A DNA stretch of 64,000 nucleotides. It comes from Candidatus Saccharimonadota bacterium. Its GTDB lineage: Bacteria > Patescibacteriota > Saccharimonadia > Saccharimonadales > Saccharimonadaceae. A model generated the notes under the pieces. The model saw only the letters and a program-made list of their open reading frames with translations. It did no database searches and was not told the DNA's origin. The stretch covers positions 62,001 to 126,000 of the forward strand of contig JAFQYG010000006.1 of assembly GCA_017406565.1 (NCBI GenBank), read 5' to 3'. This document shows, one piece after another, positions 1-64,000 of the stretch (position 1 is its first letter; every line of letters starts with the position of its first letter). A program made the position numbers and the translations under genes.

Positions 1-392
1 AGCTCTTTAACGAGTTTTGCGACATCATATGCTGCACCAGTCAACGCAGTATGGGATAAATGATAAATTCTATCGCCCAGCGTATAACCTTCAATCTTTT
101 CGTGCACTGAGAAAGGTCGACCCTTTTCATCATAACAGAGTTTCATTTGAGGAGTATAATAACTCGTCTTCCCATCGACAAAATTACACACCGCTGCATC
201 CTTCACAATCATCTTGGACCAAAATGGATTACGTGGAAATCGGAAAAAATAAGCACCTTTGTCAGTCGTCACTTCTATCACGATATTAGTCCACCCCGTC
301 AAAATATGTTTCGACTCCAAAATCTTTTTGTCAGAAAGCGTATCAGAAATGATTTTATCCAGCGGATCCGCCGGAGTAAAAAACTTATTCAT
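1..392 (-). CDS. APH/choline-kinase-like phosphotransferase, N-terminal part (partial, runs off the window)
   Basis: An open reading frame on the reverse strand starts at ATG 392 and stays open to base 1, giving about 130 residues. The segment GWTNIVIEVTTDKGAYFFRFPR is typical of the N-terminal lobe of the aminoglycoside phosphotransferase/choline kinase fold (glycine loop followed by the FRFPR strand). The catalytic loop would lie outside the window, so substrate cannot be inferred. Its start codon lies only 16 bases from the divergent start at 409, and TATGAT sits 8 nt upstream on this strand, suggesting a leaderless transcript. The family call is from motif recognition only. Confidence 0.6.
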   Translation of the reverse strand, partial: MNKFFTPADPLDKIISDTLSDKKILESKHILTGWTNIVIEVTTDKGAYFFRFPRNPFWSKMIVKDAAVCNFVDGKTSYYTPQMKLCYDEKGRPFSVHEKIEGYTLGDRIYHLSHTALTGAAYDVAKLVKE

Positions 393-408
393 ATGTTATA
401 ATCATACC
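393..408. promoter_or_regulatory. Divergent leaderless promoter region shared by two genes
   Basis: Only 16 bases separate two divergent start codons. On the forward strand TGT-TATAAT occupies 394-402 and ends 6 nt before ATG 409. On the reverse strand TATGAT lies 8 nt before ATG 392. Neither gene has room for a Shine-Dalgarno site, so both mRNAs would begin at or next to the start codon. Confidence 0.6.
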
Positions 409-975
409 ATGGATAATGTAAAAATTCTAGCAGTCGTCGGCATGAGTGGCTCCGGCAAATCAGTAGTAGTAGACCACCTAACCAGCAAAGGTTACCCTAA
501 AGTTTACTTTGGTGGCATGATTTACAAAGAAATGGAAAAACGCGGCATCGTTCGCACCGAAGATGGTGAATCCGAAAAAAAGTTCCGTGAAGAAATCCGT
601 GAAAAAGAAGGTAAAGATTGGGTAGTTAATCAAGCTATCGCTGAAACCAAAGACCTCATTAAAGCTGGTCAAAAACGTATCATTCTTGATGGAGTTTATT
701 CCTGGACTGAATACAAGATTCTAAAACACGAATTTCCCACCTGCCTCACCTTTATTGCTATAGTTGTTGACAAAAAACTTCGCTATGAACGTGTCGCTAA
801 ACGTCCTGAGCGTGCCTTTGATGGCAAAGCCATTCGCGAACGTGATCGTAGCGAAATTGAAAATCTTGAAAAAGGCGGCCCTATCGCCGCAGCAGATTAC
901 TATATCTTAAATAACGGCACCATCGAAGACGTTCATCAAGCAACCGACAAAATCCTAAAGGAGATTGATTTTTAG
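409..975 (+). CDS. P-loop nucleotide kinase, dephospho-CoA kinase-like
   Basis: The protein is 188 residues long. A Walker A motif GMSGSGKS lies at about residues 12-19, and an aspartate-containing segment IILDGVYSW lies near residue 95. The arginine-rich lid-like stretch RVAKRPERAFDGKAIRERDR precedes a C-terminal ILNNGT segment, which is typical of dephospho-CoA kinase and related AAA_17/AAA_18 kinases. CoaE activity (last step of CoA synthesis) is possible but not shown. An upstream in-frame extension exists, but ATG 409 is chosen because a TATAAT box ends 6 nt before it and the conserved fold begins there. The gene is followed 24 nt later by polA. Confidence 0.65.
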   Translation: MDNVKILAVVGMSGSGKSVVVDHLTSKGYPKVYFGGMIYKEMEKRGIVRTEDGESEKKFREEIREKEGKDWVVNQAIAETKDLIKAGQKRIILDGVYSWTEYKILKHEFPTCLTFIAIVVDKKLRYERVAKRPERAFDGKAIRERDRSEIENLEKGGPIAAADYYILNNGTIEDVHQATDKILKEIDF

Positions 976-999
976 CCGTAATATTGGGAGGACCACGTT

Positions 1000-3387
1000 A
1001 TGAATCGCTTAGTACTAATTGACGGAAAATCGGTTTTTTACCGAGGGTATTATGCTATGGGCGCCCTCAGTTTGGCCGATGGCACTCCTACAGGAGGTAT
1101 TTATGGTTTTGCTGCCATTTCTATGGAAATTGTCAGGAAACTAAAACCCACCAAAGTCGTAGTTGCGTGGGACTCCAAAAGTTCTACTTCTAAGCGTCGT
1201 GTTATCTATCCTGATTATAAAGCTGGTAGAGTTAAGCCAGGCGAAGACTTTTACGCTCAAATCCCACTCTTAAAAGAGCTCATAAAAGACCTTGGCTGGA
1301 ATTTCGTCGAGATTGATGATTATGAAGCTGACGATATTATTGGTACACTTTCGCAACAGGCCGACGAGGCAGGGAATTATGAAACTTTCATTATTTCCTC
1401 TGACCTCGATATGCTCCAAATTGTCGATGATAACACCCATATGTGGCGTATCCTCAAAGGTTTCACTAATATTGAACAGATTGACGTCAAAGAGCTAGAA
1501 GAAAAATATAACATTAAAAAATCTCAGTTTTTGGATCTGAAAGCTTTGAAGGGCGATTCGTCTGACAATATACCAGGTGTTCCAGGTATCGGTGAAAAAA
1601 CCGCTGCCAAACTCCTCAATGACTATGATAATCTAGATGGTATTTATAATAATATAGACAAAATCTCTGGCTCGACCAAAACAAAACTAGAAACTGGCAA
1701 AGAATCAGCCTATATGTCAAAAGAACTCGCCAAAATCATGTTCGACGCACCAGTCAAACTTAGTGAACTTATCGATTTTAATTTTGATCCAGACCAAATC
1801 ATTGCCGCTCTCAAAAAACTCGCCTTCAATTCTCTAATTCGAAAATATAGTTCCGGCGAATTAAAAAATAGTACTTCTAAAGAAACTCGAAATAATCATT
1901 TCGAGGTCGTACGCGACGACGGGAGCGAAATAGCGAGCGAGCCGAGAAACGATTATTCGAGTTTTTCAAAAGATACAATTATTGATTGGAACATCAAATC
2001 TTTAATGCATAATAACAAAGACATCGCAGAAAAGATTTTATCGGGCGCAAAGTTTTGGGACCTCGGCCAAGCCGCATTCTTATTAAATCCTCTTGCAAGG
2101 GAAGAACCTCACCTCTCAGTTCCCGAAGAAGAATATCAAAATCAGCTAAAAGAATTCGAGCAGTATCCCAGACTATATAATATATATACCGATTTTGACT
2201 TACCTCTTATCCCCATCCTTTATCAGATGGAAGAAGAAGGCATGTTAATAGACCGCGATTATTTCAAAAAATTACAATTAGAATTCACCGCCGAAGTTCA
2301 AAAACTTGAAAAAGAAATCTGCGAACTCGCCGGCACTAATTTTAATGTTAATTCACCTATACAATTGTCAGAAGTGCTGTTTACAAAGCTTCAACTCCCC
2401 ACCAAAGGTATCAAAAAGACCACTCGCGGTTATTCTACTGGCGCCAAAGAACTCGATAAACTAAAAGATTTCCATCCAATTATTTCCAAAATCATCGAAT
2501 ATCGTGAGGCGGCTAAACTTCTCAATACCTACATCATCCCTATCCCAAATTTAGCTGACCCATCCGGTCGTATTCATACCACTTTTACCCAAAACGTTAC
2601 TGCAACCGGACGACTTAGTTCCAAGGACCCGAATTTGCAAAATATCCCTGTCCGTACTGATGCTGGCAAACGTATTCGCACCGGTTTTATTGCTGACCAG
2701 GGCAAAGTGTTAGTTTCTGCTGATTATTCTCAGTTCGAACTTCGCCTTGCCGCTGTTCTTTCAGGTGACCAAGCTCTCATTGATGATTTCAACAATAACG
2801 TAGACATTCATACCAAGACAGCTTCCGAAGCTTTCAATGTCCCCATGGATGAAGTCACTAAGGAGCAGCGTCGCGCCGCTAAAGTTATCAATTTTGGTAT
2901 TTTATATGGCATGAGTGTCAAAGGTTTATCCGATGCCGCCAAAATGCCAATCGGAGAAGCCAAAGCATTTATTGACAATTATTTTAATCTTCGAGCACCA
3001 ATCAAACAAAAACTTGATGATATTTTAAGACAGGCCAAGGAAGTGGGCTTCGTTGAGACCTATTATGGTCGTCGACGCCCTACACCCGATGTCAAATCTC
3101 CTAACTTTGTTATTCGTGAAGCCGCCAAACGCGCTGCCGAAAACATGCCAATTCAAGGTACCGAAGCAGATCTCATGAAACGCGCTATGATTAAAGTTGC
3201 CTCCAAATTGCCAGATAACGCCAATCTCATCATGCAAGTCCACGACTCTTTAATCGTTGAATGTAACTTTTCTCAAAAAGCACAAGTCACAGCAATCCTT
3301 AAACAAGAAATGGAGTCCGTTGCCCCCGAACTCCCTATCAAATTAGCCGTAGATGTTACTACAGGACAAAATTGGGGAGAATTATAA
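1000..3387 (+). CDS. polA: DNA polymerase I (5'-3' exonuclease plus polymerase)
   Basis: The protein has 795 residues, shorter than the usual ~900. The N-terminal third is a FEN-like 5'-3' exonuclease (LIDGKSVFYRGYYA; acidic cluster EADDIIG; SSDLDMLQIV; GDSSDNIPGVPGIGEKTA). The middle region has no recognisable DxE motif of the 3'-5' proofreading domain, so proofreading is probably absent. Polymerase motifs are intact: TATGRLSS, motif A SADYSQFELR (Asp about 575), motif B RRAAKVINFGILYGM and motif C QVHDSL (His about 748). Motif C is unusual because the residue after HD is normally Glu. An in-frame palindromic element supplies residues about 295-322. A GGGAGG ribosome site precedes the ATG. 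Confidence 0.95.
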   Translation: MNRLVLIDGKSVFYRGYYAMGALSLADGTPTGGIYGFAAISMEIVRKLKPTKVVVAWDSKSSTSKRRVIYPDYKAGRVKPGEDFYAQIPLLKELIKDLGWNFVEIDDYEADDIIGTLSQQADEAGNYETFIISSDLDMLQIVDDNTHMWRILKGFTNIEQIDVKELEEKYNIKKSQFLDLKALKGDSSDNIPGVPGIGEKTAAKLLNDYDNLDGIYNNIDKISGSTKTKLETGKESAYMSKELAKIMFDAPVKLSELIDFNFDPDQIIAALKKLAFNSLIRKYSSGELKNSTSKETRNNHFEVVRDDGSEIASEPRNDYSSFSKDTIIDWNIKSLMHNNKDIAEKILSGAKFWDLGQAAFLLNPLAREEPHLSVPEEEYQNQLKEFEQYPRLYNIYTDFDLPLIPILYQMEEEGMLIDRDYFKKLQLEFTAEVQKLEKEICELAGTNFNVNSPIQLSEVLFTKLQLPTKGIKKTTRGYSTGAKELDKLKDFHPIISKIIEYREAAKLLNTYIIPIPNLADPSGRIHTTFTQNVTATGRLSSKDPNLQNIPVRTDAGKRIRTGFIADQGKVLVSADYSQFELRLAAVLSGDQALIDDFNNNVDIHTKTASEAFNVPMDEVTKEQRRAAKVINFGILYGMSVKGLSDAAKMPIGEAKAFIDNYFNLRAPIKQKLDDILRQAKEVGFVETYYGRRRPTPDVKSPNFVIREAAKRAAENMPIQGTEADLMKRAMIKVASKLPDNANLIMQVHDSLIVECNFSQKAQVTAILKQEMESVAPELPIKLAVDVTTGQNWGEL
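1883..1964. repeat. Palindromic element inserted in frame in polA
   Basis: Imperfect inverted arms at 1883-1905 and 1942-1964 (AAACTCGA(A)ATAATC.TTTC and its complement) enclose a GC-rich core with GACGACGGGAGCGA (1915-1928) and GCGAGCGAGCCGAG. The core is much more GC-rich than the surrounding AT-rich gene. It falls in the linker between exonuclease and polymerase regions and adds about 27 residues without a stop. A 13/14 core match is present in the ileS element at 16817-16830, and CCGAGAAA follows in both. Confidence 0.65.
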
Positions 3388-3399
3388 TCTCCCCAATTT
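3369..3399. terminator. Bidirectional terminator between polA and the convergent 3409 gene
   Basis: A perfect 12-bp stem (3369-3380 with 3388-3399) around a 7-nt loop overlaps the polA stop codon. It is flanked by A and T runs and lies between convergent genes, so it can serve both strands. Confidence 0.7.
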
Positions 3400-3408
3400 A
3401 TTCTTTAT

Positions 3409-3849
3409 TTATCGTGTTGCATAAGCAATGTTATGTTCCATTGCTTGAGTCTCTAACGCCACCAAGCGTTCTGCGTCATCAATCGAAGAATTAACACAGT
3501 GTTTGACGCGCGCTTTTTCCTCTGCTTTTTTAGCATCATTCCAGCGATCCAAAGTCCCTACTAAGTAACCAGTAATTCGGCGCAGTCTTTCAAATTTGCC
3601 CTCTTCAAACCATTCTGAATGTTCATCAAAATATTCCTTCATTGCTTTTTCGCCAGCTTTTTCACCAATTAATTTCATGCCTGCTTCTACTAAGCAGGAA
3701 ACATGCATATTTTCATATTGGTCAAATTCTGCCAAAGCTTCTTTCACTTCTTTTTCCGACACTTTTGCATATTGTGAAATTGATTTCACGAATCTTTTAA
3801 GGTCAAAGTTTTCAATTTCATTCGGGTTTCTATAGATAATTTTCTTCAT
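3409..3849 (-). CDS. Stand-alone glycyl-radical protein resembling the C-terminus of anaerobic ribonucleotide reductase (NrdD)
   Basis: The protein has 146 residues. Residues about 86-117 (FERLRRITGYLVG, then DRWNDAKKAEE and RVKH) match the C-terminal tail of class III ribonucleotide reductases, where the glycine of RxxGY is the radical-bearing residue; here it would be Gly94. The first 80 residues are mostly helical and only loosely recall an ATP-cone (FDLKRFVKSI). It has no Zn-binding CPxC motif and no catalytic core. The NrdD in this window lacks this tail, so the protein could supply the radical domain in trans, as GrcA/YfiD does for pyruvate formate-lyase. A consensus promoter with two NrdR-like boxes lies upstream. 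The family match is firm; the in-trans role is inference. Confidence 0.75.
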   Translation of the reverse strand: MKKIIYRNPNEIENFDLKRFVKSISQYAKVSEKEVKEALAEFDQYENMHVSCLVEAGMKLIGEKAGEKAMKEYFDEHSEWFEEGKFERLRRITGYLVGTLDRWNDAKKAEEKARVKHCVNSSIDDAERLVALETQAMEHNIAYATR

Positions 3850-3910
3850 GTTTTTCCTTTCTTTTGGGCTTCCTTTCCGCGCCCACCTTTTGTTATAAGC
3901 ATTACCTATA

Positions 3911-3968
3911 AAACATTATACCCCACATATAGTGTCTGTCAAGACCTTTTTCACGCTAAATATAGCGT
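3911..3968 (-). promoter_or_regulatory. Promoter with paired NrdR-like boxes for the glycyl-radical gene
   Basis: On the reverse strand TTGACA (3942-3937) and TATAAT (3920-3915) are separated by 16 bp. Two 16-bp palindromes related to the NrdR consensus ACACTATATATAGTGT lie at 3920-3935 (inside the spacer) and 3953-3968 (upstream of the -35). Each matches the consensus at about 13 of 16 positions. They start 33 bp apart, the same spacing as at nrdD. Confidence 0.75.
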
Positions 3969-4011
3969 TTTTCCACAATTTCGTCATTTTATGGTAGAAT
4001 AAAGAGTAATT

Positions 4012-4650
4012 ATGCCAGGATGGAATATTCATTTAGAGGCGGGCAATCGCCTTGCTAAAAAACTCAAATTTTCCGGCCAAAAGCGGAAAGAGTTTTTACT
4101 AGGCTGTATCCTTCCTGATATTAATAACGGCTATGCTAACAAAGTTAGAGTCAAAAAAGTCCATGAAGAGACTCACTACGCTTACGATCAGAAAAGCTCA
4201 CTTAACTTTTATGCCGAAAATCGTACTGAAATTTTAGCCAGAAATCCAATTTATTTAGGTTATCTTTTTCACCTTTATACCGATGGGTTTTTTAATTATG
4301 ATTTTTATCGCACCATCAAGCGTCACAAATTAGGAGAAGGCTTAGACCACAACGCAAAACGCAAAATCAAACACAACGATTTTTTTATTTATGACACTTG
4401 TTTTTACCACCATTTAAATCTTAAGCCAGAGGATTATAAAATACTCGCCGAAAAAGCAAATCAAATCAATACAGCCGAAATTGAACCAGAAGATATTGAA
4501 GAAGTCGAAAGAATTCTAACTGAAAGACGCTTTGTCGATGAGTATAAAGACAAAAAATACATCTTTTACAACAAAAAAAGATTAGATAATTTATTAGAAG
4601 ATATGGTCGAAAGTTTTACGAATGACTACGTGAGGGGGAATCATGCCTGA
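4012..4650 (+). CDS. Zinc-dependent phospholipase C-like protein
   Basis: The protein has 212 residues. The pattern WNIHLEAGNRL near the N-terminus, LGCILPDI at about residue 30, THY at about 53 and GYLFHLYTDGFF at about 85 fits the His/Asp metal-binding layout of the zinc-dependent phospholipase C domain found in many uncharacterised bacterial proteins. No signal peptide is visible, so it is likely cytoplasmic and its substrate is unknown. Its end overlaps the mutM start by 8 bases, so the two are translationally coupled. A TAGAAT box 15 nt upstream may be its promoter; the NrdR-like boxes of the divergent gene lie 44-92 bp upstream. Confidence 0.55.
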   Translation: MPGWNIHLEAGNRLAKKLKFSGQKRKEFLLGCILPDINNGYANKVRVKKVHEETHYAYDQKSSLNFYAENRTEILARNPIYLGYLFHLYTDGFFNYDFYRTIKRHKLGEGLDHNAKRKIKHNDFFIYDTCFYHHLNLKPEDYKILAEKANQINTAEIEPEDIEEVERILTERRFVDEYKDKKYIFYNKKRLDNLLEDMVESFTNDYVRGNHA

Positions 4651-5479
4651 ATTACCTGAAGTCGAAACTATTCGTCGTGGGCTAAGTAAATTTATCATTA
4701 AACAAAAACTTAAGAATACTCAAATCCTTTGTCAGAAATCTTTTATTGGTTCTCCTACTACTGGCACAGTTATCGATATTCGCCGTTTTGGCAAGGCCTT
4801 AATTATTGATTTAGATGATGGCAAGTCTTTAATCATTCATTTAAGAATGACTGGACAATTAATATATGATGGTAAAGATCGTTATGCCGCCGGACATCCC
4901 AGCGATAATTTTACTGCCAAACTCCCCAACAAACAGACTAGGGTAATTTTGGAATTTAATGAGGGCACACTTTATTTTAATGATCAACGTAAATTTGGTT
5001 TTATCAAAGTTGTCCCAACCTCAGAAGTCTTGAACGATTCTTTTATTAAAAAACTTGCTAAAGAACCCTGGGATATGACTCCGGAAGAGTTTTACCAAAA
5101 ACTTCAAAAACACCCCAAATCTTGTATTAAAGCCACTATTCTCGACCAAACAATTATTTGTGGACTTGGCAATATTTATGCTGATGAAGCACTATTTGCT
5201 TCGCATATTCATCCCGAACGCAAATCTGGTGATATATCTAAAAAAGAAGCCAAAGAATTACTCCAAGTCGCTCGTGATGTGATGGATAAGTCAATCGCTT
5301 CTGGTGGTTCTACCATGGCAACCTATGTTAAAGCTGACGGTACTAAAGGGGATTATCTTGAATTATTTGCTCAAGTTTTCCGTAGGGAAGGGCAACCTTG
5401 TCCATTTTGTGGCACTGAAATTATTAAAATAAGAGTAACCGGCCGAGGTACTCACATTTGTCCGAGGTGCCAGAAATGA
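4643..5479 (+). CDS. mutM: Formamidopyrimidine-DNA glycosylase
   Basis: The protein has 278 residues, a normal length. It begins with the catalytic MPELPEVETIRRGL (Pro2 nucleophile after Met removal, Glu3). HLRMTGQL and NDQRKFGF follow, then the H2TH region with CGLGNIYADEALF, and a C-terminal zinc finger with CPFCGTEI and CPRCQK. It excises oxidised purines such as 8-oxoguanine and cleaves the abasic site. The gene overlaps its neighbours at both ends (8 bases upstream, ATGA downstream), suggesting one transcript with the 4012 gene and holA. Confidence 0.95.
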   Translation: MPELPEVETIRRGLSKFIIKQKLKNTQILCQKSFIGSPTTGTVIDIRRFGKALIIDLDDGKSLIIHLRMTGQLIYDGKDRYAAGHPSDNFTAKLPNKQTRVILEFNEGTLYFNDQRKFGFIKVVPTSEVLNDSFIKKLAKEPWDMTPEEFYQKLQKHPKSCIKATILDQTIICGLGNIYADEALFASHIHPERKSGDISKKEAKELLQVARDVMDKSIASGGSTMATYVKADGTKGDYLELFAQVFRREGQPCPFCGTEIIKIRVTGRGTHICPRCQK

Positions 5480-6081
5480 TCAAAATTTTTACTGGCGAAA
5501 ATCGCATGCGCGCCAATCAAGAAATAAATACAGCACTCGGCAAAGATTACGAAATAATTGAAGGCGCAGACTTATCCCCAAATGACCTGCCTAGTATTTT
5601 TCAAGGCGCCTCTCTTTTTGCCGAAAAAAGAAATATTCTCATTCGTGACCTCAGCGAAAACAAACTAGTTTTTGAAAAACTTCCAGAATATTTGGATACG
5701 CCCCATAATGTCATTATTTTAGAGTTAAAGCTCGACAAACGCTCCGCAGCCTACAAAACAATTAAGAATCAAGTCGAAATTAAAGAGTTTACCTTGCCAA
5801 AAGATCCTAACATCAACCTTGTTTTCGATATCTATCGTATTGCCAAAACTGATGGCAAACAAGCCGTCGAGAAATTGGATAGAATCAAACATCACGAAGA
5901 TCCGATTAGATTTTGTGGCTTAATAATCAGCCAGGCTCTGAAAGATTATAAATCACATCAAGGAACCAAAGAAAAGAGAGTTCTAGAAGAACTCTCCAGA
6001 CTCGATCTAGATTTAAAGACTACTTCTTTGTCGCCTTGGCTTTTGATTCAGTCTTTTTTGCTACGGGTTTCTTCGCTGTAG
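5476..6081 (+). CDS. holA: DNA polymerase III delta subunit-like protein
   Basis: The protein is 201 residues from ATG 5476, which overlaps the mutM stop as ATGA. It begins MIKIFTGENRMRANQEI, a degenerate form of the delta subunit N-terminus, and ends with LSRLDLDLKTTSLSP followed by a leucine-rich helix, matching the C-terminal collar of HolA. It is much shorter than the usual ~330 residues, as is frequent in reduced genomes. The role would be clamp loading at the replication fork. Its last 62 bases overlap the reverse-strand rpsT gene. The Walker-like motif is not conserved, as is normal for delta. Confidence 0.7.
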   Translation: MIKIFTGENRMRANQEINTALGKDYEIIEGADLSPNDLPSIFQGASLFAEKRNILIRDLSENKLVFEKLPEYLDTPHNVIILELKLDKRSAAYKTIKNQVEIKEFTLPKDPNINLVFDIYRIAKTDGKQAVEKLDRIKHHEDPIRFCGLIISQALKDYKSHQGTKEKRVLEELSRLDLDLKTTSLSPWLLIQSFLLRVSSL

Positions 6082-6355
6082 CAGGCTGTTTAGCAGTCTT
6101 TTTCGCTAGCTTGACTTCAGCGGCCTTAGCCATCGCATGTAATTTAGCTTTACGACGAGCGGCAGTATTTTTCTTCATCAAATCCTTTTTGACGGCCTTA
6201 TCATATTCAGATTGAGCTTTTGCCAAAGTTTCTGACGAAGGGTTCTTGCGAAAAGCCTTCAAAGCAGCTTTGATATCTTTCTTGATTTGTTGATTGTGCT
6301 CGGTGCGCTTTTCCGCTTGACGAGCAGCCTTTTTGGCAGATTTAATAATCGGCAT
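6020..6355 (-). CDS. rpsT: Small ribosomal subunit protein bS20
   Basis: The protein is 111 residues, longer than the usual ~88. The N-terminus MPIIKSAKKAARQAEKR and central AFRKNPSSETLAKAQ and KKNTAARRKAKLHA are typical of bS20, which binds 16S rRNA early in 30S assembly. The extra length is a Lys/Ala-rich tail (TAKQPATAKKPVAKK...) encoded antisense to the 3' end of holA. No separate promoter was identified with confidence; the 6356-6483 gap holds upstream signals for both divergent genes. Confidence 0.9.
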   Translation of the reverse strand: MPIIKSAKKAARQAEKRTEHNQQIKKDIKAALKAFRKNPSSETLAKAQSEYDKAVKKDLMKKNTAARRKAKLHAMAKAAEVKLAKKTAKQPATAKKPVAKKTESKAKATKK

Positions 6356-6483
6356 CTATCTTCCTATATGAATTAAAAATTAATGACTTTTATTCATTAT
6401 ACCTCATTCCCCTAAAAAAGTAAAGGGTGAAGTCTCTTGCACGTTTTTCGAGCTTATGGTAATATTAAGAAAGAAAGGTAATA

Positions 6484-8730
6484 ATGCCAGACGATAACAC
6501 ACAAATGACTCCATCAATACCACCTGTAGATCCTACGGTGGCTTCTGCAGTTGTGGATACACCTGCAGATTCTGATAGTCAGCCGTCACCGTCGGCTGAG
6601 CCAACAAAGACTGAACCTGCTTCTGAGCCACCTGTCAGTGACGCAGTAGTTACTCCTACTGTCCCTTCAGATAATGCCGAACCAGCACCTGAACCTGCTC
6701 TTGATAACGGCTCTCTCCAAGTAGAAGTTGCCAGCAAAATTGCCGCTGCTAAAAATGTCCTTATTGCTTTATCAAGCGATCCATCTGTTGACGAGATGGC
6801 AGCCGCCATCGGTCTTTCGCTTTTCCTCGGTAAGCTTGGCAAACGTGCTACAGCTATTTATTCTGGTTCCACTCCAAACGCACTAGAATTTTTGAAGCCA
6901 GAAGAAACTTTCGAATCAACAGCAGACACTCTTCAGGATTTTGTCATTGCATTGAACAAAGAAAAGGCAGACCACCTTCGCTACAAGCTTGATGGTGATT
7001 TTGTCAAGATTTATATCACTCCATACGGAACTCGTATTTCTGAAGAAGATTTGAATTTCTCATATGGTGATTACAACGTAGATCTAGTTTTAGCGCTCGA
7101 TGTTGCCAATGGTATTGATTTGGATTCGGCTCTGCGCGAACACGGGCGCATTATGCACGACGCCGTAATCATTAATATTACTACTGGTAAACCAGGTAAA
7201 TTCGGCGAAATCGAGTGGAGCGACAAATCCGCTAGCTCAGTTTCTGAAATGATTGCGTCGTTGCTTTATAGAATAAGTGACGCTAAGGTTGAAAAAGAGG
7301 AGGCCACCGCCTTCCTCACCGGTATAGTTGCCGCTACTAACCGCTTCTCCAATGCTACTACTACTCCACACACCATGAAACTTGCATCTAAACTCATGGA
7401 ATCTGGAGCCAACCAACAACTTGTATCTAAAAACATTACTCCTGATGTCGACAACGAAATGGGCTCAGTCAACTTAGGAAATTCCTACGGCCTTGGTGAA
7501 GAAGCCATAGAAAAAAATTACGACCCAACTAAACTTGATATTCAACATGACGACGAAGCTCCAGTTGACGAATCTAAAGAAGTTGACGACTCTATTACAG
7601 AGAAAGAAAGTAGTCTATTAGATGATCTCAAAGCTGCTGAGGCAGGTTTAGTTGAAGCAGCTGCCGAAGTAACACCTGATGATAACAACGCCTCTTTGTC
7701 AATCGAAGGTGACGGAGAAAAACAAAGTCCTACCACATCAGAAGCATCAATTGAAGAACCATTATTAAAGACACCAGAAGACATAACAGATGATTTACCA
7801 CCAATTAAATTGTCTGAACCAGAACCAGCGCCTATTCCAGTTCCAGAGCCAACACCAGCTCCGGCACCTGAACCAGAACCAGTTCCAGAACCTGCCGCGC
7901 CAGCACCAGAAGCTGTTCCAGCACCAGTCCCTGTGCCACCGCCAGTGCCAGGGCCAACACCAGCTCCGGCACCTGAACCAGAACCAGTTCCAGAACCTGC
8001 CGCGCCAGCACCAGAAGCTGTTCCAGCACCAGTCCCTGTGCCACCGCCAGTGCCAGGGCCAGCACCTGCTCCGGTCCCAGCTCCGGCACCTGCTCCGGTC
8101 CCAGCTCCGGCACCTGAACCAGAACCAGTTCCAGCACCAGTCCCTGTGCCACCGCCAGTGCCAGGGCCAGCACCTGCTCCGACATCTACAATACCGACAA
8201 GCCCCAACCCTGCCGTTTCTCAGTTTTTGACTGAACCTGCTCCTTCTCTAGAGGGGGTAGAGCCTGAGCCAGAAGGGCCTGAAGCAGTCAGCCATGTTAG
8301 CGGGGAAAAGGTAATTGAACCAACTACTGATTTATCTGCTATTGGTGGTCCTGAAGGTAATAAATATGGTCAAATGTTAGAAGCCGCTCTAGAAGCAGCA
8401 AATAATGCTGCTCCCGTTGTTACCAACCCAGCTGCTGCCAGTACTCCGGCAGTACCTAATGCACCAGAGATAAATGGTGTACCAGAGATGAATTATATGC
8501 CAATGCCTGGCGATCAAATTCTGCCACCACCACCGACTCCTCCAATAAATATGGCAAATGTCGCAGCTCCCGGTCCTAATATGGGTATACCACCTATTCA
8601 GCCAATCCAACCAGCTGCTCCGGTACAAGCTCCAGCACCTACACCACTTGGTCCTCAACCTGCTATGCAAGATCAAATCTACGCTCCTCAAGCTGCCGAC
8701 CCAAGTGCTTTCAAAATCCCAGGCATGTAA
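6484..8730 (+). CDS. DHH-phosphoesterase-like protein with degenerate active site and a long Pro-rich region
   Basis: The protein has 748 residues. Residues about 75-330 resemble the N-terminal domain of DHH/NrnA-type phosphoesterases ([33 protein letters not shown], then a conserved helical part). The metal-binding DxD and DHH motifs are not intact: SDPSVDE replaces NPDGD and no DHH is seen. It is probably a non-catalytic or scaffold protein. Residues about 440-580 are Pro/Ala/Glu repeats, followed by a low-complexity Pro-rich tail. No signal peptide or membrane helix is evident. An AAGAAAGG ribosome site precedes the ATG. Similar Pro-rich DHH-like proteins occur in CPR genomes, but the function is unknown. 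Confidence 0.55.
7849..8178 (+). repeat. Tandem Pro/Ala/Glu-encoding repeats
   Basis: A 105-nt unit (35 residues, starting [11 protein letters not shown]) occurs twice in a row at 7849-7953 and 7954-8058 with near-identical DNA. It is followed by shorter partial copies to about 8178. The near-identity points to recent duplication within the gene. Confidence 0.85.
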
Positions 8731-8772
8731 GTCTTGCTTTTCTATCCAATTTGCGATATAATCACAAGAAGT

Positions 8773-8849
8773 GGAATCGTAGCTCAGTTGGTTAGAGCGC
8801 TGCCCTGTCACGGCAGAGGTCGCGAGTTCGAGTCTCGTCGGTTCCGCCA
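8773..8849 (+). tRNA. tRNA-Asp (GTC)
   Basis: A 77-nt cloverleaf has acceptor stem GGAATCG/CGGTTCC, D-arm AGCTCAGTTGG, anticodon loop CTGTCAC with anticodon GTC, and T-arm GAGTTCGAGTCTC. The CCA end is encoded. A TGCGATATAAT-type promoter box lies just upstream at about 8753-8760. Confidence 0.95.
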
Positions 8850-8901
8850 TTTTTTTTGTGTCTTGATAATCTCACTAATCTGTGATATAATACACCTTAA
8901 T

Positions 8902-9120
8902 ATGGCTATAAAAGTTACAAGAAAAGATCAAGGCGAGGCTAACGAGAATATTATTCGTCGTTTTAATCGCAAAGTCCTTCAGAGTGGTATGATGCCATTA
9001 AAGAAATCTCAAATGCGTTTTTCCAAACCAATGTCTAAACGCGAGAGACGTCTCAAAGCCATCATTCGCGAGGCTCGCAAGGCTGAAAAGACCGAGCGCA
9101 TCAAACTAGGACTCAAATAA
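8902..9120 (+). CDS. rpsU: Small ribosomal subunit protein bS21
   Basis: The protein has 72 residues: MAIKVTRKDQGEANENIIRR, then FNRKVLQSGMM and KPMSKRERRLKA, matching bS21. This protein sits near the 3' end of 16S rRNA in the 30S subunit. A longer upstream reading frame runs through tRNA-Asp and is rejected; ATG 8902 is chosen because the family starts MAIKV and a TATAAT box ends 10 nt upstream. It is followed by a strong terminator. Confidence 0.9.
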   Translation: MAIKVTRKDQGEANENIIRRFNRKVLQSGMMPLKKSQMRFSKPMSKRERRLKAIIREARKAEKTERIKLGLK

Positions 9121-9123
9121 AAT

Positions 9124-9144
9124 ATCCCCTTCGGGGGATTTTTT
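9124..9144 (+). terminator. Rho-independent terminator after rpsU
   Basis: A 6-bp stem ATCCCC/GGGGAT with a TTCG tetraloop is followed by a T-run, 3 nt after the rpsU stop. Confidence 0.85.
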
Positions 9145-9172
9145 AGTGATATAATAATATCAAAGGAGAACT

Positions 9173-9766
9173 ATGATTATATTATTTGGCCTGGCTGGCT
9201 CAGGCAAGGGGACTCAAGGCAAAGCACTATCCGAGATTTTCGGTTGGCGTTGGTTATCAGTTGGTGAAGCTATTCGCGAACATGGTGGTTACGAAGAAAT
9301 AATTAACAATGGTGGTCTAATCCCCGATGAAGATGTAATTAAACTAATGGATAAACAAATCCAAAAAGCTGAAGATGAAGGATTTGATGTTATCTTAGAT
9401 GGTTATCCACGCGACAAAGCCCAAGCCGAATATATCATGAATACTATGGCTGATAAAATTGATGGCGCCATTATTCTTGAAGTTCCCAAAGAAGAACTCT
9501 ATGAACGTTTAGCTCTTCGTGGGCGTGACGACGATAAAGAAAAAGCCAGCATTGACCGTCGTTTTGAAGTTTTTGAACAAAATATTTATTCAATTCTACC
9601 TCTGTTAGAAGCTCAAAACATCCCAATTGAACGCGTTGATGGCGTTGGTAAAATCGAAGAAGTTACTGCACGTTTGGTCGAAACAGTCGAAAGGCTCAAC
9701 CCAGATGCAACCGAACAATCTCAAGATGTTAACGGTGGAGAAATCGAGAAAAGCTATGGCGAGTAA
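9173..9766 (+). CDS. adk: Adenylate kinase family nucleoside monophosphate kinase
   Basis: The protein has 197 residues. Walker A GLAGSGKGTQ is at about residues 6-15, the NMP-binding helix region lies at 30-60, and DGYPRDKAQAEY (the DGFPR-type motif) is near 85. The lid RLALRGRDDDKEKASIDRRF is short and has no zinc cysteines. It would interconvert AMP, ATP and ADP. The C-terminus has a ~20-residue acidic extension. A good AAAGGAG site lies 6 nt before ATG, and a TATAAT box lies upstream at about 9149. Its stop overlaps the map start by 11 nt. Confidence 0.85.
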   Translation: MIILFGLAGSGKGTQGKALSEIFGWRWLSVGEAIREHGGYEEIINNGGLIPDEDVIKLMDKQIQKAEDEGFDVILDGYPRDKAQAEYIMNTMADKIDGAIILEVPKEELYERLALRGRDDDKEKASIDRRFEVFEQNIYSILPLLEAQNIPIERVDGVGKIEEVTARLVETVERLNPDATEQSQDVNGGEIEKSYGE

Positions 9767-10547
9767 CGGGCTTATTAATATTGAAACCACCACTAGGGAA
9801 GAAGTTGATAAAAAAATCTCTGCCATGCGCGAATGTGGTAAAATTCACGGTAAACTCTTTCAAGATTTGAGAGAACATGTCAAACCTGGTATGACCGGTA
9901 AAGAAATCGACTCCTGGGTTCGCCAAGAAATCGTCAAACGTGGTGGTAAAGTTGCTTATGATATGCTTGATGATGAATTTCCGGGCGCTATCTGTATATC
10001 TGTCAATGATGAATTAGTCCACGGCGCTCCCAAGGATGAACCACTAGAGGAAGGTGACAAAGTATCCTTTGATCTCGATATTTATTATAAAGGCTATTTT
10101 ACGGACTCAGCTTTTACCATGATTGTCGGTGATAAAGGCAGCCCTGCTGTCAAAAAAATGATTCAGGTTACCGAATCTTCTATGTGGGAGGGGATTGCTC
10201 AAGTTAAACCAGGCGCACACATCGGCGACATTGGTCATGCCGTTGAAAAAGTTTTAAGAAAAGGCCACCTTGGAGTTATCGAAAATTATATAGGACATGG
10301 TATTGGTAAAACTATGCATGAAGCCCCCGAAGTCCCTAATTATGGCAAAAAAGGACACGGATACAAACTTGTTGAAGGTGATACGATTTGCATTGAACCT
10401 ATGTCTTGTCTTGGTAAACCAGCAAACTACGTCGATAAAGATGACAACTGGACTGTCAAAATGAAAGATGGCAGCATCGGCTGCCACTGCGAACATACTG
10501 TTCTAGTCACTCATGATGGCTATGAAATACTAACGTTACCCGACTAA
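9756..10547 (+). CDS. map: Methionine aminopeptidase, type I
   Basis: The protein is 263 residues from ATG 9756. All five metal ligands of the family are visible: the two Asp residues in SFDLDIYYKGYFTDSAF, His in GHGIGKTMHEAP, Glu in CIEPM and Glu in CEHTVLVT; the substrate His lies in SVNDELVHGAP. It removes the initiator Met from nascent proteins. The start is placed inside the adk 3' end (11-nt overlap); a longer frame reaching back to 9627 would lie entirely inside adk and is rejected. The adk-map coupling is common in bacteria. Confidence 0.92.
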   Translation: MASNGLINIETTTREEVDKKISAMRECGKIHGKLFQDLREHVKPGMTGKEIDSWVRQEIVKRGGKVAYDMLDDEFPGAICISVNDELVHGAPKDEPLEEGDKVSFDLDIYYKGYFTDSAFTMIVGDKGSPAVKKMIQVTESSMWEGIAQVKPGAHIGDIGHAVEKVLRKGHLGVIENYIGHGIGKTMHEAPEVPNYGKKGHGYKLVEGDTICIEPMSCLGKPANYVDKDDNWTVKMKDGSIGCHCEHTVLVTHDGYEILTLPD

Positions 10548-10606
10548 AACCATAAGTATCGGACGAAGGTTAGTTTTAATTTAGACAAGTATGGTATAAT
10601 TAAACC

Positions 10607-11839
10607 ATGGATAACAATAACCACTTTGTTACAGGTCTTGATGTCGGCACCGAGAACGTTCGTGCTGTCATCGCAAGCATTAATAGTGAAGGTAAAATCG
10701 CCATCGTCGGATATAATGAAGGCAAATCCGCTGGTATGCGTAAAGGCATTCCAGCCAATCTCGCAGGTCCAGCCGGCGCTATCGATAAGATGCTTGGTGA
10801 TGCCGAGCGTATGGGTGGTTATGATGTACGTAGTGCTTATGTATCCATTAATGGGTCTACTGTGATTTCTACTCATACCGAAGGCATGATTGCCGTCGGT
10901 AACGCCGAACACGAAATAAACGGCGAAGACTTAAATCGTGTCGAGGACGTAGCGGTTTCTGGTCGTATTCCAGCAAATCGCGATGTTCTAGACGTAATTC
11001 CTTTAGAATATGCACTTGATGGTCAAGCTGGCATCAAAGATCCACTTGGCATGGCTGGTGCTAGGCTTGAGATGCGTGCAAACGTCATCTCTGCGCTCAC
11101 TCCAAACTGTGAAAACTTAAAGCGTGCTACTATGAACGCTGACGTCGAAGCACTTAGGTTGATTCCAAGTGTAGTTGCGGCCGCTAAAGCTGTTCTCACT
11201 GATCGCCAAAAAGAAAATGGCGTAGCCGTCATTGACCTTGGTGCTGCTACCACTAGCGTAGCTATTTATGAAGAGGGTGACTTACAGTATGTCGGCGTTG
11301 TTCCAATTGGTTCAAATAATATTACCAATGATTTAGCTATTGTGCTCGCCATCGCTCCTGACCTTGCCGAAGAGATTAAAACACGTTTCATTACTGGTAG
11401 TTTCCACACTGACAAATCTCCCGCTATCAAAGTAGGGAAGCATGGTGAACGCACTTTTGAGCGTAAAGAAGTCGAAGACGTTGTCATGGCACGCCTCGAA
11501 GAGATATTTGACGAAATTCGTAAAAAACTAAAAGCTGCTCATTACGATCAGCGCCTACCAGAGGGTATCATTCTGACTGGTGGTGGTGCTAAAATGCGCG
11601 ATATTGAGATTTTTGCTAAAAAGTGCCTCGAGGCCGCTGTCACTATCGGTGTACCTCAAGATCTCGATGGGGTGTCCAAAGCTGTTGAGAAACCCGAATT
11701 TGCTACTGCTATTGGCCTCGCACTCATTGCTGCCGAAGATTCTCAATACCAAGCATCCACCATTAAAAAATCTAAGAAATCTAAATCTGCCAAGTCAAAT
11801 TCCGGTGGCTTCCTTAAGAAACTCTTTTCAAAGTTTTAA
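10607..11839 (+). CDS. ftsA: Cell division protein FtsA
   Basis: The protein has 410 residues with an actin-like ATPase fold: phosphate-1 LDVGTENVRAVIA near the N-terminus, phosphate-2 VIDLGAATTSVAIY at about residue 208, and adenosine motif IILTGGGAKM at about 322. The C-terminus GGFLKKLFSKF is a short amphipathic helix expected to bind the membrane. It tethers FtsZ filaments. TGG-TATAAT at 10592-10600 ends 6 nt before the ATG and there is no Shine-Dalgarno site, so the mRNA is probably leaderless. It is followed by ftsZ after 92 nt. Confidence 0.95.
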   Translation: MDNNNHFVTGLDVGTENVRAVIASINSEGKIAIVGYNEGKSAGMRKGIPANLAGPAGAIDKMLGDAERMGGYDVRSAYVSINGSTVISTHTEGMIAVGNAEHEINGEDLNRVEDVAVSGRIPANRDVLDVIPLEYALDGQAGIKDPLGMAGARLEMRANVISALTPNCENLKRATMNADVEALRLIPSVVAAAKAVLTDRQKENGVAVIDLGAATTSVAIYEEGDLQYVGVVPIGSNNITNDLAIVLAIAPDLAEEIKTRFITGSFHTDKSPAIKVGKHGERTFERKEVEDVVMARLEEIFDEIRKKLKAAHYDQRLPEGIILTGGGAKMRDIEIFAKKCLEAAVTIGVPQDLDGVSKAVEKPEFATAIGLALIAAEDSQYQASTIKKSKKSKSAKSNSGGFLKKLFSKF

Positions 11840-11931
11840 TAACAAGGCATTATTCAATTTCTATTCTCGCTCAACCCTTGATTTTAGCGCATTTTAGGTG
11901 TATACTTATCTTAAATTAAAGTGAGGTAGTT

Positions 11932-13098
11932 ATGCCAGAAGTTAAACCAACAGAGGTGGAAAGTAAAGCAAGTATTAAAGTCGTAGGTGTAGGTGGTGCC
12001 GGTGGTTCTGCAGTAGAGCGCATGAAAGAAGTGGGTCTTTCTGGCGTTGAATTTGTCGCAATCAACACCGATGCACAAGCCTTGCATCACTCCCCAGCAG
12101 ATGTTAAAGTTCATATCGGTAAAGGCTTAGGCGCCGGTGGCGATCCTGAAAAAGGCCGCGAAGCTGCCGAAGAGGGCAGAGAAGCCATTGATAAAGCACT
12201 AGATGGAGCTGATATGGTTTTTATTACACTTGGTGCTGGTGGTGGCACCGGTTCCGGTGCTGGACCTATTGTCGCTGAAGAAGCCCGCAAGAAAGATATT
12301 CTCACTGTTGGTGTTGCTACTAAGCCATTTACCTTTGAAGGTGCTCGTCGTCGTGCTAATGCTGATGTCGCCATTGATAAACTCGCTCGTCAAGTTGATG
12401 CGCTCATCACTATTCCGAACGATCGACTTTTACAAACTATCGATCCGCGCACCCCGTTACTTGAAACTTTCAAAATTGCAGATGATGTTCTTCGTCAAGG
12501 TGTTCAGGGCATCTCTGAATTAATTACCGAACACTCGCTTATTAATCTCGACTTTGCCGACGTTAAAGCCATTATGAAAAACGCCGGTTCTGCATTGATG
12601 GGTATTGGTCGCGCTAGCGGGGAAAACCGCGCCGTTATTGCCGCCCAGCAAGCTGTTGAATCACCTCTTATCGAAGTCAAGATTGAAGGTGCTCGTGGCG
12701 TACTATTCTCAGTAGCAGGTGGTTATGATATGTCCATGAGTGAAGTCCAAGAGGCCGCCGAAGTTATTACTGGTGCAGTTTCACCCGATGCCAATATTAT
12801 CTTTGGTGCTTCTATCCGCCCAGAACTTGAAGATGAGCTTATTGTTACTGTAGTTGCTACTGGTTTTGATTCAGACTACTACAACGAACCAGAACCAGAA
12901 CCAGTTGCTGAGACCACTAGTAGTTTTAAAGACGAAAAACCCGCTGTAGAAGCTAAGGATTTCGCTGTAGAGAATAAGTCAAATATGTGGGACACTATCA
13001 AACAAGAGCCCACTCCAGAACCTACTCCTACTAATGATGACGAACTTGATGTTCCACCATCCCTAAGAGACCGCTTGAAAGGTAAAAAACGCAAATAA
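11932..13098 (+). CDS. ftsZ: Cell division protein FtsZ
   Basis: The protein has 388 residues. The tubulin signature GAGGGTGSGAGP, the N-terminal VVGVGGAGGSAVERM loop and the T7 loop region NLDFADVKAIM are intact. The acidic linker after residue 320 leads to the C-terminal peptide LDVPPSLRDRL, which is the FtsA-binding tail. It forms the cytokinetic ring. A GTGAGG site precedes the ATG, so unlike ftsA it carries a leader. It is followed by nrdR after 12 nt. Confidence 0.97.
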   Translation: MPEVKPTEVESKASIKVVGVGGAGGSAVERMKEVGLSGVEFVAINTDAQALHHSPADVKVHIGKGLGAGGDPEKGREAAEEGREAIDKALDGADMVFITLGAGGGTGSGAGPIVAEEARKKDILTVGVATKPFTFEGARRRANADVAIDKLARQVDALITIPNDRLLQTIDPRTPLLETFKIADDVLRQGVQGISELITEHSLINLDFADVKAIMKNAGSALMGIGRASGENRAVIAAQQAVESPLIEVKIEGARGVLFSVAGGYDMSMSEVQEAAEVITGAVSPDANIIFGASIRPELEDELIVTVVATGFDSDYYNEPEPEPVAETTSSFKDEKPAVEAKDFAVENKSNMWDTIKQEPTPEPTPTNDDELDVPPSLRDRLKGKKRK

Positions 13099-13110
13099 GA
13101 GAGGGCGCGG

Positions 13111-13560
13111 ATGGAGCGAAATTTCAGAATCGGAGATAGCAAAGTTCTAGAAAGCCGCGAAACGGTAGATGGTACCATGATTCGCCGCCGTCGCGAATCT
13201 AGCGACGGTCACCGCTTTACTACTTATGAACGTATTGAGATGCCACCTCTTACAGTTAAAAAACGCAGTGGCAACAAAGAAATCTACGATCGTGACAAGC
13301 TATTACTTGCGGTTCGTCGTAGTGTCGGTAAGTTCTTCAATTCTGAACTCGAAGTTGAAGAAGTTGTCAATAAAGCTTCAGATATTTTATATAGTTATGG
13401 CACAGATGAAATTACCAGCAAACAAATCGGCGAGGCCGTCCTTGATGTCCTAGCCGAAGTAAATGAAGTTGCTTATGTTCGTTTCGCATCTGTCTTCCGC
13501 GAATTTAAAACGCTAGAAGACTTTGAAAATATTTTAAAAGAGCAAAAAAGGAAGAAATAA
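13111..13560 (+). CDS. nrdR: Transcriptional repressor NrdR with the zinc-ribbon cysteines missing
   Basis: The protein has 149 residues. It aligns with NrdR through SKVLESRETVDGTMIRRRRE, HRFTTYERIE, the ATP-cone (KKRSGNKEIYDRDKLLLAVR) and VAYVRFASVFREFK. In typical NrdR the N-terminus is CPFC and the RRRRE stretch is followed by C..C; here these are RNFRIG and SSDG. The protein contains no cysteine at all. NrdR represses ribonucleotide reductase genes when the ATP-cone binds ATP/dATP. Two NrdR-like box pairs in this window (3920-3968 and 38813-38861) are its likely targets, so it is probably functional despite lacking a zinc site. It lies directly after ftsZ. Confidence 0.85.
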   Translation: MERNFRIGDSKVLESRETVDGTMIRRRRESSDGHRFTTYERIEMPPLTVKKRSGNKEIYDRDKLLLAVRRSVGKFFNSELEVEEVVNKASDILYSYGTDEITSKQIGEAVLDVLAEVNEVAYVRFASVFREFKTLEDFENILKEQKRKK

Positions 13561-13563
13561 TCT

Positions 13564-13818
13564 ATGAGGGTGGTATGTGTTTATAAAGATAATCAAGATT
13601 ATACTAGGTCCGTTAATGAATGGATTGAAGATTTACGTCGTCAAACTGGTCGCGAAATAGAGACTATGGACCCAGATAGAAATCCTGGCTTTTGTGAGGC
13701 CTACGATATTGTTGAATATCCTACCATTATCGCTATCGACCACGATGGCTCCATTCGTGCCGTTTGGCGAGGGCGTAATTTACCACTCTTAGACGATGTA
13801 ACCTTCTATATGATATAA
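13564..13818 (+). CDS. Thioredoxin-fold-like small protein
   Basis: The protein has 84 residues. The C-terminal half (IVEYPTIIAIDHDGSIRAVWRG) matches the cis-proline strand region of thioredoxins, but no CXXC active site is visible; the single Cys is in PGFCEAY. It is therefore unlikely to be a dithiol oxidoreductase. It starts 4 nt after nrdR. Its last codons overlap the TATAAT promoter of the next gene. Confidence 0.4.
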   Translation: MRVVCVYKDNQDYTRSVNEWIEDLRRQTGREIETMDPDRNPGFCEAYDIVEYPTIIAIDHDGSIRAVWRGRNLPLLDDVTFYMI

Positions 13819-13825
13819 TGAGCTA

Positions 13826-14626
13826 ATGGATACAGTTAAAAATATTATTGAAAATGTTTGGGTACAAAGGGGTGTTTGGTCATTCATTGTTGTACTTTTT
13901 AGTGGATTAAGCTATTTTGCTATCTCGCGTTTTTTAGCGCGTAAAGAAAAAGCCAATGTCAGAATAATGTCTCAAAAAAAGAATAAAACATTTATTCGGA
14001 TGTTAAAAAGCATTATCGGCTACGCTCTCGCTATTATCACGGTTCTCATAGTTCTTCAAATCTACGGCATTGATGTCACCTCCATGCTAGCTGGTGTTGG
14101 TATTGCTTCTATTATTATCGGTTTTGCTCTCCAAGACGCTCTTAAAGATATTTTCCGAGGGTTTGATATTGTTACTGACGGTTATTACGAAATCGGCGAT
14201 ATTATTAAATTCGGCGATAACACTGGAAAGGTTCTTTCTATTAGTCTTCGTACCACCAAAATGCAAGATATTATGACAGGGAACATGGTATCAATAGCTA
14301 ATCGTAACATCAATCAAGTCGAAGTTGTTTCTGGCGATGTTTATCTTACTGTACCAATGCCCTATGAATTAACAATCGAGAAGTCAGAAAAAATTCTGAA
14401 AGAAGCCGTTGCTAAAATCAAAAAGCAAGCTAACGTCAAAGACGTCAATCTTTACGGTTTCACCAGTATCGGCGACTCAGCTCTTAATTATTTAGTTTAT
14501 GTTAGTTGCGATCCGACTTTAAAGCTCGGCGTTCGTCGTCAATCTCTACGCACCATCGTCACAACCCTAGAGCAACATAAAGTAAATATCCCGTATCCTC
14601 AACTCGACGTCCATTCTAAGAAGTGA
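13826..14626 (+). CDS. Small-conductance mechanosensitive channel, MscS family
   Basis: The protein has 266 residues, with about three hydrophobic helices (about 13-33, 62-82 and 86-105). The pore-lining helix has the GVGIASIIIGFALQDALKDI pattern, and the beta domain follows as YYEIGDIIKFGDNTGKV. It would open on membrane tension to release solutes. TGA-TATAAT at 13811-13819 overlaps the stop of the previous gene and ends 6 nt before ATG, so this is a leaderless start. Confidence 0.9.
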   Translation: MDTVKNIIENVWVQRGVWSFIVVLFSGLSYFAISRFLARKEKANVRIMSQKKNKTFIRMLKSIIGYALAIITVLIVLQIYGIDVTSMLAGVGIASIIIGFALQDALKDIFRGFDIVTDGYYEIGDIIKFGDNTGKVLSISLRTTKMQDIMTGNMVSIANRNINQVEVVSGDVYLTVPMPYELTIEKSEKILKEAVAKIKKQANVKDVNLYGFTSIGDSALNYLVYVSCDPTLKLGVRRQSLRTIVTTLEQHKVNIPYPQLDVHSKK

Positions 14627-14639
14627 TATAATATACTCT

Positions 14640-17600
14640 ATGAAATATAGAGCTGGAGAGCGGCGAAAAGCCGTAGAATACGAAAAAGCCATCACTGATT
14701 GGTGGAAGAAAAATCATACTTTTGAAAAATCGGTAGAAGAGAGACCGATGGATAAGTCATATGTTTTTTATGATGGACCTCCGTTTATTACTGGTAATCC
14801 ACACCACGGCACTCTTCTTAGCTCTATTGTCAAAGATGCCGTTCCACGTTTTTGGACTATGAATGGTTACCGCGTTGAACGTCGTTGGGGTTGGGACTGC
14901 CATGGTTTGCCAGCAGAGAACTTCGTAGAAAAGCAGCTTGGCATTACCGACCGTCGCGATATTGGCACTAAATGGTCACTTGAAGATTACATTATCAAAG
15001 CCCGTGAGTCTATGGTCGCGAATTCTGAGACTTGGCGTTCTACGATTGATCGTGTTGGCCGCTGGGTAGATTTTGATAATTGCTATCGCACTATGAACAA
15101 AGATTTTATGGAATCTGTCTGGTGGGCTTTTAAACAGCTCTATGAGGCTGGCAAAATCTACGAGGGTCGCAAAGTTTTAATGTATGATACTAAATTCGCT
15201 ACTCCAGTATCCAAAGCCGAAGTCACAATGGACAACGATGCCTATCAGACCGTTACCGACCCTAGCGCTTATGTTAAATTTAAACTCAAGGGCAGCGAAT
15301 CAGAGAATGCTTATCTACTAGCTTGGACTACTACACCTTGGACTTTACCAGGCAATATGTGTCTCGCAGTTAATCCAAAACTTGATTATGGTATTTATAA
15401 TGTAGATGGTGAAAAGTATATTGTTGCCTTGGAGCGTGGTAAAACTCTCTTTGATGGTCAAAAGCCCGAAAAAGCCTTCAAGGGCAAAACCTTAGTTGGT
15501 AAGCATTATAAGCCTATTATTAGAGTTGCTGATGGACTTTATGATTTGGGATTACGTGGCGACAAAGGCACAGTTCTTCGTAGAGACACCTATACTGTCG
15601 TTGCGGGCGATTTCGTTTCCGCCGAAGATGGTACTGGCATCGTCCACTGTGCTCCTGCTTACGGTGAAGACGATTATACTTTGATGGATAAATACGAACT
15701 CGATTTTGTCGATTGTTTAGATGAAAACGGTTATTATCTACCAGAAATGGCCGAAGAACTACACAAGCTTGGTGTTCGTGATACCGATGAACACGGCATC
15801 CAAATATGGACAGCCAACAAATTTATAGCAAAATGCCTAGAAGCCGAAGGGATTATTTATAAAATTGAATATATTCAACACGAGTATCCATTTAACCCTC
15901 GTTCCAAAGAGCGTATTATGTATCGCGCCTTCCCATCTTGGTTCTTTGATGTAGAAGGCCAAAAGCAGATGATGCTAGATGAAAACGAAAACATCAATTG
16001 GTTCCCATCCTACTTGAAACACGGTCGTTTTGCCAAAAACATCGAAGCTGCCCCTGATTGGAATCTATCACGTGACCGTTTTTGGGCTACCGCTATGCCG
16101 GTCTGGAAAGGCGACAAAGGCTCCGTTAAAGTAGTTGGTTCTTATCAGGAGCTAAAAGAACTATCCGGTAAGGAACTCGAAGACTATCATCGTCCATGGG
16201 TAGACGAGATTGAATTTGATATCGATGGGGAGCATTTTACCCGTATAGAAAAGGTATTAGATTGTTGGTTTGAATCTGGCTCTATGCCTTTTGCCCAGCT
16301 CCATTATCCGTTCGAAAACAAAGAGAAATTTGAAGCCAATTATCCAGCTGACTTCATCGTAGAATACGTCGGTCAAGTTCGTGCCTGGTTCTATTATGTT
16401 CACACCGTCAACACTGCTCTAGCTAGTATCGGTGCTTTTGGCGACAAAGCCAAAAAAGGCGCCAAAAATGCATATAAGAATGTGATCACCACTGGTACTT
16501 TAGCAGGGAATGACGGCCGCAAAATGAGTAAATCCTTAGGCAACTATACCGACCCAAATGAATTAATGGACCAATACTCTGCTGATGCTCTCCGTTTCTT
16601 GTTACTTAGCTCACCAGTCCTTTCTGGTGAAGACTTCGCTCTCCTAGACAAAGATGTCTCTGACGTCAATCGCAAACTTGCCATGATTTGGAACGTCTAC
16701 GACTTCTTCACAACCTACGCTGAAGTCGAGGGTATCGATTCTGAAGATTTGGCGAAGAATACTCTTTCGAGGAGCATAATCGCCGACGGGGCGATTACGG
16801 AGCGACCGAGCCCCGTGACAACGGGAGCGAGGGAGCGTTCCGAGAAAGATGTATTCTCGCCAAACCCATTAGATATATGGATCACCTCTCGCCTTTATCA
16901 ACTACGCGATGAAATCACAACAGGTATGGAGGAATACAACCTCCCCAAGGCTCTAGAAGGCGTCCTGCCATTTATTGACGATATGAGCAACTGGTTTGTT
17001 CGCCGTTCTCGCCGCCGTTTCAGCAAAAATGATAACGAAAACGACAAAAAACAAGCCTTCGAAACCCTTTATTATGTACTTCTGTACTTATCTAAATTAC
17101 TTGCACCGTTTACACCATTCCTGGCTGAAGAGCTATACCAAAAAATGACTGGCAACACCGATTCGGTTCATCTGCTGGGTTGGCCAGAAGTTGACATTAT
17201 CGATACTGAAGTCTTAGAAAACATGTCTCGTACTCGTCAAATCATTACTGACTCTCTCGCTCTTAGAATGCAAAAATCTGAAACAGAAGATCAGATTAAG
17301 ATTCGTCAGCCTCTTTCCAAACTTACTTACGACGGCGACAAACTTGATAACTTCTACGAAAAGATCATCTTAGAAGAGGTAAATGTCAAATCAGTAGTAA
17401 ACGGGAAAAAGCTTTCGCTAGATAAAACTCTAACTCCAGAACTTCTCGAAGAGGGAAGAGCCCGCGAAATCATCCGAGCTGTTCAAGCTGCCCGTAAGCA
17501 TGCTAAATTAAGCGTAGATGACCAAATAAAGCTATTCTTATCATGTGATTTACCAAAAGGATACGAGGAACTCATTAAAACCGAAACTGGCACCAAAGAA

Positions 17601-17684
17601 ATAACCAATGATGATGGCTGCACTCATAATGAAACCACAAAATTAGGCAGTGAAAACATCACTATTTCATTAGAAAAAATATAG
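14640..17684 (+). CDS. ileS: Isoleucyl-tRNA synthetase, type 2 (eukaryote-like)
   Basis: The protein has 1014 residues. VFYDGPPFITGNPHHGTL carries the HIGH-type motif (HHGT, with Thr at the usually His fourth position). WGWDCHGLPAE and KMSKS (GRKMSKSLGNY, about residue 630) follow, with the editing domain between. The pattern fits the type 2 IleRS found in eukaryotes and some bacteria. An in-frame palindromic element contributes residues about 704-741, in the region joining the catalytic core to the anticodon-binding domain. TGA-TATAAT at 14624-14632 ends 7 nt before ATG, so translation is likely leaderless. Confidence 0.95.
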   Translation: MKYRAGERRKAVEYEKAITDWWKKNHTFEKSVEERPMDKSYVFYDGPPFITGNPHHGTLLSSIVKDAVPRFWTMNGYRVERRWGWDCHGLPAENFVEKQLGITDRRDIGTKWSLEDYIIKARESMVANSETWRSTIDRVGRWVDFDNCYRTMNKDFMESVWWAFKQLYEAGKIYEGRKVLMYDTKFATPVSKAEVTMDNDAYQTVTDPSAYVKFKLKGSESENAYLLAWTTTPWTLPGNMCLAVNPKLDYGIYNVDGEKYIVALERGKTLFDGQKPEKAFKGKTLVGKHYKPIIRVADGLYDLGLRGDKGTVLRRDTYTVVAGDFVSAEDGTGIVHCAPAYGEDDYTLMDKYELDFVDCLDENGYYLPEMAEELHKLGVRDTDEHGIQIWTANKFIAKCLEAEGIIYKIEYIQHEYPFNPRSKERIMYRAFPSWFFDVEGQKQMMLDENENINWFPSYLKHGRFAKNIEAAPDWNLSRDRFWATAMPVWKGDKGSVKVVGSYQELKELSGKELEDYHRPWVDEIEFDIDGEHFTRIEKVLDCWFESGSMPFAQLHYPFENKEKFEANYPADFIVEYVGQVRAWFYYVHTVNTALASIGAFGDKAKKGAKNAYKNVITTGTLAGNDGRKMSKSLGNYTDPNELMDQYSADALRFLLLSSPVLSGEDFALLDKDVSDVNRKLAMIWNVYDFFTTYAEVEGIDSEDLAKNTLSRSIIADGAITERPSPVTTGARERSEKDVFSPNPLDIWITSRLYQLRDEITTGMEEYNLPKALEGVLPFIDDMSNWFVRRSRRRFSKNDNENDKKQAFETLYYVLLYLSKLLAPFTPFLAEELYQKMTGNTDSVHLLGWPEVDIIDTEVLENMSRTRQIITDSLALRMQKSETEDQIKIRQPLSKLTYDGDKLDNFYEKIILEEVNVKSVVNGKKLSLDKTLTPELLEEGRAREIIRAVQAARKHAKLSVDDQIKLFLSCDLPKGYEELIKTETGTKEITNDDGCTHNETTKLGSENITISLEKI
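16751..16862. repeat. Palindromic element inserted in frame in ileS
   Basis: Arms at 16751-16772 and 16840-16862 are complementary over about 17 bases with small bulges. The core holds two more perfect hairpins: ACGGGGC/GCCCCGT and CCCGT-GACA-ACGGG. The core motif GACAACGGGAGCGA (16817-16830) matches the polA element at 13 of 14 bases. It is GC-rich in an AT-rich gene and has no in-frame stop. Confidence 0.7.
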
Positions 17685-17780
17685 CGTTATAGTCACCCAT
17701 GTAAAAATTACATAAGGATTATTTTTGAATTTTTGCCTCTGTAAATTTGACAAAAGTATCATTTTTTAGCATAAACACTA

Positions 17781-17809
17781 TTGACAAAATTAACAAAGTA
17801 TGCTACACT
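17781..17809 (+). promoter_or_regulatory. Sigma70-type promoter for the 17889 micro-operon
   Basis: TTGACA at 17781-17786 and TACACT at 17804-17809 are separated by exactly 17 bp, with a TGC extended -10. The predicted start leaves a leader of about 75 nt before ATG 17889. The rest of 17685-17888 is very AT-rich with nothing else recognised. Confidence 0.75.
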
Positions 17810-17888
17810 TAAAACAAGTTAGAAAATAAAATAAAAATTCTAACAAACAAAAATAAAAACAATATAAAACAAAAAAAGGAAAACAAAA

Positions 17889-18104
17889 ATGGACGAACAA
17901 GCCACTATCAATCTACCAAACAAAGTAATTGATTCTGAATGGAGAGATGACATAGATTACGTAGCATATGAAGAAGAGGGAACATACGTCTCCCCAAGCG
18001 AAGTTGAAAAAACCACCATCGCTAGAATCAAAAAATCACCAATCAAATTAGCGATTAGGAATATGGTAGATTGGGATAAAATCCAAGAAAAATTGTCGGC
18101 TTAA
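17889..18104 (+). CDS. Hypothetical 71-residue protein
   Basis: The protein is not recognised. It is acidic in its first half (DEQATINLPNKVIDSEWRDD, DYVAYEEEGTYVSPSE) with a basic helix near the end. There is no signal peptide, membrane helix or cysteine. A conventional leader with AAAAAGGA precedes the ATG, unlike the leaderless genes nearby. It shares a transcript with the 39-residue gene at 18149, between a consensus promoter and a terminator. Confidence 0.6.
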   Translation: MDEQATINLPNKVIDSEWRDDIDYVAYEEEGTYVSPSEVEKTTIARIKKSPIKLAIRNMVDWDKIQEKLSA

Positions 18105-18148
18105 ACCGTTCATAAAGTACAGTTTTCCAGAGAGGAGTTCATTAATAA

Positions 18149-18268
18149 ATGAGTGCCAGAATATCAACTTTAATAGAAAGGATGTCCAATGTAAGATATA
18201 GCCCATTAAACATTAACAACTTTCAAACAGTTTATGAGTTAGCAATCTTGCTAACAAGTATACTCTAA
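18149..18268 (+). CDS. Possible 39-residue small protein
   Basis: ATG at 18149 follows an AGAGGAG Shine-Dalgarno (18131-18137, spacing 11). The frame runs to TAA 18266 and encodes MSARISTLIERMSNVRYSPL followed by a hydrophobic end (VYELAILLTSIL). The last 12 residues could be membrane-associated. It lies between the 71-residue gene and a terminator, which supports expression. Coding is plausible but unproven. Confidence 0.4.
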   Translation: MSARISTLIERMSNVRYSPLNINNFQTVYELAILLTSIL

Positions 18269-18283
18269 CCATAGATTACAATT

Positions 18284-18312
18284 AAAAAACCGAACATAGT
18301 GTTCGGTTTTTT
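18284..18312 (+). terminator. Terminator of the micro-operon
   Basis: A 12-bp stem AAAAAACCGAAC/GTTCGGTTTTTT around ATAGT, with a T-run, lies 16 nt after the 39-residue frame. It is nearly symmetrical and could work in both directions. Confidence 0.85.
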
Positions 18313-18370
18313 AAATTACTGAATTTTCGTTCATTAGCTCTGCAAGTTCTGCAAAATAAACATAAAAGAG

Positions 18371-18399
18371 TTGACCAGCCAATCAGCTTATGTTAAACT
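18371..18399 (+). promoter_or_regulatory. Promoter for the 18445-20422 pair
   Basis: TTGACC (18371-18376) and TAAACT (18394-18399) are spaced 17 bp. Transcription would start near 18406, leaving a short AT-rich leader before ATG 18445. Confidence 0.6.
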
Positions 18400-18444
18400 A
18401 AAAATCAGAAAGGTCTAACAATAAAATAATTTAAGAAAAAAGCT

Positions 18445-18777
18445 ATGGACAACTATCTCATAGATCGAGAAACACTGGGCAAGTTTGTTGATGAACTTAT
18501 CAATAGAAGAGCTTTGCCAGTCAACAGTCCTGAGGAGCTCAATAGCCTCAGGGAAGAATCAATCAAATCACTTGATGATAAGATTGGCTTAGCGATTTTT
18601 GGTAATCTCACTGAAGATCAAAATACAGAATTTAATCAACTACTTGACCGTACCGATGCTGAAGAAAGCGACTATCAAGCCTTTTTCGACAAAATCGGTC
18701 TCGACGTTGAGCAGACAATCACCGACACTATGAATTCATTCGGTGAAGAATTTTTAGCAGGAGGTCAAAATGTTTAA
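18445..18777 (+). CDS. Small acidic DUF5663-like protein, partner of the 18770 gene
   Basis: The protein has 110 residues and is acidic and helical. Segments LGKFVDELINRRALP, IKSLDDKIGLAIFGNLTEDQ, EFNQLLDRTDAEE and FFDKIGLDVEQTI resemble DUF5663 proteins of CPR bacteria; that family label comes from memory of the pattern. There is no signal or membrane helix. It overlaps the next gene by 8 nt. The 21874 gene has the same general build (DEVIDLFIDGLIDKKGLDIP, IDRSIVAELPDDKLEEL) and also precedes a large repeat protein, so the pair has been duplicated. Confidence 0.6.
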   Translation: MDNYLIDRETLGKFVDELINRRALPVNSPEELNSLREESIKSLDDKIGLAIFGNLTEDQNTEFNQLLDRTDAEESDYQAFFDKIGLDVEQTITDTMNSFGEEFLAGGQNV

Positions 18778-20422
18778 TTCAGAAACATTAGGTTTTTCGA
18801 ATCCCGAATCATCGCCTGAAACTCTCAACGAAAACGCGACCAATCAACAACGAGGCGAAATGGTCAATCAGGCTGCCGCAGTGCAAGGCGAGACTAGTCA
18901 AAATGACTTTGCGTCAATGTCATTGAAAGATTTGATGAATGTTGATCCAAACAATTTATCTGATACTGACCTCATTGCATATATCGAACAGATGGCTAAC
19001 GAAGCGAATAAGGCTGCAGCAAGGGAACAGGCTCAACAAGCTCCAGAAACCCCTCAAGTTTTAGAGACGCCTCAAGCTCCAGAAGCCACAATTAGTCCAG
19101 AAGAGGTAAATGCTACTGTTGAGAAAACCAAAAACAATTCAAGTGCCAAGGGTTTCCTTAGTAAAAAAGCTATGGCTGCAATAGTGGCTACTTCATTGCT
19201 AGCTGGTGGGACCATTGGCTATTTTGCCGCCAACACGCAACAGTCATCAGCTGAGCCTACCGATAATCAAGTTCGCGCAGAACAACAAATAGAAAATGAT
19301 TTCGAAAGTCTAACCGGTTATGACAAACTAGATAGAATGATTGATGGCTCTTTTGAACAAGACGGCAACCTAGGTTGTTATGAATCAGACGGTAAAGTAT
19401 CTCAAAATGCCGTAGGTAATCCAAACCTCGTTCTAGAAGAATTGGGAATCGATCCAGCTACTGCTACTCCAGAACAACGTGGTGCGGTCAGCGAGTATAT
19501 GGCATATTCTATGAAGTATCCAGCAGCCTTTGATGCCGTTGCTCTCGGAGCACCAGGTTTCGAAGGTCTGTCCATCAATGAAGCAGAAGACAAAATCGAA
19601 TCCATGACTGATGAAGAAAAAGAAAATCTTCAAAAGTTCCTACAAAAATCATATGAAAACTCTGAGTATCATACGGAAACTGGCCAAGGATTGTATGAAA
19701 ACCATGGCGTGCTAGACGAAGGTGGTGATAGACACAGTATTGCTGTTGAATCTGATTTAACTGGAGTCGAAGTATTGGTACGCGAGACCAAGCTTGAAGA
19801 TGGCAGTATTGTCAGAACGATTGTTAAAGAAGATTGTAACAACCCAGTATTCGAAATAGAAATCACTAAACCGGACGGCACCATTACCAAAATTACCGTA
19901 ATTCCTACTGATGAACCAACCCCAGAACCAACCCCAGTTCCACCAGCCCCTACTGGTTCTGAAGGCACTGGTTCTGAAGGTACAGGCAATGAGGGTACTG
20001 GTTCCGAAGGCACAGGTGATGAAGGCACTAAGGAAAAAGACGTCGAGAACACCAAGCGTATCGATAACAAAATCGATACAGAAATCGAAAATGATGTTGA
20101 TACCAAAGATATTAAGCATAATCCTAACCCTGGCGTAACTGAAGACCAAAAAACCGACAAACCTTCAGGCGATGAGTATAAAGGCACCGAACCACAGGTT
20201 GTCCAGAATAATGACTCCAAACCAGCTGAAAAAGTCGACGTCAAAAAAGACGAGAACAATTATAGTGAGAATAAAGGCGGTGCACACTCTAACGAATACG
20301 CCCCAGTTAAAGAGAATAATGAAGCCCAGAAAAAAGCTGACGCTTCAGAAACCAAGGTTAAAGACGCACCGACCAGTGATCAAGCAGTCGACGATGCCCT
20401 TAATGACTTAGGTATCAATTAA
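18770..20422 (+). CDS. Membrane-anchored protein with EGTGx pentapeptide repeats and conserved C-terminal domain (short paralog)
   Basis: The protein has 550 residues. A cytoplasmic-like acidic N-terminal part is followed by one membrane helix at about 127-153 (AMAAIVATSLLAGGTIGYFA) and a predicted outer part. At about 398-424 there are five pentapeptides of type EGTG[S/N/D]. The final ~125 residues contain RIDNKID, NPGVTEDQ, GTEPQVVQN, NKGGAHSNEYAPVK and ALNDLGI. The same module ends the 1327-residue protein at 22246. No enzymatic motif is seen. It is probably a surface or envelope structural protein. It is translated from an overlap with the small acidic partner gene. Confidence 0.6.
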   Translation: MFNSETLGFSNPESSPETLNENATNQQRGEMVNQAAAVQGETSQNDFASMSLKDLMNVDPNNLSDTDLIAYIEQMANEANKAAAREQAQQAPETPQVLETPQAPEATISPEEVNATVEKTKNNSSAKGFLSKKAMAAIVATSLLAGGTIGYFAANTQQSSAEPTDNQVRAEQQIENDFESLTGYDKLDRMIDGSFEQDGNLGCYESDGKVSQNAVGNPNLVLEELGIDPATATPEQRGAVSEYMAYSMKYPAAFDAVALGAPGFEGLSINEAEDKIESMTDEEKENLQKFLQKSYENSEYHTETGQGLYENHGVLDEGGDRHSIAVESDLTGVEVLVRETKLEDGSIVRTIVKEDCNNPVFEIEITKPDGTITKITVIPTDEPTPEPTPVPPAPTGSEGTGSEGTGNEGTGSEGTGDEGTKEKDVENTKRIDNKIDTEIENDVDTKDIKHNPNPGVTEDQKTDKPSGDEYKGTEPQVVQNNDSKPAEKVDVKKDENNYSENKGGAHSNEYAPVKENNEAQKKADASETKVKDAPTSDQAVDDALNDLGIN

Positions 20423-20442
20423 ATGGTAGGAGAAAGGAGACC

Positions 20443-21816
20443 ATGAAAAAATATCAAACTAAACTAAAAGCACTGAGCGTTCTTGCTACCGCAGGGCTCA
20501 GCTTAGCCACTTTCGCCAGTGCCTCTGCGTGGGGACCTGAGCGTACTACTTTCACGATGGAAAAACCAGCTACTTATCCGACTTTCAATTCCATCACTAA
20601 TAACCCAACTATTGGCGATGAGCGTGATTTCGTAAGAGTGGGTGAAATCAACGCTGAAGTTACTGATCTCAAGAATGAATTAGAAGTGGTACCAGGTAGA
20701 CAGTATCTAGTGTACGTTTACTTCCACAACAATGCATCATCAACCTTTAACGATTCGGCTCACAACCATTCTGGCGTAGCTATCAGAACACGCATGGCTT
20801 CCGCCTTTTCTACGGTTTTAACGCCAAGTGAAAAAGGTAAAATTTCAGCTACTATCACAGCAGACAATAGCAACCCGGGTTCAGTTTGGGATGAAGCATA
20901 TATGACCACCAAAACTGAAAAAGTCTTTATGCATTATGTCGCTGGTTCTGCCAAGATTTATAGTGACTGGAAAGCTAGTGGTTCTACCATGCCTTCCTCA
21001 CTATTCACTGAAGAAGGTGCGCTCGTAGGTCTCAATTCACTCAACGGTATAATCCCAGGCTGTGAAGAATATCATGGTGTAGTGACTTATGTCCTTCAAG
21101 CTGAAGAATTAGGCGGCTCTATCGACAAAACTGTTTCCAAAGATGGACTAAAATTTGGCGAAAGCGTCAATCTTGCTCCAGGTGAGGAAGCCACTTATAG
21201 GCTTGCGATTCGTAACACCGGCGATATTGCTTTGACCAATGCGACAATCAAAGATGTCTTACCAGCAGGTTTAACACTTGTGCCTGGTAGCGTACAACTT
21301 ACTGCCAATGAATCAACTAACCCTGAATCATTGTCAGACAATATCTTCGAGACTGGCTACAACTTAGGTACAATCGGCACGGGCAATACGGTCTATATTA
21401 CTTATAAAGTCAAAGCGGGCACAGATTTTGATTGTAAAGGAACCGAATTAACCAACAAAGCAACTTTGACTTATGACAGCGATAAAAGCAGTGGTGAAAC
21501 CAAAGAAGATACTACTACGATTACAGTCAAGAAGACTGACTGTGAAGAGCCAGACGAGCCACTTGACGATTGTGAAAGCAACCCAGGTCTCCCAGAATGT
21601 CAAGAGAAAAACTGTAAGACCAATCCAGAGATGGAAGGATGTCAAGAACTTCCTAATACTGGCCCAGTAGAAATAATTATGGCAATCGTAATTATTATTG
21701 GTATCGGTGGCGGTGGTTATTATCTCTACAGAACACAAAAGACTTTGAAGACTGTTGAAGGCAATGTCTCCGGCAAAGAAAAAGAAGTGTCTGGCACTAA
21801 AGCCAAAGAAGATTAA
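20443..21816 (+). CDS. LPXTG-anchored surface protein with DUF11 domain
   Basis: The protein has 457 residues. A signal peptide (KKYQTKLKALSVLATAGLSL, cleavage after ASASA) starts the protein. Residues about 35-215 form an unrecognised beta-rich region. A DUF11-type repeat (SIDKTVSKDGLKFG, VLPAGLTLVPGSV) covers about 225-360. A cysteine-rich linker follows (CESNPGLPECQEKNC). The sortase motif LPNTG is at 403-407, followed by a membrane helix and a basic tail. It would be covalently attached to the cell wall by sortase. It lies between the two EGTG-repeat modules with an AGGAGAAAGGAG ribosome site, so it is probably part of the same surface system. Confidence 0.85.
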   Translation: MKKYQTKLKALSVLATAGLSLATFASASAWGPERTTFTMEKPATYPTFNSITNNPTIGDERDFVRVGEINAEVTDLKNELEVVPGRQYLVYVYFHNNASSTFNDSAHNHSGVAIRTRMASAFSTVLTPSEKGKISATITADNSNPGSVWDEAYMTTKTEKVFMHYVAGSAKIYSDWKASGSTMPSSLFTEEGALVGLNSLNGIIPGCEEYHGVVTYVLQAEELGGSIDKTVSKDGLKFGESVNLAPGEEATYRLAIRNTGDIALTNATIKDVLPAGLTLVPGSVQLTANESTNPESLSDNIFETGYNLGTIGTGNTVYITYKVKAGTDFDCKGTELTNKATLTYDSDKSSGETKEDTTTITVKKTDCEEPDEPLDDCESNPGLPECQEKNCKTNPEMEGCQELPNTGPVEIIMAIVIIIGIGGGGYYLYRTQKTLKTVEGNVSGKEKEVSGTKAKED

Positions 21817-21827
21817 AACATCAAAAT

Positions 21828-21852
21828 CCCCAGTCCCTTCTTGGGACTGGGG
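21828..21852 (+). promoter_or_regulatory. Strong intercistronic hairpin before the second module
   Basis: A perfect 10-bp stem CCCCAGTCCC/GGGACTGGGG with loop TTCTT lies between the LPNTG gene and ATG 21874. On the forward strand it is followed by AAAAAAGGAGG, not by Ts, so it is not a forward terminator. It may stabilise or process the mRNA, or mark a differential-expression point just upstream of the AAGGAGG site. Confidence 0.6.
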
Positions 21853-21873
21853 AAAAAAGGAGGTTACTACTAT

Positions 21874-22242
21874 ATGGAACAAAATGATGCTACTAGTAGC
21901 GAGAAACTAAGCGATGACGAAGTCATCGATTTATTCATTGATGGCTTAATAGATAAAAAAGGTCTCGATATCCCTACCGAAGAAATCAAACAGGACCTTC
22001 ACGAAAAACTCAAAAACCAACTTCTCACCGAAATTGATCGTTCCATTGTAGCTGAACTTCCTGATGATAAACTAGAAGAATTAACAAAGCTAGCTTCTGA
22101 AAAAGGGGAACTTAACCCAGAAATCATTGCGGATACTGTTTCCGAAGCAAATCTTGATGTCACCAACATCACTGGTGCTACGATGCAACGTTTTGCTGAA
22201 CTTTATTTGAATAATACACCAAATCAACAAACCGAGGCATAG
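21874..22242 (+). CDS. Small acidic DUF5663-like protein, partner of the 22246 gene
   Basis: The protein is 122 residues from ATG 21874, chosen because AAGGAGG lies at 21857-21863; an upstream in-frame ATG lies inside the hairpin and is rejected. It is acidic and helical: DEVIDLFIDGLIDKKGLDIP, DLHEKLKNQLLTEIDRSI, ELPDDKLEELTKLASEKGEL. The layout parallels the 18445 protein but the sequence has diverged. It is followed 3 nt later by the 1327-residue gene, so the pair is tightly coupled. It is probably a chaperone- or assembly-like partner, but this is inference from position only. Confidence 0.6.
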   Translation: MEQNDATSSEKLSDDEVIDLFIDGLIDKKGLDIPTEEIKQDLHEKLKNQLLTEIDRSIVAELPDDKLEELTKLASEKGELNPEIIADTVSEANLDVTNITGATMQRFAELYLNNTPNQQTEA

Positions 22243-22245
22243 CCT

Positions 22246-25200
22246 ATGAGTGAAGAAATAAAATCGAATTCAGAAGCAAATGCGAATTCTGCTGAAGAGT
22301 GGCTACAGCTTAATCAAGCCACAGAGGCAAAACAGCTTGGGGTAGAAGCTGCTCAGGAACAACAAGCTGAAGAAAATCCTTCGGAAGAACCAATCGTAGA
22401 CGAATTTCTTAATTCACAAGGCGATCCCTCAAAAGAACAGATTGATTATATTTCTGAAAAAATGGGACAACGTGGTCGTACTGCTTTGATTGCAGCTGAA
22501 CTAACCAAAGAAGATCGCGATAATGTGGTACGTGAAGCGATTGATCTTAAACTGAAAGAAACTTCAAAGAATCACCCAGTTATAACTAAATTTCCTATCG
22601 TAGGCAGCTTTGTCAGAGCAGGCCTCGCCGCAAAATATCGTAACGAGGCTCGTACTGCCGTAAAAGAATCCGGCGATTTGTCATCCGCTTTTAATGCTCT
22701 TGAATTAGACAAATCGAAAAGTGATTTATTAAATGGAGGAACAGAAGCTGTCGCTGATCGTGCTTGGAAAGCCCTTGAAAATGCAGGCTACAGTAGTGAT
22801 AATCAAATTGAGCGCGTCAATTCTCGTCTAGATCAAAATGAAAAAGTTGAGAAGATGGACGAAGAATCTCAAACCGTAGTTAAGCAGGTCCTCAATGAAT
22901 ATTACGCTGGTCTTACAAGCGGCAATCAATCTAAAGAAGAACTTATCAAGGCTTTTGATGAGAAACTCAAAAACTCTTTCCAAGGTCAAGAATCGATTTC
23001 TCTCAAAACTATTTATGAACAAAGAGACAATCTTGAAAAATTAGTTGATGATCCAAACATTCAAGCAGGTCAAGTAGAAAACTATATTAATCAGCACCTC
23101 ACACTTTATAAAGCATCGATGAAAGAAGGAATCTATACTGATAAGAAAGTAGAAGGTGTTGTTAACGCTGTCGATAAAGCTGGTCTAGCAGGCGGTATTC
23201 TGTATGCTATTTCTGGTCGTGAAGCAAGAAAAAATCTTCGAAGTGCCCTAAGCACGGCAGGCGGTGCTGGCGCTGTTGGTGCTGCCGTAGGTGCAGTGAC
23301 GGGTGCCATTCGCGGTGCTGAAAAAGCCAAAGTTAAATTAGCTGATGCCGAAATAAAAGCTGCAACTAGCCCTACGGAAGCAGAGGCCGAATCGTCAGAT
23401 CAGGAAGCAGGAGAATCGTCAGAAACTAAAAAAGCTAGACAAATCGGCACTATTTTTTCAAAAATTAATAGTCTTAAGAAGAGCGCTACTGGTGAAGAAA
23501 AATATTTAGCCGAAATTGAAAAACTGCGTGATCGTAAGGATGCCAGTGTTTTAGTTGAAAACTTAAACCAATTATTAGAGAATTATGACCCCGAAAATGA
23601 CGAAAATAGATCAAAGCTATTAGAAGCTTATGCCGATATTTTAGCGCGTGGGAAATTTTCTAGCGAAAAGCATGTAGATCTTATCAAATATAACGATAAC
23701 CGTGCCGCGCTCGAACAAAAACTATCTGAAGTCGAAAAACAATTATACGGTGAAGACCCACATAAAGTAGACGAATTATTAGCAGATGAAACATCTGAGC
23801 TAAGTAAACTAATTCAAGATAAGACAGACAAACTTGATGAAGACTATGTAAAAGCTAATAAGCTTCGTACAAGATTCATCATCCGTTCTGCATTGGTAGA
23901 TGCCACAACCGGAGCCATCATTGGCTATGGTGCTGGTGCTGCATTCCACCATATATCATCGCTAATGCCAGAGGGTGGAGTTTTAGGTGCCTTAGGTATT
24001 GAGAACGCCAATACCGACAATCTTAAAGATAGCAATATTGAGTTAGTTGAAGATGCTGATGGGGGTTATTCCGTACAGCTCGGCAATGAAACATTGATTG
24101 GTGAAGGCGAAAATCCAGGTATAGATTTCGATGATACTGGCGCACTTACTGAAGAATCTAAAGAAATGTTAGAAAACGCCGGTATTGATCTCAAAGAAGA
24201 AATCACACCTCATACCTTCGAAAATGCTAAACAAGAAGTTAGTCTCAGCGAATTCTTTAATCCTGCAAATAAAGAAGCCAATAATCTTACCGAAATAACT
24301 AGTCGTAGCTGGATTACTGATGCTAATGGCCACGACCAAATATTCTTTAGTGATACCCATATGGATGGTGACGGCAATATCATTATGCAAGTTGCACCAT
24401 CCGCTAATTCCAATGTCAGTCTAGATGACATGAAGGTAGTCTTAACGCCAGGAAATGGCAATATCGATACCGCCATTACTCTTGATGTTGGTCCAGATGG
24501 CACGGTTGAAATACCCGCTGGTTCACCAGCTGCCAGTCTTTTCGATGGCGAGAATTTCCAAGGTGGTTATGCAGAGATTGCACGCGAAACAACTAATGGT
24601 CACTTTGACGTTTATTCTACCATAGGCGATGGGCGTCCAGATGTTGGCAGTATCACCATCGATAACCCCGACGCTACATACAATACCTATGAATATACGC
24701 TCAATGTTAATGGTCAAGATTATGAAATGACTGTTCCTGAAAACATTACCGCTACTGCTCGTATGGAAGCGCTAAACGGCATAGAATCATTAAAGGGAAC
24801 TGGTGAACCAATTGGCTATGAATCTAATGGCGAAGTAACTGGTTTAACTACTTCAAGTGGTGAAGCAATTGAAGTCCAGCACTATGAACATCACGGCGGT
24901 TACAGTGACGCAGTCGATAGCTACTTCGGTGAAAAAGATGGTGTCTTTAACAGCGGTGAATCGGTAATACGAGCCATGGTCGGCGAAGAAGGCAACGGCT
25001 TAAGTTCTGGCGAAGTTGATCGGATCTTCCTAGACAAAATTAACAGTGGTGAAATATCAGAAGGGTCAGTCATAGAAGAATATCTAAAAACTATGGGTAA
25101 TTCACCAGAAGCTCTTGTCACAACTCGCACCATGATGGGTGGTTTCGAAATGGATCTAAACGGCGACGGCGTAAATGAACTTATTGACACTCAAGATGAA

Positions 25201-26229
25201 ATTAATATTGCTTCAGACATTCTAAGCCGTGATCCTGAAGCCTATGACAATTTCGTGAACGATACCTACGAAATGTTCTATGAAAAAATTGAAGGTGGTA
25301 ACATTAGATTTATCGATTATACCCAAGAACAGTACCAATATACTACATGGGGCGTATTAGATAAAGACACTAATAATATTTTGCAACGTCTCGGTAATGT
25401 TGGCGATCGCCAGACCGATGGTGTCGGCATTGTCTTTACCGACAAAGATGGTAACTCTATCTATGATAAAGAAATAGCACGTAAGTTATGGCACTTACCT
25501 GAAGGATACAAACTTGAGTATATTTCCGATCGTTTAAACTGTATTCAAAAAACCAGCAACGGTGTCTTTATAGAAGAGTCTACCGGCGATGAAGGCACTG
25601 GACAGGAGGGTACTGGCAATGAAGGAACTGGTGACGAAGGTACTGGCGAAGAAGGCACCGGGCATGAAGACACCGGCGATGAAGGCACTGGACAGGAGGG
25701 TACCGGGCATGAAGGAACTGGTGACGAAGGTACCGGTGAAGAAGGCACCGGGCATGAAGACACCGGCGATGAAGGCACTGGACAGGAGGGTACTGGCAAT
25801 GAAGGAACTGGTGACGAAGGTACTGGCGAAGAAGGCACTGATATTAATCCCAAGGATGAAGAAAACCTCATCCGAATCGATAACGATATTAACGATAAAA
25901 TTGAAGAAGATGTCGGTACAGAAGAACTCAATAATTATGTTAATCCAGGTGTAGATGAACAAGATTTAACTGAACAGCCATCCTCAGATGATTATCAGGG
26001 CACCGAACCACAGGTTGTTCAAAATGAGCCTTCAGTTGAGGCTGAACCAGTAAAACCATCTGCACCAGAAAACGATTACGGCGGGAATAAAGGTGGCGCA
26101 CACGCTGAAGAGTATGCACCCGTAAAACCAGCACCAGAACCTAAACCCGAAACTGTCACCCCAGTTGAAAAAGCTCCAGTTAGTGAACCTGAAGTAGAAG
26201 AAGCTCTAGAAGACTTAAGCATTGACTAA
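22246..26229 (+). CDS. Giant membrane-associated protein with EGTGx repeats, Ca-binding-like motif and shared C-terminal domain
   Basis: The protein has 1327 residues. The N-terminal ~540 residues are helical with a Gly/Ala-rich hydrophobic stretch at about 335-355; a second hydrophobic helix is at about 543-570. Residues 590-1110 look extracellular and beta-rich, with DLNGDGVNELID (about 969) resembling an EF-hand/dockerin loop and TDKDGNSIYDKEI nearby. Residues about 1113-1199 are 17 pentapeptides EGTG[Q/N/D/E/H] with two EDTG variants. The last ~128 residues match the C-terminus of the 18770 protein (GTEPQVVQN, NKGGAHAEEYAPVK, ALEDLSI). There is no LPXTG. It is followed 13 nt later by an ATP-grasp gene. 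Confidence 0.6.
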   Translation: MSEEIKSNSEANANSAEEWLQLNQATEAKQLGVEAAQEQQAEENPSEEPIVDEFLNSQGDPSKEQIDYISEKMGQRGRTALIAAELTKEDRDNVVREAIDLKLKETSKNHPVITKFPIVGSFVRAGLAAKYRNEARTAVKESGDLSSAFNALELDKSKSDLLNGGTEAVADRAWKALENAGYSSDNQIERVNSRLDQNEKVEKMDEESQTVVKQVLNEYYAGLTSGNQSKEELIKAFDEKLKNSFQGQESISLKTIYEQRDNLEKLVDDPNIQAGQVENYINQHLTLYKASMKEGIYTDKKVEGVVNAVDKAGLAGGILYAISGREARKNLRSALSTAGGAGAVGAAVGAVTGAIRGAEKAKVKLADAEIKAATSPTEAEAESSDQEAGESSETKKARQIGTIFSKINSLKKSATGEEKYLAEIEKLRDRKDASVLVENLNQLLENYDPENDENRSKLLEAYADILARGKFSSEKHVDLIKYNDNRAALEQKLSEVEKQLYGEDPHKVDELLADETSELSKLIQDKTDKLDEDYVKANKLRTRFIIRSALVDATTGAIIGYGAGAAFHHISSLMPEGGVLGALGIENANTDNLKDSNIELVEDADGGYSVQLGNETLIGEGENPGIDFDDTGALTEESKEMLENAGIDLKEEITPHTFENAKQEVSLSEFFNPANKEANNLTEITSRSWITDANGHDQIFFSDTHMDGDGNIIMQVAPSANSNVSLDDMKVVLTPGNGNIDTAITLDVGPDGTVEIPAGSPAASLFDGENFQGGYAEIARETTNGHFDVYSTIGDGRPDVGSITIDNPDATYNTYEYTLNVNGQDYEMTVPENITATARMEALNGIESLKGTGEPIGYESNGEVTGLTTSSGEAIEVQHYEHHGGYSDAVDSYFGEKDGVFNSGESVIRAMVGEEGNGLSSGEVDRIFLDKINSGEISEGSVIEEYLKTMGNSPEALVTTRTMMGGFEMDLNGDGVNELIDTQDEINIASDILSRDPEAYDNFVNDTYEMFYEKIEGGNIRFIDYTQEQYQYTTWGVLDKDTNNILQRLGNVGDRQTDGVGIVFTDKDGNSIYDKEIARKLWHLPEGYKLEYISDRLNCIQKTSNGVFIEESTGDEGTGQEGTGNEGTGDEGTGEEGTGHEDTGDEGTGQEGTGHEGTGDEGTGEEGTGHEDTGDEGTGQEGTGNEGTGDEGTGEEGTDINPKDEENLIRIDNDINDKIEEDVGTEELNNYVNPGVDEQDLTEQPSSDDYQGTEPQVVQNEPSVEAEPVKPSAPENDYGGNKGGAHAEEYAPVKPAPEPKPETVTPVEKAPVSEPEVEEALEDLSID
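25585..25842 (+). repeat. 90-bp tandem repeat encoding EGTGx pentapeptides
   Basis: A 90-nt unit (six 15-nt codon blocks) begins at 25585, 25675 and 25765, the third slightly shortened. Copies are nearly identical in DNA, pointing to recent expansion. A short version with five blocks is in the paralog at about 19961-20040. Confidence 0.85.
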
Positions 26230-26242
26230 GAGAATATAGCTA

Positions 26243-27526
26243 ATGGATAATTATAAATATCAACATCGTACTTTGACAGTCATGGAGGGGCGCGAGGAAA
26301 ACGCCCCCATGGTCGAAGGGTTTAAGAACGCTGCCAAGAAAAAAGGCTGGAGTTTTTGTCAATTGCTAGGCATCAACTCTGATAAACTAGCTCGTTTTGA
26401 TCTGGATGATATTCCCTTAGATTATGTTATCTTTCGTGAACTGTCAAAGAATAATTATCACGAAGCCGAACGTGTCATGTATTGGTTAAAAACTAATCAC
26501 AAGGTATGCATTAACGCGGATGTTGCTGGCAGACGCATTTCTACATCTGATAAGCATTTCCAACAAGGTTTATTTATGATGGATCCATTTATCAAGGAAT
26601 ATGCCCTACCTACTTTTGAAGCAAAAAACAAAGGCAACATCATCTCATATATAGAAGGTGAAAGGGTCCATTATCCAATTGTTCTTAAAGATCGTCGTGG
26701 CACGGCTGGGAAAAACATTACGTTAGTTAACTCTGATTCAGAGTTAGACGACATCTCAGATTTTAAAAATTTACTGATTGAGCAATATGTTAAACCAGAA
26801 TGCGACTATCGTGTATTTGTGATGGGCGGTGTGGCCATTGGTACAATGCGAAAAAAAGGGAATACAGAAAATCCAGGAGACTTTATCTCTTGGAGTGCTG
26901 GCATCGAAAAACACCCCGAAGAAGATCCTGTCACCTTAGCTCAGCTTGCCGAAATTGCTACTCACGCTGCCGCCATTTCAAAACTAGAATATGCTGGCAT
27001 TGACATTCTAAGAGAAGAGGGAACAGGAAAACTATACTTATTAGAAACTAATATTGCAGCTGGCTGGCCTAATTTTATACCAGTTACCCATATTGATATC
27101 CCAATGCTAGTACTAGATTGGATGGAAGAAATTGGTGATAATCAAAATCTTCCACCTTCAATTACGGTTCCGAAGTATATAGAAAACCGTCTTAAATATC
27201 TTCCTGCTTCCATTCAAGAAAGCTATCATCAGATTTTAGATGGCACACCAGATATACTGGAACAGTATCAAGCTGTATTTGATAAATATCCCAATCGATA
27301 TCTTTATGATGCAGGCAATATTTTCGCTCGACTAAAAGATGCTTATCAAACATTGATTAATTCTCCCGAAAAAGCTGGGGACTACAATCAACTTCTCACT
27401 GAAATTGAATCTATGCCACTATCTTGGGCGGGTAATTTCATCGGTCCAGAAGTTGGCACCCTGCATGATGGAGCTATTCTCTCAGCCCTCTATCTATTTC
27501 TACTTCACAAAATCAAAGAAATATGA
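26243..27526 (+). CDS. ATP-grasp ligase (RimK-like) linked to the EGTG-repeat protein
   Basis: The protein has 427 residues. ATP-grasp signatures are intact: YPIVLKDRRGTAGKNITLV (ATP-binding lysine and glycine loop), IEQYVKPECDYRVFVMGG, and GIDILREEGTGKLYLLETN (metal-binding Glu and Asn). The N-terminal 120 residues and a C-terminal ~130-residue helical region (after ITVPKYIENRL) are not recognised. It starts 13 nt after the giant EGTG protein, in the same direction and without its own clear promoter. ATP-grasp enzymes join carboxylates to amines or hydroxyls, so it could modify the Glu/Thr-rich repeats or the C-terminus of those proteins. That role is inference. Confidence 0.75.
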   Translation: MDNYKYQHRTLTVMEGREENAPMVEGFKNAAKKKGWSFCQLLGINSDKLARFDLDDIPLDYVIFRELSKNNYHEAERVMYWLKTNHKVCINADVAGRRISTSDKHFQQGLFMMDPFIKEYALPTFEAKNKGNIISYIEGERVHYPIVLKDRRGTAGKNITLVNSDSELDDISDFKNLLIEQYVKPECDYRVFVMGGVAIGTMRKKGNTENPGDFISWSAGIEKHPEEDPVTLAQLAEIATHAAAISKLEYAGIDILREEGTGKLYLLETNIAAGWPNFIPVTHIDIPMLVLDWMEEIGDNQNLPPSITVPKYIENRLKYLPASIQESYHQILDGTPDILEQYQAVFDKYPNRYLYDAGNIFARLKDAYQTLINSPEKAGDYNQLLTEIESMPLSWAGNFIGPEVGTLHDGAILSALYLFLLHKIKEI

Positions 27527-27556
27527 TACAATAATACAGATAAATAAAGGAATAAT

Positions 27557-27865
27557 ATGAAAAAAGCAGTCATTTTGGTTGGCGGGAAGCAATATCTCGT
27601 CGCCGAGAAAGAGACCCTACGGGTGGACCTCCTCCCGGCAGGCACTAAAGAGCTCGAACTTGACGCTTTACTCGTTATTGATGGCGACAAAACTAAAGTC
27701 GGCACTCCTACAGTAAAGGGCGTAAAAGTTTCAGCCAAAGTCAAAACGCCCGAAGTAAAGGGTGACAAAATCCGCGTTATTCGCTACAAAGCTAAAAAAC
27801 GCGTTCACAAAGAAACTGGTCATCGCCAGAAGTACACTGAGATTGAAATCACCAAAATTGGTTAA
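27557..27865 (+). CDS. rplU: Large ribosomal subunit protein bL21
   Basis: The protein has 102 residues. MKKAVILVGGKQYLV and KIRVIRYKAKKRVHKETGHRQ are typical of bL21, which binds 23S rRNA. A TACAATAAT box and an AAAGGAAT ribosome site precede it, and a terminator follows immediately. The usual partner rpmA is not adjacent. Confidence 0.93.
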   Translation: MKKAVILVGGKQYLVAEKETLRVDLLPAGTKELELDALLVIDGDKTKVGTPTVKGVKVSAKVKTPEVKGDKIRVIRYKAKKRVHKETGHRQKYTEIEITKIG

Positions 27866-27892
27866 AAATAAACCCGCAAGGGTTTATTTTTT
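27866..27892 (+). terminator. Terminator after rplU
   Basis: A 10-bp stem AAATAAACCC/GGGTTTATTT with GCAA loop directly follows the stop codon and continues into Ts. The parA -10 box begins 5 nt later. Confidence 0.85.
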
Positions 27893-27911
27893 ATGTTATA
27901 ATATAAGCATT

Positions 27912-28685
27912 ATGGCGAAGGTAATCTGTGTAACAAATCAAAAGGGTGGTGTAGGAAAGACTACTACCGCCGTTAACCTTGCTTATTATCTCGCCAAGGA
28001 TAAGCGTAGAACACTGCTAATTGATTTTGATCCACAAGGCAATGCTACTAGTGGTCTCGGTATTGAGAAAACCGATGCCAAGGCGCTTGGTCTCACTATG
28101 ACCGAAGTCTTACTCGGCACCGCACCACTAGCTAATGCTATTCGTCCTACCAGGTATAAGCATTTTGATCTAGCTCCTGCTACCCCAGAACTTGCCAATG
28201 CTGAAGTTGAGATTACCAGTATGCAACGTAAATTTGTTCGCCTAAGAGATGCGATCCGTACCATCGAGGCGAACTATGACTACATCATTATCGATTCTCC
28301 GCCATCATTGAGTTTACTAACTGTTAATGGCATGATTGCTAGTAATTTCTTATTATTACCAGTTCAGACCGAATTCTATGCTCTAGAAGGCGTGGCTCAA
28401 TTGCTGGAGTCCATGAAGCTTGTCATGAAGCAAGCCAATCCTAATCTCAGACTCCTAGGCGTTGTCGCAACCATGTATGACAAACGCACTAGCCTCTCAG
28501 CTCAGGTATATAACGAAATTAAAAAATACTTTAAACAGTTGACCTTTAGAACTACTATTCCGCGTAACGTCCGTGTAGCCGAAGCCCCAAGCCATGGCGT
28601 TCCAATTGGTGCATATGATAAATTCAGCAAAGGCGCAAAAGCATACAAAGAGTTCGCTAAAGAAGTAGAGGAGAGAACCAAATGA
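27912..28685 (+). CDS. parA: Chromosome partitioning ATPase ParA/Soj
   Basis: The protein is 257 residues from ATG 27912. The deviant Walker A motif NQKGGVGKTT is at about residues 9-18, and DFDPQGNATSGLG and IIDSPPSLSLLTVN follow. It binds DNA as an ATP dimer and moves ParB-origin complexes. The longer frame from 27762 overlaps rplU and is rejected; TGT-TATAAT at 27894-27902 ends 9 nt before this ATG. It overlaps parB by 4 nt (ATGA). Confidence 0.95.
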   Translation: MAKVICVTNQKGGVGKTTTAVNLAYYLAKDKRRTLLIDFDPQGNATSGLGIEKTDAKALGLTMTEVLLGTAPLANAIRPTRYKHFDLAPATPELANAEVEITSMQRKFVRLRDAIRTIEANYDYIIIDSPPSLSLLTVNGMIASNFLLLPVQTEFYALEGVAQLLESMKLVMKQANPNLRLLGVVATMYDKRTSLSAQVYNEIKKYFKQLTFRTTIPRNVRVAEAPSHGVPIGAYDKFSKGAKAYKEFAKEVEERTK

Positions 28686-29521
28686 AAGGATTAGGCAGAA
28701 GTTTTGAGTCATTAATTCCTACTGAGCTTATCGATGAAGAATTTGACCCTACCGCCGTAGAGGACAAGAAAGAGAGCAAATTAAAAGAGTTAAAACTCGA
28801 CGATATTATCCGTGACGAAGAACAACCTCGTCGTGAGTTCGATAAAGAAGCTCTTGATGCACTCGCTGCATCAATAAAAGAACACGGTGTTTTGCAGCCT
28901 ATTGTAGTCACCAAAGAAGATGGTAAATATAAAATCGTCGCTGGCGAACGTCGCTGGCGTGCTAGCAAAATCGCCGGCCTCGATAAAATTCCTGCCATTA
29001 TCCGTACTCTTGATTCTCAAAACCGCCTCGAGCTTTCCATTATCGAAAATGCCCAACGTGAGGATTTGAACGCTATTGAACTTGCCACTGCCTATGCTAA
29101 GCTTAGTAATCAGTTTAATCTCAGCCCCGAAGATATCGCTGCCAAGGTTGGTAAATCCGAGCAAACCATTAACAACACCTTGCGTCTTCTTACGCTTCCA
29201 GACGATATTAAAAAAATCATGGTCAAAGAGAAACTAACTGAAGGCGTCATGCGACCTCTTGTTTCCCGCGACGAAACTACTATTAGAAAAATAGTACCAA
29301 AAATTGTTGCAGAGGGGTGGACTGCTCGTAAAGTCGAACGATATTTTGCTACAAACAAGAAAAAATCTTCTGCGACCGCTATTAAACACGCTGAACACAT
29401 TAAAGCCGAGAACTCACTTGCTGCCAAATACAACACCCCAGTCAAAATTACTGGTCGCGCTCTAACTTTCAAATGCAAAAACGACTCTGACCTAAAAGCT
29501 TTGATTAAAAAACTTAGCTAA
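28682..29521 (+). CDS. parB: Chromosome partitioning protein ParB
   Basis: The protein has 279 residues. The CTP-binding N-terminal domain has EEQPRREFDKEALDALAASI and VAGERRWRASKIAGL. The HTH follows with LSPEDIAAKVGKSEQTINNT, and the C-terminus carries the dimerisation region (ITGRALTFKCKNDSDLKALI). It would load at parS near the origin; no parS-like palindrome was identified in this window. Its 3' end overlaps convergent lepB by 4 bases. Confidence 0.93.
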   Translation: MKGLGRSFESLIPTELIDEEFDPTAVEDKKESKLKELKLDDIIRDEEQPRREFDKEALDALAASIKEHGVLQPIVVTKEDGKYKIVAGERRWRASKIAGLDKIPAIIRTLDSQNRLELSIIENAQREDLNAIELATAYAKLSNQFNLSPEDIAAKVGKSEQTINNTLRLLTLPDDIKKIMVKEKLTEGVMRPLVSRDETTIRKIVPKIVAEGWTARKVERYFATNKKKSSATAIKHAEHIKAENSLAAKYNTPVKITGRALTFKCKNDSDLKALIKKLS

Positions 29522-30198
29522 AAAGTCCTAATTTTATCCAGTGGGAATAAACGCATTACCACAGGACCAACGATGCGACAGTAGGGAATTGTCCCAAGGC
29601 CATTACGTGAATCCCAAGAATTAGACCCCTCGCGGTTATCACCAGATACGAATAACTCGCCCTCAGGCACTACCATATCTACTTCACCAGAAGTGTATTC
29701 TTTCGGCCCGTCAGTTTCGGATTTTCGCCACTCAGCATCATAAACAATACCCTCAGTTGACTCTGCATCAGGATAAATCTTCATTTCGCCATCCTTGACG
29801 GTAACTCTTTCACCAGGAAAAGCGATTACTCTCTTTATAATATATTGGTCATTCACATTATCCGGTACAGAGCAAGTCATTGGGTTTGTCACTCCAGTTG
29901 CCTTATATTCTTCCACTTTTTTCTCATTTTCATTTAAAAATACAATAATCTGACCACGTTCTGGCACGTATTCTTCTCCCATAAAGTGGGACCAACTTAC
30001 TGCTGCACGATTCACAATGACACGATCTTCGCCATGCAAGGTGTTTTCCATGCTGCCACCTACTACATTATATGAACGATAGATAAAAGTATTCAAAAAA
30101 ACCGTCCCAAAAATAATCGCGGCAATAAAACCAGCCAAGCTCAGTAAATCTTTGCACAATGGGTGCTTCTGAAAAAATTTCGGCTTCATGGCTTCCAT
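29518..30198 (-). CDS. lepB: Signal peptidase I
   Basis: The protein is 226 residues from the internal ATG 30198. The catalytic serine is in SYNVVGGSMENTL and the lysine in IIKRVIAFPGE; SGDNREGSNSWDSR is the box E region. One N-terminal helix (LLSLAGFIAAIIFGTVFLN) anchors it, and the catalytic domain faces outward. A longer start at 30228 adds ten residues, but TGA-TATAAT on this strand (30211-30206) ends 7 nt before ATG 30198, so the shorter form is preferred. It processes secreted proteins such as the LPNTG protein at 20443. Confidence 0.92.
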   Translation of the reverse strand: MEAMKPKFFQKHPLCKDLLSLAGFIAAIIFGTVFLNTFIYRSYNVVGGSMENTLHGEDRVIVNRAAVSWSHFMGEEYVPERGQIIVFLNENEKKVEEYKATGVTNPMTCSVPDNVNDQYIIKRVIAFPGERVTVKDGEMKIYPDAESTEGIVYDAEWRKSETDGPKEYTSGEVDMVVPEGELFVSGDNREGSNSWDSRNGLGTIPYCRIVGPVVMRLFPLDKIRTF

Positions 30199-30256
30199 AA
30201 AAGCTATTATATCATTTTTCAGCTTCATTTAAAAAATTTGATATAATATAGAGTAT

Positions 30257-31039
30257 ATGGCAGATTTCGTTTTTGTGAGAAAATCCCGCAATGTCGCCAG
30301 TAGCATGGTTCACGTTTTTTTGAACCTTCTGCTTGGTGTAGGCGCAGTTTTGATCACAGTTTTATCTAGCAGCCCTATCCTAGGCATAATCCTCGTTTTA
30401 GTCTCTAAGTGGCGCATTTTTGCCGTACGTGCACGCTACCTTACCCTTAATCTTAAGTCTAACTTGGTAGACCTTATCGTAGGAATCAGCGTTGTACTTT
30501 TAGCTTACTATGCGGGTCCATCTTTCTTAGTCGTCGATTTTGTTTTGATGGCGATTTACTCAATTTGGTTAATCATTATTAAACCTCTCTCATCAGAAAA
30601 AGCTACTTTAGCACAATCTTTGATAGCCGTTTTTCTAGGCATTTCGGCTGCTACTATCATGTGTGCTAATCTCGATTCCATCGTGTTAGTATTAATATCT
30701 TTCTTAATTGGCTACGCAGCTAGTCGGCACGTCCTCGTTCAAAGTAATGACAAAGATTTTACTCTCACCACTCTAGTTTGTGGTTTAGTGTTTGCCGAAA
30801 TAGCTTGGCTCTGTCATTCCTGGAATATCATTTACACCTTTAGCAATACCGGTATTCGTATCCCCCAACTCGCCGTCATTCTTTCTATCTTTGCTTTTGT
30901 TTATAATTATGCACGTCAAGCCATGATTAAATATCAAGACGATTTCCGTTTCAAACATATTCTTGGCCCAGTTGTCTTTGGGGCTGTGTTGATTGGTATC
31001 ATAGTGTTGTTTACGAGTAACCCAATATTTAATATCTAA
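30257..31039 (+). CDS. Polytopic membrane protein of unknown function
   Basis: The protein has 260 residues with about seven or eight hydrophobic helices (for example VFLNLLLGVGAVLITVL, LVDLIVGISVVLLAYYAG, ILGPVVFGAVLIGIIVLF). There is no signal peptide cleavage site or recognised catalytic motif. TGA-TATAAT ends 9 nt before the ATG, so it is probably leaderless. It is followed 11 nt later by the HtrA-like gene, suggesting a shared transcript. Confidence 0.6.
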   Translation: MADFVFVRKSRNVASSMVHVFLNLLLGVGAVLITVLSSSPILGIILVLVSKWRIFAVRARYLTLNLKSNLVDLIVGISVVLLAYYAGPSFLVVDFVLMAIYSIWLIIIKPLSSEKATLAQSLIAVFLGISAATIMCANLDSIVLVLISFLIGYAASRHVLVQSNDKDFTLTTLVCGLVFAEIAWLCHSWNIIYTFSNTGIRIPQLAVILSIFAFVYNYARQAMIKYQDDFRFKHILGPVVFGAVLIGIIVLFTSNPIFNI

Positions 31040-31050
31040 AAAGGAGTAAA

Positions 31051-32271
31051 ATGAAAGAAGAAGAGGGCAAAATTGTTGAAGCATCAAATAAAAAAGAATC
31101 AGACGAAATAGCAGACAAAAAAGAGATAAAAGCAGATGAGGTAACAATTAAAACAACTACCAGCAAAGCCGCAATTGTATTGTCAGCAATCGCCTTAATT
31201 CTTGGCGGCTGCGGTTTATATTTCGGTATTATGGCTTATCAAAAAACTGGTACTCCAATTACATTCCTCGATGGCGGCACTGATGGTAATTCCGCTAACT
31301 TTGTTGAGGGTTCCATTGCTGATGTCGCTGAAAAAGTATCAAAAAGTGTTGTCTCTATAGTTACTTCCACTAAAACTACAAATTTCTTCGGCCAGAGCAC
31401 TGATTCCGCAGCTGCAGGTACTGGAATCATTGTGACTGCTGATGGTTACATTCTGACCAATAAGCACGTCATTAATGGTGCCGACAAAGTCACCGTTATT
31501 TTAGATGACGGCACTACCTACGAGGATGTTGAAGTAGTTACTACTGACCCTCTAAATGATATAGCCTTTTTAAAGATTAAAGACGTCTCCGATTTAGAGG
31601 CTGCTAAATTAGGTGATTCTAAGACTATTAATGTTGGGCAGCAAGTAATCGCAATAGGCAACGCTCTCGGCGAATATCAGAATACTGTTACGGCGGGCAT
31701 CATTTCAGGTACTGGTCGCTCAGTCACTGCCTCTGATGGAACGGGGCGTAACGCTGAAACATTATCAGATATGATTCAAACCGACGCCGCAATTAATTCT
31801 GGTAATTCCGGTGGGCCACTCGTTAACGCCGCTGGTGAAGTTATTGGTGTGAACACTGCAACCTCTACTACGGCTGAGAATATGGGTTTTGCTATTCCTA
31901 TTTCCAGCGTTAAAGGTATGCTAAACCAACTCACTGAAACAGGCAAGGCTAAACGTGCTTATCTTGGTGTTTATTCTTCTGAAATTACCCCCGAAGCCGC
32001 TAAAGCCTACAATCTACCAGTCACTAGCGGTGCATATCTCTATAGCCCATCCAGCTATTCTGCTATCGTTAAAGACAGTCCCGCAGCCAAAGCTGGCCTA
32101 AAAGATAAAGACATCGTTACTAAGGTCAATGGAACATCGGTCGGTTCTGCAGGCTCTTTAGCTAATCTAATTAGCGAATATAAACCAGGCGATACCGTAC
32201 AGCTTACTGTCATTCGTGAAGGTAAAGAAATCGCCGTCAACGTCACACTTGAAGGTTATTCAGACAAATAA
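31051..32271 (+). CDS. HtrA/DegP-type serine protease with PDZ domain
   Basis: The protein has 406 residues. An acidic cytoplasmic tail precedes one membrane helix (about 35-58). The trypsin-like domain has His139 (ILTNKHVI), Asp170 (LNDIAFLKI) and Ser253 (SGNSGGPLVN). A single PDZ domain (about 300-400: SPAAKAGLKDKDIVTKVNG) follows. It is an outward-facing quality-control protease. An AAAAAGGAG site precedes the ATG. Its last 16 bases overlap the convergent prmC gene. Confidence 0.92.
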   Translation: MKEEEGKIVEASNKKESDEIADKKEIKADEVTIKTTTSKAAIVLSAIALILGGCGLYFGIMAYQKTGTPITFLDGGTDGNSANFVEGSIADVAEKVSKSVVSIVTSTKTTNFFGQSTDSAAAGTGIIVTADGYILTNKHVINGADKVTVILDDGTTYEDVEVVTTDPLNDIAFLKIKDVSDLEAAKLGDSKTINVGQQVIAIGNALGEYQNTVTAGIISGTGRSVTASDGTGRNAETLSDMIQTDAAINSGNSGGPLVNAAGEVIGVNTATSTTAENMGFAIPISSVKGMLNQLTETGKAKRAYLGVYSSEITPEAAKAYNLPVTSGAYLYSPSSYSAIVKDSPAAKAGLKDKDIVTKVNGTSVGSAGSLANLISEYKPGDTVQLTVIREGKEIAVNVTLEGYSDK

Positions 32272-32945
32272 AGCGCAAATCCGCGGGTCTCACGTAATGT
32301 GAGACCTTTTTTCTTGGCAAAATTAATAATCTGTTCGTGTTGACATGGATCTGCTTCTAGCACTAAATGTTTAATACTTCTTTCTGTAACTTGATCAATC
32401 AGTTTATTTATTAATTCTAGCCCACCATTATTTGCATAAAGGGCCAATGCAGGCTCCTTAGACAAAGCCTTTTTATCAATCCACTCCCAGCTCTCATCTA
32501 CATATGGTAAATTCGCTACCACAAGGTCAGGTTTTGCTGTAATTTTTTCTAATAAGTCACTCTGTAATAATTCTATTGACGCATCTAAATTGTCGGCATT
32601 TTTTTCTGCAACCTTGAGGGCCTTCTCAGAAATATCAGAGGCAATTATAGTGGCATTCGGTAATTCTAGTTTTAGAGTAATGGCAATACATCCCGACCCC
32701 GTTCCAATGTCCGCAATTGTTAAGTTTTGTGGCAATTTTGCTTTACTCGGTTTTACGCCGGGAAGATACGGTTTACCAACTAAGTTTAATATCGTATCAA
32801 TTATCATCTCCGTCTCTGGACGGGGAATTAACACGTCAGAATTAATTATAAAAACACGCCCATAAAAATCAACATACTGTGACATAGGCTGATTTTGTTC
32901 AAAATTATTTAGCGAGCTCTCTTTCATTTTTAATGAGTTCTGCAA
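32256..32945 (-). CDS. prmC: Release factor glutamine methyltransferase (HemK/PrmC)
   Basis: The protein has 229 residues, lacking most of the usual N-terminal helical domain (family about 280). The SAM-binding motif is [20 protein letters not shown], and the substrate motif appears as [10 protein letters not shown] instead of the usual NPPY. It would methylate the GGQ glutamine of release factors. The start overlaps prfA by 41 nt; ATG 32927 is an alternative start. The prfA-prmC order is conserved in bacteria. Confidence 0.85.
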
Positions 32946-33942
32946 TTAAATCATCAATGTCGCCGTCCATTACTGCTGGGATGTTAGAGCGTGAATAATG
33001 AATTCGGTGATCGGTCACGCGGTCTTGTGGGAAATTGTATGTTCGGATTTTTTCGCTTCTGTCACCAGTCCCAATTAAAGATTTACGTGCTTCAGAGGCA
33101 TTTTTACGCTCCTCTTCTTTTTTGCGTTCAAGTAATCTTGTTCGGAGCACATTCATCGCTTTAACGCGGTTCTGTTGTTGTGAACGCTCATCTTGCATGG
33201 CTACCACAATACCAGTCGGCAAGTGTGTAATTCGTACTGCAGAATCAGTCGTATTAACACCTTGACCGCCATGACCACCAGAACGATAAATATCAATTCG
33301 TAAATCTTCCGGTTTTATCTCCAAATCCTTTTCTGACGCTTCGGGCAACACTGCTACTGTTACAGTAGAAGTATGAATTCGCCCCTGCGACTCGGTCACA
33401 GGCACACGTTGCACACGATGTACGCCACCTTCGAACTTAAGCTGTCCATAGGCATTATCACCAGATAGTCTAAAAATAACTTCTTTCATACCTCCAGCTT
33501 CATTTTGGTTTTCTGAGATTAATTCAAATTTCAATCCATGACGCTCACCGTATTTCATATATAAACGATATAATTCTGCCGCAAAAAGGGAAGCTTCATC
33601 ACCACCCGCCCCAGCTCTAATTTCAAAAATCGCCGGCTTGTCATCCTCAGGATCGCGTGGGATTAGAAGTTCTTCCAATTTCAACTCAGCCTCTTTGAGC
33701 TCATTTTTTAACTTTTCTGAGTCCTCTTTTGCGATTTCACCTAGCTCAGGGTCGCTTAACAGGGAATTGGCTTCCTCTAAATTATTCTTCATTTGTTCAA
33801 TATTTTTATTCAAATCCAAAATTTCGCGCAAAAGTGTTGCGCGTTTGCTCTTCGCTGCAAACTCTGCATCTGCATACGCATCAGGCCGAGCTAAGAACCC
33901 TTCAATATTCTTTAACTCCTCTTCAAACTTAGCTAAATCCAT
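32905..33942 (-). CDS. prfA: Peptide chain release factor 1
   Basis: The protein is 345 residues from ATG 33942. The catalytic GGQ is in [19 protein letters not shown], and the codon-recognition PxT motif is PVT in [14 protein letters not shown]. It terminates at UAA/UAG. A longer start ten codons upstream is rejected because TGG-TATAAT (33954-33949 on this strand) ends 6 nt before ATG 33942. An 18-bp perfect palindrome (33941-33958) contains both the start codon and the -10 box. Confidence 0.95.
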
Positions 33943-34020
33943 GGTATAATTATACCATATATTGTTATTCAAGGGCGGGTGACAGCTACGGAGGAGGACC
34001 CGTCCAGAAAACAGATATAT

Positions 34021-34097
34021 GGGGATTTAGCTCAGCTGGCTAGAGCGTACGATTCACATTCGTAAGGTCACAGGTTCGAGCCCTGTAATCCCCACCA
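34021..34097 (+). tRNA. tRNA-Val (CAC)
   Basis: A 77-nt cloverleaf has acceptor GGGGATT/AATCCCC, anticodon stem TACGA/TCGTA with loop TTCACAT (anticodon CAC), T-loop GTTCGAGCC and encoded CCA. It is followed 12 nt later by the GIY-YIG gene. Confidence 0.95.
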
Positions 34098-34109
34098 AAA
34101 AAGTGTTTT

Positions 34110-35111
34110 ATGGAAAAATTACCCCTAGAAAATGAATTTAATAATTTCGTAAAGTTTGTTTTTGAAAAGAAAACGAAAATCAGTTTCTGGGATATGTTAA
34201 ATTTGGACAAATTCGAAAATGACACCATAAGAATGGTTTTCCATAATCATTGGGATTATATTCCAGAGAGACAACCGGCAGCAGAAACTCGCAAACTACT
34301 TGGCGATACGCCTCGCTATTTTAAAAGTAATGAAGATTTTTTCGAGGCTTATATCAATGGAGAATCAAAGTTTTTTGAAGACATGATGACGCTTCGCGGT
34401 GACGGCAAGCAACGTCTATTTGCTGGAGATATTGCTTTTAGCTTCATCCCTTATCCGCATGGCAAACACACGCATTTACTTATGGCCGCCTTTAGAGTAG
34501 TAAGTGACGATAAATCAGTTGTTGCTAAGGAAGATTTGATAGAATATATGCCATATATTGGTAGACTAGTTGTATCATACGAAGATAAGCAAGGAAATAA
34601 CCCAGTGCGCACTAACCCAGAAATTATCAAGAAAATAAGTGTTGCAGAAATCTTAAGTATTCCTGCTAGTGAGGCATTTCCTGGGTATGATTTAGTTAGA
34701 TTATCATATAAAGAATTAGAGCATAAACTAAAAGCTCCAGATTGGGCAAAAAAGTTCAAGGCAAAAAAGGGTGTATACGTAATTACTGACATCAAGAATG
34801 GCAAACAATATGTAGGAGCTGCTTATGGCCAAAATGGGATATACGGACGTTGGAACACGTATATTGAAAGTAACGGCGATATTCATGAGATTAGCGATGC
34901 CAGTCAAAAAGACAATGACGTAGGGTACCCCAATAAAGAGTTTAAGAGAATTATTCGTGAAAATGGCGGCAAAAAATACATAGAAGAGAATTTTCAGTAT
35001 TCGCTTCTTGAAACTTTTGATAAAGATACTCCAGAAGAAGATGTCGTTACTCGCGAATTGTATTGGAAAAAGGTTTTGAGAACACGGGAGTTTGGATATA
35101 ATAAGAACTAG
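34110..35111 (+). CDS. GIY-YIG nuclease domain protein with unknown N-terminal domain
   Basis: The protein has 333 residues. The C-terminal third (about 225-333) is a GIY-YIG-like domain: KKGVYVITDIKNGKQYVGAA with an arginine in GIYGRWNTY, then the conserved Glu/Asn region (TRELYWKKVLRTREFGYNKN). The N-terminal ~215 residues are not recognised. The gene begins 12 nt after tRNA-Val and has no clear promoter, so it may be read through from the tRNA. The pattern (tRNA 3' end followed by a nuclease gene) recalls tRNA-targeted integration, but no flanking repeat of the tRNA end was found here. Confidence 0.65.
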   Translation: MEKLPLENEFNNFVKFVFEKKTKISFWDMLNLDKFENDTIRMVFHNHWDYIPERQPAAETRKLLGDTPRYFKSNEDFFEAYINGESKFFEDMMTLRGDGKQRLFAGDIAFSFIPYPHGKHTHLLMAAFRVVSDDKSVVAKEDLIEYMPYIGRLVVSYEDKQGNNPVRTNPEIIKKISVAEILSIPASEAFPGYDLVRLSYKELEHKLKAPDWAKKFKAKKGVYVITDIKNGKQYVGAAYGQNGIYGRWNTYIESNGDIHEISDASQKDNDVGYPNKEFKRIIRENGGKKYIEENFQYSLLETFDKDTPEEDVVTRELYWKKVLRTREFGYNKN

Positions 35112-35119
35112 GCAATATC

Positions 35120-35707
35120 ATGAAACCAGAGGAACATTTAGGGGAAAAGATTAAAATCAAAATTGACCGCCCTATGGGCAGTAAACATCCTAAGCATGGT
35201 TTTATCTATCCTATAAATTACGGCTTTGTCCCTGGCGTTATGGGTGGAGATGGCGAAGAACTTGATGCTTATCTTCTTGGCGTATTTGAGCCTGTAGAAG
35301 AATATGAAGGAAGACTTATCGCCGTCATCTATCGCGAAGACGACGTAGAAGAAAAACTCGTAATAGCCCCAAAAACATATACAGCAGACCAAATATCTGC
35401 ACTGGTAGAGTTTCAAGAACGCTGGTTTCATAGTTGGGTAGCATATTGTTACGACAAACCATATTGGCCAGAAGATTTTACCATCGATATGCCAGAAGTT
35501 CAAAAAGCCATTGGAACAACCATAAAAGATGGCGAATTCTCTTTAGCTAAAATTGCTCCAATTTTAAAGGAGGGTTATGGACATTGTGCCGCTCTTGGGT
35601 TTTGGCTTGCGGATAACGGGATTATCGAAAAAAATAAGGGTTCAAAACCACAAAAACTGAAGGTAAAAACTTACGAGGAAGCAATTCAAAAAATAAAGAT
35701 TAAATAA
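35120..35707 (+). CDS. Family I inorganic pyrophosphatase-like protein
   Basis: The protein has 195 residues. Residues about 18-60 (PKHGFIYPINYGFVPGVMGG, then DGEELDAYLL) match the active-site region of family I pyrophosphatases, with the second Asp of DxDxxD replaced by Glu. The C-terminal half (PEVQKAIGTTIKDGEFSL, YGHCAALGFWL) is not typical of the family. It may be a divergent phosphohydrolase. It lies 8 nt after the GIY-YIG gene. A short reading frame follows before the next recognised gene. Confidence 0.55.
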   Translation: MKPEEHLGEKIKIKIDRPMGSKHPKHGFIYPINYGFVPGVMGGDGEELDAYLLGVFEPVEEYEGRLIAVIYREDDVEEKLVIAPKTYTADQISALVEFQERWFHSWVAYCYDKPYWPEDFTIDMPEVQKAIGTTIKDGEFSLAKIAPILKEGYGHCAALGFWLADNGIIEKNKGSKPQKLKVKTYEEAIQKIKIK

Positions 35708-35728
35708 ACTTAAATTAAGAGGATGAAT

Positions 35729-35860
35729 ATGGTTAAAAAGTATATTGATGTAAAAATACAGTATCTCTCAGATAAGACTATTCCTGAAATTCAACCAGAG
35801 GACATTATCTTTTTTATACACTTTTTTGATATGAATACTAACCCAGGAAGTGTTTTCTAG
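35729..35860 (+). CDS. Possible 43-residue small protein or remnant
   Basis: ATG 35729 follows AAGAGG; the frame encodes MVKKYIDVKIQYLSDKTIPE, then FFIHFFDMNTNPGSVF and a TAG at 35858. There is no match to a known family. It could be a real small gene or the remnant of a longer one. The remaining gap to 35973 has a TATAAT box at 35945-35951 for the next gene. Confidence 0.3.
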   Translation: MVKKYIDVKIQYLSDKTIPEIQPEDIIFFIHFFDMNTNPGSVF

Positions 35861-35973
35861 GAATACTTTCTAGCCTTAATTATAACGGTATGTCAAGTAA
35901 ATCCGTCAAAGCTTATTTGCCTTGCCCCTAACAACACACTTTGCTATAATAAAGCAAATTAATAAACATCAGT

Positions 35974-36405
35974 ATGAACATATACTTAGACATCGACGGA
36001 GTTTTAAGAGGAACTGCTTCACCTGTGGAAGACGTGGTGGATTTACTTGAATTTATTCTTACAAATTATCCTGATAGTACATTTTGGCTAACTACTCATT
36101 GTCGACAGGGGTATAACCATACGCGCGCCGCACTGCTCGACTCAGATTTACCTAAAGAGTTGGTTGAACGAGCAAGTTCAATGATTCAGCCGTCAGATTT
36201 TTCAGTTCTCAAAACGGAAGGGATTGATTTCACTAAGCCCTTCCTCTGGCTAGACGATAATTTATTTGAAAGCGAACAAAAAGTATTAGAATCGCATGGT
36301 TGCCTCATTAATCATTTCTATATGAATCCACGTGATCCAGAAATGGCTAAACGAGCCCTAGCGCTACTAAAATCTCTAAAGGAGGAGAATGCTAACATCT
36401 ACTGA
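35974..36405 (+). CDS. HAD-like hydrolase
   Basis: The protein has 143 residues. It starts MNIYLDIDGVLRG, the DxD motif of HAD phosphohydrolases. WLTTHCRQG (Thr motif II) and FLWLDDNLFE (acidic motif IV) follow. The substrate is unknown. A TATAAT box lies at 35945-35951, giving a short leader of about 20 nt. Its 3' end overlaps the FNT gene by 17 nt. Confidence 0.65.
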   Translation: MNIYLDIDGVLRGTASPVEDVVDLLEFILTNYPDSTFWLTTHCRQGYNHTRAALLDSDLPKELVERASSMIQPSDFSVLKTEGIDFTKPFLWLDDNLFESEQKVLESHGCLINHFYMNPRDPEMAKRALALLKSLKEENANIY

Positions 36406-37147
36406 AATCACAGCTGCTACTATCAAAACTGGCATCGCCAAAGCTAAATTACCTTGGTGGAAAATGATTCTACTTGGCTTTTTCGCTGGAATGTTTATTG
36501 CCTTAGCTGGCGTTGGTGCTACCTTCGGTAATATTTATGGCGGTAAAATTGCCGGCGCCTGTATTTTTACCGCTGGTCTCGCTATGGTCGTAGTCGCTGG
36601 CAGCGAACTCTTTACGGGTAATAATCTAATGGTAATGGCATTGTTCGATCGTAAGATTAAGTTTCACCAGCTACTCAAAAATTGGATATTAGTCTTTTTT
36701 GGCAACTTTCTCGGTGCACTATTTGTGGCTAGTATAGCGGCTGTCAGTGGTACTTTTGATAGCATTCCAGACACAGTAATCGCTACTGCGACCGCTAAGG
36801 TCAATCTAGGTTTTTTTGAGGCTTTTCTAAAGGGTATTATGTGTAATTTTCTAGTTTGCATCGCTGTTTGGATGGCCACTGCCGCTAAAACAGTCCAAGG
36901 CAAAATTACTGCCGTTTTTTTGCCAATCATGCTCTTTGTTCTTTGTGGTTTCGAACACTCTATCGCCAACATGTTTTATATCCCAGCAGGCATAATTACC
37001 GGCGCTATTAATAATCTCCCCGCTCCCACCATAGCGAACTTTCTTCTAGATAATCTTCTACCCGTAACTCTCGGCAACATTGTTGGCGGGGCTGTCCTAG
37101 TAGCGAGCGGTTACTACCTCGCCTACAATTCAAGCCACTCCAAATAA
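36389..37147 (+). CDS. Formate/nitrite transporter (FNT) family channel
   Basis: The protein has 252 residues with six hydrophobic helices. GSELFTGNNLMV and KGIMCNFLVCIAVWMA are the two paired half-repeat motifs of FNT channels such as FocA and NirC. It would move small monovalent anions such as formate, nitrite or lactate. A GGAGGAG ribosome site lies inside the HAD-like gene. It precedes sufC-sufB. Confidence 0.88.
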   Translation: MLTSTEITAATIKTGIAKAKLPWWKMILLGFFAGMFIALAGVGATFGNIYGGKIAGACIFTAGLAMVVVAGSELFTGNNLMVMALFDRKIKFHQLLKNWILVFFGNFLGALFVASIAAVSGTFDSIPDTVIATATAKVNLGFFEAFLKGIMCNFLVCIAVWMATAAKTVQGKITAVFLPIMLFVLCGFEHSIANMFYIPAGIITGAINNLPAPTIANFLLDNLLPVTLGNIVGGAVLVASGYYLAYNSSHSK

Positions 37148-37174
37148 TATCAAGGGGTGTTATAATAATATAAG

Positions 37175-37876
37175 ATGTTAGAGTTACAAAAAATCAGCTA
37201 TCAGATTAAAGGTGGGTCTAGGGAAAAAATCCTAGACCATATTTCACTGAAGTTTAAAGCCGGGGAATTCGTTGCCATCACTGGTCCTAACGGCAGTGGT
37301 AAATCCACTCTAGCGAATTTAATTATGGGCATCAAAACTCCCACCGAAGGTCAAATACTATTAGAAAAAGAAGATATCACTAATCTCAATATTACTAAGC
37401 GAGCCAGATTGGGTATTGCTTACTCTTTTCAACAGCCAGTTATATTCAAAGGAATTCGTGTTTATGATTTATTATGTATCGCTAGTGGGGAATTAATATC
37501 ACCAGAAACCGCCGCAAAGCATTTAAAAGCAGTTGGTCTAAAAGCTGAAGATTATCTTTCTCGTGAAATCAACGACAAATTTTCCGGTGGCGAGTTGAAA
37601 CGCATTGAAATCGCCTCCATATTAGCAAGAGACGCTAAACTGATTATTTTTGACGAGCCCGAGGCCGGTATTGATCTATGGAGTTTTGATAATCTTGTCA
37701 AAATTTTTCAAGGACTTAAAAAAGCAGGCAAAACCATCATTGTTATTTCACACCAAGAAAAACTTCTAAAACTTGCCGACAAGATTGTAGTTTTAGAAAA
37801 CGGTAAAATCAAGTATCAAGGCGTACTTACCAAAACTTTGCTTAACCTTACAGGAGATGAAAATGGAATTAACTGA
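37175..37876 (+). CDS. sufC: SufC-like ABC ATPase of a minimal SUF system
   Basis: The protein has 233 residues. Walker A GPNGSGKSTL is at about residues 36-45, the ABC signature FSGGELKRIEIASIL at about 134 and Walker B LIIFDEPEAGIDL at about 158. It provides the ATPase for Fe-S cluster scaffold assembly. TGT-TATAAT at 37158-37166 ends 8 nt before ATG. It overlaps the sufB-like gene by 20 nt. No sufS, sufU or sufA lies nearby. Confidence 0.85.
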   Translation: MLELQKISYQIKGGSREKILDHISLKFKAGEFVAITGPNGSGKSTLANLIMGIKTPTEGQILLEKEDITNLNITKRARLGIAYSFQQPVIFKGIRVYDLLCIASGELISPETAAKHLKAVGLKAEDYLSREINDKFSGGELKRIEIASILARDAKLIIFDEPEAGIDLWSFDNLVKIFQGLKKAGKTIIVISHQEKLLKLADKIVVLENGKIKYQGVLTKTLLNLTGDENGIN

Positions 37877-38786
37877 TGAAGAGAAACAGATTTTTTGCGA
37901 AGTCGCTGGAACTTTTGAAATCCCAGCTGGTGCTTACAATTTTCGTGTCAACGGTAAGTCAATTGGCCGAAACTCCACTAACAATATCGATGTAAAACCC
38001 AAAAAAGATAAAAGCGGGCTAGATATTTACATTAAGGCGGGCACTAAAAACGAACAAGTTCATATCCCAGTTGCCATTAGTGCCACCGGTCTTAAAGAGG
38101 CAGTTTACAATGATTTTCATATTGGTGATAATGCAGACGTCGTCATTATTGCAGGTTGTGGGATTTATAATTGCGGACCGAGCGACTCTGTTCACGATGG
38201 CATTCATCGTTTCTATGTTGGTAAAAATTCCAAAGTTAAGTACATTGAAAAACATTATGGATTCGGCCCTGGTAAAGGTGGCAAAATTCTAAATCCAACC
38301 ACCGAAGTAAATTTAGGTAAGAATAGTATAGCCACTCTCGAGCTAGAACAGATAAAAGGAGTAGACAGCACCATTAGAAAGACCACTGCCGTCTTAGAAA
38401 ACTACGCTAAGTTGTTTGTCAAAGAGCGCCTTATGACTCACGGTCGCCAAACTGCCGAATCTATCTACGAAGTAGAGTTGAATGGAACAGATTCTACCAC
38501 TGACATAGTATCACGTTCTATCGCTCAAGATTATTCTAAGCAAACTTTTAAAGCTACAATCATAGGAAATAATAAATGTCGTGGCCATTCCGAATGCGAC
38601 GCTATTCTGATGGACCAAGCCGAAGTTCATGCCATCCCAGCATTAGACGCCAAAACCAAAGACGCCGAACTTATTCACGAAGCCGCTATTGGCAAAATCG
38701 CTTCAACCCAACTCACGAAGCTTATGACGCTAGGTCTTACTCGTGCCGAAGCCGAGTCGCGTATTATTAATGGATTCTTAAAATAA
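37857..38786 (+). CDS. SufB/SufD-like scaffold protein of a minimal SUF system
   Basis: The protein has 309 residues, shorter than SufB (~480). The beta-helix core (GCGIYNCGPSDSVHDGIHRF) and C-terminal ALDAKTKDAELIHEAAIGKI, LMTLGLTRAEAESRII match SufB/SufD. The pair resembles the two-gene SMS (SUF-like minimal system). It would build Fe-S clusters with SufC, needed by NrdG and other Fe-S proteins. It is followed by the nrdD promoter. Confidence 0.8.
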   Translation: MKMELTDEEKQIFCEVAGTFEIPAGAYNFRVNGKSIGRNSTNNIDVKPKKDKSGLDIYIKAGTKNEQVHIPVAISATGLKEAVYNDFHIGDNADVVIIAGCGIYNCGPSDSVHDGIHRFYVGKNSKVKYIEKHYGFGPGKGGKILNPTTEVNLGKNSIATLELEQIKGVDSTIRKTTAVLENYAKLFVKERLMTHGRQTAESIYEVELNGTDSTTDIVSRSIAQDYSKQTFKATIIGNNKCRGHSECDAILMDQAEVHAIPALDAKTKDAELIHEAAIGKIASTQLTKLMTLGLTRAEAESRIINGFLK

Positions 38787-38807
38787 TAAAAATTTCACAA
38801 AAAGCAC

Positions 38808-38861
38808 TTGCATTTCCACATTTAGTGTCGTATACTAGGTTATAGACACTAAATGTAGCGT
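38808..38861 (+). promoter_or_regulatory. nrdD promoter with paired NrdR-like boxes
   Basis: TTGCAT (38808-38813) and TATACT (38831-38836) are spaced 17 bp. NrdR-like palindromes lie at 38813-38828 (in the spacer) and 38846-38861 (downstream of the start site), 33 bp apart. The inner halves form a perfect 12-bp inverted repeat (ACATTTAGTGTC and its complement). The second box matches ACACTATATATAGTGT at about 13 of 16 positions. Confidence 0.8.
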
Positions 38862-38897
38862 ATTACACATAAAAATTTGAACGAGAAGGAGGTATTA

Positions 38898-41123
38898 ATG
38901 TTCAAAAGAATCGTCAAAAGAGACGGCAAAATCGTAAAATTTGATCCAGAAAAAATTACCGAAGCTATCGCTAAGGCTGGTCTTGCCACTGAAGAGTTCA
39001 AGTATGATCGCGCTAAAGCGTTGACCGATAAAGTAATCAAGCGTGCTGATGAAGAAATCACTGCTCGCACCCCCAACGTTGAACAAATCCAAGATATTGT
39101 CGAAGAAGTTTTGATGGAGTCTAGCTTTAAAAAGACTGCACGTTCCTATATTCAATATCGCCAAGAACGTTCACGTCGACGTGAAGCCAAGTCTGATCTC
39201 ATGATGATTTATCGCACCATTTCTCATGCTGATGCTTCTGAAGACTCTGATGTTAAGCGTTCTAACGCCAACGTTGACGGCAACTCTGCTATGGGCAAAA
39301 TGCTCCAATTTGGCGCCGAAGGTTCCAAAGTATTTGCTAAATCTCTGATGCTTCGGCCTGACATTGCTGCTGCTCATGATAATGGTGATATTCATATCCA
39401 TGACCTAGATTTCTACGCTACTGGTACTTTGACTTGTTGTCAGTCCGATCCATTTGTCCTCTTTGAAAATGGTGGTTTTAATACTGGTCACGGTCATCTC
39501 CGTACCCCGAATTCTATTGGTTCTTATGGCGCTCTTGCCGCAATTTTACTCCAAGCCAACCAGAATGAGCAACACGGTGGTCAGTCTATTCCAAATTTTG
39601 ACTATGCTATGGCTCCTGGGGTTAATAAATCTTTTAGAAAAGCTTTGAAGCGCAACCTCAAAAAATACAACAAGTTTACTGGCAAAAAACTTGATCTCGA
39701 TATCAAGGATACTTATGAATATGGTGACGATGATAAGCTCAAAAAAGCCAAATGGCCTAAAGAAATTATCGAGGCTTCCAACGAAGATACTGAGCGCGAG
39801 ACTCTCCAAGCTATGGAAGGTTTTGTCCATAATCTCAACACTATGCATTCCCGTGCCGGTGCTCAGGTGCCATTTACATCCATTAACTTTGGCACCGACA
39901 CTACTCCAGCCGGTCGCCTTGTCTCTCTAGATCTACTTCAAGCCACTGAAAACGGTCTTGGTAAAGGCGAAACTCCAATTTTCCCGATCAGTATTTTGAA
40001 AGTCAAAGAGGGAATCAATTATAATCCCGAGGATCCTAACTACGATATTTTCAAACGTTCCATGGAAGTTTCTGCCAAGCGTCTTTTCCCGAATTTCTGC
40101 TTCATAGATGCTCCATACAATCTCAAATATTACAAAAAAGGCGATTATCGTACCGAAATTGCCACCATGGGCTGCCGTACACGTGTCTTCTCTTCAGTTT
40201 TTCCAGAGTCTGATGGCATCGTTACTGGTCGTGGTAATCTCTCATTCACCACTGTCAATCTCGTCCGTATCGGCATCAAACACGGAATTTGCTTGAAGGA
40301 GCGTAAAGAAGCTGACTGGGAAGGCTTCTACAAAGAACTCGACGAAAAAATGGATCTCGTCCGCGATGAGCTTCTCGAACGCTTTGACTTCCAAGCCAAC
40401 CAACACGTTCGTAACTTCCCATTCTTAATGGGGCAAGGGAACTGGTTTGGTTCTGAAAAACTCGGCCCTAATGATACTCTAAGAGACGTGATTAAACATG
40501 GTACTTTGTCTATTGGCTTCATCGGTCTAGCTGAAACACTCGTTGCGATGACTGGCAAACACCATGGCGAAGATGAAGATGCGCGTGATCTTGGCCTCGA
40601 TATCATCACTCACATGCGTGAAAAATGTGACGAATATAGTAAAAAGCACAAATTGAATTTCAGTCTCCTTGCTACTCCAGCTGAAGGTATCGCTGGTCGC
40701 TTTACTAAGATTGATCGCAAAGAATTCGGTAAAATCAAAGGCGTTACCGACAGGGAATTCTACACCAACTCATTCCACGTACCTGTCTATTATCCAATTA
40801 GTGCTTTTGAAAAAATTGAGATTGAGGCCCCTTACCACAATCTCTGTAACGCCGGCCACATCACCTACATCGAATTAGACGGTGATCCATCTCAAAATAT
40901 TGCCGCCTTTGAGTCCGTTATTCGCAAGATGCACGACGAAGGTATCGGTTATGGTTCTATTAACCATCCAGTTGATCGCGATCCAGTCTGTGGATTCTCA
41001 GGCATCATCACTGGTGACCGTTGTCCGCACTGTGGTCGTCTTGAAGGTGATCTTCCGTTCGAAAAAGTTTGCGACTGTGTTAATTGCGATTGCGCAGACT
41101 GCAGCTGCACAAAAAAAGATTAA
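38898..41123 (+). CDS. nrdD: Anaerobic ribonucleoside-triphosphate reductase, large protein without the glycyl-radical tail
   Basis: The protein is 741 residues from ATG 38898 (AAGGAGG 5 nt upstream). An ATP-cone (IVKRDGKIVKFDPEKITEAI) starts the protein. The catalytic region has GTLTCCQSDPFVLFENGG and ATMGCRTRVFSSV (Cys about 426). The end has HPVDRDPVCGFSGI and CPHCGRLEGDLPFE, the normal approach to the tail. Instead of the usual RRITGYLxG...RVKH glycyl-radical segment it closes with VCDCVNCDCADCSCTKKD. No such tail is found in any frame downstream. The missing segment is encoded at 3409-3849. It makes deoxyribonucleotides, with nrdG next door as activase. Confidence 0.92.
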   Translation: MFKRIVKRDGKIVKFDPEKITEAIAKAGLATEEFKYDRAKALTDKVIKRADEEITARTPNVEQIQDIVEEVLMESSFKKTARSYIQYRQERSRRREAKSDLMMIYRTISHADASEDSDVKRSNANVDGNSAMGKMLQFGAEGSKVFAKSLMLRPDIAAAHDNGDIHIHDLDFYATGTLTCCQSDPFVLFENGGFNTGHGHLRTPNSIGSYGALAAILLQANQNEQHGGQSIPNFDYAMAPGVNKSFRKALKRNLKKYNKFTGKKLDLDIKDTYEYGDDDKLKKAKWPKEIIEASNEDTERETLQAMEGFVHNLNTMHSRAGAQVPFTSINFGTDTTPAGRLVSLDLLQATENGLGKGETPIFPISILKVKEGINYNPEDPNYDIFKRSMEVSAKRLFPNFCFIDAPYNLKYYKKGDYRTEIATMGCRTRVFSSVFPESDGIVTGRGNLSFTTVNLVRIGIKHGICLKERKEADWEGFYKELDEKMDLVRDELLERFDFQANQHVRNFPFLMGQGNWFGSEKLGPNDTLRDVIKHGTLSIGFIGLAETLVAMTGKHHGEDEDARDLGLDIITHMREKCDEYSKKHKLNFSLLATPAEGIAGRFTKIDRKEFGKIKGVTDREFYTNSFHVPVYYPISAFEKIEIEAPYHNLCNAGHITYIELDGDPSQNIAAFESVIRKMHDEGIGYGSINHPVDRDPVCGFSGIITGDRCPHCGRLEGDLPFEKVCDCVNCDCADCSCTKKD

Positions 41124-41136
41124 ATTGGAAACAATA

Positions 41137-41688
41137 ATGACTGATTGGAAAAAAATATCACTAGAAAAACTCGCTAAGCAACTTGAGACACCGGAAGGCT
41201 ATATTCGCCTTTCGGCTCCTCTCGAACACGATAATATCGTAAACGGCGATGGTCTTAGAGTAGTTTTGTGGACTCAAGGTTGTCCTAACCATTGTAAAGG
41301 TTGCCAAAATCCTGAAACTTGGGACTACAAAGCTGGTTATCTTGCTAAAATTGATGATGTCAAACAAGAATTACGTCAATTCCGCGGGCAGGCTGGTCTT
41401 ACATTCTGTGGTGGGGAACCATTCGTTCAAGCTAAAGCTTGCAAGGAAATTGCTGATTGGTGCCGTCAAGAAATGGGTTGGAATGTTTGGAGCTTCTCTG
41501 GTTTTACCTACGAAGTCATTAAAGAATACGGTAAAGGACCTTGGGATTTCCTTAAATCTCTTGATGCTCTTATTGATGGACCGTTCATTTTGAGTCAACG
41601 TGACCTAAGCCTTAGATTTCGTGGCTCTAAAAATCAACGTTTATTACATTTAAAACAAGGCAAGGGTGAGATTTTGTCAATAGAATAA
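41137..41688 (+). CDS. nrdG: Anaerobic ribonucleotide reductase activating protein
   Basis: The protein is 183 residues from ATG 41137. The radical SAM cluster motif is CPNHCKGCQNPETW (CxxxCxxC), and LTFCGGEPF (GGE-type SAM-binding motif) follows. It would generate the glycyl radical, here probably on the separate small protein rather than on NrdD itself. It follows nrdD after 13 nt and should share its NrdR-controlled promoter. A longer frame upstream lies within nrdD and is rejected. Confidence 0.92.
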   Translation: MTDWKKISLEKLAKQLETPEGYIRLSAPLEHDNIVNGDGLRVVLWTQGCPNHCKGCQNPETWDYKAGYLAKIDDVKQELRQFRGQAGLTFCGGEPFVQAKACKEIADWCRQEMGWNVWSFSGFTYEVIKEYGKGPWDFLKSLDALIDGPFILSQRDLSLRFRGSKNQRLLHLKQGKGEILSIE

Positions 41689-41725
41689 TATCTGATATAA
41701 TAAAACTAATAAATGTGGAGGAAAA

Positions 41726-42583
41726 ATGGATAGCAACATGTTTACAATCCTGCCGATGAGCCAACGATTCTCACTTAAGCCAGGTGAAACTTACGAAGGG
41801 TCAATTACCGTAGTTAACCCAGTGGACGCTACTGAAGATTTTGTATACAAAGCATCTATCGTCCCTTATGGTGTATCGGGCGAAGATTACCAAGCTGATC
41901 TAATAACTGATTCCGATCACACTATGATTGCCAAGTGGATTAAGATCGAGGAACCCACTGGTAAAGTTAAACCAAATGAATCTAAAAAAGTAAATTTCAA
42001 AATTACTGTACCAAAAGATGCTCCTGCAGGTGGCCAATACGCTGCTATCACCGTTACTTCAAATAATGATGCCAATGGTGGAGATGGTGTCACTGTCCAG
42101 AACGTTTTCGAGATGGCTAGTATTATTTACGGTACAGTTGCCGGTGAAACTAGGCACGAAGGTGAAGTTGAAGAAAACACTATTCCAGGTTTTGTTGTAA
42201 ATACACCAGTTAAACTCACTGCTAAAATCACCAATAGTGGTAACGTTCACGCTGATGCTACTTTCATTATTTCCGTATCCGATTTCTTCACTGGTCGCGT
42301 CATTCTACCTACTGAAGAAAATGACGGCGAATACAACGAAATCATCATGCCAGACACCACCCGTGTGGCCGAACGTGAAGTCAATGATCTCCCTGCCCTA
42401 GGCGTAGTAAAGATTAACCAAACCATTTATTATAATGGCAAGGTTTCAACTGTCGAAAAAAATGTCATTATTTGCCCAATTTGGTTTATGCTTCTTGTGT
42501 TTGCTACGATTGGTGCTATTATTTGGACCATTGTTCACCTAATTAGGAAACATCGTAAAAACAAGCGCCACATTGACGCCTAA
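41726..42583 (+). CDS. Membrane-anchored protein with Ig-like/DUF916-like extracellular region
   Basis: The protein has 285 residues. It begins with beta-strand domains (FSLKPGETYEGSITVVNPVD, VNFKITVPKDAPAGGQYAAI) like those of DUF916/WxL-associated surface proteins. A C-terminal helix (FMLLVFATIGAIIWTIVHL) and basic tail RKHRKNKR anchor it. No N-terminal signal peptide is visible, which is odd for the topology implied. A GTGGAGG site precedes the ATG. Confidence 0.55.
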   Translation: MDSNMFTILPMSQRFSLKPGETYEGSITVVNPVDATEDFVYKASIVPYGVSGEDYQADLITDSDHTMIAKWIKIEEPTGKVKPNESKKVNFKITVPKDAPAGGQYAAITVTSNNDANGGDGVTVQNVFEMASIIYGTVAGETRHEGEVEENTIPGFVVNTPVKLTAKITNSGNVHADATFIISVSDFFTGRVILPTEENDGEYNEIIMPDTTRVAEREVNDLPALGVVKINQTIYYNGKVSTVEKNVIICPIWFMLLVFATIGAIIWTIVHLIRKHRKNKRHIDA

Positions 42584-42610
42584 TCCCTATAAGTGTTGTA
42601 TAATATAGAT

Positions 42611-44110
42611 ATGAAACCTTCGGCTAAAAAATCCGAACGTGTTGAGCATGCGATAGAAGTAGCCAAAGCTGCCCACGAAGGGCAGACCCGAAAAACTGGC
42701 GAACCGTATATCGTGCATCCTTTAGCTGTCCAAAAAATTCTCGAAGAATGGGGCATGGATGAAGACACTATCATCGCAGGGATACTGCATGACACTGTTG
42801 AAGATACCGATCTCACTCTTGACGATATTCGTCATGAATTTGGAGAATCGGTCGCTTTTCTTGTTGATGGCGTGACTAAACTCTCTACCGCTCGCACTGG
42901 TATGCGTGATATTGATACTTATCTACCGTCCACTAGAGATAATTTTCTCCGTCTCATGATTGCACTCGGCGATGATATCCGTGTTCTTATTATTAAACTT
43001 GCCGATCGCCTTCATAATCTGCGTACTCTTTCAGCTCTACCACCCGACAAACAAAAAAAGATTGCCAAGGAATCCCTAGAAGTGTTTGCGCCACTAGCTG
43101 ATCGCCTTAACATGGGACTCCTTCGTGTTGAAATGGCCGACCTTTCCTTTAAATATGTTGACCCTAAACGTTATGACGAATTAAAAACTCTCATTGAAAA
43201 ATACAATAAAGCTGCCGAAAAATCTTTAAATAAAATTAAAGATGAAGTATCAAACGCCCTCAAGAAAGAAAAGATACACTTCACAATCTCTGGTCGCGTG
43301 AAGTCAGTTTATTCGCTTCACAAAAAACTCGCTAAACACAGTCAAAACATCAATGAGATCTACGATCTCACTGCTCTTCGTATTATTGTTGATGATATCA
43401 CTGATTGCTATCTCACACTCGGTATCATTCATTCACTTTATATGCCAATGAATGGTCGTATTAAAGATTACATCGCGATGCCTAAACAAAACGGTTATCA
43501 ATCACTGCACACTACTGTTATCACAAAAGATAAACACGTCGTGGAATTTCAGATTCGTACTCACGAAATGCACGAATATGCTGAGCACGGTCTTGCTGCC
43601 AGCTTCTATTATAATGAACAAAAACTTACCGAGAACTACAAAAAAGGGAAGATCGAACATTTACCAACTAATTTGCTTTGGATTACTGAACTTCAAATGA
43701 CTGCCGCCAAACTTCGTGAGGGCAAAAAAGTTGATCTTAAAAAATTAAAACTCAATCTATTTGCCGATAAGATATTTGTTTATACCCCCAAAGGTGACAT
43801 TATCGATCTTCCTGCTGGCGCGATGCCACTAGATTTCGCTTATCGTCTCCATTCTGAAATTGGTGACCACGTGGTCGGTGTCAAAATAAATGGTAAGATG
43901 AGTAACTTGAACAAAAAACTAGAACAAGGCGATATTGTCGAAATTCTTACTTCCAAAAACCAGACGCCAAAGCAAAACTGGCTTGACAAAATTTTTACCC
44001 CTCACGCCCGTTCTAAATTGATGCGCGCCCTTAATCTTTCCGCTCGTTCTGCCGCCGGTGAAAGCATTGACAAGAATAAAAAACACCGCAAGCCTCGTTC
44101 TGATAAATAA
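42611..44110 (+). CDS. RelA/SpoT-type (p)ppGpp synthetase/hydrolase
   Basis: The protein is 499 residues from ATG 42611. The HD hydrolase domain (EPYIVHPLAV, ILHDTVEDT), the synthetase domain (YDLTALRIIVDD, AMPKQNGYQSLHT) and TGS domain (FVYTPKGDIIDLPAGA) are present in order. The C-terminal helical, zinc-finger and ACT domains of long RelA/SpoT (~730 residues) are absent. It would control the stringent response. TATAAT at 42599-42604 ends 6 nt before the ATG and an in-frame upstream start is rejected for that reason. Confidence 0.9.
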   Translation: MKPSAKKSERVEHAIEVAKAAHEGQTRKTGEPYIVHPLAVQKILEEWGMDEDTIIAGILHDTVEDTDLTLDDIRHEFGESVAFLVDGVTKLSTARTGMRDIDTYLPSTRDNFLRLMIALGDDIRVLIIKLADRLHNLRTLSALPPDKQKKIAKESLEVFAPLADRLNMGLLRVEMADLSFKYVDPKRYDELKTLIEKYNKAAEKSLNKIKDEVSNALKKEKIHFTISGRVKSVYSLHKKLAKHSQNINEIYDLTALRIIVDDITDCYLTLGIIHSLYMPMNGRIKDYIAMPKQNGYQSLHTTVITKDKHVVEFQIRTHEMHEYAEHGLAASFYYNEQKLTENYKKGKIEHLPTNLLWITELQMTAAKLREGKKVDLKKLKLNLFADKIFVYTPKGDIIDLPAGAMPLDFAYRLHSEIGDHVVGVKINGKMSNLNKKLEQGDIVEILTSKNQTPKQNWLDKIFTPHARSKLMRALNLSARSAAGESIDKNKKHRKPRSDK

Positions 44111-44127
44111 TTAGTTTGTTCACTATA

Positions 44128-44233
44128 AAAAATGGAGCCGATGGCAGGGATCGCACCGAGCATTAGCGAGGTCCGATCCCGTATTTTTGATGTTTTATTC
44201 TCCACAAAAAAATGGAGCCGATGGCAGGGATCG
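44128..44233. repeat. 27-bp direct repeat of the tRNA-Thr 3' end with a hairpin between copies
   Basis: The last ~21 bases of tRNA-Thr plus six flanking A/T bases are present twice, 80 bp apart (about 44127-44153 and 44207-44233). Between them a palindrome GGGATCGCACC...GGTCCGATCCC (44146-44181) with a GAGCATTAGCGA loop resembles the core of the palindromic elements elsewhere in the window. The first copy is only a 3' fragment of a tRNA. Confidence 0.7.
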
Positions 44234-44288
44234 AACCTGTGACCTGCTCGTTACGAATGAGCTGCTCTACCAACTGAGCTACATCGGC
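44213..44288 (-). tRNA. tRNA-Thr (CGT)
   Basis: On the reverse strand the 76-nt cloverleaf has acceptor GCCGATG/CATCGGC, D-arm GCTCAGTTGGTAGAGC, anticodon loop TTCGTAA (CGT), T-loop GGTTCGATCC and encoded CCA. One A-C mismatch is at the bottom of the anticodon stem. Confidence 0.92.
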
Positions 44289-44366
44289 ATCAATTTATTT
44301 AATCAGTACTTGCCTTATTATATCATATATGTGCTATAATAGTACCAATAAAGGAGTTATGTTTTT

Positions 44367-44981
44367 ATGGCAAAAGCAGAAATTATTAAACATCCTGTAG
44401 AACGGGTGAGTGGTGATCTCAAACAGTCCGCCTGGGCAGCGATTATTGAGTCACTCGTAACTATTATTCTTGGGATTTTTCTTATTGCTTTTCCAGACAC
44501 AGTCATTAAAGTGATAGCATATATAGTTGGTATATTCTTTGTCATAAAAGGCATTTATCAAATCATCACTTATTTTATCGTAAAAGGGCAGAACGACTTC
44601 TTTAATAACGGTCTTTTATTTGGCATCATATCTGCTCTAGTTGGTGTCACTGCACTCGTAATGGGGGAAGAAATCGCCGGAGTTTTTCGAATCGTCATCG
44701 GCATTTGGATTATTTATGAATCATTAGTCCGCGTTAATACTGCAATCAAATTACATGCTGCAAGCATTGAAGCTTGGAAGCTCTCGCTCATCCTTGCTCT
44801 TGCTATGTTAGTAGTCGGCGTTTTTATTACCTTCTTCGAAGGTGCAGTAGTCGTCTTAATTGGTTGGATGATGATATTAAGTGGCGTTATTGGCATTATC
44901 GGCGATGTTATGTTCATTCAAAATGTCAATACATTAGTAGATAAACTTACTGGCAAGGCTCATGAAAACTCTAAAAACTGA
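44367..44981 (+). CDS. DUF308/HdeD-like membrane protein
   Basis: The protein has 204 residues with six hydrophobic helices arranged as repeated pairs (SLVTIILGIFLIAFPDTVIK, FGIISALVGVTALVMG, ILALAMLVVGVFITFFEG), as in the HdeD family. Function is unknown. TGCTATAAT at 44332-44340 and AAAGGAG precede the ATG. Its 3' end overlaps the next gene by 20 nt. Confidence 0.65.
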   Translation: MAKAEIIKHPVERVSGDLKQSAWAAIIESLVTIILGIFLIAFPDTVIKVIAYIVGIFFVIKGIYQIITYFIVKGQNDFFNNGLLFGIISALVGVTALVMGEEIAGVFRIVIGIWIIYESLVRVNTAIKLHAASIEAWKLSLILALAMLVVGVFITFFEGAVVVLIGWMMILSGVIGIIGDVMFIQNVNTLVDKLTGKAHENSKN

Positions 44982-45324
44982 TTTTATCAAAATTTATCAA
45001 ACGGAAAGAGGGCTTCTCTTATTTATGATTTTGAACCTTCTTATTTCGCTTGGGTTATTTATCTTTTCTATCTTAAGTCTTAACCCAAGTGCGTCAGTCG
45101 TTAAAGTTGGTTATGGTGATATTGGTGGATATCACGATGGTACATGGGTTGGCTTAATCGCTTTTCCAATTCTTGCCATAATTTATGGCATACTCCATAA
45201 CATCCTTGCTATTCGTATTTTCCATAAGCGTGGCAGTGGTATGGCCAAATTCTTCCTCATTACTACTACAGGTTTGATTCTTTCCACTATTCTCGTATTA
45301 GTACGTTTGCTCGGAGAGGCTTAA
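44962..45324 (+). CDS. Small membrane protein, three hydrophobic helices
   Basis: The protein has 120 residues. Hydrophobic stretches are LLLFMILNLLISLGLFIFSI, WVGLIAFPILAIIYGILHNI and FFLITTTGLILSTILVL. Family not recognised. It overlaps the HdeD-like gene and ends 1 nt before the glycosyltransferase gene, so the three are probably one operon. Confidence 0.6.
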   Translation: MKTLKTDFIKIYQTERGLLLFMILNLLISLGLFIFSILSLNPSASVVKVGYGDIGGYHDGTWVGLIAFPILAIIYGILHNILAIRIFHKRGSGMAKFFLITTTGLILSTILVLVRLLGEA

Positions 45325-45325
45325 A

Positions 45326-46951
45326 ATGCGTAAAAACCTTGAAATTCCTCAGGGCAAACGCACTAAGCTCTACAGATTTCTTGAAATTCTACCTGGCGCC
45401 ATCTCATACGGTGCCATCATTCTTCTATTTGTACTTTCATTGGTAAATCCCGTGCTAGGGGCAATTTATTTATTCATTATCATTGCTAGTACCTTAGTCA
45501 AAGCAATCGGTGTGGCCTATCGTACCATCCAAGGTTATGAAGTTATTAAGCGTGCTAATCGAGTGGATTGGCGTAAACGTTTAGAAGATCTTGAAAATCC
45601 ACACGATTCCTATGAACGTCTCTCAAATAAAAGCAACAAAAGCTATCATTATTCTAAGCACATTGAAAATCTAAAAATGATGGCAACCGCTGAATCTGAT
45701 TATCCTAAGCCATCTTCCATTTACCATGCCGTTATTATGACAGCATATAATGAAGGACCAGAAGTGTTAGAGCCATCAATAGAAGCAATTATTAAAAATA
45801 CTTTTCCAAGCAACCGTGTCATTTTTGTTTTAGCGTATGAAGAACGTGGTGGTGAAACTATCGAAAAAACCGTTAAGCAATTATGCACAAAATATAAAGG
45901 TATTTTTAAAGATTTTCTTCTTGTTAAACATCCAGCTGATTTACCAGGTGAGGTAATTGGTAAGGGCCCTAATCTAACGTACGCTGGGTTCGCTTTGGCT
46001 GATTATGTAAAAGCCAAACATATTCCTATTGAAAACGTTATTGTCACTTCGCTTGACAGTGACAACCACATGGCCCCAAAGTATCTGGACTCAGTTACAT
46101 ATGAATTTATCACACACCCTAATCGCCAGCACCTCAGCTATCAGCCAGTTTCATTATTCATGAACAATATTTGGGATGCGCCTGCCCCTACACGTATTAT
46201 TGCCGTCTCAAATTCCTTCTTCAATGTTATCACTACCATGCGCCCACACCTTCTTCGTAACTTCGCTTCGCATTCACAGCCTTTGCAGGCTCTCAAGGCT
46301 ATGGATTTTTGGAGTAAACGCACCATTGTCGAAGATGGTCATCAATATTGGCGTAGTTTGTTTTTCTTCAATGGCGATTATTCGGTCTTACCAATTCGAA
46401 TTCCTATTTATCAAGACGCAGTCATTGATGAGACTTTTTGGAAGACCGTTAAAGCACAGTTTATCCAGGTACGACGTTGGTATTATGGTGCGAGCGATAT
46501 TGCTTACGTAGGCTCTAAATTGTTTGTATCAAAAAGCAAACGTCTCGTCCCATTTTGGCAACTCTTTCCTAAGTTTTGGCGCTTACTAGATGGCCATGTT
46601 ACTTTAGCGATTCTTGCCCCCATTGTCGCCTTTGGTGGCTGGGTACCGATGATTATGAACATATCTGCGCACTCAATGATAACTTATAATATTCCAAATA
46701 TAGTCAGTATAGTGGAAACATTCGCATCAATTGGTATTATTGTGTCAGTCTTAGTCTCGCTTAAAATGCTCCCCAAACGTCCCACAAAATACAAAAAAGG
46801 CCGTAATTTCCTAATGATTATTCAGTGGATTTTGATGCCGATTACCTCAATCGTCTATCAGTCTTTAGCCGCATTCTATGCTCAGACTCGGCTCATGTTA
46901 GGGAAATACATGGAAAAGTTTGATGTCACAAAAAAAGTTGTCAAAAACTAG
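45326..46951 (+). CDS. Family 2 glycosyltransferase, membrane-bound
   Basis: The protein has 541 residues. Two N-terminal helices precede a GT-A domain (VIMTAYNEGPEVLEPSIEAI at about 136, DSDNHMAPKYL as the DxD site near 235) and the QVRRWYY acceptor motif near 385. Two or three C-terminal helices follow. QxxRW is typical of processive beta-glycosyltransferases such as cellulose or hyaluronan synthases. A surface polysaccharide or glycolipid role is likely, but the product is unknown. Confidence 0.75.
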   Translation: MRKNLEIPQGKRTKLYRFLEILPGAISYGAIILLFVLSLVNPVLGAIYLFIIIASTLVKAIGVAYRTIQGYEVIKRANRVDWRKRLEDLENPHDSYERLSNKSNKSYHYSKHIENLKMMATAESDYPKPSSIYHAVIMTAYNEGPEVLEPSIEAIIKNTFPSNRVIFVLAYEERGGETIEKTVKQLCTKYKGIFKDFLLVKHPADLPGEVIGKGPNLTYAGFALADYVKAKHIPIENVIVTSLDSDNHMAPKYLDSVTYEFITHPNRQHLSYQPVSLFMNNIWDAPAPTRIIAVSNSFFNVITTMRPHLLRNFASHSQPLQALKAMDFWSKRTIVEDGHQYWRSLFFFNGDYSVLPIRIPIYQDAVIDETFWKTVKAQFIQVRRWYYGASDIAYVGSKLFVSKSKRLVPFWQLFPKFWRLLDGHVTLAILAPIVAFGGWVPMIMNISAHSMITYNIPNIVSIVETFASIGIIVSVLVSLKMLPKRPTKYKKGRNFLMIIQWILMPITSIVYQSLAAFYAQTRLMLGKYMEKFDVTKKVVKN

Positions 46952-46971
46952 CTATGCTATAATTAATAATC

Positions 46972-47529
46972 GTGGACCGAATCACAGAAAAGAAACTAGA
47001 GAACAAAAGATTTAAGAAAACTGAAGAAGCCATTATTATGGCTTTTTTCTTGATCAAGGATTATTCAAATACTGAAAGATTTATTAGAGCCGCCAAGATA
47101 TCACGTTCAACCCTTTATCGTCACCACGAAACTGTGTCTCAGATTGTCCCAGATTATGAGAAATTCATTTTGAAAAGATACCAAAAAACTATTCAAAAAC
47201 TACCAACAAAAACTGACCTATATAATATATACCGAAGAACGCTGATTTTTATGATTGCTAATAAAAGAATTACTCAATTCTTGTATAAATTCGGTAGCCA
47301 CAGCACACTTGAAAAAATGATTCATTGTCTCCGCCCAAGAATTTTTGCTTCAGGCAAAATAACAAACAATGAAATGTTTAGAATATATGCCAAAGAAGTG
47401 GTAGGCATTATCGAACAATGGGAATTAGACGGCTTTAAAATGGATGGGATTCCTTCAACAGTAGGGAAGATTATGTATTTGACCAATAACGCAAGAAGAC
47501 AACTTGGTCCAATCACTAGCCAAAAATAG
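46972..47529 (+). CDS. TetR-like transcriptional regulator
   Basis: The protein has 185 residues. The N-terminal HTH segment FIRAAKISRSTLYRHHETV and the helical remainder fit TetR/AcrR proteins, though similarity is loose. It starts with GTG 46972; TGC-TATAAT at 46956-46963 ends 8 nt before it, which suggests a leaderless GTG start. A 26-bp perfect palindrome lies 200 bp downstream at 47733 and could be its operator. Confidence 0.55.
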   Translation: MDRITEKKLENKRFKKTEEAIIMAFFLIKDYSNTERFIRAAKISRSTLYRHHETVSQIVPDYEKFILKRYQKTIQKLPTKTDLYNIYRRTLIFMIANKRITQFLYKFGSHSTLEKMIHCLRPRIFASGKITNNEMFRIYAKEVVGIIEQWELDGFKMDGIPSTVGKIMYLTNNARRQLGPITSQK

Positions 47530-47554
47530 CAATAATATGGTATAATACAGATAC

Positions 47555-47631
47555 GGGTTGTTAGCTCAGTTGGCTAGAGCGTCTCGTTTACACCGAGAAG
47601 GTCGGGGGTTCGAGCCCCTCACAACCCACCA
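47555..47631 (+). tRNA. tRNA-Val (TAC)
   Basis: A 77-nt cloverleaf has acceptor GGGTTGT/ACAACCC, anticodon stem TCTCG/CGAGA with loop TTTACAC (anticodon TAC), T-loop GGTTCGAGCC and encoded CCA. TGG-TATAAT lies about 10 nt upstream (47538-47546). Confidence 0.95.
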
Positions 47632-47641
47632 ATTATAATGC

Positions 47642-47667
47642 AAACCCTTAGCAAAGGGTTTATTTTT
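47642..47667 (+). terminator. Terminator after tRNA-Val(TAC)
   Basis: An 8-bp stem AAACCCTT/AAGGGTTT with a short loop runs into a T-rich tract. Confidence 0.75.
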
Positions 47668-47732
47668 ATTTAGCACTACCTTTACTTCCTCCGTTTTTTA
47701 TACTTTACTCATACAACTAAATTCAATTTTTA

Positions 47733-47758
47733 AGTTTTGCAACATTTGTTGCAAAACT
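47733..47758. promoter_or_regulatory. 26-bp perfect palindrome, operator-like
   Basis: AGTTTTGCAACA and its exact complement are separated by two bases. It lies upstream of the likely promoter (TGC-TAAAAT at 47791-47799) of the racemase-like gene and downstream of a TetR-like gene, so it is a candidate repressor site. It has no T-run and is not an obvious terminator. Confidence 0.55.
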
Positions 47759-47831
47759 CGTTGTTTCAATCTTCCAGACATTAAATAAAATGCTAAAATC
47801 ATCGAAAGTGGAAGGAGAAAGGATTTTTATT

Positions 47832-48491
47832 ATGTTAAAAGTTGTAGTTTTTGATAGTGGTTATGGCGGAGAATTTCTTGCCGATAAGATTGAAGAAGAA
47901 TTACCCGTGATAGGCATTATTCGCGTCATTGATTGGCGTAATGCCAACAAAATTCTCACCAGTCCTAAAGAGGCACGGAGGATTGCTAGGGAAGATCTAA
48001 GGCCATATATCGGTAAGGTTGATCTCATTATCTTTGCCAATCACTTGTTAACCGTGACTAGTTTAAAATATTTCCAACGTAAGTTCAAAGATCAAAAATT
48101 CATCGGACTTGGGCTTAGGAAACCAAAAGCTCCAGTTAAGGATAGCACGATTATTCTCACTACCAAAGCTGTCACCAAAACAATTAGTTACTATAACTTT
48201 ATTTTGCATTTGAGTCACAAGTCTAAAACTATGACATTGGATTCTTGGCCAGAAAAAATAGATGACGGTGAACTCACATTTACTGAGATAAGTGACACGC
48301 TTAAAGGATTAGTTGATCGCTCCGTCAGTTCACAAGAAATCTTTTTATTCTGTTCTCAGTTTTATGATATCAAATCTGAATTGACTAAGCTTTTTGGCAA
48401 TACTATTAAAATTCATGACGGCTTTGATGATATGATTAGAGAAATCTGTCGCATTTTAAAGATTAGGGGCGGTATGAAAAAACTCAAGTAA
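47832..48491 (+). CDS. Asp/Glu racemase-like protein with altered active site
   Basis: The protein is 219 residues from ATG 47832. It begins MLKVVVFDSGYGGEFL, like glutamate racemase (FDSGxGG). The first catalytic Cys region normally reads ACNTA; here it is IFANHLLTVT, so that Cys is absent, while a second Cys is kept in LFCSQFYDI (normally GCTHYP). Racemisation therefore looks impaired; the enzyme may act on another substrate. An earlier in-frame ATG at 47790 lies before the predicted transcription start and is rejected. Confidence 0.55.
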   Translation: MLKVVVFDSGYGGEFLADKIEEELPVIGIIRVIDWRNANKILTSPKEARRIAREDLRPYIGKVDLIIFANHLLTVTSLKYFQRKFKDQKFIGLGLRKPKAPVKDSTIILTTKAVTKTISYYNFILHLSHKSKTMTLDSWPEKIDDGELTFTEISDTLKGLVDRSVSSQEIFLFCSQFYDIKSELTKLFGNTIKIHDGFDDMIREICRILKIRGGMKKLK

Positions 48492-48541
48492 TCAGCAACG
48501 GATTATTGTGGTATAATAAATATAAATAAAAGGGAAATAAA

Positions 48542-50284
48542 ATGAATAATTTAGAGGAGATGAGACATACTCTTAGCCATGTGCTCGCTGCAGCTGTAAG
48601 AGAGTTGTATCCTGATGCCAAATTTGGCATCGGTCCAGCCATCGATGATGGTTTTTACTATGACATTGATTTTGGTAAGGTTAAAGTTTCTGATACAGAC
48701 CTACCAAAGATCGAAAAGAAAATGCGCGCTATTATCAAACGCAATCTTCCTATGACTAGACGTGTTTCATCGAGAGACGAGGCTCTAAAATGGGCTAAGG
48801 ATCACAAACAAGATTACAAAGTTGAATTAATCACAGAACTTCCCGAAGACGAGGAGATTTCATTTTACGATATGGAAGACCTCTTTACTGATCTTTGCAA
48901 AGGCCCTCATGTCAACAAACTATCCGAGACTGGTCCGTTTAAATTAGTTCGTGTTGCTGGTGCCTATTGGCGTGGCGATGAAAAACGCCCAATGCTTACC
49001 CGTATTTATGGCGTTGCTTTTGCTACTCAAGAAGAGTTAGATGAATATTTGAAGCGTCAAGAAGAAGCTAAAAAACGTGACCATCGCAAACTAGGCAAAG
49101 AATTAGACTTGTTTTGTTTTTCAGATTTGGTTGGCGCTGGCTTACCAATGTTTACTCCTCGTGGCACTGAACTACGCGAACTGATGGCAAACTACTCGCT
49201 TAGCTTACGCGGCAGGGAAGGATTCAAAAAAGTCTTTACCCCGCACATCACTAAGACTGACCTCTATAAGACTTCTGGTCATTTTGCCAAATTTGGTGAC
49301 GAATTATTTATGGTACATTCTCAGGTCAATGGTGACGATTTCGCCATGAAACCCATGAATTGCCCACATCATACTCAGATATTCGCTTCTCGTCCTCGTA
49401 CTTATCGCGAAATGCCAGTTCGCTACATGGAAGCAACCACAGACTATCGCGATGAAAAAACTGGTGAATTAGGCGGGCTTTCTCGTGTTCGTGCTCTTAC
49501 TCAAGATGATTCTCACGTCTTCTGTCGCAAGAATCAAATCAAAGACGAAGTCAAACGTTTAGTCAGTATCGTCAAAGAGCTATATTCTACTGTTGGTATG
49601 CAGAAACTCCGCGCAAGATTGTCTTATCGTTCTGACGAAGACAAATATCTTGGCGATAAAAAGCTTTGGGAAATGGCCCAAAATCAAATAAAGCAGGCCG
49701 CCATCGATAACAAACTAGACTATTTCGAACAAGAAGGCGAAGCTGCTTTCTATGGACCCAAGATTGATTTCATGGCTGAAGATGCTATCGGTCGTGAACA
49801 CCAATTAGCTACTATCCAGTTAGACTTCGTCATGCCAGAGCGTTTCGGGCTTGAATTCACCAACGAAAAAGGCGAAAAAGAACGTCCCGTTATGATTCAC
49901 CATGCTACGCTTGGTTCTATCGAACGTTTTTTGTCTGTATTTATTGAACATACCGGCGGTTGGTTCCCGTTCTGGTGCGCACCTGAACAAGTACGTATTA
50001 TCACAGTCAACAATTCTGTGTCAGACTACGTTTCTAAAATTACCGAATCTCTCGACAAGATCGTTTTAGACGAACCCTTGAAATACAATGAACTTCGCTA
50101 TACGATTGACGAATCTGCGGATTCTCTTAGCAAGAAGATACGTCGTGCTACCGAGATGAAAATACCAGCACTTCTCATCGTCGGCCCTAAAGACGCCGAA
50201 GAGGGAATCGTTTCCGTCCGTCTTCGCGACAAAGAAGAAAAGATTAAACTATCAGAGCTTGCATCGTTTCTAAAAGGTATTTAA
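48542..50284 (+). CDS. thrS: Threonyl-tRNA synthetase lacking the TGS domain
   Basis: The protein has 580 residues. It begins directly with the N2 editing domain (RHTLSHVLAAAVREL has the HxxxH motif), with no TGS domain. The class II core follows: KKVFTPHITKTDLYKTSGH, MNCPHHTQIF and motif 3 near GSIERFLSVFIEH. The anticodon-binding domain closes the protein. TATAAT at 48512-48517 and AGGGAAAT precede the ATG. Its stop overlaps the miaA start as TAATG. Confidence 0.95.
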   Translation: MNNLEEMRHTLSHVLAAAVRELYPDAKFGIGPAIDDGFYYDIDFGKVKVSDTDLPKIEKKMRAIIKRNLPMTRRVSSRDEALKWAKDHKQDYKVELITELPEDEEISFYDMEDLFTDLCKGPHVNKLSETGPFKLVRVAGAYWRGDEKRPMLTRIYGVAFATQEELDEYLKRQEEAKKRDHRKLGKELDLFCFSDLVGAGLPMFTPRGTELRELMANYSLSLRGREGFKKVFTPHITKTDLYKTSGHFAKFGDELFMVHSQVNGDDFAMKPMNCPHHTQIFASRPRTYREMPVRYMEATTDYRDEKTGELGGLSRVRALTQDDSHVFCRKNQIKDEVKRLVSIVKELYSTVGMQKLRARLSYRSDEDKYLGDKKLWEMAQNQIKQAAIDNKLDYFEQEGEAAFYGPKIDFMAEDAIGREHQLATIQLDFVMPERFGLEFTNEKGEKERPVMIHHATLGSIERFLSVFIEHTGGWFPFWCAPEQVRIITVNNSVSDYVSKITESLDKIVLDEPLKYNELRYTIDESADSLSKKIRRATEMKIPALLIVGPKDAEEGIVSVRLRDKEEKIKLSELASFLKGI

Positions 50285-51144
50285 TGCTTGATAATACTAC
50301 TATTGAGGGGATTCCGGAGCGCGGCAGCGCGAGGGTTAGCGCGTTTTCCCCTGTGGCGACAGGGGAAAACGACGCGACCCGAAATAGTAGTATTTCAAGC
50401 ACATTAATCATTTTAGGACCAACCGGCTCTGGCAAAACCGGCATTTCTATCAAACTTGCAAAAGCCCTAAACGGCGAGATTATCTCCGCCGACTCACGGG
50501 CCATATACAAGGGCATGGATATTGGCACCGCCAAGCCAACTAAAAAAGAAATGTCGGGCATCCCACACTGGGGAATTGATTTAGTCGAGCCAAACCAGCG
50601 TTTCACGGTTGCTGACTGGAAAGAATACACTGAGGCTAAAATAAAAGATATCAAAGCGCGTGGCAAAGTTCCGATCATTGTTGGTGGTACCGGATTATAT
50701 ATTGATGCACTAATCTACGACTACAAATTCAAAGGACCAACTGGAGCTAAAATTGGTGACTTTGAACAAAAAAGTTGTTCAGACAGAACAGAGATAAAAG
50801 GCGATTATTTACTAATTGGTATTAAGTGGGATACACCGGAGTTAAGGGCTAGATTGAAGGCGCGCTTGAACCAAATGTTCTGTGACGATTTATACAAAGA
50901 AACAAAAAATCTTGTTCAAAAATATGGCTGGGATTGTGGAGCTATGAAAAGCGATATTTATGAGTACGCTTGGAAATATATGAATGGAGAATTAAGCCTA
51001 GAAGAAGCTAAAGAGAAATGTTTTTACGAGGACTGGCATTTAGCCAAACGTCAGCTTACCTGGTTTAAGCGCAACTCGGCGATAAATTGGCTCAGCCTTG
51101 AACAAATTTATCCATTTGTGCTAAAATATATACAGAATGAGTAA
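50284..51144 (+). CDS. miaA: tRNA dimethylallyltransferase
   Basis: The protein has 286 residues. After about 38 unusual N-terminal residues comes LIILGPTGSGKTGISIKLA (P-loop), SADSRAIYKGMDIGTAKPTK and VGGTGLYIDALIYDY. It modifies A37 of tRNAs that read UNN codons. The family normally begins a few residues before the P-loop; here those residues come from an inserted palindromic element, and no ATG/GTG/TTG lies between the element and the P-loop apart from a GTG inside the element. The TAATG overlap with thrS supports the listed start. Confidence 0.92.
   Translation: MLDNTTIEGIPERGSARVSAFSPVATGENDATRNSSISSTLIILGPTGSGKTGISIKLAKALNGEIISADSRAIYKGMDIGTAKPTKKEMSGIPHWGIDLVEPNQRFTVADWKEYTEAKIKDIKARGKVPIIVGGTGLYIDALIYDYKFKGPTGAKIGDFEQKSCSDRTEIKGDYLLIGIKWDTPELRARLKARLNQMFCDDLYKETKNLVQKYGWDCGAMKSDIYEYAWKYMNGELSLEEAKEKCFYEDWHLAKRQLTWFKRNSAINWLSLEQIYPFVLKYIQNE
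50285..50402. repeat. Palindromic element inserted in frame at the start of miaA
   Basis: Outer arms (TGCTTGA-AATACTACTATT at about 50285-50304 and its complement at 50384-50402) pair over about 19 bases with one bulge. Inside lies a perfect 11-bp stem TTTTCCCCTGT/ACAGGGGAAAA with loop GGCG, and GCGC-GGCA-GCGC. The GC-rich core contrasts with the gene. It supplies most of the first 38 MiaA residues. Confidence 0.75.
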
Positions 51145-51742
51145 AATAGATAGTACACCGACAGAAAAATTATTTGGGAGCAAAACCAGAGCCAAACTAT
51201 TGAACTTATTTTTTGAAAATCCTGAAAAAAGTTTCTACGTACGCGAAATGACCAGGGTGATCGACGAACAGATTAACTCCGTTCGTCGGGAACTTCTAAA
51301 TCTTGAAAATATCGGCATTATTAAAAATGAAACATTTGATAATAAAGTTTATTACTCAGCCAACACTAGGCATCCCTTCACCAAACCACTTACTGAAATT
51401 TTTTCTAAAAAGAATAGTTCACCATCCAATAAAGACATTATTGAAGATGTTTGGGATAGCTACTGCCGTCCAGTCAAAAATTACCTTAAAGGGTTAATCG
51501 TCACCAATCGTTTGCCTGGGCAGGATGGTATCGATTTACTTATTGTCGGTAATGACCGCACCAAAAAACTCACTCGTTGGGCCGAGGTGGTAGAGAAAAA
51601 ACAGGGCAAACCAATCAATTATGTCATTATGTCACCAGACGATTTTACCTATCGTAAATCCGTTAAAGACCGTTTTATCTCTGAAATATTTGAAATGGAA
51701 ATTACCAAAATAATTGATCCAGACGGTATAATTAAAGGATAA
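51137..51742 (+). CDS. Winged-helix regulator-like protein with nucleotidyltransferase-like tail
   Basis: The protein has 201 residues. The N-terminal 75 residues form a winged HTH of ArsR/MarR type (SKTRAKLLNLFFENPEKSFY, SVRRELLNLENIGII). The C-terminal half (GQDGIDLLIVGND, INYVIMSPDDFTYR) resembles minimal nucleotidyltransferase-fold proteins. Its role is unknown. It overlaps miaA by 8 nt and precedes a gene with the GPGEFEIGE motif. Confidence 0.5.
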   Translation: MSKIDSTPTEKLFGSKTRAKLLNLFFENPEKSFYVREMTRVIDEQINSVRRELLNLENIGIIKNETFDNKVYYSANTRHPFTKPLTEIFSKKNSSPSNKDIIEDVWDSYCRPVKNYLKGLIVTNRLPGQDGIDLLIVGNDRTKKLTRWAEVVEKKQGKPINYVIMSPDDFTYRKSVKDRFISEIFEMEITKIIDPDGIIKG

Positions 51743-51750
51743 GGAGCTAT

Positions 51751-52197
51751 ATGTTTGAAATAGAGAGTAAAAAACCAACCGAAATTACAATCGCCACAAA
51801 AACTATCACTATAAAATTTGATATTGAGGAGGCTATTATTGACGCCGGTCTTGCTGTTGGCAAAATCAAAGGACCAGGCGAATTTGAAATTGGTGAAGCT
51901 ACTATTCGTGGCATTCCTACTGAAAGTGGTAAAACCATTTATGATGTTGAGATTAATAATGTCCATGTAGGCATTATCGGCGCGATAGAAGAGAATCTTG
52001 ACGATATTGTATCAGATATTCTTTGTACATCCTCAGTTCGTGCCATTCGCGAAATCGAACCGAAGTTAATCGTTGCTATGGGTAATGTTGATGGTATGGT
52101 TTCTGAACTAAAACTTACTGCTCGAACTGAGAAAAAACTCAAGGTTAAAAGTCTCGACTCCCTACCTGCTGCCAAAGAAGTGGTGGTGCTGACCTAA
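51751..52197 (+). CDS. MBL-fold-like protein lacking metal ligands
   Basis: The protein has 148 residues. KGPGEFEIGEATIRGI resembles the central strand of UlaG-like metallo-beta-lactamase proteins, but the HxHxDH metal motif is absent. It is therefore probably not a hydrolase. A TAAGGAG ribosome site precedes the ATG. It overlaps the M50 protease gene by one base (TAATG). Confidence 0.4.
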   Translation: MFEIESKKPTEITIATKTITIKFDIEEAIIDAGLAVGKIKGPGEFEIGEATIRGIPTESGKTIYDVEINNVHVGIIGAIEENLDDIVSDILCTSSVRAIREIEPKLIVAMGNVDGMVSELKLTARTEKKLKVKSLDSLPAAKEVVVLT

Positions 52198-52841
52198 TGA
52201 ATATTAATATATTATATATATTATTGGTTTTTGTAATCGTAGTGGGCTCGGTTATCTTGCATGAACTCTCTCACGGTATCGTTGCTTATTGGCTTGGCGA
52301 TAACACTGCTAAAGACGCTGGCAGGCTAACCCTTAACCCAATCAAACATATTGACCCTTACATGTCGATATTGGTGCCAGTGGTATTGTATATTTTACGC
52401 GCTCCAGTTTTTGGTGGGGCTAAACCCGTACCTATCAACTCACAAAATCTTAAATGGAAAGAATGGGGTATGGCATTAGTCGCTTTCGCTGGACCATTTA
52501 TGAATTTCTTATTAGCTTTTATCTTCTTTCTGATAGGCCATTTTACAGGATTAATCTACGGTTCATTCGGGGAACTAACAGAATTTATATTCAAGCAAAT
52601 AGTTTTTATTAATTTGGGGTTTATGTTATTTAACCTTATACCAATACCACCGCTTGATGGTTCTCGTATTTTATATGCTATCTCACCAGACTCTGTCCGT
52701 AACTTCTTATTAGTCATTGAGCAATATGGTATATTTATTGTTTATATGATGATTCTATTCTTTAGCAATGTTTTTTCTCAACTCATGATCGGTGGAATGG
52801 ATGCCGTTTTAGGATTCTTCTACTGGATAGTTGGTGCTTAA
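52197..52841 (+). CDS. Site-2 protease (M50) family membrane metalloprotease
   Basis: The protein has 214 residues with about five hydrophobic helices. HELSHG at about 22-27 is the HExxH zinc site and NLIPIPPLDGSRIL near 153 is the second metal motif of this family. It would cut membrane-embedded substrates. No PDZ domain is present. It ends two bases before the convergent 52844 gene. Confidence 0.85.
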   Translation: MNINILYILLVFVIVVGSVILHELSHGIVAYWLGDNTAKDAGRLTLNPIKHIDPYMSILVPVVLYILRAPVFGGAKPVPINSQNLKWKEWGMALVAFAGPFMNFLLAFIFFLIGHFTGLIYGSFGELTEFIFKQIVFINLGFMLFNLIPIPPLDGSRILYAISPDSVRNFLLVIEQYGIFIVYMMILFFSNVFSQLMIGGMDAVLGFFYWIVGA

Positions 52842-52843
52842 AA

Positions 52844-53551
52844 CTAAAAACTCCACTCAAAACTTTGTTGATTGCAATCCACATATCCAATCTTGACTTT
52901 GCAGCCAAAGATTCTCTTCAATAATTCAGCTAACTCATTGGCCGCTTTATCGACCTCGCCGTCATTTATATTATGGAATCCATCGATAGGGAAGAATACA
53001 TAATTAGTCTCAGCGGTAATCTTACCATGTTCGCCTTGGCGCCATGCCCAACGTCTTGTTCGGACTTCATTTCCAACGATGTAAGCTACTTCACCTAAAT
53101 CTAACTCCTCTTTTTTATCAGAACCCATCGGTATAAATACATCACCTTTACGGGTATAACGCAGTTCGATATCATTGTGACTTAACGATAAATCGTGCGT
53201 CCCCATCGGTAAAGTATGCTTTAGTGAGACGGCATTATTGAGATCTACTAAAGGGTTAATATTCGGTAGTCCCTTACCTTTAGATATTCTAGTAAAAAGT
53301 GCTTCAGCGGAACACTGGAATTTATTGGGGTTCATACCTAATTTTGAAAATGCCTCTCGGTAGGGAACAATGCTTGCATCCTCTTTTACTTTTTTGTCTA
53401 AGAACCTCCTCTCTGCGAGTTTTATTGATTTCTCAAGTAGTTTATCTACCTCTGGGTATGCTTTACTATTGTCTATGCTTTTAGCTACTACCACACCAAT
53501 ATACAAATCTGGTATTTTTTTAAATATATCGCTCTCGACCTTAAATTTCAT
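52844..53551 (-). CDS. Stand-alone B3/B4 tRNA-binding domain protein
   Basis: The protein is 235 residues from ATG 53551, preceded by AAGGGAGC. YREAFSKLGMNPNKFQCSAE, LVDLNNAVSLKHTLPMGTHD and VRTRRWAWRQGEHGKI match the B3/B4 domain of PheRS beta and its free-standing relatives, some of which edit mischarged tRNA. A longer start 27 codons upstream is rejected because it lacks a ribosome site and falls near the divergent promoter at 53604. Confidence 0.7.
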   Translation of the reverse strand: MKFKVESDIFKKIPDLYIGVVVAKSIDNSKAYPEVDKLLEKSIKLAERRFLDKKVKEDASIVPYREAFSKLGMNPNKFQCSAEALFTRISKGKGLPNINPLVDLNNAVSLKHTLPMGTHDLSLSHNDIELRYTRKGDVFIPMGSDKKEELDLGEVAYIVGNEVRTRRWAWRQGEHGKITAETNYVFFPIDGFHNINDGEVDKAANELAELLKRIFGCKVKIGYVDCNQQSFEWSF

Positions 53552-53603
53552 TTTTGCTCCCTTTAATATTCCAATTATTATACCATGATAGATTAAGATG
53601 TGA

Positions 53604-53762
53604 TATAATAAAAGTAGCCCTGTTGGCAGCATGATTTTCCTGAATAATCATGTTCTAGGGATTTCGTGGCTTACGACCGTGGTCGTATCGCATAAGAATT
53701 TACCCACCTTGTATATATTACGGGGAAAACAGGTCGGCAGGGTCCTAGATGAAAAGGTGGGC
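53604..53762 (+). promoter_or_regulatory. Promoter and long leader of the NUDIX-RNase H gene
   Basis: TGA-TATAAT ends at 53609 and the start codon is at 53763, leaving a leader of about 147 nt, long for this genome. CCCACCTT (53703-53710) is the exact complement of AAGGTGGG (53754-53761), which contains the ribosome-binding region; pairing would hide it. This suggests a regulatory leader. Confidence 0.45.
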
Positions 53763-54611
53763 ATGAAACAAAGAATTCGCGTAGTTGGAATAATCAAAAC
53801 TGAAGAGGGGGTTTTAATTTTTAAACGTAGCCGGGGCCGCAGCGAGTCACCGGTTTTTTGGGAACTTCCTACAGGGAAGATTAAGTTTGGCGAACAGCCA
53901 GAAGAAGCTATGGCGCGCTCACTTACAGAGTATACTGGCCTCAACGCTAACAATATTAATCTAAAAGATGTTATTACTTTTCTTGCTACCGAAGATTCAA
54001 GCCAACTTAGCAATCTGTACATAGTATATGAATTAGGGATAGAAGGTGAAATCAAGCCTACTCCACGCGATCGCTACACTGCTTATAAATTTGTGAAAGA
54101 TTTCACTAATTCTAATACCCGTCTTAATGAAACTAGTATGTCGGTCATCGAAATTGAAGAAGAAAAAACCGCTCCAGATCGTATTTCTTCACGTGATACC
54201 GCCAACTCTATTACTATCAATGTAGATGGTGCATCCCGTGGTAATCCTGGCCCTGCTGGTATTGGTTATTGTATTCACGATGACAAAGGGCAGATTATTG
54301 AAAAGGGTGGCGAGTTCATTGGTTTTGCTTCTTCACGCGTTGCAGAATATTGTGCCATGCGTAAAGGCGTCGAAAGAGCTATTGAGCTAAATTATAAAAC
54401 TTGCCGTTTCATATCTGACAGTTTAATGGTGGTCAATCAATTAAACGGCGTTTTCCATATCAAAAACCAAGATATTATACCTATATATAAGGACATTCAA
54501 ACCAAACTCCAGCAATTCGAAGCTGTTTCGTTCACGCACGTTCCTCGCAGCAAAAATACTATTGCTGATTCTGAGGCTAACGTTGCCATTGATAGGATAT
54601 TGCGAAAATAG
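53763..54611 (+). CDS. NUDIX hydrolase fused to RNase HI-like domain
   Basis: The protein is 282 residues from ATG 53763 (MKQRIRVVGIIKTEEGVLIF). The N-terminal NUDIX domain has GKIKFGEQPEEAMARSL, then TEYTGL; the usual RExxEE is altered to RSLTEY, so metal binding may be weak. Residues about 145-282 are RNase H-like with NVDGASRGNPGPAGIGY, AEYCAMRKGVERAI, SDSLMVVNQLNG and SKNTIADSEANVAI. RNase H removes RNA from RNA-DNA hybrids. An upstream in-frame ATG at 53631 would extend across the leader and is rejected. Confidence 0.75.
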   Translation: MKQRIRVVGIIKTEEGVLIFKRSRGRSESPVFWELPTGKIKFGEQPEEAMARSLTEYTGLNANNINLKDVITFLATEDSSQLSNLYIVYELGIEGEIKPTPRDRYTAYKFVKDFTNSNTRLNETSMSVIEIEEEKTAPDRISSRDTANSITINVDGASRGNPGPAGIGYCIHDDKGQIIEKGGEFIGFASSRVAEYCAMRKGVERAIELNYKTCRFISDSLMVVNQLNGVFHIKNQDIIPIYKDIQTKLQQFEAVSFTHVPRSKNTIADSEANVAIDRILRK

Positions 54612-54634
54612 CACAATTATTGTATAATAACTCT

Positions 54635-55150
54635 ATGTCAACAGATAGTCATGCCAAAACTATTATCGGCTCAATTGAGTATGTAGAAGTTGCTGGAGTT
54701 AAAGATATTCCAGCAAAAATTGACACGGGCGCTGATTCGTCTGCTATTTGGGTCTCCAATATTAATATGGAAGAAGACGGCACATTATCCTTTTCATTAT
54801 TCGGCCAAAAATCACCATTTTACACCGGTAAAGTACTCAAAACAACTGATTATAAAGCTAAAATAATACGCTCATCACACGGTGACACGCAAGTGCGTTA
54901 TCGCGTCATATTGCCTCTTAAGTTAGGCGGAAAATCTTTTGATACAACTTTCACTCTTGCTAATAGATCTAGAAATAATTTTCCAATTCTGATAGGCCGT
55001 CGTACTATTAAAGGGGAATTCCTCGTAGATACATCAAAAAATACCGTTGAGCGAAAGCAAAGTTCAGCCGCATCTAAATTAAATCAAGAATTAAAAGAAA
55101 ATCCACAGAGATTTCATCGAAAATATATAGAAAGAAAGGAAACAAGATGA
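54635..55150 (+). CDS. RimK-associated aspartic/zinc protease-like protein
   Basis: The protein has 171 residues. KIDTGADSSAIWV at about residue 25 is the active-site motif of the retropepsin-like family annotated as ATP-dependent zinc proteases (PF05618), which is often encoded beside rimK. It may trim glutamate tails or modified termini. TATAAT at 54623-54628 ends 6 nt before ATG 54635; the nearby TTG start is rejected. It overlaps rimK by 4 nt. Confidence 0.75.
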   Translation: MSTDSHAKTIIGSIEYVEVAGVKDIPAKIDTGADSSAIWVSNINMEEDGTLSFSLFGQKSPFYTGKVLKTTDYKAKIIRSSHGDTQVRYRVILPLKLGGKSFDTTFTLANRSRNNFPILIGRRTIKGEFLVDTSKNTVERKQSSAASKLNQELKENPQRFHRKYIERKETR

Positions 55151-56055
55151 AGATAGCTATTTTGTCTAACGGTCCAGGCAACTACTCTACCAAGAGGCTT
55201 GTTGAAGAGGCGAAAAAACGCGGCCATAAAGTCGAAGTTATCAAGTATAAAAACTGTTACTTAGCATTAGATGATAAACACCCAGATGTATATTATGGAG
55301 GTGAAAAACTGTTAAAATATGATGCCATTCTACCACGCATCTCAAATTCTATGACTCGTTATGGTTGTGCCGTCGTTCGCCAATTCGAAATGCAAGGAGT
55401 CTATACCGCAGCCTCATCTGTAGCTATCACCCGCTCACGTGATAAACTCCGCGCAGCGCAAATTTTAGCTAAATATGACGTAGACACCCCTAAAACCCTA
55501 GTTTCCCGTAACACCTCTGACATTGATGATTTATTGGAGCAAATTGGTCTTCCAGTGATAATTAAACTGGCTAAGGGTACCCATGGTAATGGCGTTATTC
55601 TTGCTGATACTAGAAAAGCCGCCAAATCCGCACTCCAGGCTTTTTATCTCTATAATGAAGATGGCACCAATATATTATTACAGGAGTTTATCAAAGAATC
55701 TGCCGGTACCGACATTCGTGCCTTTGTAGTAGGTAATCAAGTAGTTGCTTCAATGCAGCGTGATTCTTTGGATGATGATTTTCGTTCGAATCTTCACCAA
55801 GGTGGTGCTGGTACACCTGTTAAACTCACCAATAGGGAAAAGAAAATAGCTCTAAAAGCCGCTAAAGCCATGGGCCTTCATATCTGTGGCGTAGATTTAA
55901 TGCGCTCTGAACGAGGTCCACTCGTTCTCGAGGTGAATGCTTCTCCTGGTTTTGGTATTGAAAAAGTTACTGGGTGTGACGTCTCGTCAAAAATTATTGA
56001 GTATATCGAAAAAAATGCTAAACGCCGCCACAGTAAAGACAAAGTAGGGGCTTAA
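55147..56055 (+). CDS. rimK: RimK-like ATP-grasp ligase
   Basis: The protein has 302 residues. ATP-grasp motifs: VIIKLAKGTHGNGVI, DIRAFVVGNQVVASM and GVDLMRSERGPLVLEVNASP, the typical RimK signature ending in EVNASPG. RimK adds glutamates to ribosomal protein bS6. The overlap with the protease gene suggests a matched add/remove pair. The N-terminal pre-ATP-grasp domain is complete. Confidence 0.85.
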   Translation: MKIAILSNGPGNYSTKRLVEEAKKRGHKVEVIKYKNCYLALDDKHPDVYYGGEKLLKYDAILPRISNSMTRYGCAVVRQFEMQGVYTAASSVAITRSRDKLRAAQILAKYDVDTPKTLVSRNTSDIDDLLEQIGLPVIIKLAKGTHGNGVILADTRKAAKSALQAFYLYNEDGTNILLQEFIKESAGTDIRAFVVGNQVVASMQRDSLDDDFRSNLHQGGAGTPVKLTNREKKIALKAAKAMGLHICGVDLMRSERGPLVLEVNASPGFGIEKVTGCDVSSKIIEYIEKNAKRRHSKDKVGA

Positions 56056-56059
56056 ACAT

Positions 56060-56800
56060 TTAAATTTTTAAGATTTTTTCTAGTGGTTTCTCACCAAATA
56101 TCTCAACGAACCGGCTAAATTGTGGTGAACGATTTACTTCTAACACTCTCATTTTATCATTATCCAGTATTGCTAAATCAATCCCTATAAAATCCAACTT
56201 AGATTTTTTTGCGATAATCTTGCACATCTCTATTTCGTCTTCTCTCAACTTCCTACCGCCCACCACCTTAACTTTTCCATTTTGCTTGCTAGTTTTAATT
56301 GTGGCGTCTGGCACCACATCACCAAAAACTGAATACACTCTGAGCTCTTCTTTTATGTCTAATAGTTCCTGAACAATCCAATTATCATCTAGTTTTTGGT
56401 TGTTTAGTTCAAACAAAATATCTTTTGCCCGTTGTGAAATACGTTTTTTAGCTATATGTTTGCCAGGGATAAAATTAATTTGAGAAAAAAGTTTAGTTTT
56501 GGGCATATATTTTTCAAACTTTTTAGCTTGGAGCCACTTATCTTCTATCGACACTAAATCTTCAAATGAACTTATGCTATCAATACTACGTAAATAGTTC
56601 AGCTTGTTCATTAAAGAATTAATTTTCTGTTCGTCTGGCCTGCGATAAACATCATTAAATGGGTCACGGTAATAAACTATATTATTTTTTTGTTCAAAAA
56701 TACTATTATTAATTGAATCATATAAAAAAACTCCCCACCCATTTTTTCTAAAAATCTCAGCTGATGTATCTTTTCTTGTAGTAATAATTATTTTTTTCAT
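56060..56800 (-). CDS. Divergent ATP-grasp protein
   Basis: The protein has 246 residues. IVQELLDIKEELRVYSVFGD and LDFIGIDLAILDNDKMRVLEVN fit the C-terminal half of an ATP-grasp enzyme with RSPQFSRF after EVN. The N-terminal half is poorly conserved and the ATP-binding lysine loop is not obvious. It is encoded convergently to rimK and 5 nt from it. A TATAATTAATA-type box lies upstream on this strand near 56812. Substrate unknown. Confidence 0.6.
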   Translation of the reverse strand: MKKIIITTRKDTSAEIFRKNGWGVFLYDSINNSIFEQKNNIVYYRDPFNDVYRRPDEQKINSLMNKLNYLRSIDSISSFEDLVSIEDKWLQAKKFEKYMPKTKLFSQINFIPGKHIAKKRISQRAKDILFELNNQKLDDNWIVQELLDIKEELRVYSVFGDVVPDATIKTSKQNGKVKVVGGRKLREDEIEMCKIIAKKSKLDFIGIDLAILDNDKMRVLEVNRSPQFSRFVEIFGEKPLEKILKI

Positions 56801-56852
56801 TTTATTAATTATACCAGATTAGACACTTGTAAAAGTTTATGGTATAATACAG

Positions 56853-57218
56853 GGAAGCTTGTTCGCTAATGCGGGCGAGCTTTTGAGCCTGAAAGGCAAC
56901 CGCTTTTTAAAAGAGGAAAGTCCGGGCAACATAGAGCAGGGTAGTCGCTAACGGCGACCGTTCGTAAGAACAGGGAAAGTACCACAGAAACTATACCGCC
57001 TTTCAAGGTAAGGGTGAAATGAGTGGGGTAAGAGCCCACAGCGAGGCATAGCGATGTGTCTCGGCGGCAAACCCTACCCGTTGCAAGGAGTGCTATTAGC
57101 CTTTGCTCGAGGACGCACGCTCACCGCTAGAGTGCTATAGCAATGTAGTGCCAAGATAGATGGTTGCCAACTCTCGTTTGTGGGAGTTACAGAACCCGGC
57201 TTATAGACGGCTCGTTAC
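56853..57218 (+). ncRNA. rnpB: RNase P RNA
   Basis: The conserved GAGGAAAGTCCGGGC (about 56916) and ACAGAACCCGGCTTATAG (about 57190) of bacterial RNase P RNA are present, with CCGCCTTTCAAGG and GTAAGGGTGAAA between. A 10-bp hairpin (GCTTGTTCGC/GCGGGCGAGC) precedes the core. The RNA cleaves the 5' leader of pre-tRNAs. TGG-TATAAT at 56840-56848 is the promoter. Exact ends are approximate. Confidence 0.95.
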
Positions 57219-57219
57219 C

Positions 57220-57248
57220 AAAAAACCACCCAAAAAGGGTGGTTTTTT
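57220..57248 (+). terminator. Terminator after rnpB
   Basis: A perfect 12-bp stem AAAAAACCACCC/GGGTGGTTTTTT with an A5 loop lies just after the RNA and before the convergent rpmB gene; it can act on both strands. Confidence 0.85.
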
Positions 57249-57266
57249 GATGTATTGATTGATAAT

Positions 57267-57494
57267 TTATTTACTCGATTTCTTTTCTGCACGAGCCTTT
57301 GGAGATTCGATTAAGCCTTTTTTCTTCAAAGTACGTAACGCTGAAGTAGAAACATTGCACTTCACTTTTTGGCCATTAATTATCAATGTTCGCTTCGATA
57401 CATTCGGTTTAAACACCTTGCGAGTGTGTCTTTGCGAGAATGACACGTTGTGACCATACATTTTACCTTTACCAGTAACTTCACAAATCGCCAT
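57267..57494 (-). CDS. rpmB: Large ribosomal subunit protein bL28
   Basis: The protein has 75 residues. It begins MAICEVTGKGKMYGHNVSFS with FKPNVSKRTLIINGQKVKC, typical of bL28. Only one Cys-containing motif is present, so it is a zinc-free form. It is the last gene of the reverse-strand infC-rpmI-rplT-rpmB operon, starting 1 nt after rplT. Confidence 0.93.
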   Translation of the reverse strand: MAICEVTGKGKMYGHNVSFSQRHTRKVFKPNVSKRTLIINGQKVKCNVSTSALRTLKKKGLIESPKARAEKKSSK

Positions 57495-57495
57495 C

Positions 57496-57843
57496 TTATT
57501 TCTCCTTTACCGTATTAACAATTGCTTTAAACGCTTCAGGATTATTAACGGCAAGATCAGCTAAAACCTTACGATCCAAGTTGATACCTTTAGCCTTCAT
57601 TCCAGCAATTAACTGTGAATAGGAAATTCCAAGTTCACGTGCGGCATTATTAATGCGTGTAATCCAGAGGGAACGAAGGTCGCGCTTACGATTACGACGA
57701 TCACGGTAACTATAAGACAAAGCCTTGATTACACCTTGCTTACCAAGACGGTAACTACGGCGACGATAATGCTGCATCCCCTTAGTCTTATTTAATAACT
57801 TCTTGTGTTTTGCGTGTGCTGCCACGCCTCTCTTAACTCTCAT
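57496..57843 (-). CDS. rplT: Large ribosomal subunit protein bL20
   Basis: The protein has 115 residues. MRVKRGVAAHAKHKKLLNKT, YRRRSYRLGKQGVIKALSYS and RKVLADLAVNNPEAFKAIV are typical of bL20, an early 23S rRNA binder. The gene is preceded 2 nt upstream by rpmI. bL20 represses its own operon in other bacteria; no specific leader structure was identified here. Confidence 0.95.
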   Translation of the reverse strand: MRVKRGVAAHAKHKKLLNKTKGMQHYRRRSYRLGKQGVIKALSYSYRDRRNRKRDLRSLWITRINNAARELGISYSQLIAGMKAKGINLDRKVLADLAVNNPEAFKAIVNTVKEK

Positions 57844-57845
57844 AA

Positions 57846-58040
57846 CTAAACCCCCAATGCTTTCTTAACGTTTTTAGCAATTTTGCCGTCAATAGAAGCA
57901 GAAGATTTAATATTGCGCTTCCTGGCTTTAGATTTCTTTGCGAGAATGTGATTCCCATAGGCACGCTCACGCACTAGTTTACCAGAACCGGTAACCTTAA
58001 TTCGCTTCGCTGTACCTTTATGCGTCTTTAATTTCGGCAT
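57846..58040 (-). CDS. rpmI: Large ribosomal subunit protein bL35
   Basis: The protein has 64 residues. [20 protein letters not shown] and [18 protein letters not shown] are typical of bL35. An AAAGGAAA site precedes the ATG. The gene sits in the standard infC-rpmI-rplT order. Confidence 0.93.
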
Positions 58041-58113
58041 AATAGTTTTCCTTTATTTATAGTTAATATTTATCCCCCAGAAAGTACAATCAGTAGGCCT
58101 TGAAAGTAGGAAA

Positions 58114-58632
58114 TTACTTTTTTCGTACCTGGACTGATAGGTTACGTCCATTCATTTGCGGTTTGCCTTCGACAACTATGTCTTCACCGAGAAGGGAAAT
58201 AACCTTATTAAGTAATTCATTCCCAATCTCTTTGTGAGCCATTTCGCGCCCTTTAAAGATAATCATAATCTTTACGCGGTCACCATCGTCTAAGAAGGAT
58301 CGCATCTTGCGGACTTTAATATTAAGGTCGTTGTCGGAAATCTTCAGACCAATTTTCATCTGCTTTAGCTCTGATTGTTTTTCTCGAGCTTTTTTGCGAT
58401 TTTTAGCCTCTCCCTTCATCTTTTGGTATTGGTATTTACCCCAATCGATGATTTTCACGACCGGTGGGTTGGCATTAGCAGCTATCTCTACTAAATCCAC
58501 TCCCTGTTCATTCGCCAGAAGTTGCGCCTCACGACTGGACATAATGCCCAATTGCTCGCCACTAGAACCGATAACGCGGACCTCAGGATAACGAATATCT
58601 CCGTTCAACTTAGTCCGTGATTGCTTTTTTAT
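58114..58632 (-). CDS. infC: Translation initiation factor IF-3, probable ATA start
   Basis: The protein has 172 residues if it begins at ATA 58632. The reading frame from TTG 58608 would omit the expected basic start; eight codons upstream the frame reads ATA then KKQSRTKLNGDIRYPEVRVI, matching the IF-3 N-terminus. AAAGGA (58643-58638) lies 5 nt before ATA, while ATC at 58635 is only 2 nt away. IF-3 genes commonly use AUU/AUC/AUA starts, giving autorepression because IF-3 rejects such codons. Later motifs VDLVEIAANANPPVVKIIDW, KMKGEAKNRKKAREKQ and FKGREMAHKEIG are typical. A TATAAT lies at 58673-58668. Confidence 0.88.
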   Translation of the reverse strand: MKKQSRTKLNGDIRYPEVRVIGSSGEQLGIMSSREAQLLANEQGVDLVEIAANANPPVVKIIDWGKYQYQKMKGEAKNRKKAREKQSELKQMKIGLKISDNDLNIKVRKMRSFLDDGDRVKIMIIFKGREMAHKEIGNELLNKVISLLGEDIVVEGKPQMNGRNLSVQVRKK

Positions 58633-58675
58633 GATAGTCCTTTCTTCTCTTGAATTAAACTAGCCCCATTATACC

Positions 58676-60193
58676 TCATTTCCTCCGATAAGTCAACGCC
58701 TCAGCCAGATGATTTTCTTTAATTATTGATTCACCAGCTAAATCTGCAATAGTTTGAGCCACTTTGATGGTTTTAAAATAAGCTCGCGCAGAAAGCTGCA
58801 ATTTTTCGGAAGCATTTGCAAGTAGTCTCTCTGCCGACTCGTCTAGTTTTAAAAGTTGCGAAACCTGAAAGGAGGAGAGGGAACTATTGAATACTCCGTC
58901 ACTCTTATATCGGGCTCTTTGGCGCTGAATTGCATCTGTTATATTATTTTTTACAACATTATGCTCATGGTTAGAATTATCTGAATCAGCTCGTAAATCT
59001 TTATTCTCCACTTTTTCTACTGTCAGCATCATATCGATACGATCAAACAAAGGGCCAGATAGTTTTTTCTGATAGTTCTGAATTTGCATTTCTGTACATT
59101 TACATTCGTGCGTCGGGTCACCTAAATAACCACATGGACAAGGATTCATCGTCGCCACTAGCATAAAATCTGCTGGATAGATTGTTTTGCGATTTACTCT
59201 TGAGACCGTGATAGTTTTGTCCTCTAAGGGTTGGCGCAAAGCTTCAATCACTGATCTCTGAAATTCTGGTATCTCATCTAAAAATAACACCCCCTTGTTC
59301 GCTAGAGAAATTTCTCCAGGACCAGCGTTAGCTCCACCCCCAATAATTGAAGTCGAACTAGCGGTGTGATGTGGGCTTCGGAAGGGGCGTTCTGATATAA
59401 CTTCATCGGTAGAAAGACCTGCGATAGAATAAATCTTTGTGATCTCGATCATTTCTTTAGAGGAAAGCCTAGGCAATAGATTTACTGCAGCTTTAGCGAG
59501 CAGAGTCTTACCCGCCCCTGGAGGTCCCGAAATCAGAATATTATGATGTCCCGCAATTGCTATCTCCATTGCTCTTTTTGCAATTTTTTGACCGCGAATA
59601 TGGTCTAAAAACGGTCCCTCATGATTCCTTATAGTATGCTCTTCATTAGTATACTTTATCTTTTTTGGTCTTTTTAACAACAACTGGTTTTTTAAGGCTA
59701 AATAGAGGTTTTGTAATGTGTCCACACCGTAAATATCTATACCTTCAATCAAAGACGCTTGAAGAATATTGCCAGAAGGCACATATATTTCTCTATACCC
59801 AGCCTTTTTAGCGGTTTCGACTATATTTATAATACCCCTAACAGGACGAATCCTACCATCAAGCGACAGCTCGCCAACGAATGCCCTATCTGAAACATCA
59901 CTACTGATCAATTGCCCAGAAAGGACCAATACTGATAATGCAATCGGTAAATCTAAATATGTCCCATCCTTTGGCAATTCTGCAGGAGCTAAATTAATAG
60001 TTACTTTCTTGTCAGGAAAGGAAAATTCAGAATTAACTAGTGCACTTCGCACTCGTTCTTTTGCCTCATTAATCGTCTTGTTAGCCATCCCCACAATGCT
60101 AAAAGCTGGTAACCCTCTATTCATATCACCCTCAACTTCAACCAGCTTTCCGTCAAAGCCGTAGGGCACTATTGAATGTATTTTACTTATCAT
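58676..60193 (-). CDS. comM: YifB/ComM family Mg-chelatase-like AAA+ ATPase
   Basis: The protein has 505 residues. An N-terminal Lon-protease-like domain (VPYGFDGKLVEVEGDMNRGL) is followed by Walker A SGPPGAGKTLLAKA (about 218), SFRSPHHTAS-type and GVLFLDEIPEF Walker B, and the cysteine cluster NPCPCGYLGDP. In other bacteria ComM promotes branch migration during natural transformation; Saccharibacteria carry competence genes. It starts after infC on the same strand. Confidence 0.93.
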   Translation of the reverse strand: MISKIHSIVPYGFDGKLVEVEGDMNRGLPAFSIVGMANKTINEAKERVRSALVNSEFSFPDKKVTINLAPAELPKDGTYLDLPIALSVLVLSGQLISSDVSDRAFVGELSLDGRIRPVRGIINIVETAKKAGYREIYVPSGNILQASLIEGIDIYGVDTLQNLYLALKNQLLLKRPKKIKYTNEEHTIRNHEGPFLDHIRGQKIAKRAMEIAIAGHHNILISGPPGAGKTLLAKAAVNLLPRLSSKEMIEITKIYSIAGLSTDEVISERPFRSPHHTASSTSIIGGGANAGPGEISLANKGVLFLDEIPEFQRSVIEALRQPLEDKTITVSRVNRKTIYPADFMLVATMNPCPCGYLGDPTHECKCTEMQIQNYQKKLSGPLFDRIDMMLTVEKVENKDLRADSDNSNHEHNVVKNNITDAIQRQRARYKSDGVFNSSLSSFQVSQLLKLDESAERLLANASEKLQLSARAYFKTIKVAQTIADLAGESIIKENHLAEALTYRRK

Positions 60194-60368
60194 GCCATGC
60201 TAATAACATGACGCAAAAACAATTACAACCCCACCAGGATTATTTAAGCTAAAACGCCATCAAAAATTATGGTGAATCGCCAAAATTGAAATAGTTTGTT
60301 CAGGTTTTACTTGTGGAAAACTCAACCCAAAATATACAAAAATTGTTCAAAAAAGTCAAAAAAATCTA

Positions 60369-60397
60369 TTGACATGAGCGTTTTTAGACGCTATAAT
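60369..60397 (+). promoter_or_regulatory. Near-consensus sigma70 promoter of a candidate sRNA
   Basis: TTGACA (60369-60374) and TATAAT (60392-60397) are separated by exactly 17 bp. The spacer holds an AGCGT...ACGCT inverted repeat that could be an operator. The stretch 60194-60368 upstream is AT-rich and shows nothing else recognised. Confidence 0.85.
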
Positions 60398-60403
60398 AGA
60401 GGT

Positions 60404-60512
60404 AGCTTTTGAATAAAAAAATTATTCAAAAGGTCAAAACAAAAATTTAGCCAAAATAACTCCACACTCTACAAAAAGACCGGTTTTCCTCGCAGTTACC
60501 GGTCTTTTTCTA
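60404..60512 (+). ncRNA. Candidate small RNA of about 109 nt
   Basis: Transcription from the perfect promoter would start near 60404. A perfect 11-bp hairpin (CTTTTGAATAA/TTATTCAAAAG) follows at about 60407-60433, then an unpaired AC-rich segment, then a terminator (12-bp stem AAAAAGACCGGT/ACCGGTCTTTTT, 60473-60509). No reading frame of any length is present. The function is unknown; the open linker could be an antisense region. Confidence 0.6.
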
Positions 60513-60601
60513 TGTAACAAGTTAGGCTAAAGTTAAAAACATATAAGTAAATTCGTCCTGAATGGACTTTTGATTATTTTAATAAACAAAATAATAACAA
60601 C

Positions 60602-60621
60602 AAAAATCGCCAGGACGGCGA
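60602..60621 (-). terminator. Terminator of tmRNA
   Basis: On the reverse strand TCGCC-GTCCT-GGCGA is followed by TTTTT, 15 nt downstream of the tmRNA CCA end. Confidence 0.75.
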
Positions 60622-60636
60622 GTTTAAATATAAAAT

Positions 60637-60988
60637 TGGTGGAGCTGCCGGATACTGCCTCCGGGTCCGAAATACCACATGGCTACAATTCTACGTGCAT
60701 AGTTTTCTGTTTCGTCTTGGCTATATTTAGCAGCTGCAGAAAACGAAACTACTAAACGCCATGGCTAATTTTCGTGTTGAATATCGCCAGAAGACAACCT
60801 TAATCCCGTTGTATGATAATTTCGATCCTACGGAATCTTAGACCGAAACCAGCCTGCAAATAATTAGGCATAAGCCGGCATGTAAGCAACATGCGCGGTT
60901 TTCGTGTTTTTAGCACTTATTAATACTTACGGTATTCAATCGGCACGCCTTGCAACTGTTAATATCCCGTCTAAGCTTTGTCAGCCCC
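60637..60988 (-). ncRNA. ssrA: tmRNA with 16-residue tag
   Basis: On the reverse strand the RNA starts GGGGCTGACAAAGC and ends CAGCTCCACCA; the acceptor stem has the G3-U70 pair used by alanyl-tRNA synthetase. The T-arm and GACGGGAT element are present. The tag frame (60914-60864) reads AKNTKTAHVAYMPAYA and stops at TAA. It ends in -AYA rather than the usual -LAA. TTGTAT/TAAAAT boxes 17 bp apart lie upstream. It rescues stalled ribosomes, and pseudoknot regions occupy the rest. Confidence 0.88.
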
Positions 60989-61054
60989 AACTGTTGTTAA
61001 TTTTACCATAACTTCTTACAAAATACAATAGTATTTAAAAAACATAATTATAAT

Positions 61055-61200
61055 GCGAATGAGCATTGAACGAGCCAAGATTTTTTTGGCGATTTTTAAG
61101 AAATTTGACGAGCGAGCTCCCATCCGGCGCGAAACGAGCAAATTTCTGTTAAGAAAATCGACAAAAAAATCATGACGCGAGTGAAGCGCGAATGAGCATT
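61055..61200. repeat. Intergenic palindromic element flanked by direct repeats
   Basis: Arms at 61079-61106 and 61140-61171 (GATTTTTTTGGCGATTTTTAAG and its near complement) enclose a GC-rich core GACGAGCGAGCTCCCATCC...GCGCGAAACGAGC. A 13-bp direct repeat GCGAATGAGCATT lies on both sides (61055-61067 and 61188-61200). The core style matches the elements in polA, ileS and miaA. Confidence 0.6.
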
Positions 61201-61320
61201 TAATTATGTAGATTAAATAAAAATTGTTGTAAATCTTACAACAATTGAACAATAAAATAGAACAGAGGGAAAATAGGGCTTATATTGTAAAAATTACATC
61301 AATTAAATTGAACAAATCTA

Positions 61321-61349
61321 TTGCCTTTTTTGAAAAAATATGCTACTAT
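61321..61349 (+). promoter_or_regulatory. Promoter of a candidate structured RNA
   Basis: TTGCCT (61321-61326) and TACTAT (61344-61349) are separated by 17 bp, with a TGC extended -10. The predicted start is near 61356. Confidence 0.7.
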
Positions 61350-61355
61350 GAAAAC

Positions 61356-61700
61356 AGTCGTGAGACTAAGATAAAAACTAAAAATAAAGGCAAATTAACA
61401 AAATGAATAAATTCAAAACGTAATCTTTGGCGGGCGAAAAGGTAATTTCTAGCCATAAATTACACATAGGAATTACCTAGAGCTCCGCTAAAAGGTTAAC
61501 TGATGAAAATCAGGGAACCAAACAGCGTAGAGCGCAGTAGAAAATCTTTCATTTGTACCTTCGAGATCCATAAACAAGAGTGAAAGAAACAACTACTAAG
61601 GACATGCTTCACCTTGCGTGAAGCGGTCAAAAGGGAATGGCGGACCATGGTTGCGGTCAATAGTTATGATTTAAGAGCCGGATAACCACCGCCTTCCTTC
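61356..61700 (+). ncRNA. Candidate large structured noncoding RNA of about 340 nt
   Basis: The segment has no long reading frame but many helices. AGGTAATTTCTA pairs with TAGGAATTACCT (12 bp, one wobble) inside an outer GGCGG/CCGCT helix. GGTT-AA-CTGAT-GAAA-ATCAG-GG-AACC forms a GAAA-capped hairpin. GCTTCAC-CTTGC-GTGAAGC is a perfect 7-bp hairpin. AGTAG...CTACT and CTTTCAT...GTGAAAG enclose another region. GGAA.GGCGG pairs with CCGCCTTCC to close the 3' part. It did not match RNase P, tmRNA, SRP RNA or a group I or II intron in my reading. It could be a new RNA class or one I failed to recognise. Confidence 0.55.
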
Positions 61701-61744
61701 CTAAAATACTTGGGGGCAAGACCAACATATGATATAATCTGGTT

Positions 61745-62098
61745 ATGAAGCATAACCGCATTATCTACACTATCAGCATCATCGGACTCGCAGCTTTAAT
61801 CGTGATGCTACTCTTCACCTCTCCAACGGACATTGGGCCGTTCGGGGTTTTATTATTTTTTACAACAGTCTATATAGTCTTCTTTGGTATTGTCACATTC
61901 TTGATGCAGTTATTTGTCAAAATTGCTTTTAATAAACAAAACTTCCGCAATAAAGATTATCTTTACGCTGCCGTCTTAGCATTTGGCCCTATTATGCTTC
62001 TAATGGCCCGATCATTCGGTGCAATTAACCTCTGGACCATTGGCCTAATTGTAATGTTCCTTAGTTTAGCGGAATTTTTAGTGTATAAAAGGGTTTAA
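61745..62098 (+). CDS. Small membrane protein with four helices
   Basis: The protein has 117 residues and four hydrophobic segments (IIYTISIIGLAALIVMLLF, FGVLLFFTTVYIVFFGIVTF, YLYAAVLAFGPIMLLMA, LWTIGLIVMFLSLAEFLV). Family not recognised. TGA-TATAAT at 61730-61738 ends 6 nt before ATG, so it is leaderless. It may be cotranscribed with the 62127 gene's region or independent, since that gene has its own -10 box. Confidence 0.6.
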   Translation: MKHNRIIYTISIIGLAALIVMLLFTSPTDIGPFGVLLFFTTVYIVFFGIVTFLMQLFVKIAFNKQNFRNKDYLYAAVLAFGPIMLLMARSFGAINLWTIGLIVMFLSLAEFLVYKRV

Positions 62099-62126
62099 TT
62101 TTGAAATTTTGTGGTAAAATAAGCAT

Positions 62127-62717
62127 ATGAACAATGGTCAGACTACACAAATTCCTGATTCGCCTGAGATGTTTACTGCAGGAGTTGGGACCAAAAACAC
62201 GGAAGATAATTCTTTTGAAGCTGACAAAAATTTGAATTTAGATAACTGGGCCCCAGAGAGAAATCTTGGTGCCATCGGTGGGAAAACAATTTCATCTAAC
62301 AATCTGCAAACAAATGAAGCTGGGCCTCTTCCACTCCCGTCATCAGAGAACTATAATCTCCCCTCTGAGGCATACAATCCTACAGCTGAAAGCTTAGCGC
62401 CAGCCTCTATCATCAACCCACCCACTCCAGAGCTTGGTCAAATAATTCCAATGGAGCCAACCGTAACAGGGGACAATTCACCTAAAACCGACCCTGCACC
62501 CATATCTGATGACTCCCCAGCTATTTACACTTGGAAAAAAGCTATGACTGGGGAAAGACTGTCTAATAACTACATCAAAAAATTCGACGAAAGCATCAAA
62601 AAACTAGATACCAGTGGTGATATCGCTGCGTTTGTAGATTTTTGGGCTGAAGCAGGGGAAAATTTTCGCAGTCGCAACACCGAAACGTCAGCTCTAAACC
62701 AAGGAGCGGCATCATGA
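62127..62717 (+). CDS. Hypothetical low-complexity protein before the type IV-like ATPase
   Basis: The protein has 196 residues. The first ~130 are disordered-looking and rich in Pro, Asn and Glu; the last 60 (YTWKKAMTGERLSNNYIKKF, AFVDFWAEAGENFRSRN) are helical. There is no signal or membrane helix. TGG-TAAAAT ends 6 nt before the ATG (leaderless). It is followed 16 nt later by the ATPase gene, so a cofactor or regulatory role is possible. Confidence 0.55.
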   Translation: MNNGQTTQIPDSPEMFTAGVGTKNTEDNSFEADKNLNLDNWAPERNLGAIGGKTISSNNLQTNEAGPLPLPSSENYNLPSEAYNPTAESLAPASIINPPTPELGQIIPMEPTVTGDNSPKTDPAPISDDSPAIYTWKKAMTGERLSNNYIKKFDESIKKLDTSGDIAAFVDFWAEAGENFRSRNTETSALNQGAAS

Positions 62718-62733
62718 AAGAGGGAATAAGATA

Positions 62734-64000
62734 ATGGATCCTAGGGTGGTAGCTTTAGTAGTAATTGTAGCAGTTATACTCCTTATTGCTATCGTTTTTG
62801 GTACCAAAATCAGTAAACTGAGAAAAGCTAAAAGATATGAACGTGGCCTTAAAATGGTTCCTCTGTTGATTCACCTACCTCCTACCACTGACGATATTGA
62901 GGCGGGCAGTCGCGATGAACGCGATGTCACCAATGAAGCCGTCTCTAAAGCTCAAGTAATGTATTCTATCTTAGCTTCTACTATCGCAAAGGGAATGAAA
63001 ACTAAACTCTACGGTCAAAAACACTTCTCTTTTGAAATTCTCGCCAAAGATAGCTTTATCAGGTACTACGCCGTAGTCCCAGATAGCCTCAAGGAAACAG
63101 TCAAACAGGCTATTCAATCTGCATATCCTACAGCTCGTGTCGAAGAAAAGCGCCAAGAGAACATCTTCGAAGGAGGTGCCGGTATTTCATCGGTAGCGGG
63201 AGCTGAATTAACCCTCAATAAAGATCCCTATCTACCAATTGCTACATATGAAGACACTAAGCGCGACGCACAAATGGCGCTTCTTAATGCTTTCTCAAAT
63301 GTGAGTAAAAATGAGGGTGCAGCTGTACAAATTTTGTTCCGACCTGCACAAAAAAACTGGATGGAAAAAGCCAAACGGTATATCGAAGATACTCAAAAAG
63401 GTAAAAAAACCAAATCATTCGGTGGTAGCATCGGTGATTTGGCTATTGATATTATCAGAGCCCCTTGGGAAGTACCTCAAGAACATGAAAAGAGCGAAAG
63501 CGTTACAATCACCAGCATCAAACAAGACGAAATTACCGCAATCACTAATAAAATGCGCTATCCAGCCTTTGAGACTCTCATTAGGGTGATAGCCAGCTCT
63601 TCATCAGAACCTCGCTCAGAGGCAATTATGGGAGGTCTAGTTAGCGCATTTTCTCAGTTTGATTCACCTCAGTTGAACGGGTTTAAAGTCAATGTTTTGA
63701 AAGACCCCAAGAAACTCGCTGTAGATTACACCTTTAGGTTCTTTGGGTCTAGAATTACCTCAAATATCCTTAATAGCGTCGAATTGGCCTCTATTTTCCA
63801 TTTGCCAGAGCAAAATGCTATCCCTAACTCCCAAGTTGAACGCCAGCTCACCAAACAAGTTGATGGTCCTGCCAAACTTGCTACAGAGGGAGTACTACTT
63901 GGTACCAATGAATTTAGGGGTAATAAAAAGCCGATTTACCTCGATGACGACAACCGCCGCCGTCACATGTACGTTATTGGTCAAACTGGTATGGGTAAAT
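62734..64000 (+). CDS. Conjugation/type IV secretion-like ATPase (partial, runs off the window)
   Basis: The open frame from ATG 62734 continues to the window end, giving at least 422 residues. An N-terminal membrane helix (VVALVVIVAVILLIAIVFG) precedes about 370 residues of a VirB4/VirD4-like N-terminal region, and the final residues HMYVIGQTGMGK are a Walker A motif. Such proteins in CPR genomes are annotated as type IV secretion or DUF87 ATPases. The motor domain is cut by the end of the window. It may drive DNA uptake or surface assembly, but this cannot be decided here. Confidence 0.65.
   Translation, partial: MDPRVVALVVIVAVILLIAIVFGTKISKLRKAKRYERGLKMVPLLIHLPPTTDDIEAGSRDERDVTNEAVSKAQVMYSILASTIAKGMKTKLYGQKHFSFEILAKDSFIRYYAVVPDSLKETVKQAIQSAYPTARVEEKRQENIFEGGAGISSVAGAELTLNKDPYLPIATYEDTKRDAQMALLNAFSNVSKNEGAAVQILFRPAQKNWMEKAKRYIEDTQKGKKTKSFGGSIGDLAIDIIRAPWEVPQEHEKSESVTITSIKQDEITAITNKMRYPAFETLIRVIASSSSEPRSEAIMGGLVSAFSQFDSPQLNGFKVNVLKDPKKLAVDYTFRFFGSRITSNILNSVELASIFHLPEQNAIPNSQVERQLTKQVDGPAKLATEGVLLGTNEFRGNKKPIYLDDDNRRRHMYVIGQTGMGK

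Follow-up and report, generated by a model that had tools for sequence, protein, structure and literature searches.

A probable two-gene class III ribonucleotide reductase of rumen Saccharibacteria with the glycyl-radical loop encoded apart from NrdD

Where would an anaerobic ribonucleotide reductase (RNR) carry its radical, if the catalytic polypeptide ends ahead of the glycyl-radical loop? To our knowledge, class III RNRs are known with the glycyl radical on the catalytic chain. The question is raised by an nrdD gene in a 64,000-nucleotide stretch (the window) from a Candidatus Saccharimonadota bacterium. A first-pass annotation of this DNA had stated that NrdD ends without a glycyl-radical segment and that none is present in any frame before nrdG, which was confirmed. 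A second gene, about 35 kb from nrdD, encodes the segment absent from NrdD (RRITGYLVGTLDRWND...), and it is highly probable, judging from the sequences, that both products form a split class III (anaerobic) RNR in rumen Saccharibacteria, in which the second product supplies the glycyl radical in trans.

Division of class III domains between two genes

The protein-coding features concerned are the following:

38898-41123, plus strand: nrdD body, comprising ATP-cone, catalytic barrel and zinc-site region, without glycyl-radical loop
38898-39173, plus strand: NrdD ATP-cone, residues 1-92, KRDG kept (PF03477, 9.2e-22, residues 4-92)
39264-39272, plus strand: NAN flap, residues 123-125, corresponding to the NxN flap motif of PcNrdD
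40173-40175, plus strand: active-site Cys426 within MGCRTRV (MG-C-RTRV in 104 of 105 NrdDs)
41064-41120, plus strand: species-specific Cys-rich tail of NrdD, residues 723-741, six Cys; not conserved, model pLDDT about 30-45
41137-41688, plus strand: nrdG, radical SAM activase (TIGR02491, 131.3 bits, cut-off 126.1)
3409-3849, minus strand: stand-alone glycyl-radical protein, 146 aa, with predicted ATP-cone fold and NrdD-type glycyl-radical loop
3496-3606, minus strand: glycyl-radical segment of the small protein, residues 82-118, with FERLRRITGYLVGTLDRWNDAKKAEEKARVKHC (PRK07111 positions 708-744 of 746)
3568-3570, minus strand: codon of Gly94, the predicted radical glycine (= Gly711 of PcNrdD; phmmer alignment to 8p23_A)
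3610-3849, minus strand: N-terminal ATP-cone-like domain of the small protein, residues 1-80, KRDG lost (AF2 model)

The nrdD open reading frame is real (ATG at 38898, stop codon at 41121-41123), and its 741-aa product is a class III RNR according to PF13597 (1.5e-179) and NCBIfam PRK07111 (1018.6 bits), NrdD residues 1-714 spanning positions 1-709 of the latter profile. The catalytic domain and the active-site Cys are thus present (PF13597, PRK07111, MGCRTRV), and the earlier statements that the MGCRTRV region is conserved and that nrdG is adjacent were borne out (Cys426; nrdG start at 41137), NrdG scoring above the TIGR02491 cut-off. The chain stops after the zinc-site region, its C-terminus reading ...CPHCGRLEGDLPFEKVCDCVNCDCADCSCTKKD (also given as EKVCDCVNCDCADCSCTKKD). 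A glycyl-radical loop on the same polypeptide, as expected of a class III RNR, is missing from NrdD and resides on the 3409-3849 gene; therefore, the set of class III parts is complete in the two-gene pair but not in the single chain. Remnants of RITGY, GYLVG or RWND were absent from all frames within 700 bp downstream of 36 out of 36 truncated NrdDs. The zinc-site region (40983-41034, NrdD residues 695-712) contains Cys698, Cys709 and Cys712; the first of the usual four zinc-site Cys is Asp695, an Asp also kept in fused relatives. A structure model of the 741-aa NrdD (pLDDT 72), in which flap, finger loop and tail are poorly predicted, was given no weight in the argument.

The small protein aligns to NrdD of Prevotella copri (8p23_A) across residues 707-739, a span containing the radical Gly711. 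The two proteins are complementary, in that the PRK07111 profile is tiled almost exactly (NrdD 1-709, small protein 708-744, of 746), and both genes are present as single copies in the 815-kb genome. The link between NrdD and the 3409 protein that the first-pass annotation had proposed for testing is strongly supported, since the latter carries exactly the missing segment. Among 59 stand-alone homologues FERLRRITGYLVG, Arg102, RVKH and other positions are invariant, and the radical segment is almost invariant; with a dN/dS of about 0.08 (38 pairs with usable, unsaturated dS), the gene is under strong purifying selection. With E values up to 1 allowed, the small protein did not match the PFL-type glycyl-radical domain (PF01228) but NRDD.

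An AlphaFold model of the small protein built from 59 sequences (pLDDT 69.5; about 80 for residues 1-80, below 50 for the radical loop) has the order b-b-a-a-b-a-a in residues 1-80, i.e., the strand-helix order of the three-strand, four-helix ATP-cone fold, which is hence present by prediction. All top Foldseek matches of the model are ATP-cone proteins (E above 0.01), and VIA-align yielded Z 9.4 to the cone of E. coli NrdR (9gex_C; 77 residues, 2.1 A) and Z 7.8 to the class III cone of S. thermophilus (9d3x_A), the next unrelated protein scoring 4.8. PF03477 was not matched in the small protein, hhalign to the ATP-cone gave a probability of 6 %, and IIYRNPNEIENFD stands where KRDG would be. 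The domain is therefore named ATP-cone-like rather than ATP-cone, and nucleotide binding by the small protein is doubtful, as a sequence-level cone signal and KRDG are both missing. Homology of this half to the ATP-cone at the sequence level is not supported by the hhalign value; the support comes from the predicted fold. The layout of the small protein resembles NrdD minus its barrel, from which one may infer such an origin.

As to the Cys-rich tail, the first-pass annotation had counted seven Cys in the last 20 residues, where there are six, and had taken the tail as suggestive of a site adapted to docking or metal binding. It is very unlikely that the tail takes over, in this manner, what the glycyl-radical segment does. 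Its six Cys and the CxC found in 48 of 66 truncated tails would agree with a metal site, whereas the number of Cys beyond the zinc site across these 66 tails (two in 55, one in 5, none in 5, six in 1), as well as their varying length and sequence, speak against it: the tail is not conserved, it is Cys-free in some split NrdDs, and six Cys occur in this genome only. Moreover, the nearest relative (NrdD 99 % identical) has a C-terminus reading FEKVCNCAKGE, with CNC only, the tail is poorly modelled, and a Cys tail alone cannot stand in for the radical glycine. A conserved metal site was accordingly rejected; the tail is a lineage-specific extension, any role of which is secondary.

Shared promoter sites and distribution among relatives

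The following sites and a candidate regulator were recognized in the window:

38813-38828, plus strand: NrdR-box-like site 1 upstream of nrdD, TTTCCACATTTAGTGT, 10/16 (weak)
38846-38861, plus strand: NrdR-box-like site 2 upstream of nrdD, ACACTAAATGTAGCGT, 13/16, 33 bp from site 1
3953-3968, minus strand: NrdR-box-like site 1 upstream of the small gene, ACGCTATATTTAGCGT, 13/16
3920-3935, minus strand: NrdR-box-like site 2 upstream of the small gene, ACACTATATGTGGGGT, 13/16, 33 bp from site 1
13111-13563, plus strand: NrdR homologue, candidate regulator of both genes (TIGR00244, 4.4e-34, below cut-off; PF03477, PF22811)

Both genes are preceded by putative tandem boxes as in an NrdR regulon, with a spacing of 33 bp (32 in some relatives). 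Sites were scored against the NrdR box consensus. Pair scores of at least 21/32, the 99th percentile of random window segments being 21, were obtained upstream of nrdD in 30 of 32 split genomes and upstream of the small gene in 59 of 65. These shared promoter sites may point to co-regulation of nrdD and the small gene; the function of the boxes is uncertain, since the NrdR present here is devoid of the zinc-ribbon cysteines. The gene of this NrdR homologue adjoins ftsZ, and its ATP-cone is kept; NrdR matches in most of the genus begin at about profile position 10.

NrdD was found in 59 out of 60 genomes of the genus, which had been taken regardless of this trait. The small gene accompanies truncated NrdD in 34 of 35 genomes versus fused NrdD in 7 of 24 (Fisher P = 1.9e-8). 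Truncated NrdD without detected small gene occurs in G051, G364 and G398 (83-92 % complete). All 36 truncated NrdDs, including that of Candidatus Nanosyncoccus alces (G001/L199), form one clade (SH-aLRT 99; tree of NrdD bodies, 104 rows). Class I/II RNRs (PF02867) were not detected in 36 genomes of the genus (one family model, draft genomes), as opposed to 23 of the 24 genomes representing other genera of the order; NrdD and the small protein therefore probably represent the only RNR. In one genome (G020, 96 % complete) NrdR was detected, while NrdD, the small gene and a PF02867 RNR were not; this organism may be without RNR or the assembly may be incomplete.

The latter genome would be in line with an ongoing loss of NrdD, in which host deoxynucleosides are scavenged and the small protein has another role, as cells may be able to live without a detected RNR. 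Such a loss is nevertheless improbable for the split clade: its NrdD bodies are mostly 88-93 % identical, with active site and NrdG retained, and the small gene displays the low dN/dS, the invariant radical-loop residues and the shared promoter sites described above. The earlier judgement that the altered C-terminus does not reflect decay gains support from the single 36-genome clade, from strong purifying selection on the partner gene and from the common promoter sites. Restricting the small protein to the repair of oxygen-cleaved NrdD, with truncated NrdD using another radical, would suit genomes with fused NrdD plus a spare loop, and non-glycyl aminoacyl radicals do occur in relatives of glycyl-radical enzymes (GREs) (PMC11528403); it is hardly conceivable for the split clade, which has no other glycyl-radical domain (GRD) to repair and whose small protein retains a complete radical loop. 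A sequencing, assembly or frameshift artefact concealing the segment, e.g., by hiding RRITGYL, on which the first-pass annotation had made its reading depend, has virtually no probability left even with most genomes being metagenome-assembled, because independent genomes share the truncation (36 NrdDs, one clade including Candidatus Nanosyncoccus alces) and no GRD remnant lies downstream in any frame (36/36).

A split class III RNR is the preferred reading. Fused-only, fused-plus-separate and split-only genomes are all found within one family, and the truncated clade is nested among lineages with fused and separate copies and, more deeply, among fused-only lineages. The coexistence of these states suggests, as the simplest reading, an old spare part that turned obligatory once; the order of gains and losses is derived from trees in which some nodes have modest support. 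The small gene would most likely have started as a spare beside fused NrdD, as YfiD/GrcA for pyruvate formate-lyase (PFL), and would have become obligatory after loss of the fused copy from one lineage. A long, well-supported branch divides the stand-alone proteins of split genomes from those of fused-plus-separate genomes, and separate acquisitions of the gene by both groups are possible. In split genomes, the small gene is located between polA and fpg (window 1000-5479), adjoining fpg in 39 and polA in 31 of 40 cases, versus 0 of 27 in the fused-plus-spare genomes, where it is located elsewhere; because of these differing neighbourhoods, gene location does not tie the two groups. Two stand-alone radical-loop genes each are present in G034, G370 and G423.

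Proposed mechanism and comparison with known systems

In the established mechanism, NrdG acts on a mobile GRD, whose glycine receives the radical before the domain moves back into the barrel (PMC12662201). In case of the split pair, NrdD would contribute the ATP-cone, the catalytic barrel, the thiyl-radical Cys426 and the zinc-site region, and would associate physically with the 146-aa protein, the latter contributing the glycyl-radical loop in trans by docking its FERLRRITGYLVG loop into the opening of the barrel. The hydrogen of Gly94 in the small protein would be taken by NrdG (41137-41688), and the glycyl radical formed on it would then yield the Cys426 thiyl radical required for catalysis, as in ordinary NrdD. 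The NxN flap motif was reported for PcNrdD, in which Tyr712, Arg719, this flap and Glu581 contact each other (PMC11226230); in the split pair, the small protein keeps the Tyr and Arg of this contact, and NrdD keeps the NxN flap and the Glu. The predicted ATP-cone-like domain probably serves in docking or gating. If oxygen cuts the chain at the glycine, only the 16-kDa subunit would be lost, and it could be replaced. Oxygen-cleaved PFL is completed in trans by YfiD (PMC8683613). Overall, the pair looks like a natural two-part class III RNR with a replaceable radical cartridge.

PcNrdD (P. copri, 8p23) and StNrdD (S. thermophilus, 9d3x) share with the split pair the NrdD body, ATP-cone, NxN flap, active-site Cys, NrdG activase and glycyl-radical loop sequence; their radical loop forms the C-terminus of the same chain, whereas it is a separate gene product here. 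YfiD/GrcA and T4 Y06I (PMC8683613) are likewise small, carry a C-terminal GRD, complete a GRE without its own and overlap the large protein's end by a few residues. However, they are PFL-type, while the small protein is NrdD-type, and YfiD/GrcA rescues a damaged fused enzyme, while split NrdD appears to have no other radical loop. Restoration of a GRE without working radical domain in the manner of YfiD/GrcA would be compatible with the observed co-occurrence pattern. YfiD/GrcA and T4 Y06I are the only validated spare parts, and others were considered possible for other GREs by the authors (PMC8683613); the split pair, if true, would answer their question whether GREs other than PFL have spare parts.

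The catalytic polypeptide of an RNR is also spread over two genes in case of NrdJa/NrdJb of Pseudomonas aeruginosa (PMC4520616), a class II, B12-dependent enzyme unlike the class III pair. Phage nrdD is likewise found in more than one coding region (PMC3653736); in the passages considered, the breaks are ascribed to introns, inteins, homing endonucleases or fragmentation, and a stand-alone glycyl-radical subunit is not described. Among the open-licence papers searched, none was found to describe a split NrdD whose glycyl-radical part is a protein of its own.

If the proposal is true, the only detected RNR of this lineage has its radical on another protein, which would show that a subunit of its own can serve as radical domain. 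The pair would then lend itself to clean tests, since one could supply, omit or mutate the radical domain with the catalytic chain untouched, and intermediate stages of this evolution are still represented among living relatives.

Similar arrangements in viruses, Clostridia and other CPR

As a tentative extension, conceivable rather than probable, the ATP-cone-like subunit could act as a replaceable and possibly gated cartridge bearing the catalytic glycyl radical, the family could have preserved the path from fused via fused-plus-spare to obligate split, and the stand-alone NrdD-type loops of many viruses may complete or rescue host NrdD. These viral loops suggest a phenomenon of wider occurrence that has so far surfaced only in the form of partial matches to NrdD models; for stand-alone radical-loop proteins, NCBIfam and Pfam contain no model beyond the C-terminal end of NrdD. 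Two scans of viral contigs retrieved 91 distinct ORFs for stand-alone radical loops of the NrdD type, with a median open frame of 99 aa, a number that is not a frequency, since the scans were seeded with stand-alone queries; at least one of them (L277) corresponds to an exon-like fragment of an NrdD that is interrupted. The ATP-cone-like half is also present at five viral loci (L255-L259), which comprise four distinct sequences; here, small-protein homologues including this half (4998-5444) lie on viral contigs with no NrdD nearby. Upstream of the viral cone-GRD genes, no NrdR-box pairs above background were found.

Truncated NrdD bodies beside or near a mini-GRD are present at seven viral loci (two nearly identical). 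Matches in phage and plasmid records are mostly partial; NrdD is fused in L334, and L335 carries the annotation of a full-length gene. A Subdoligranulum replicon record (L333, OY725842.1) encodes truncated NrdD followed by a mini-GRD of 50-54 aa, which suggests that NrdD splits also occur in Clostridia. Two genomes from other CPR families (L425, L426) encode a different NrdD type ending at the zinc site, followed by a mini-GRD of ~50 aa and a radical SAM gene.
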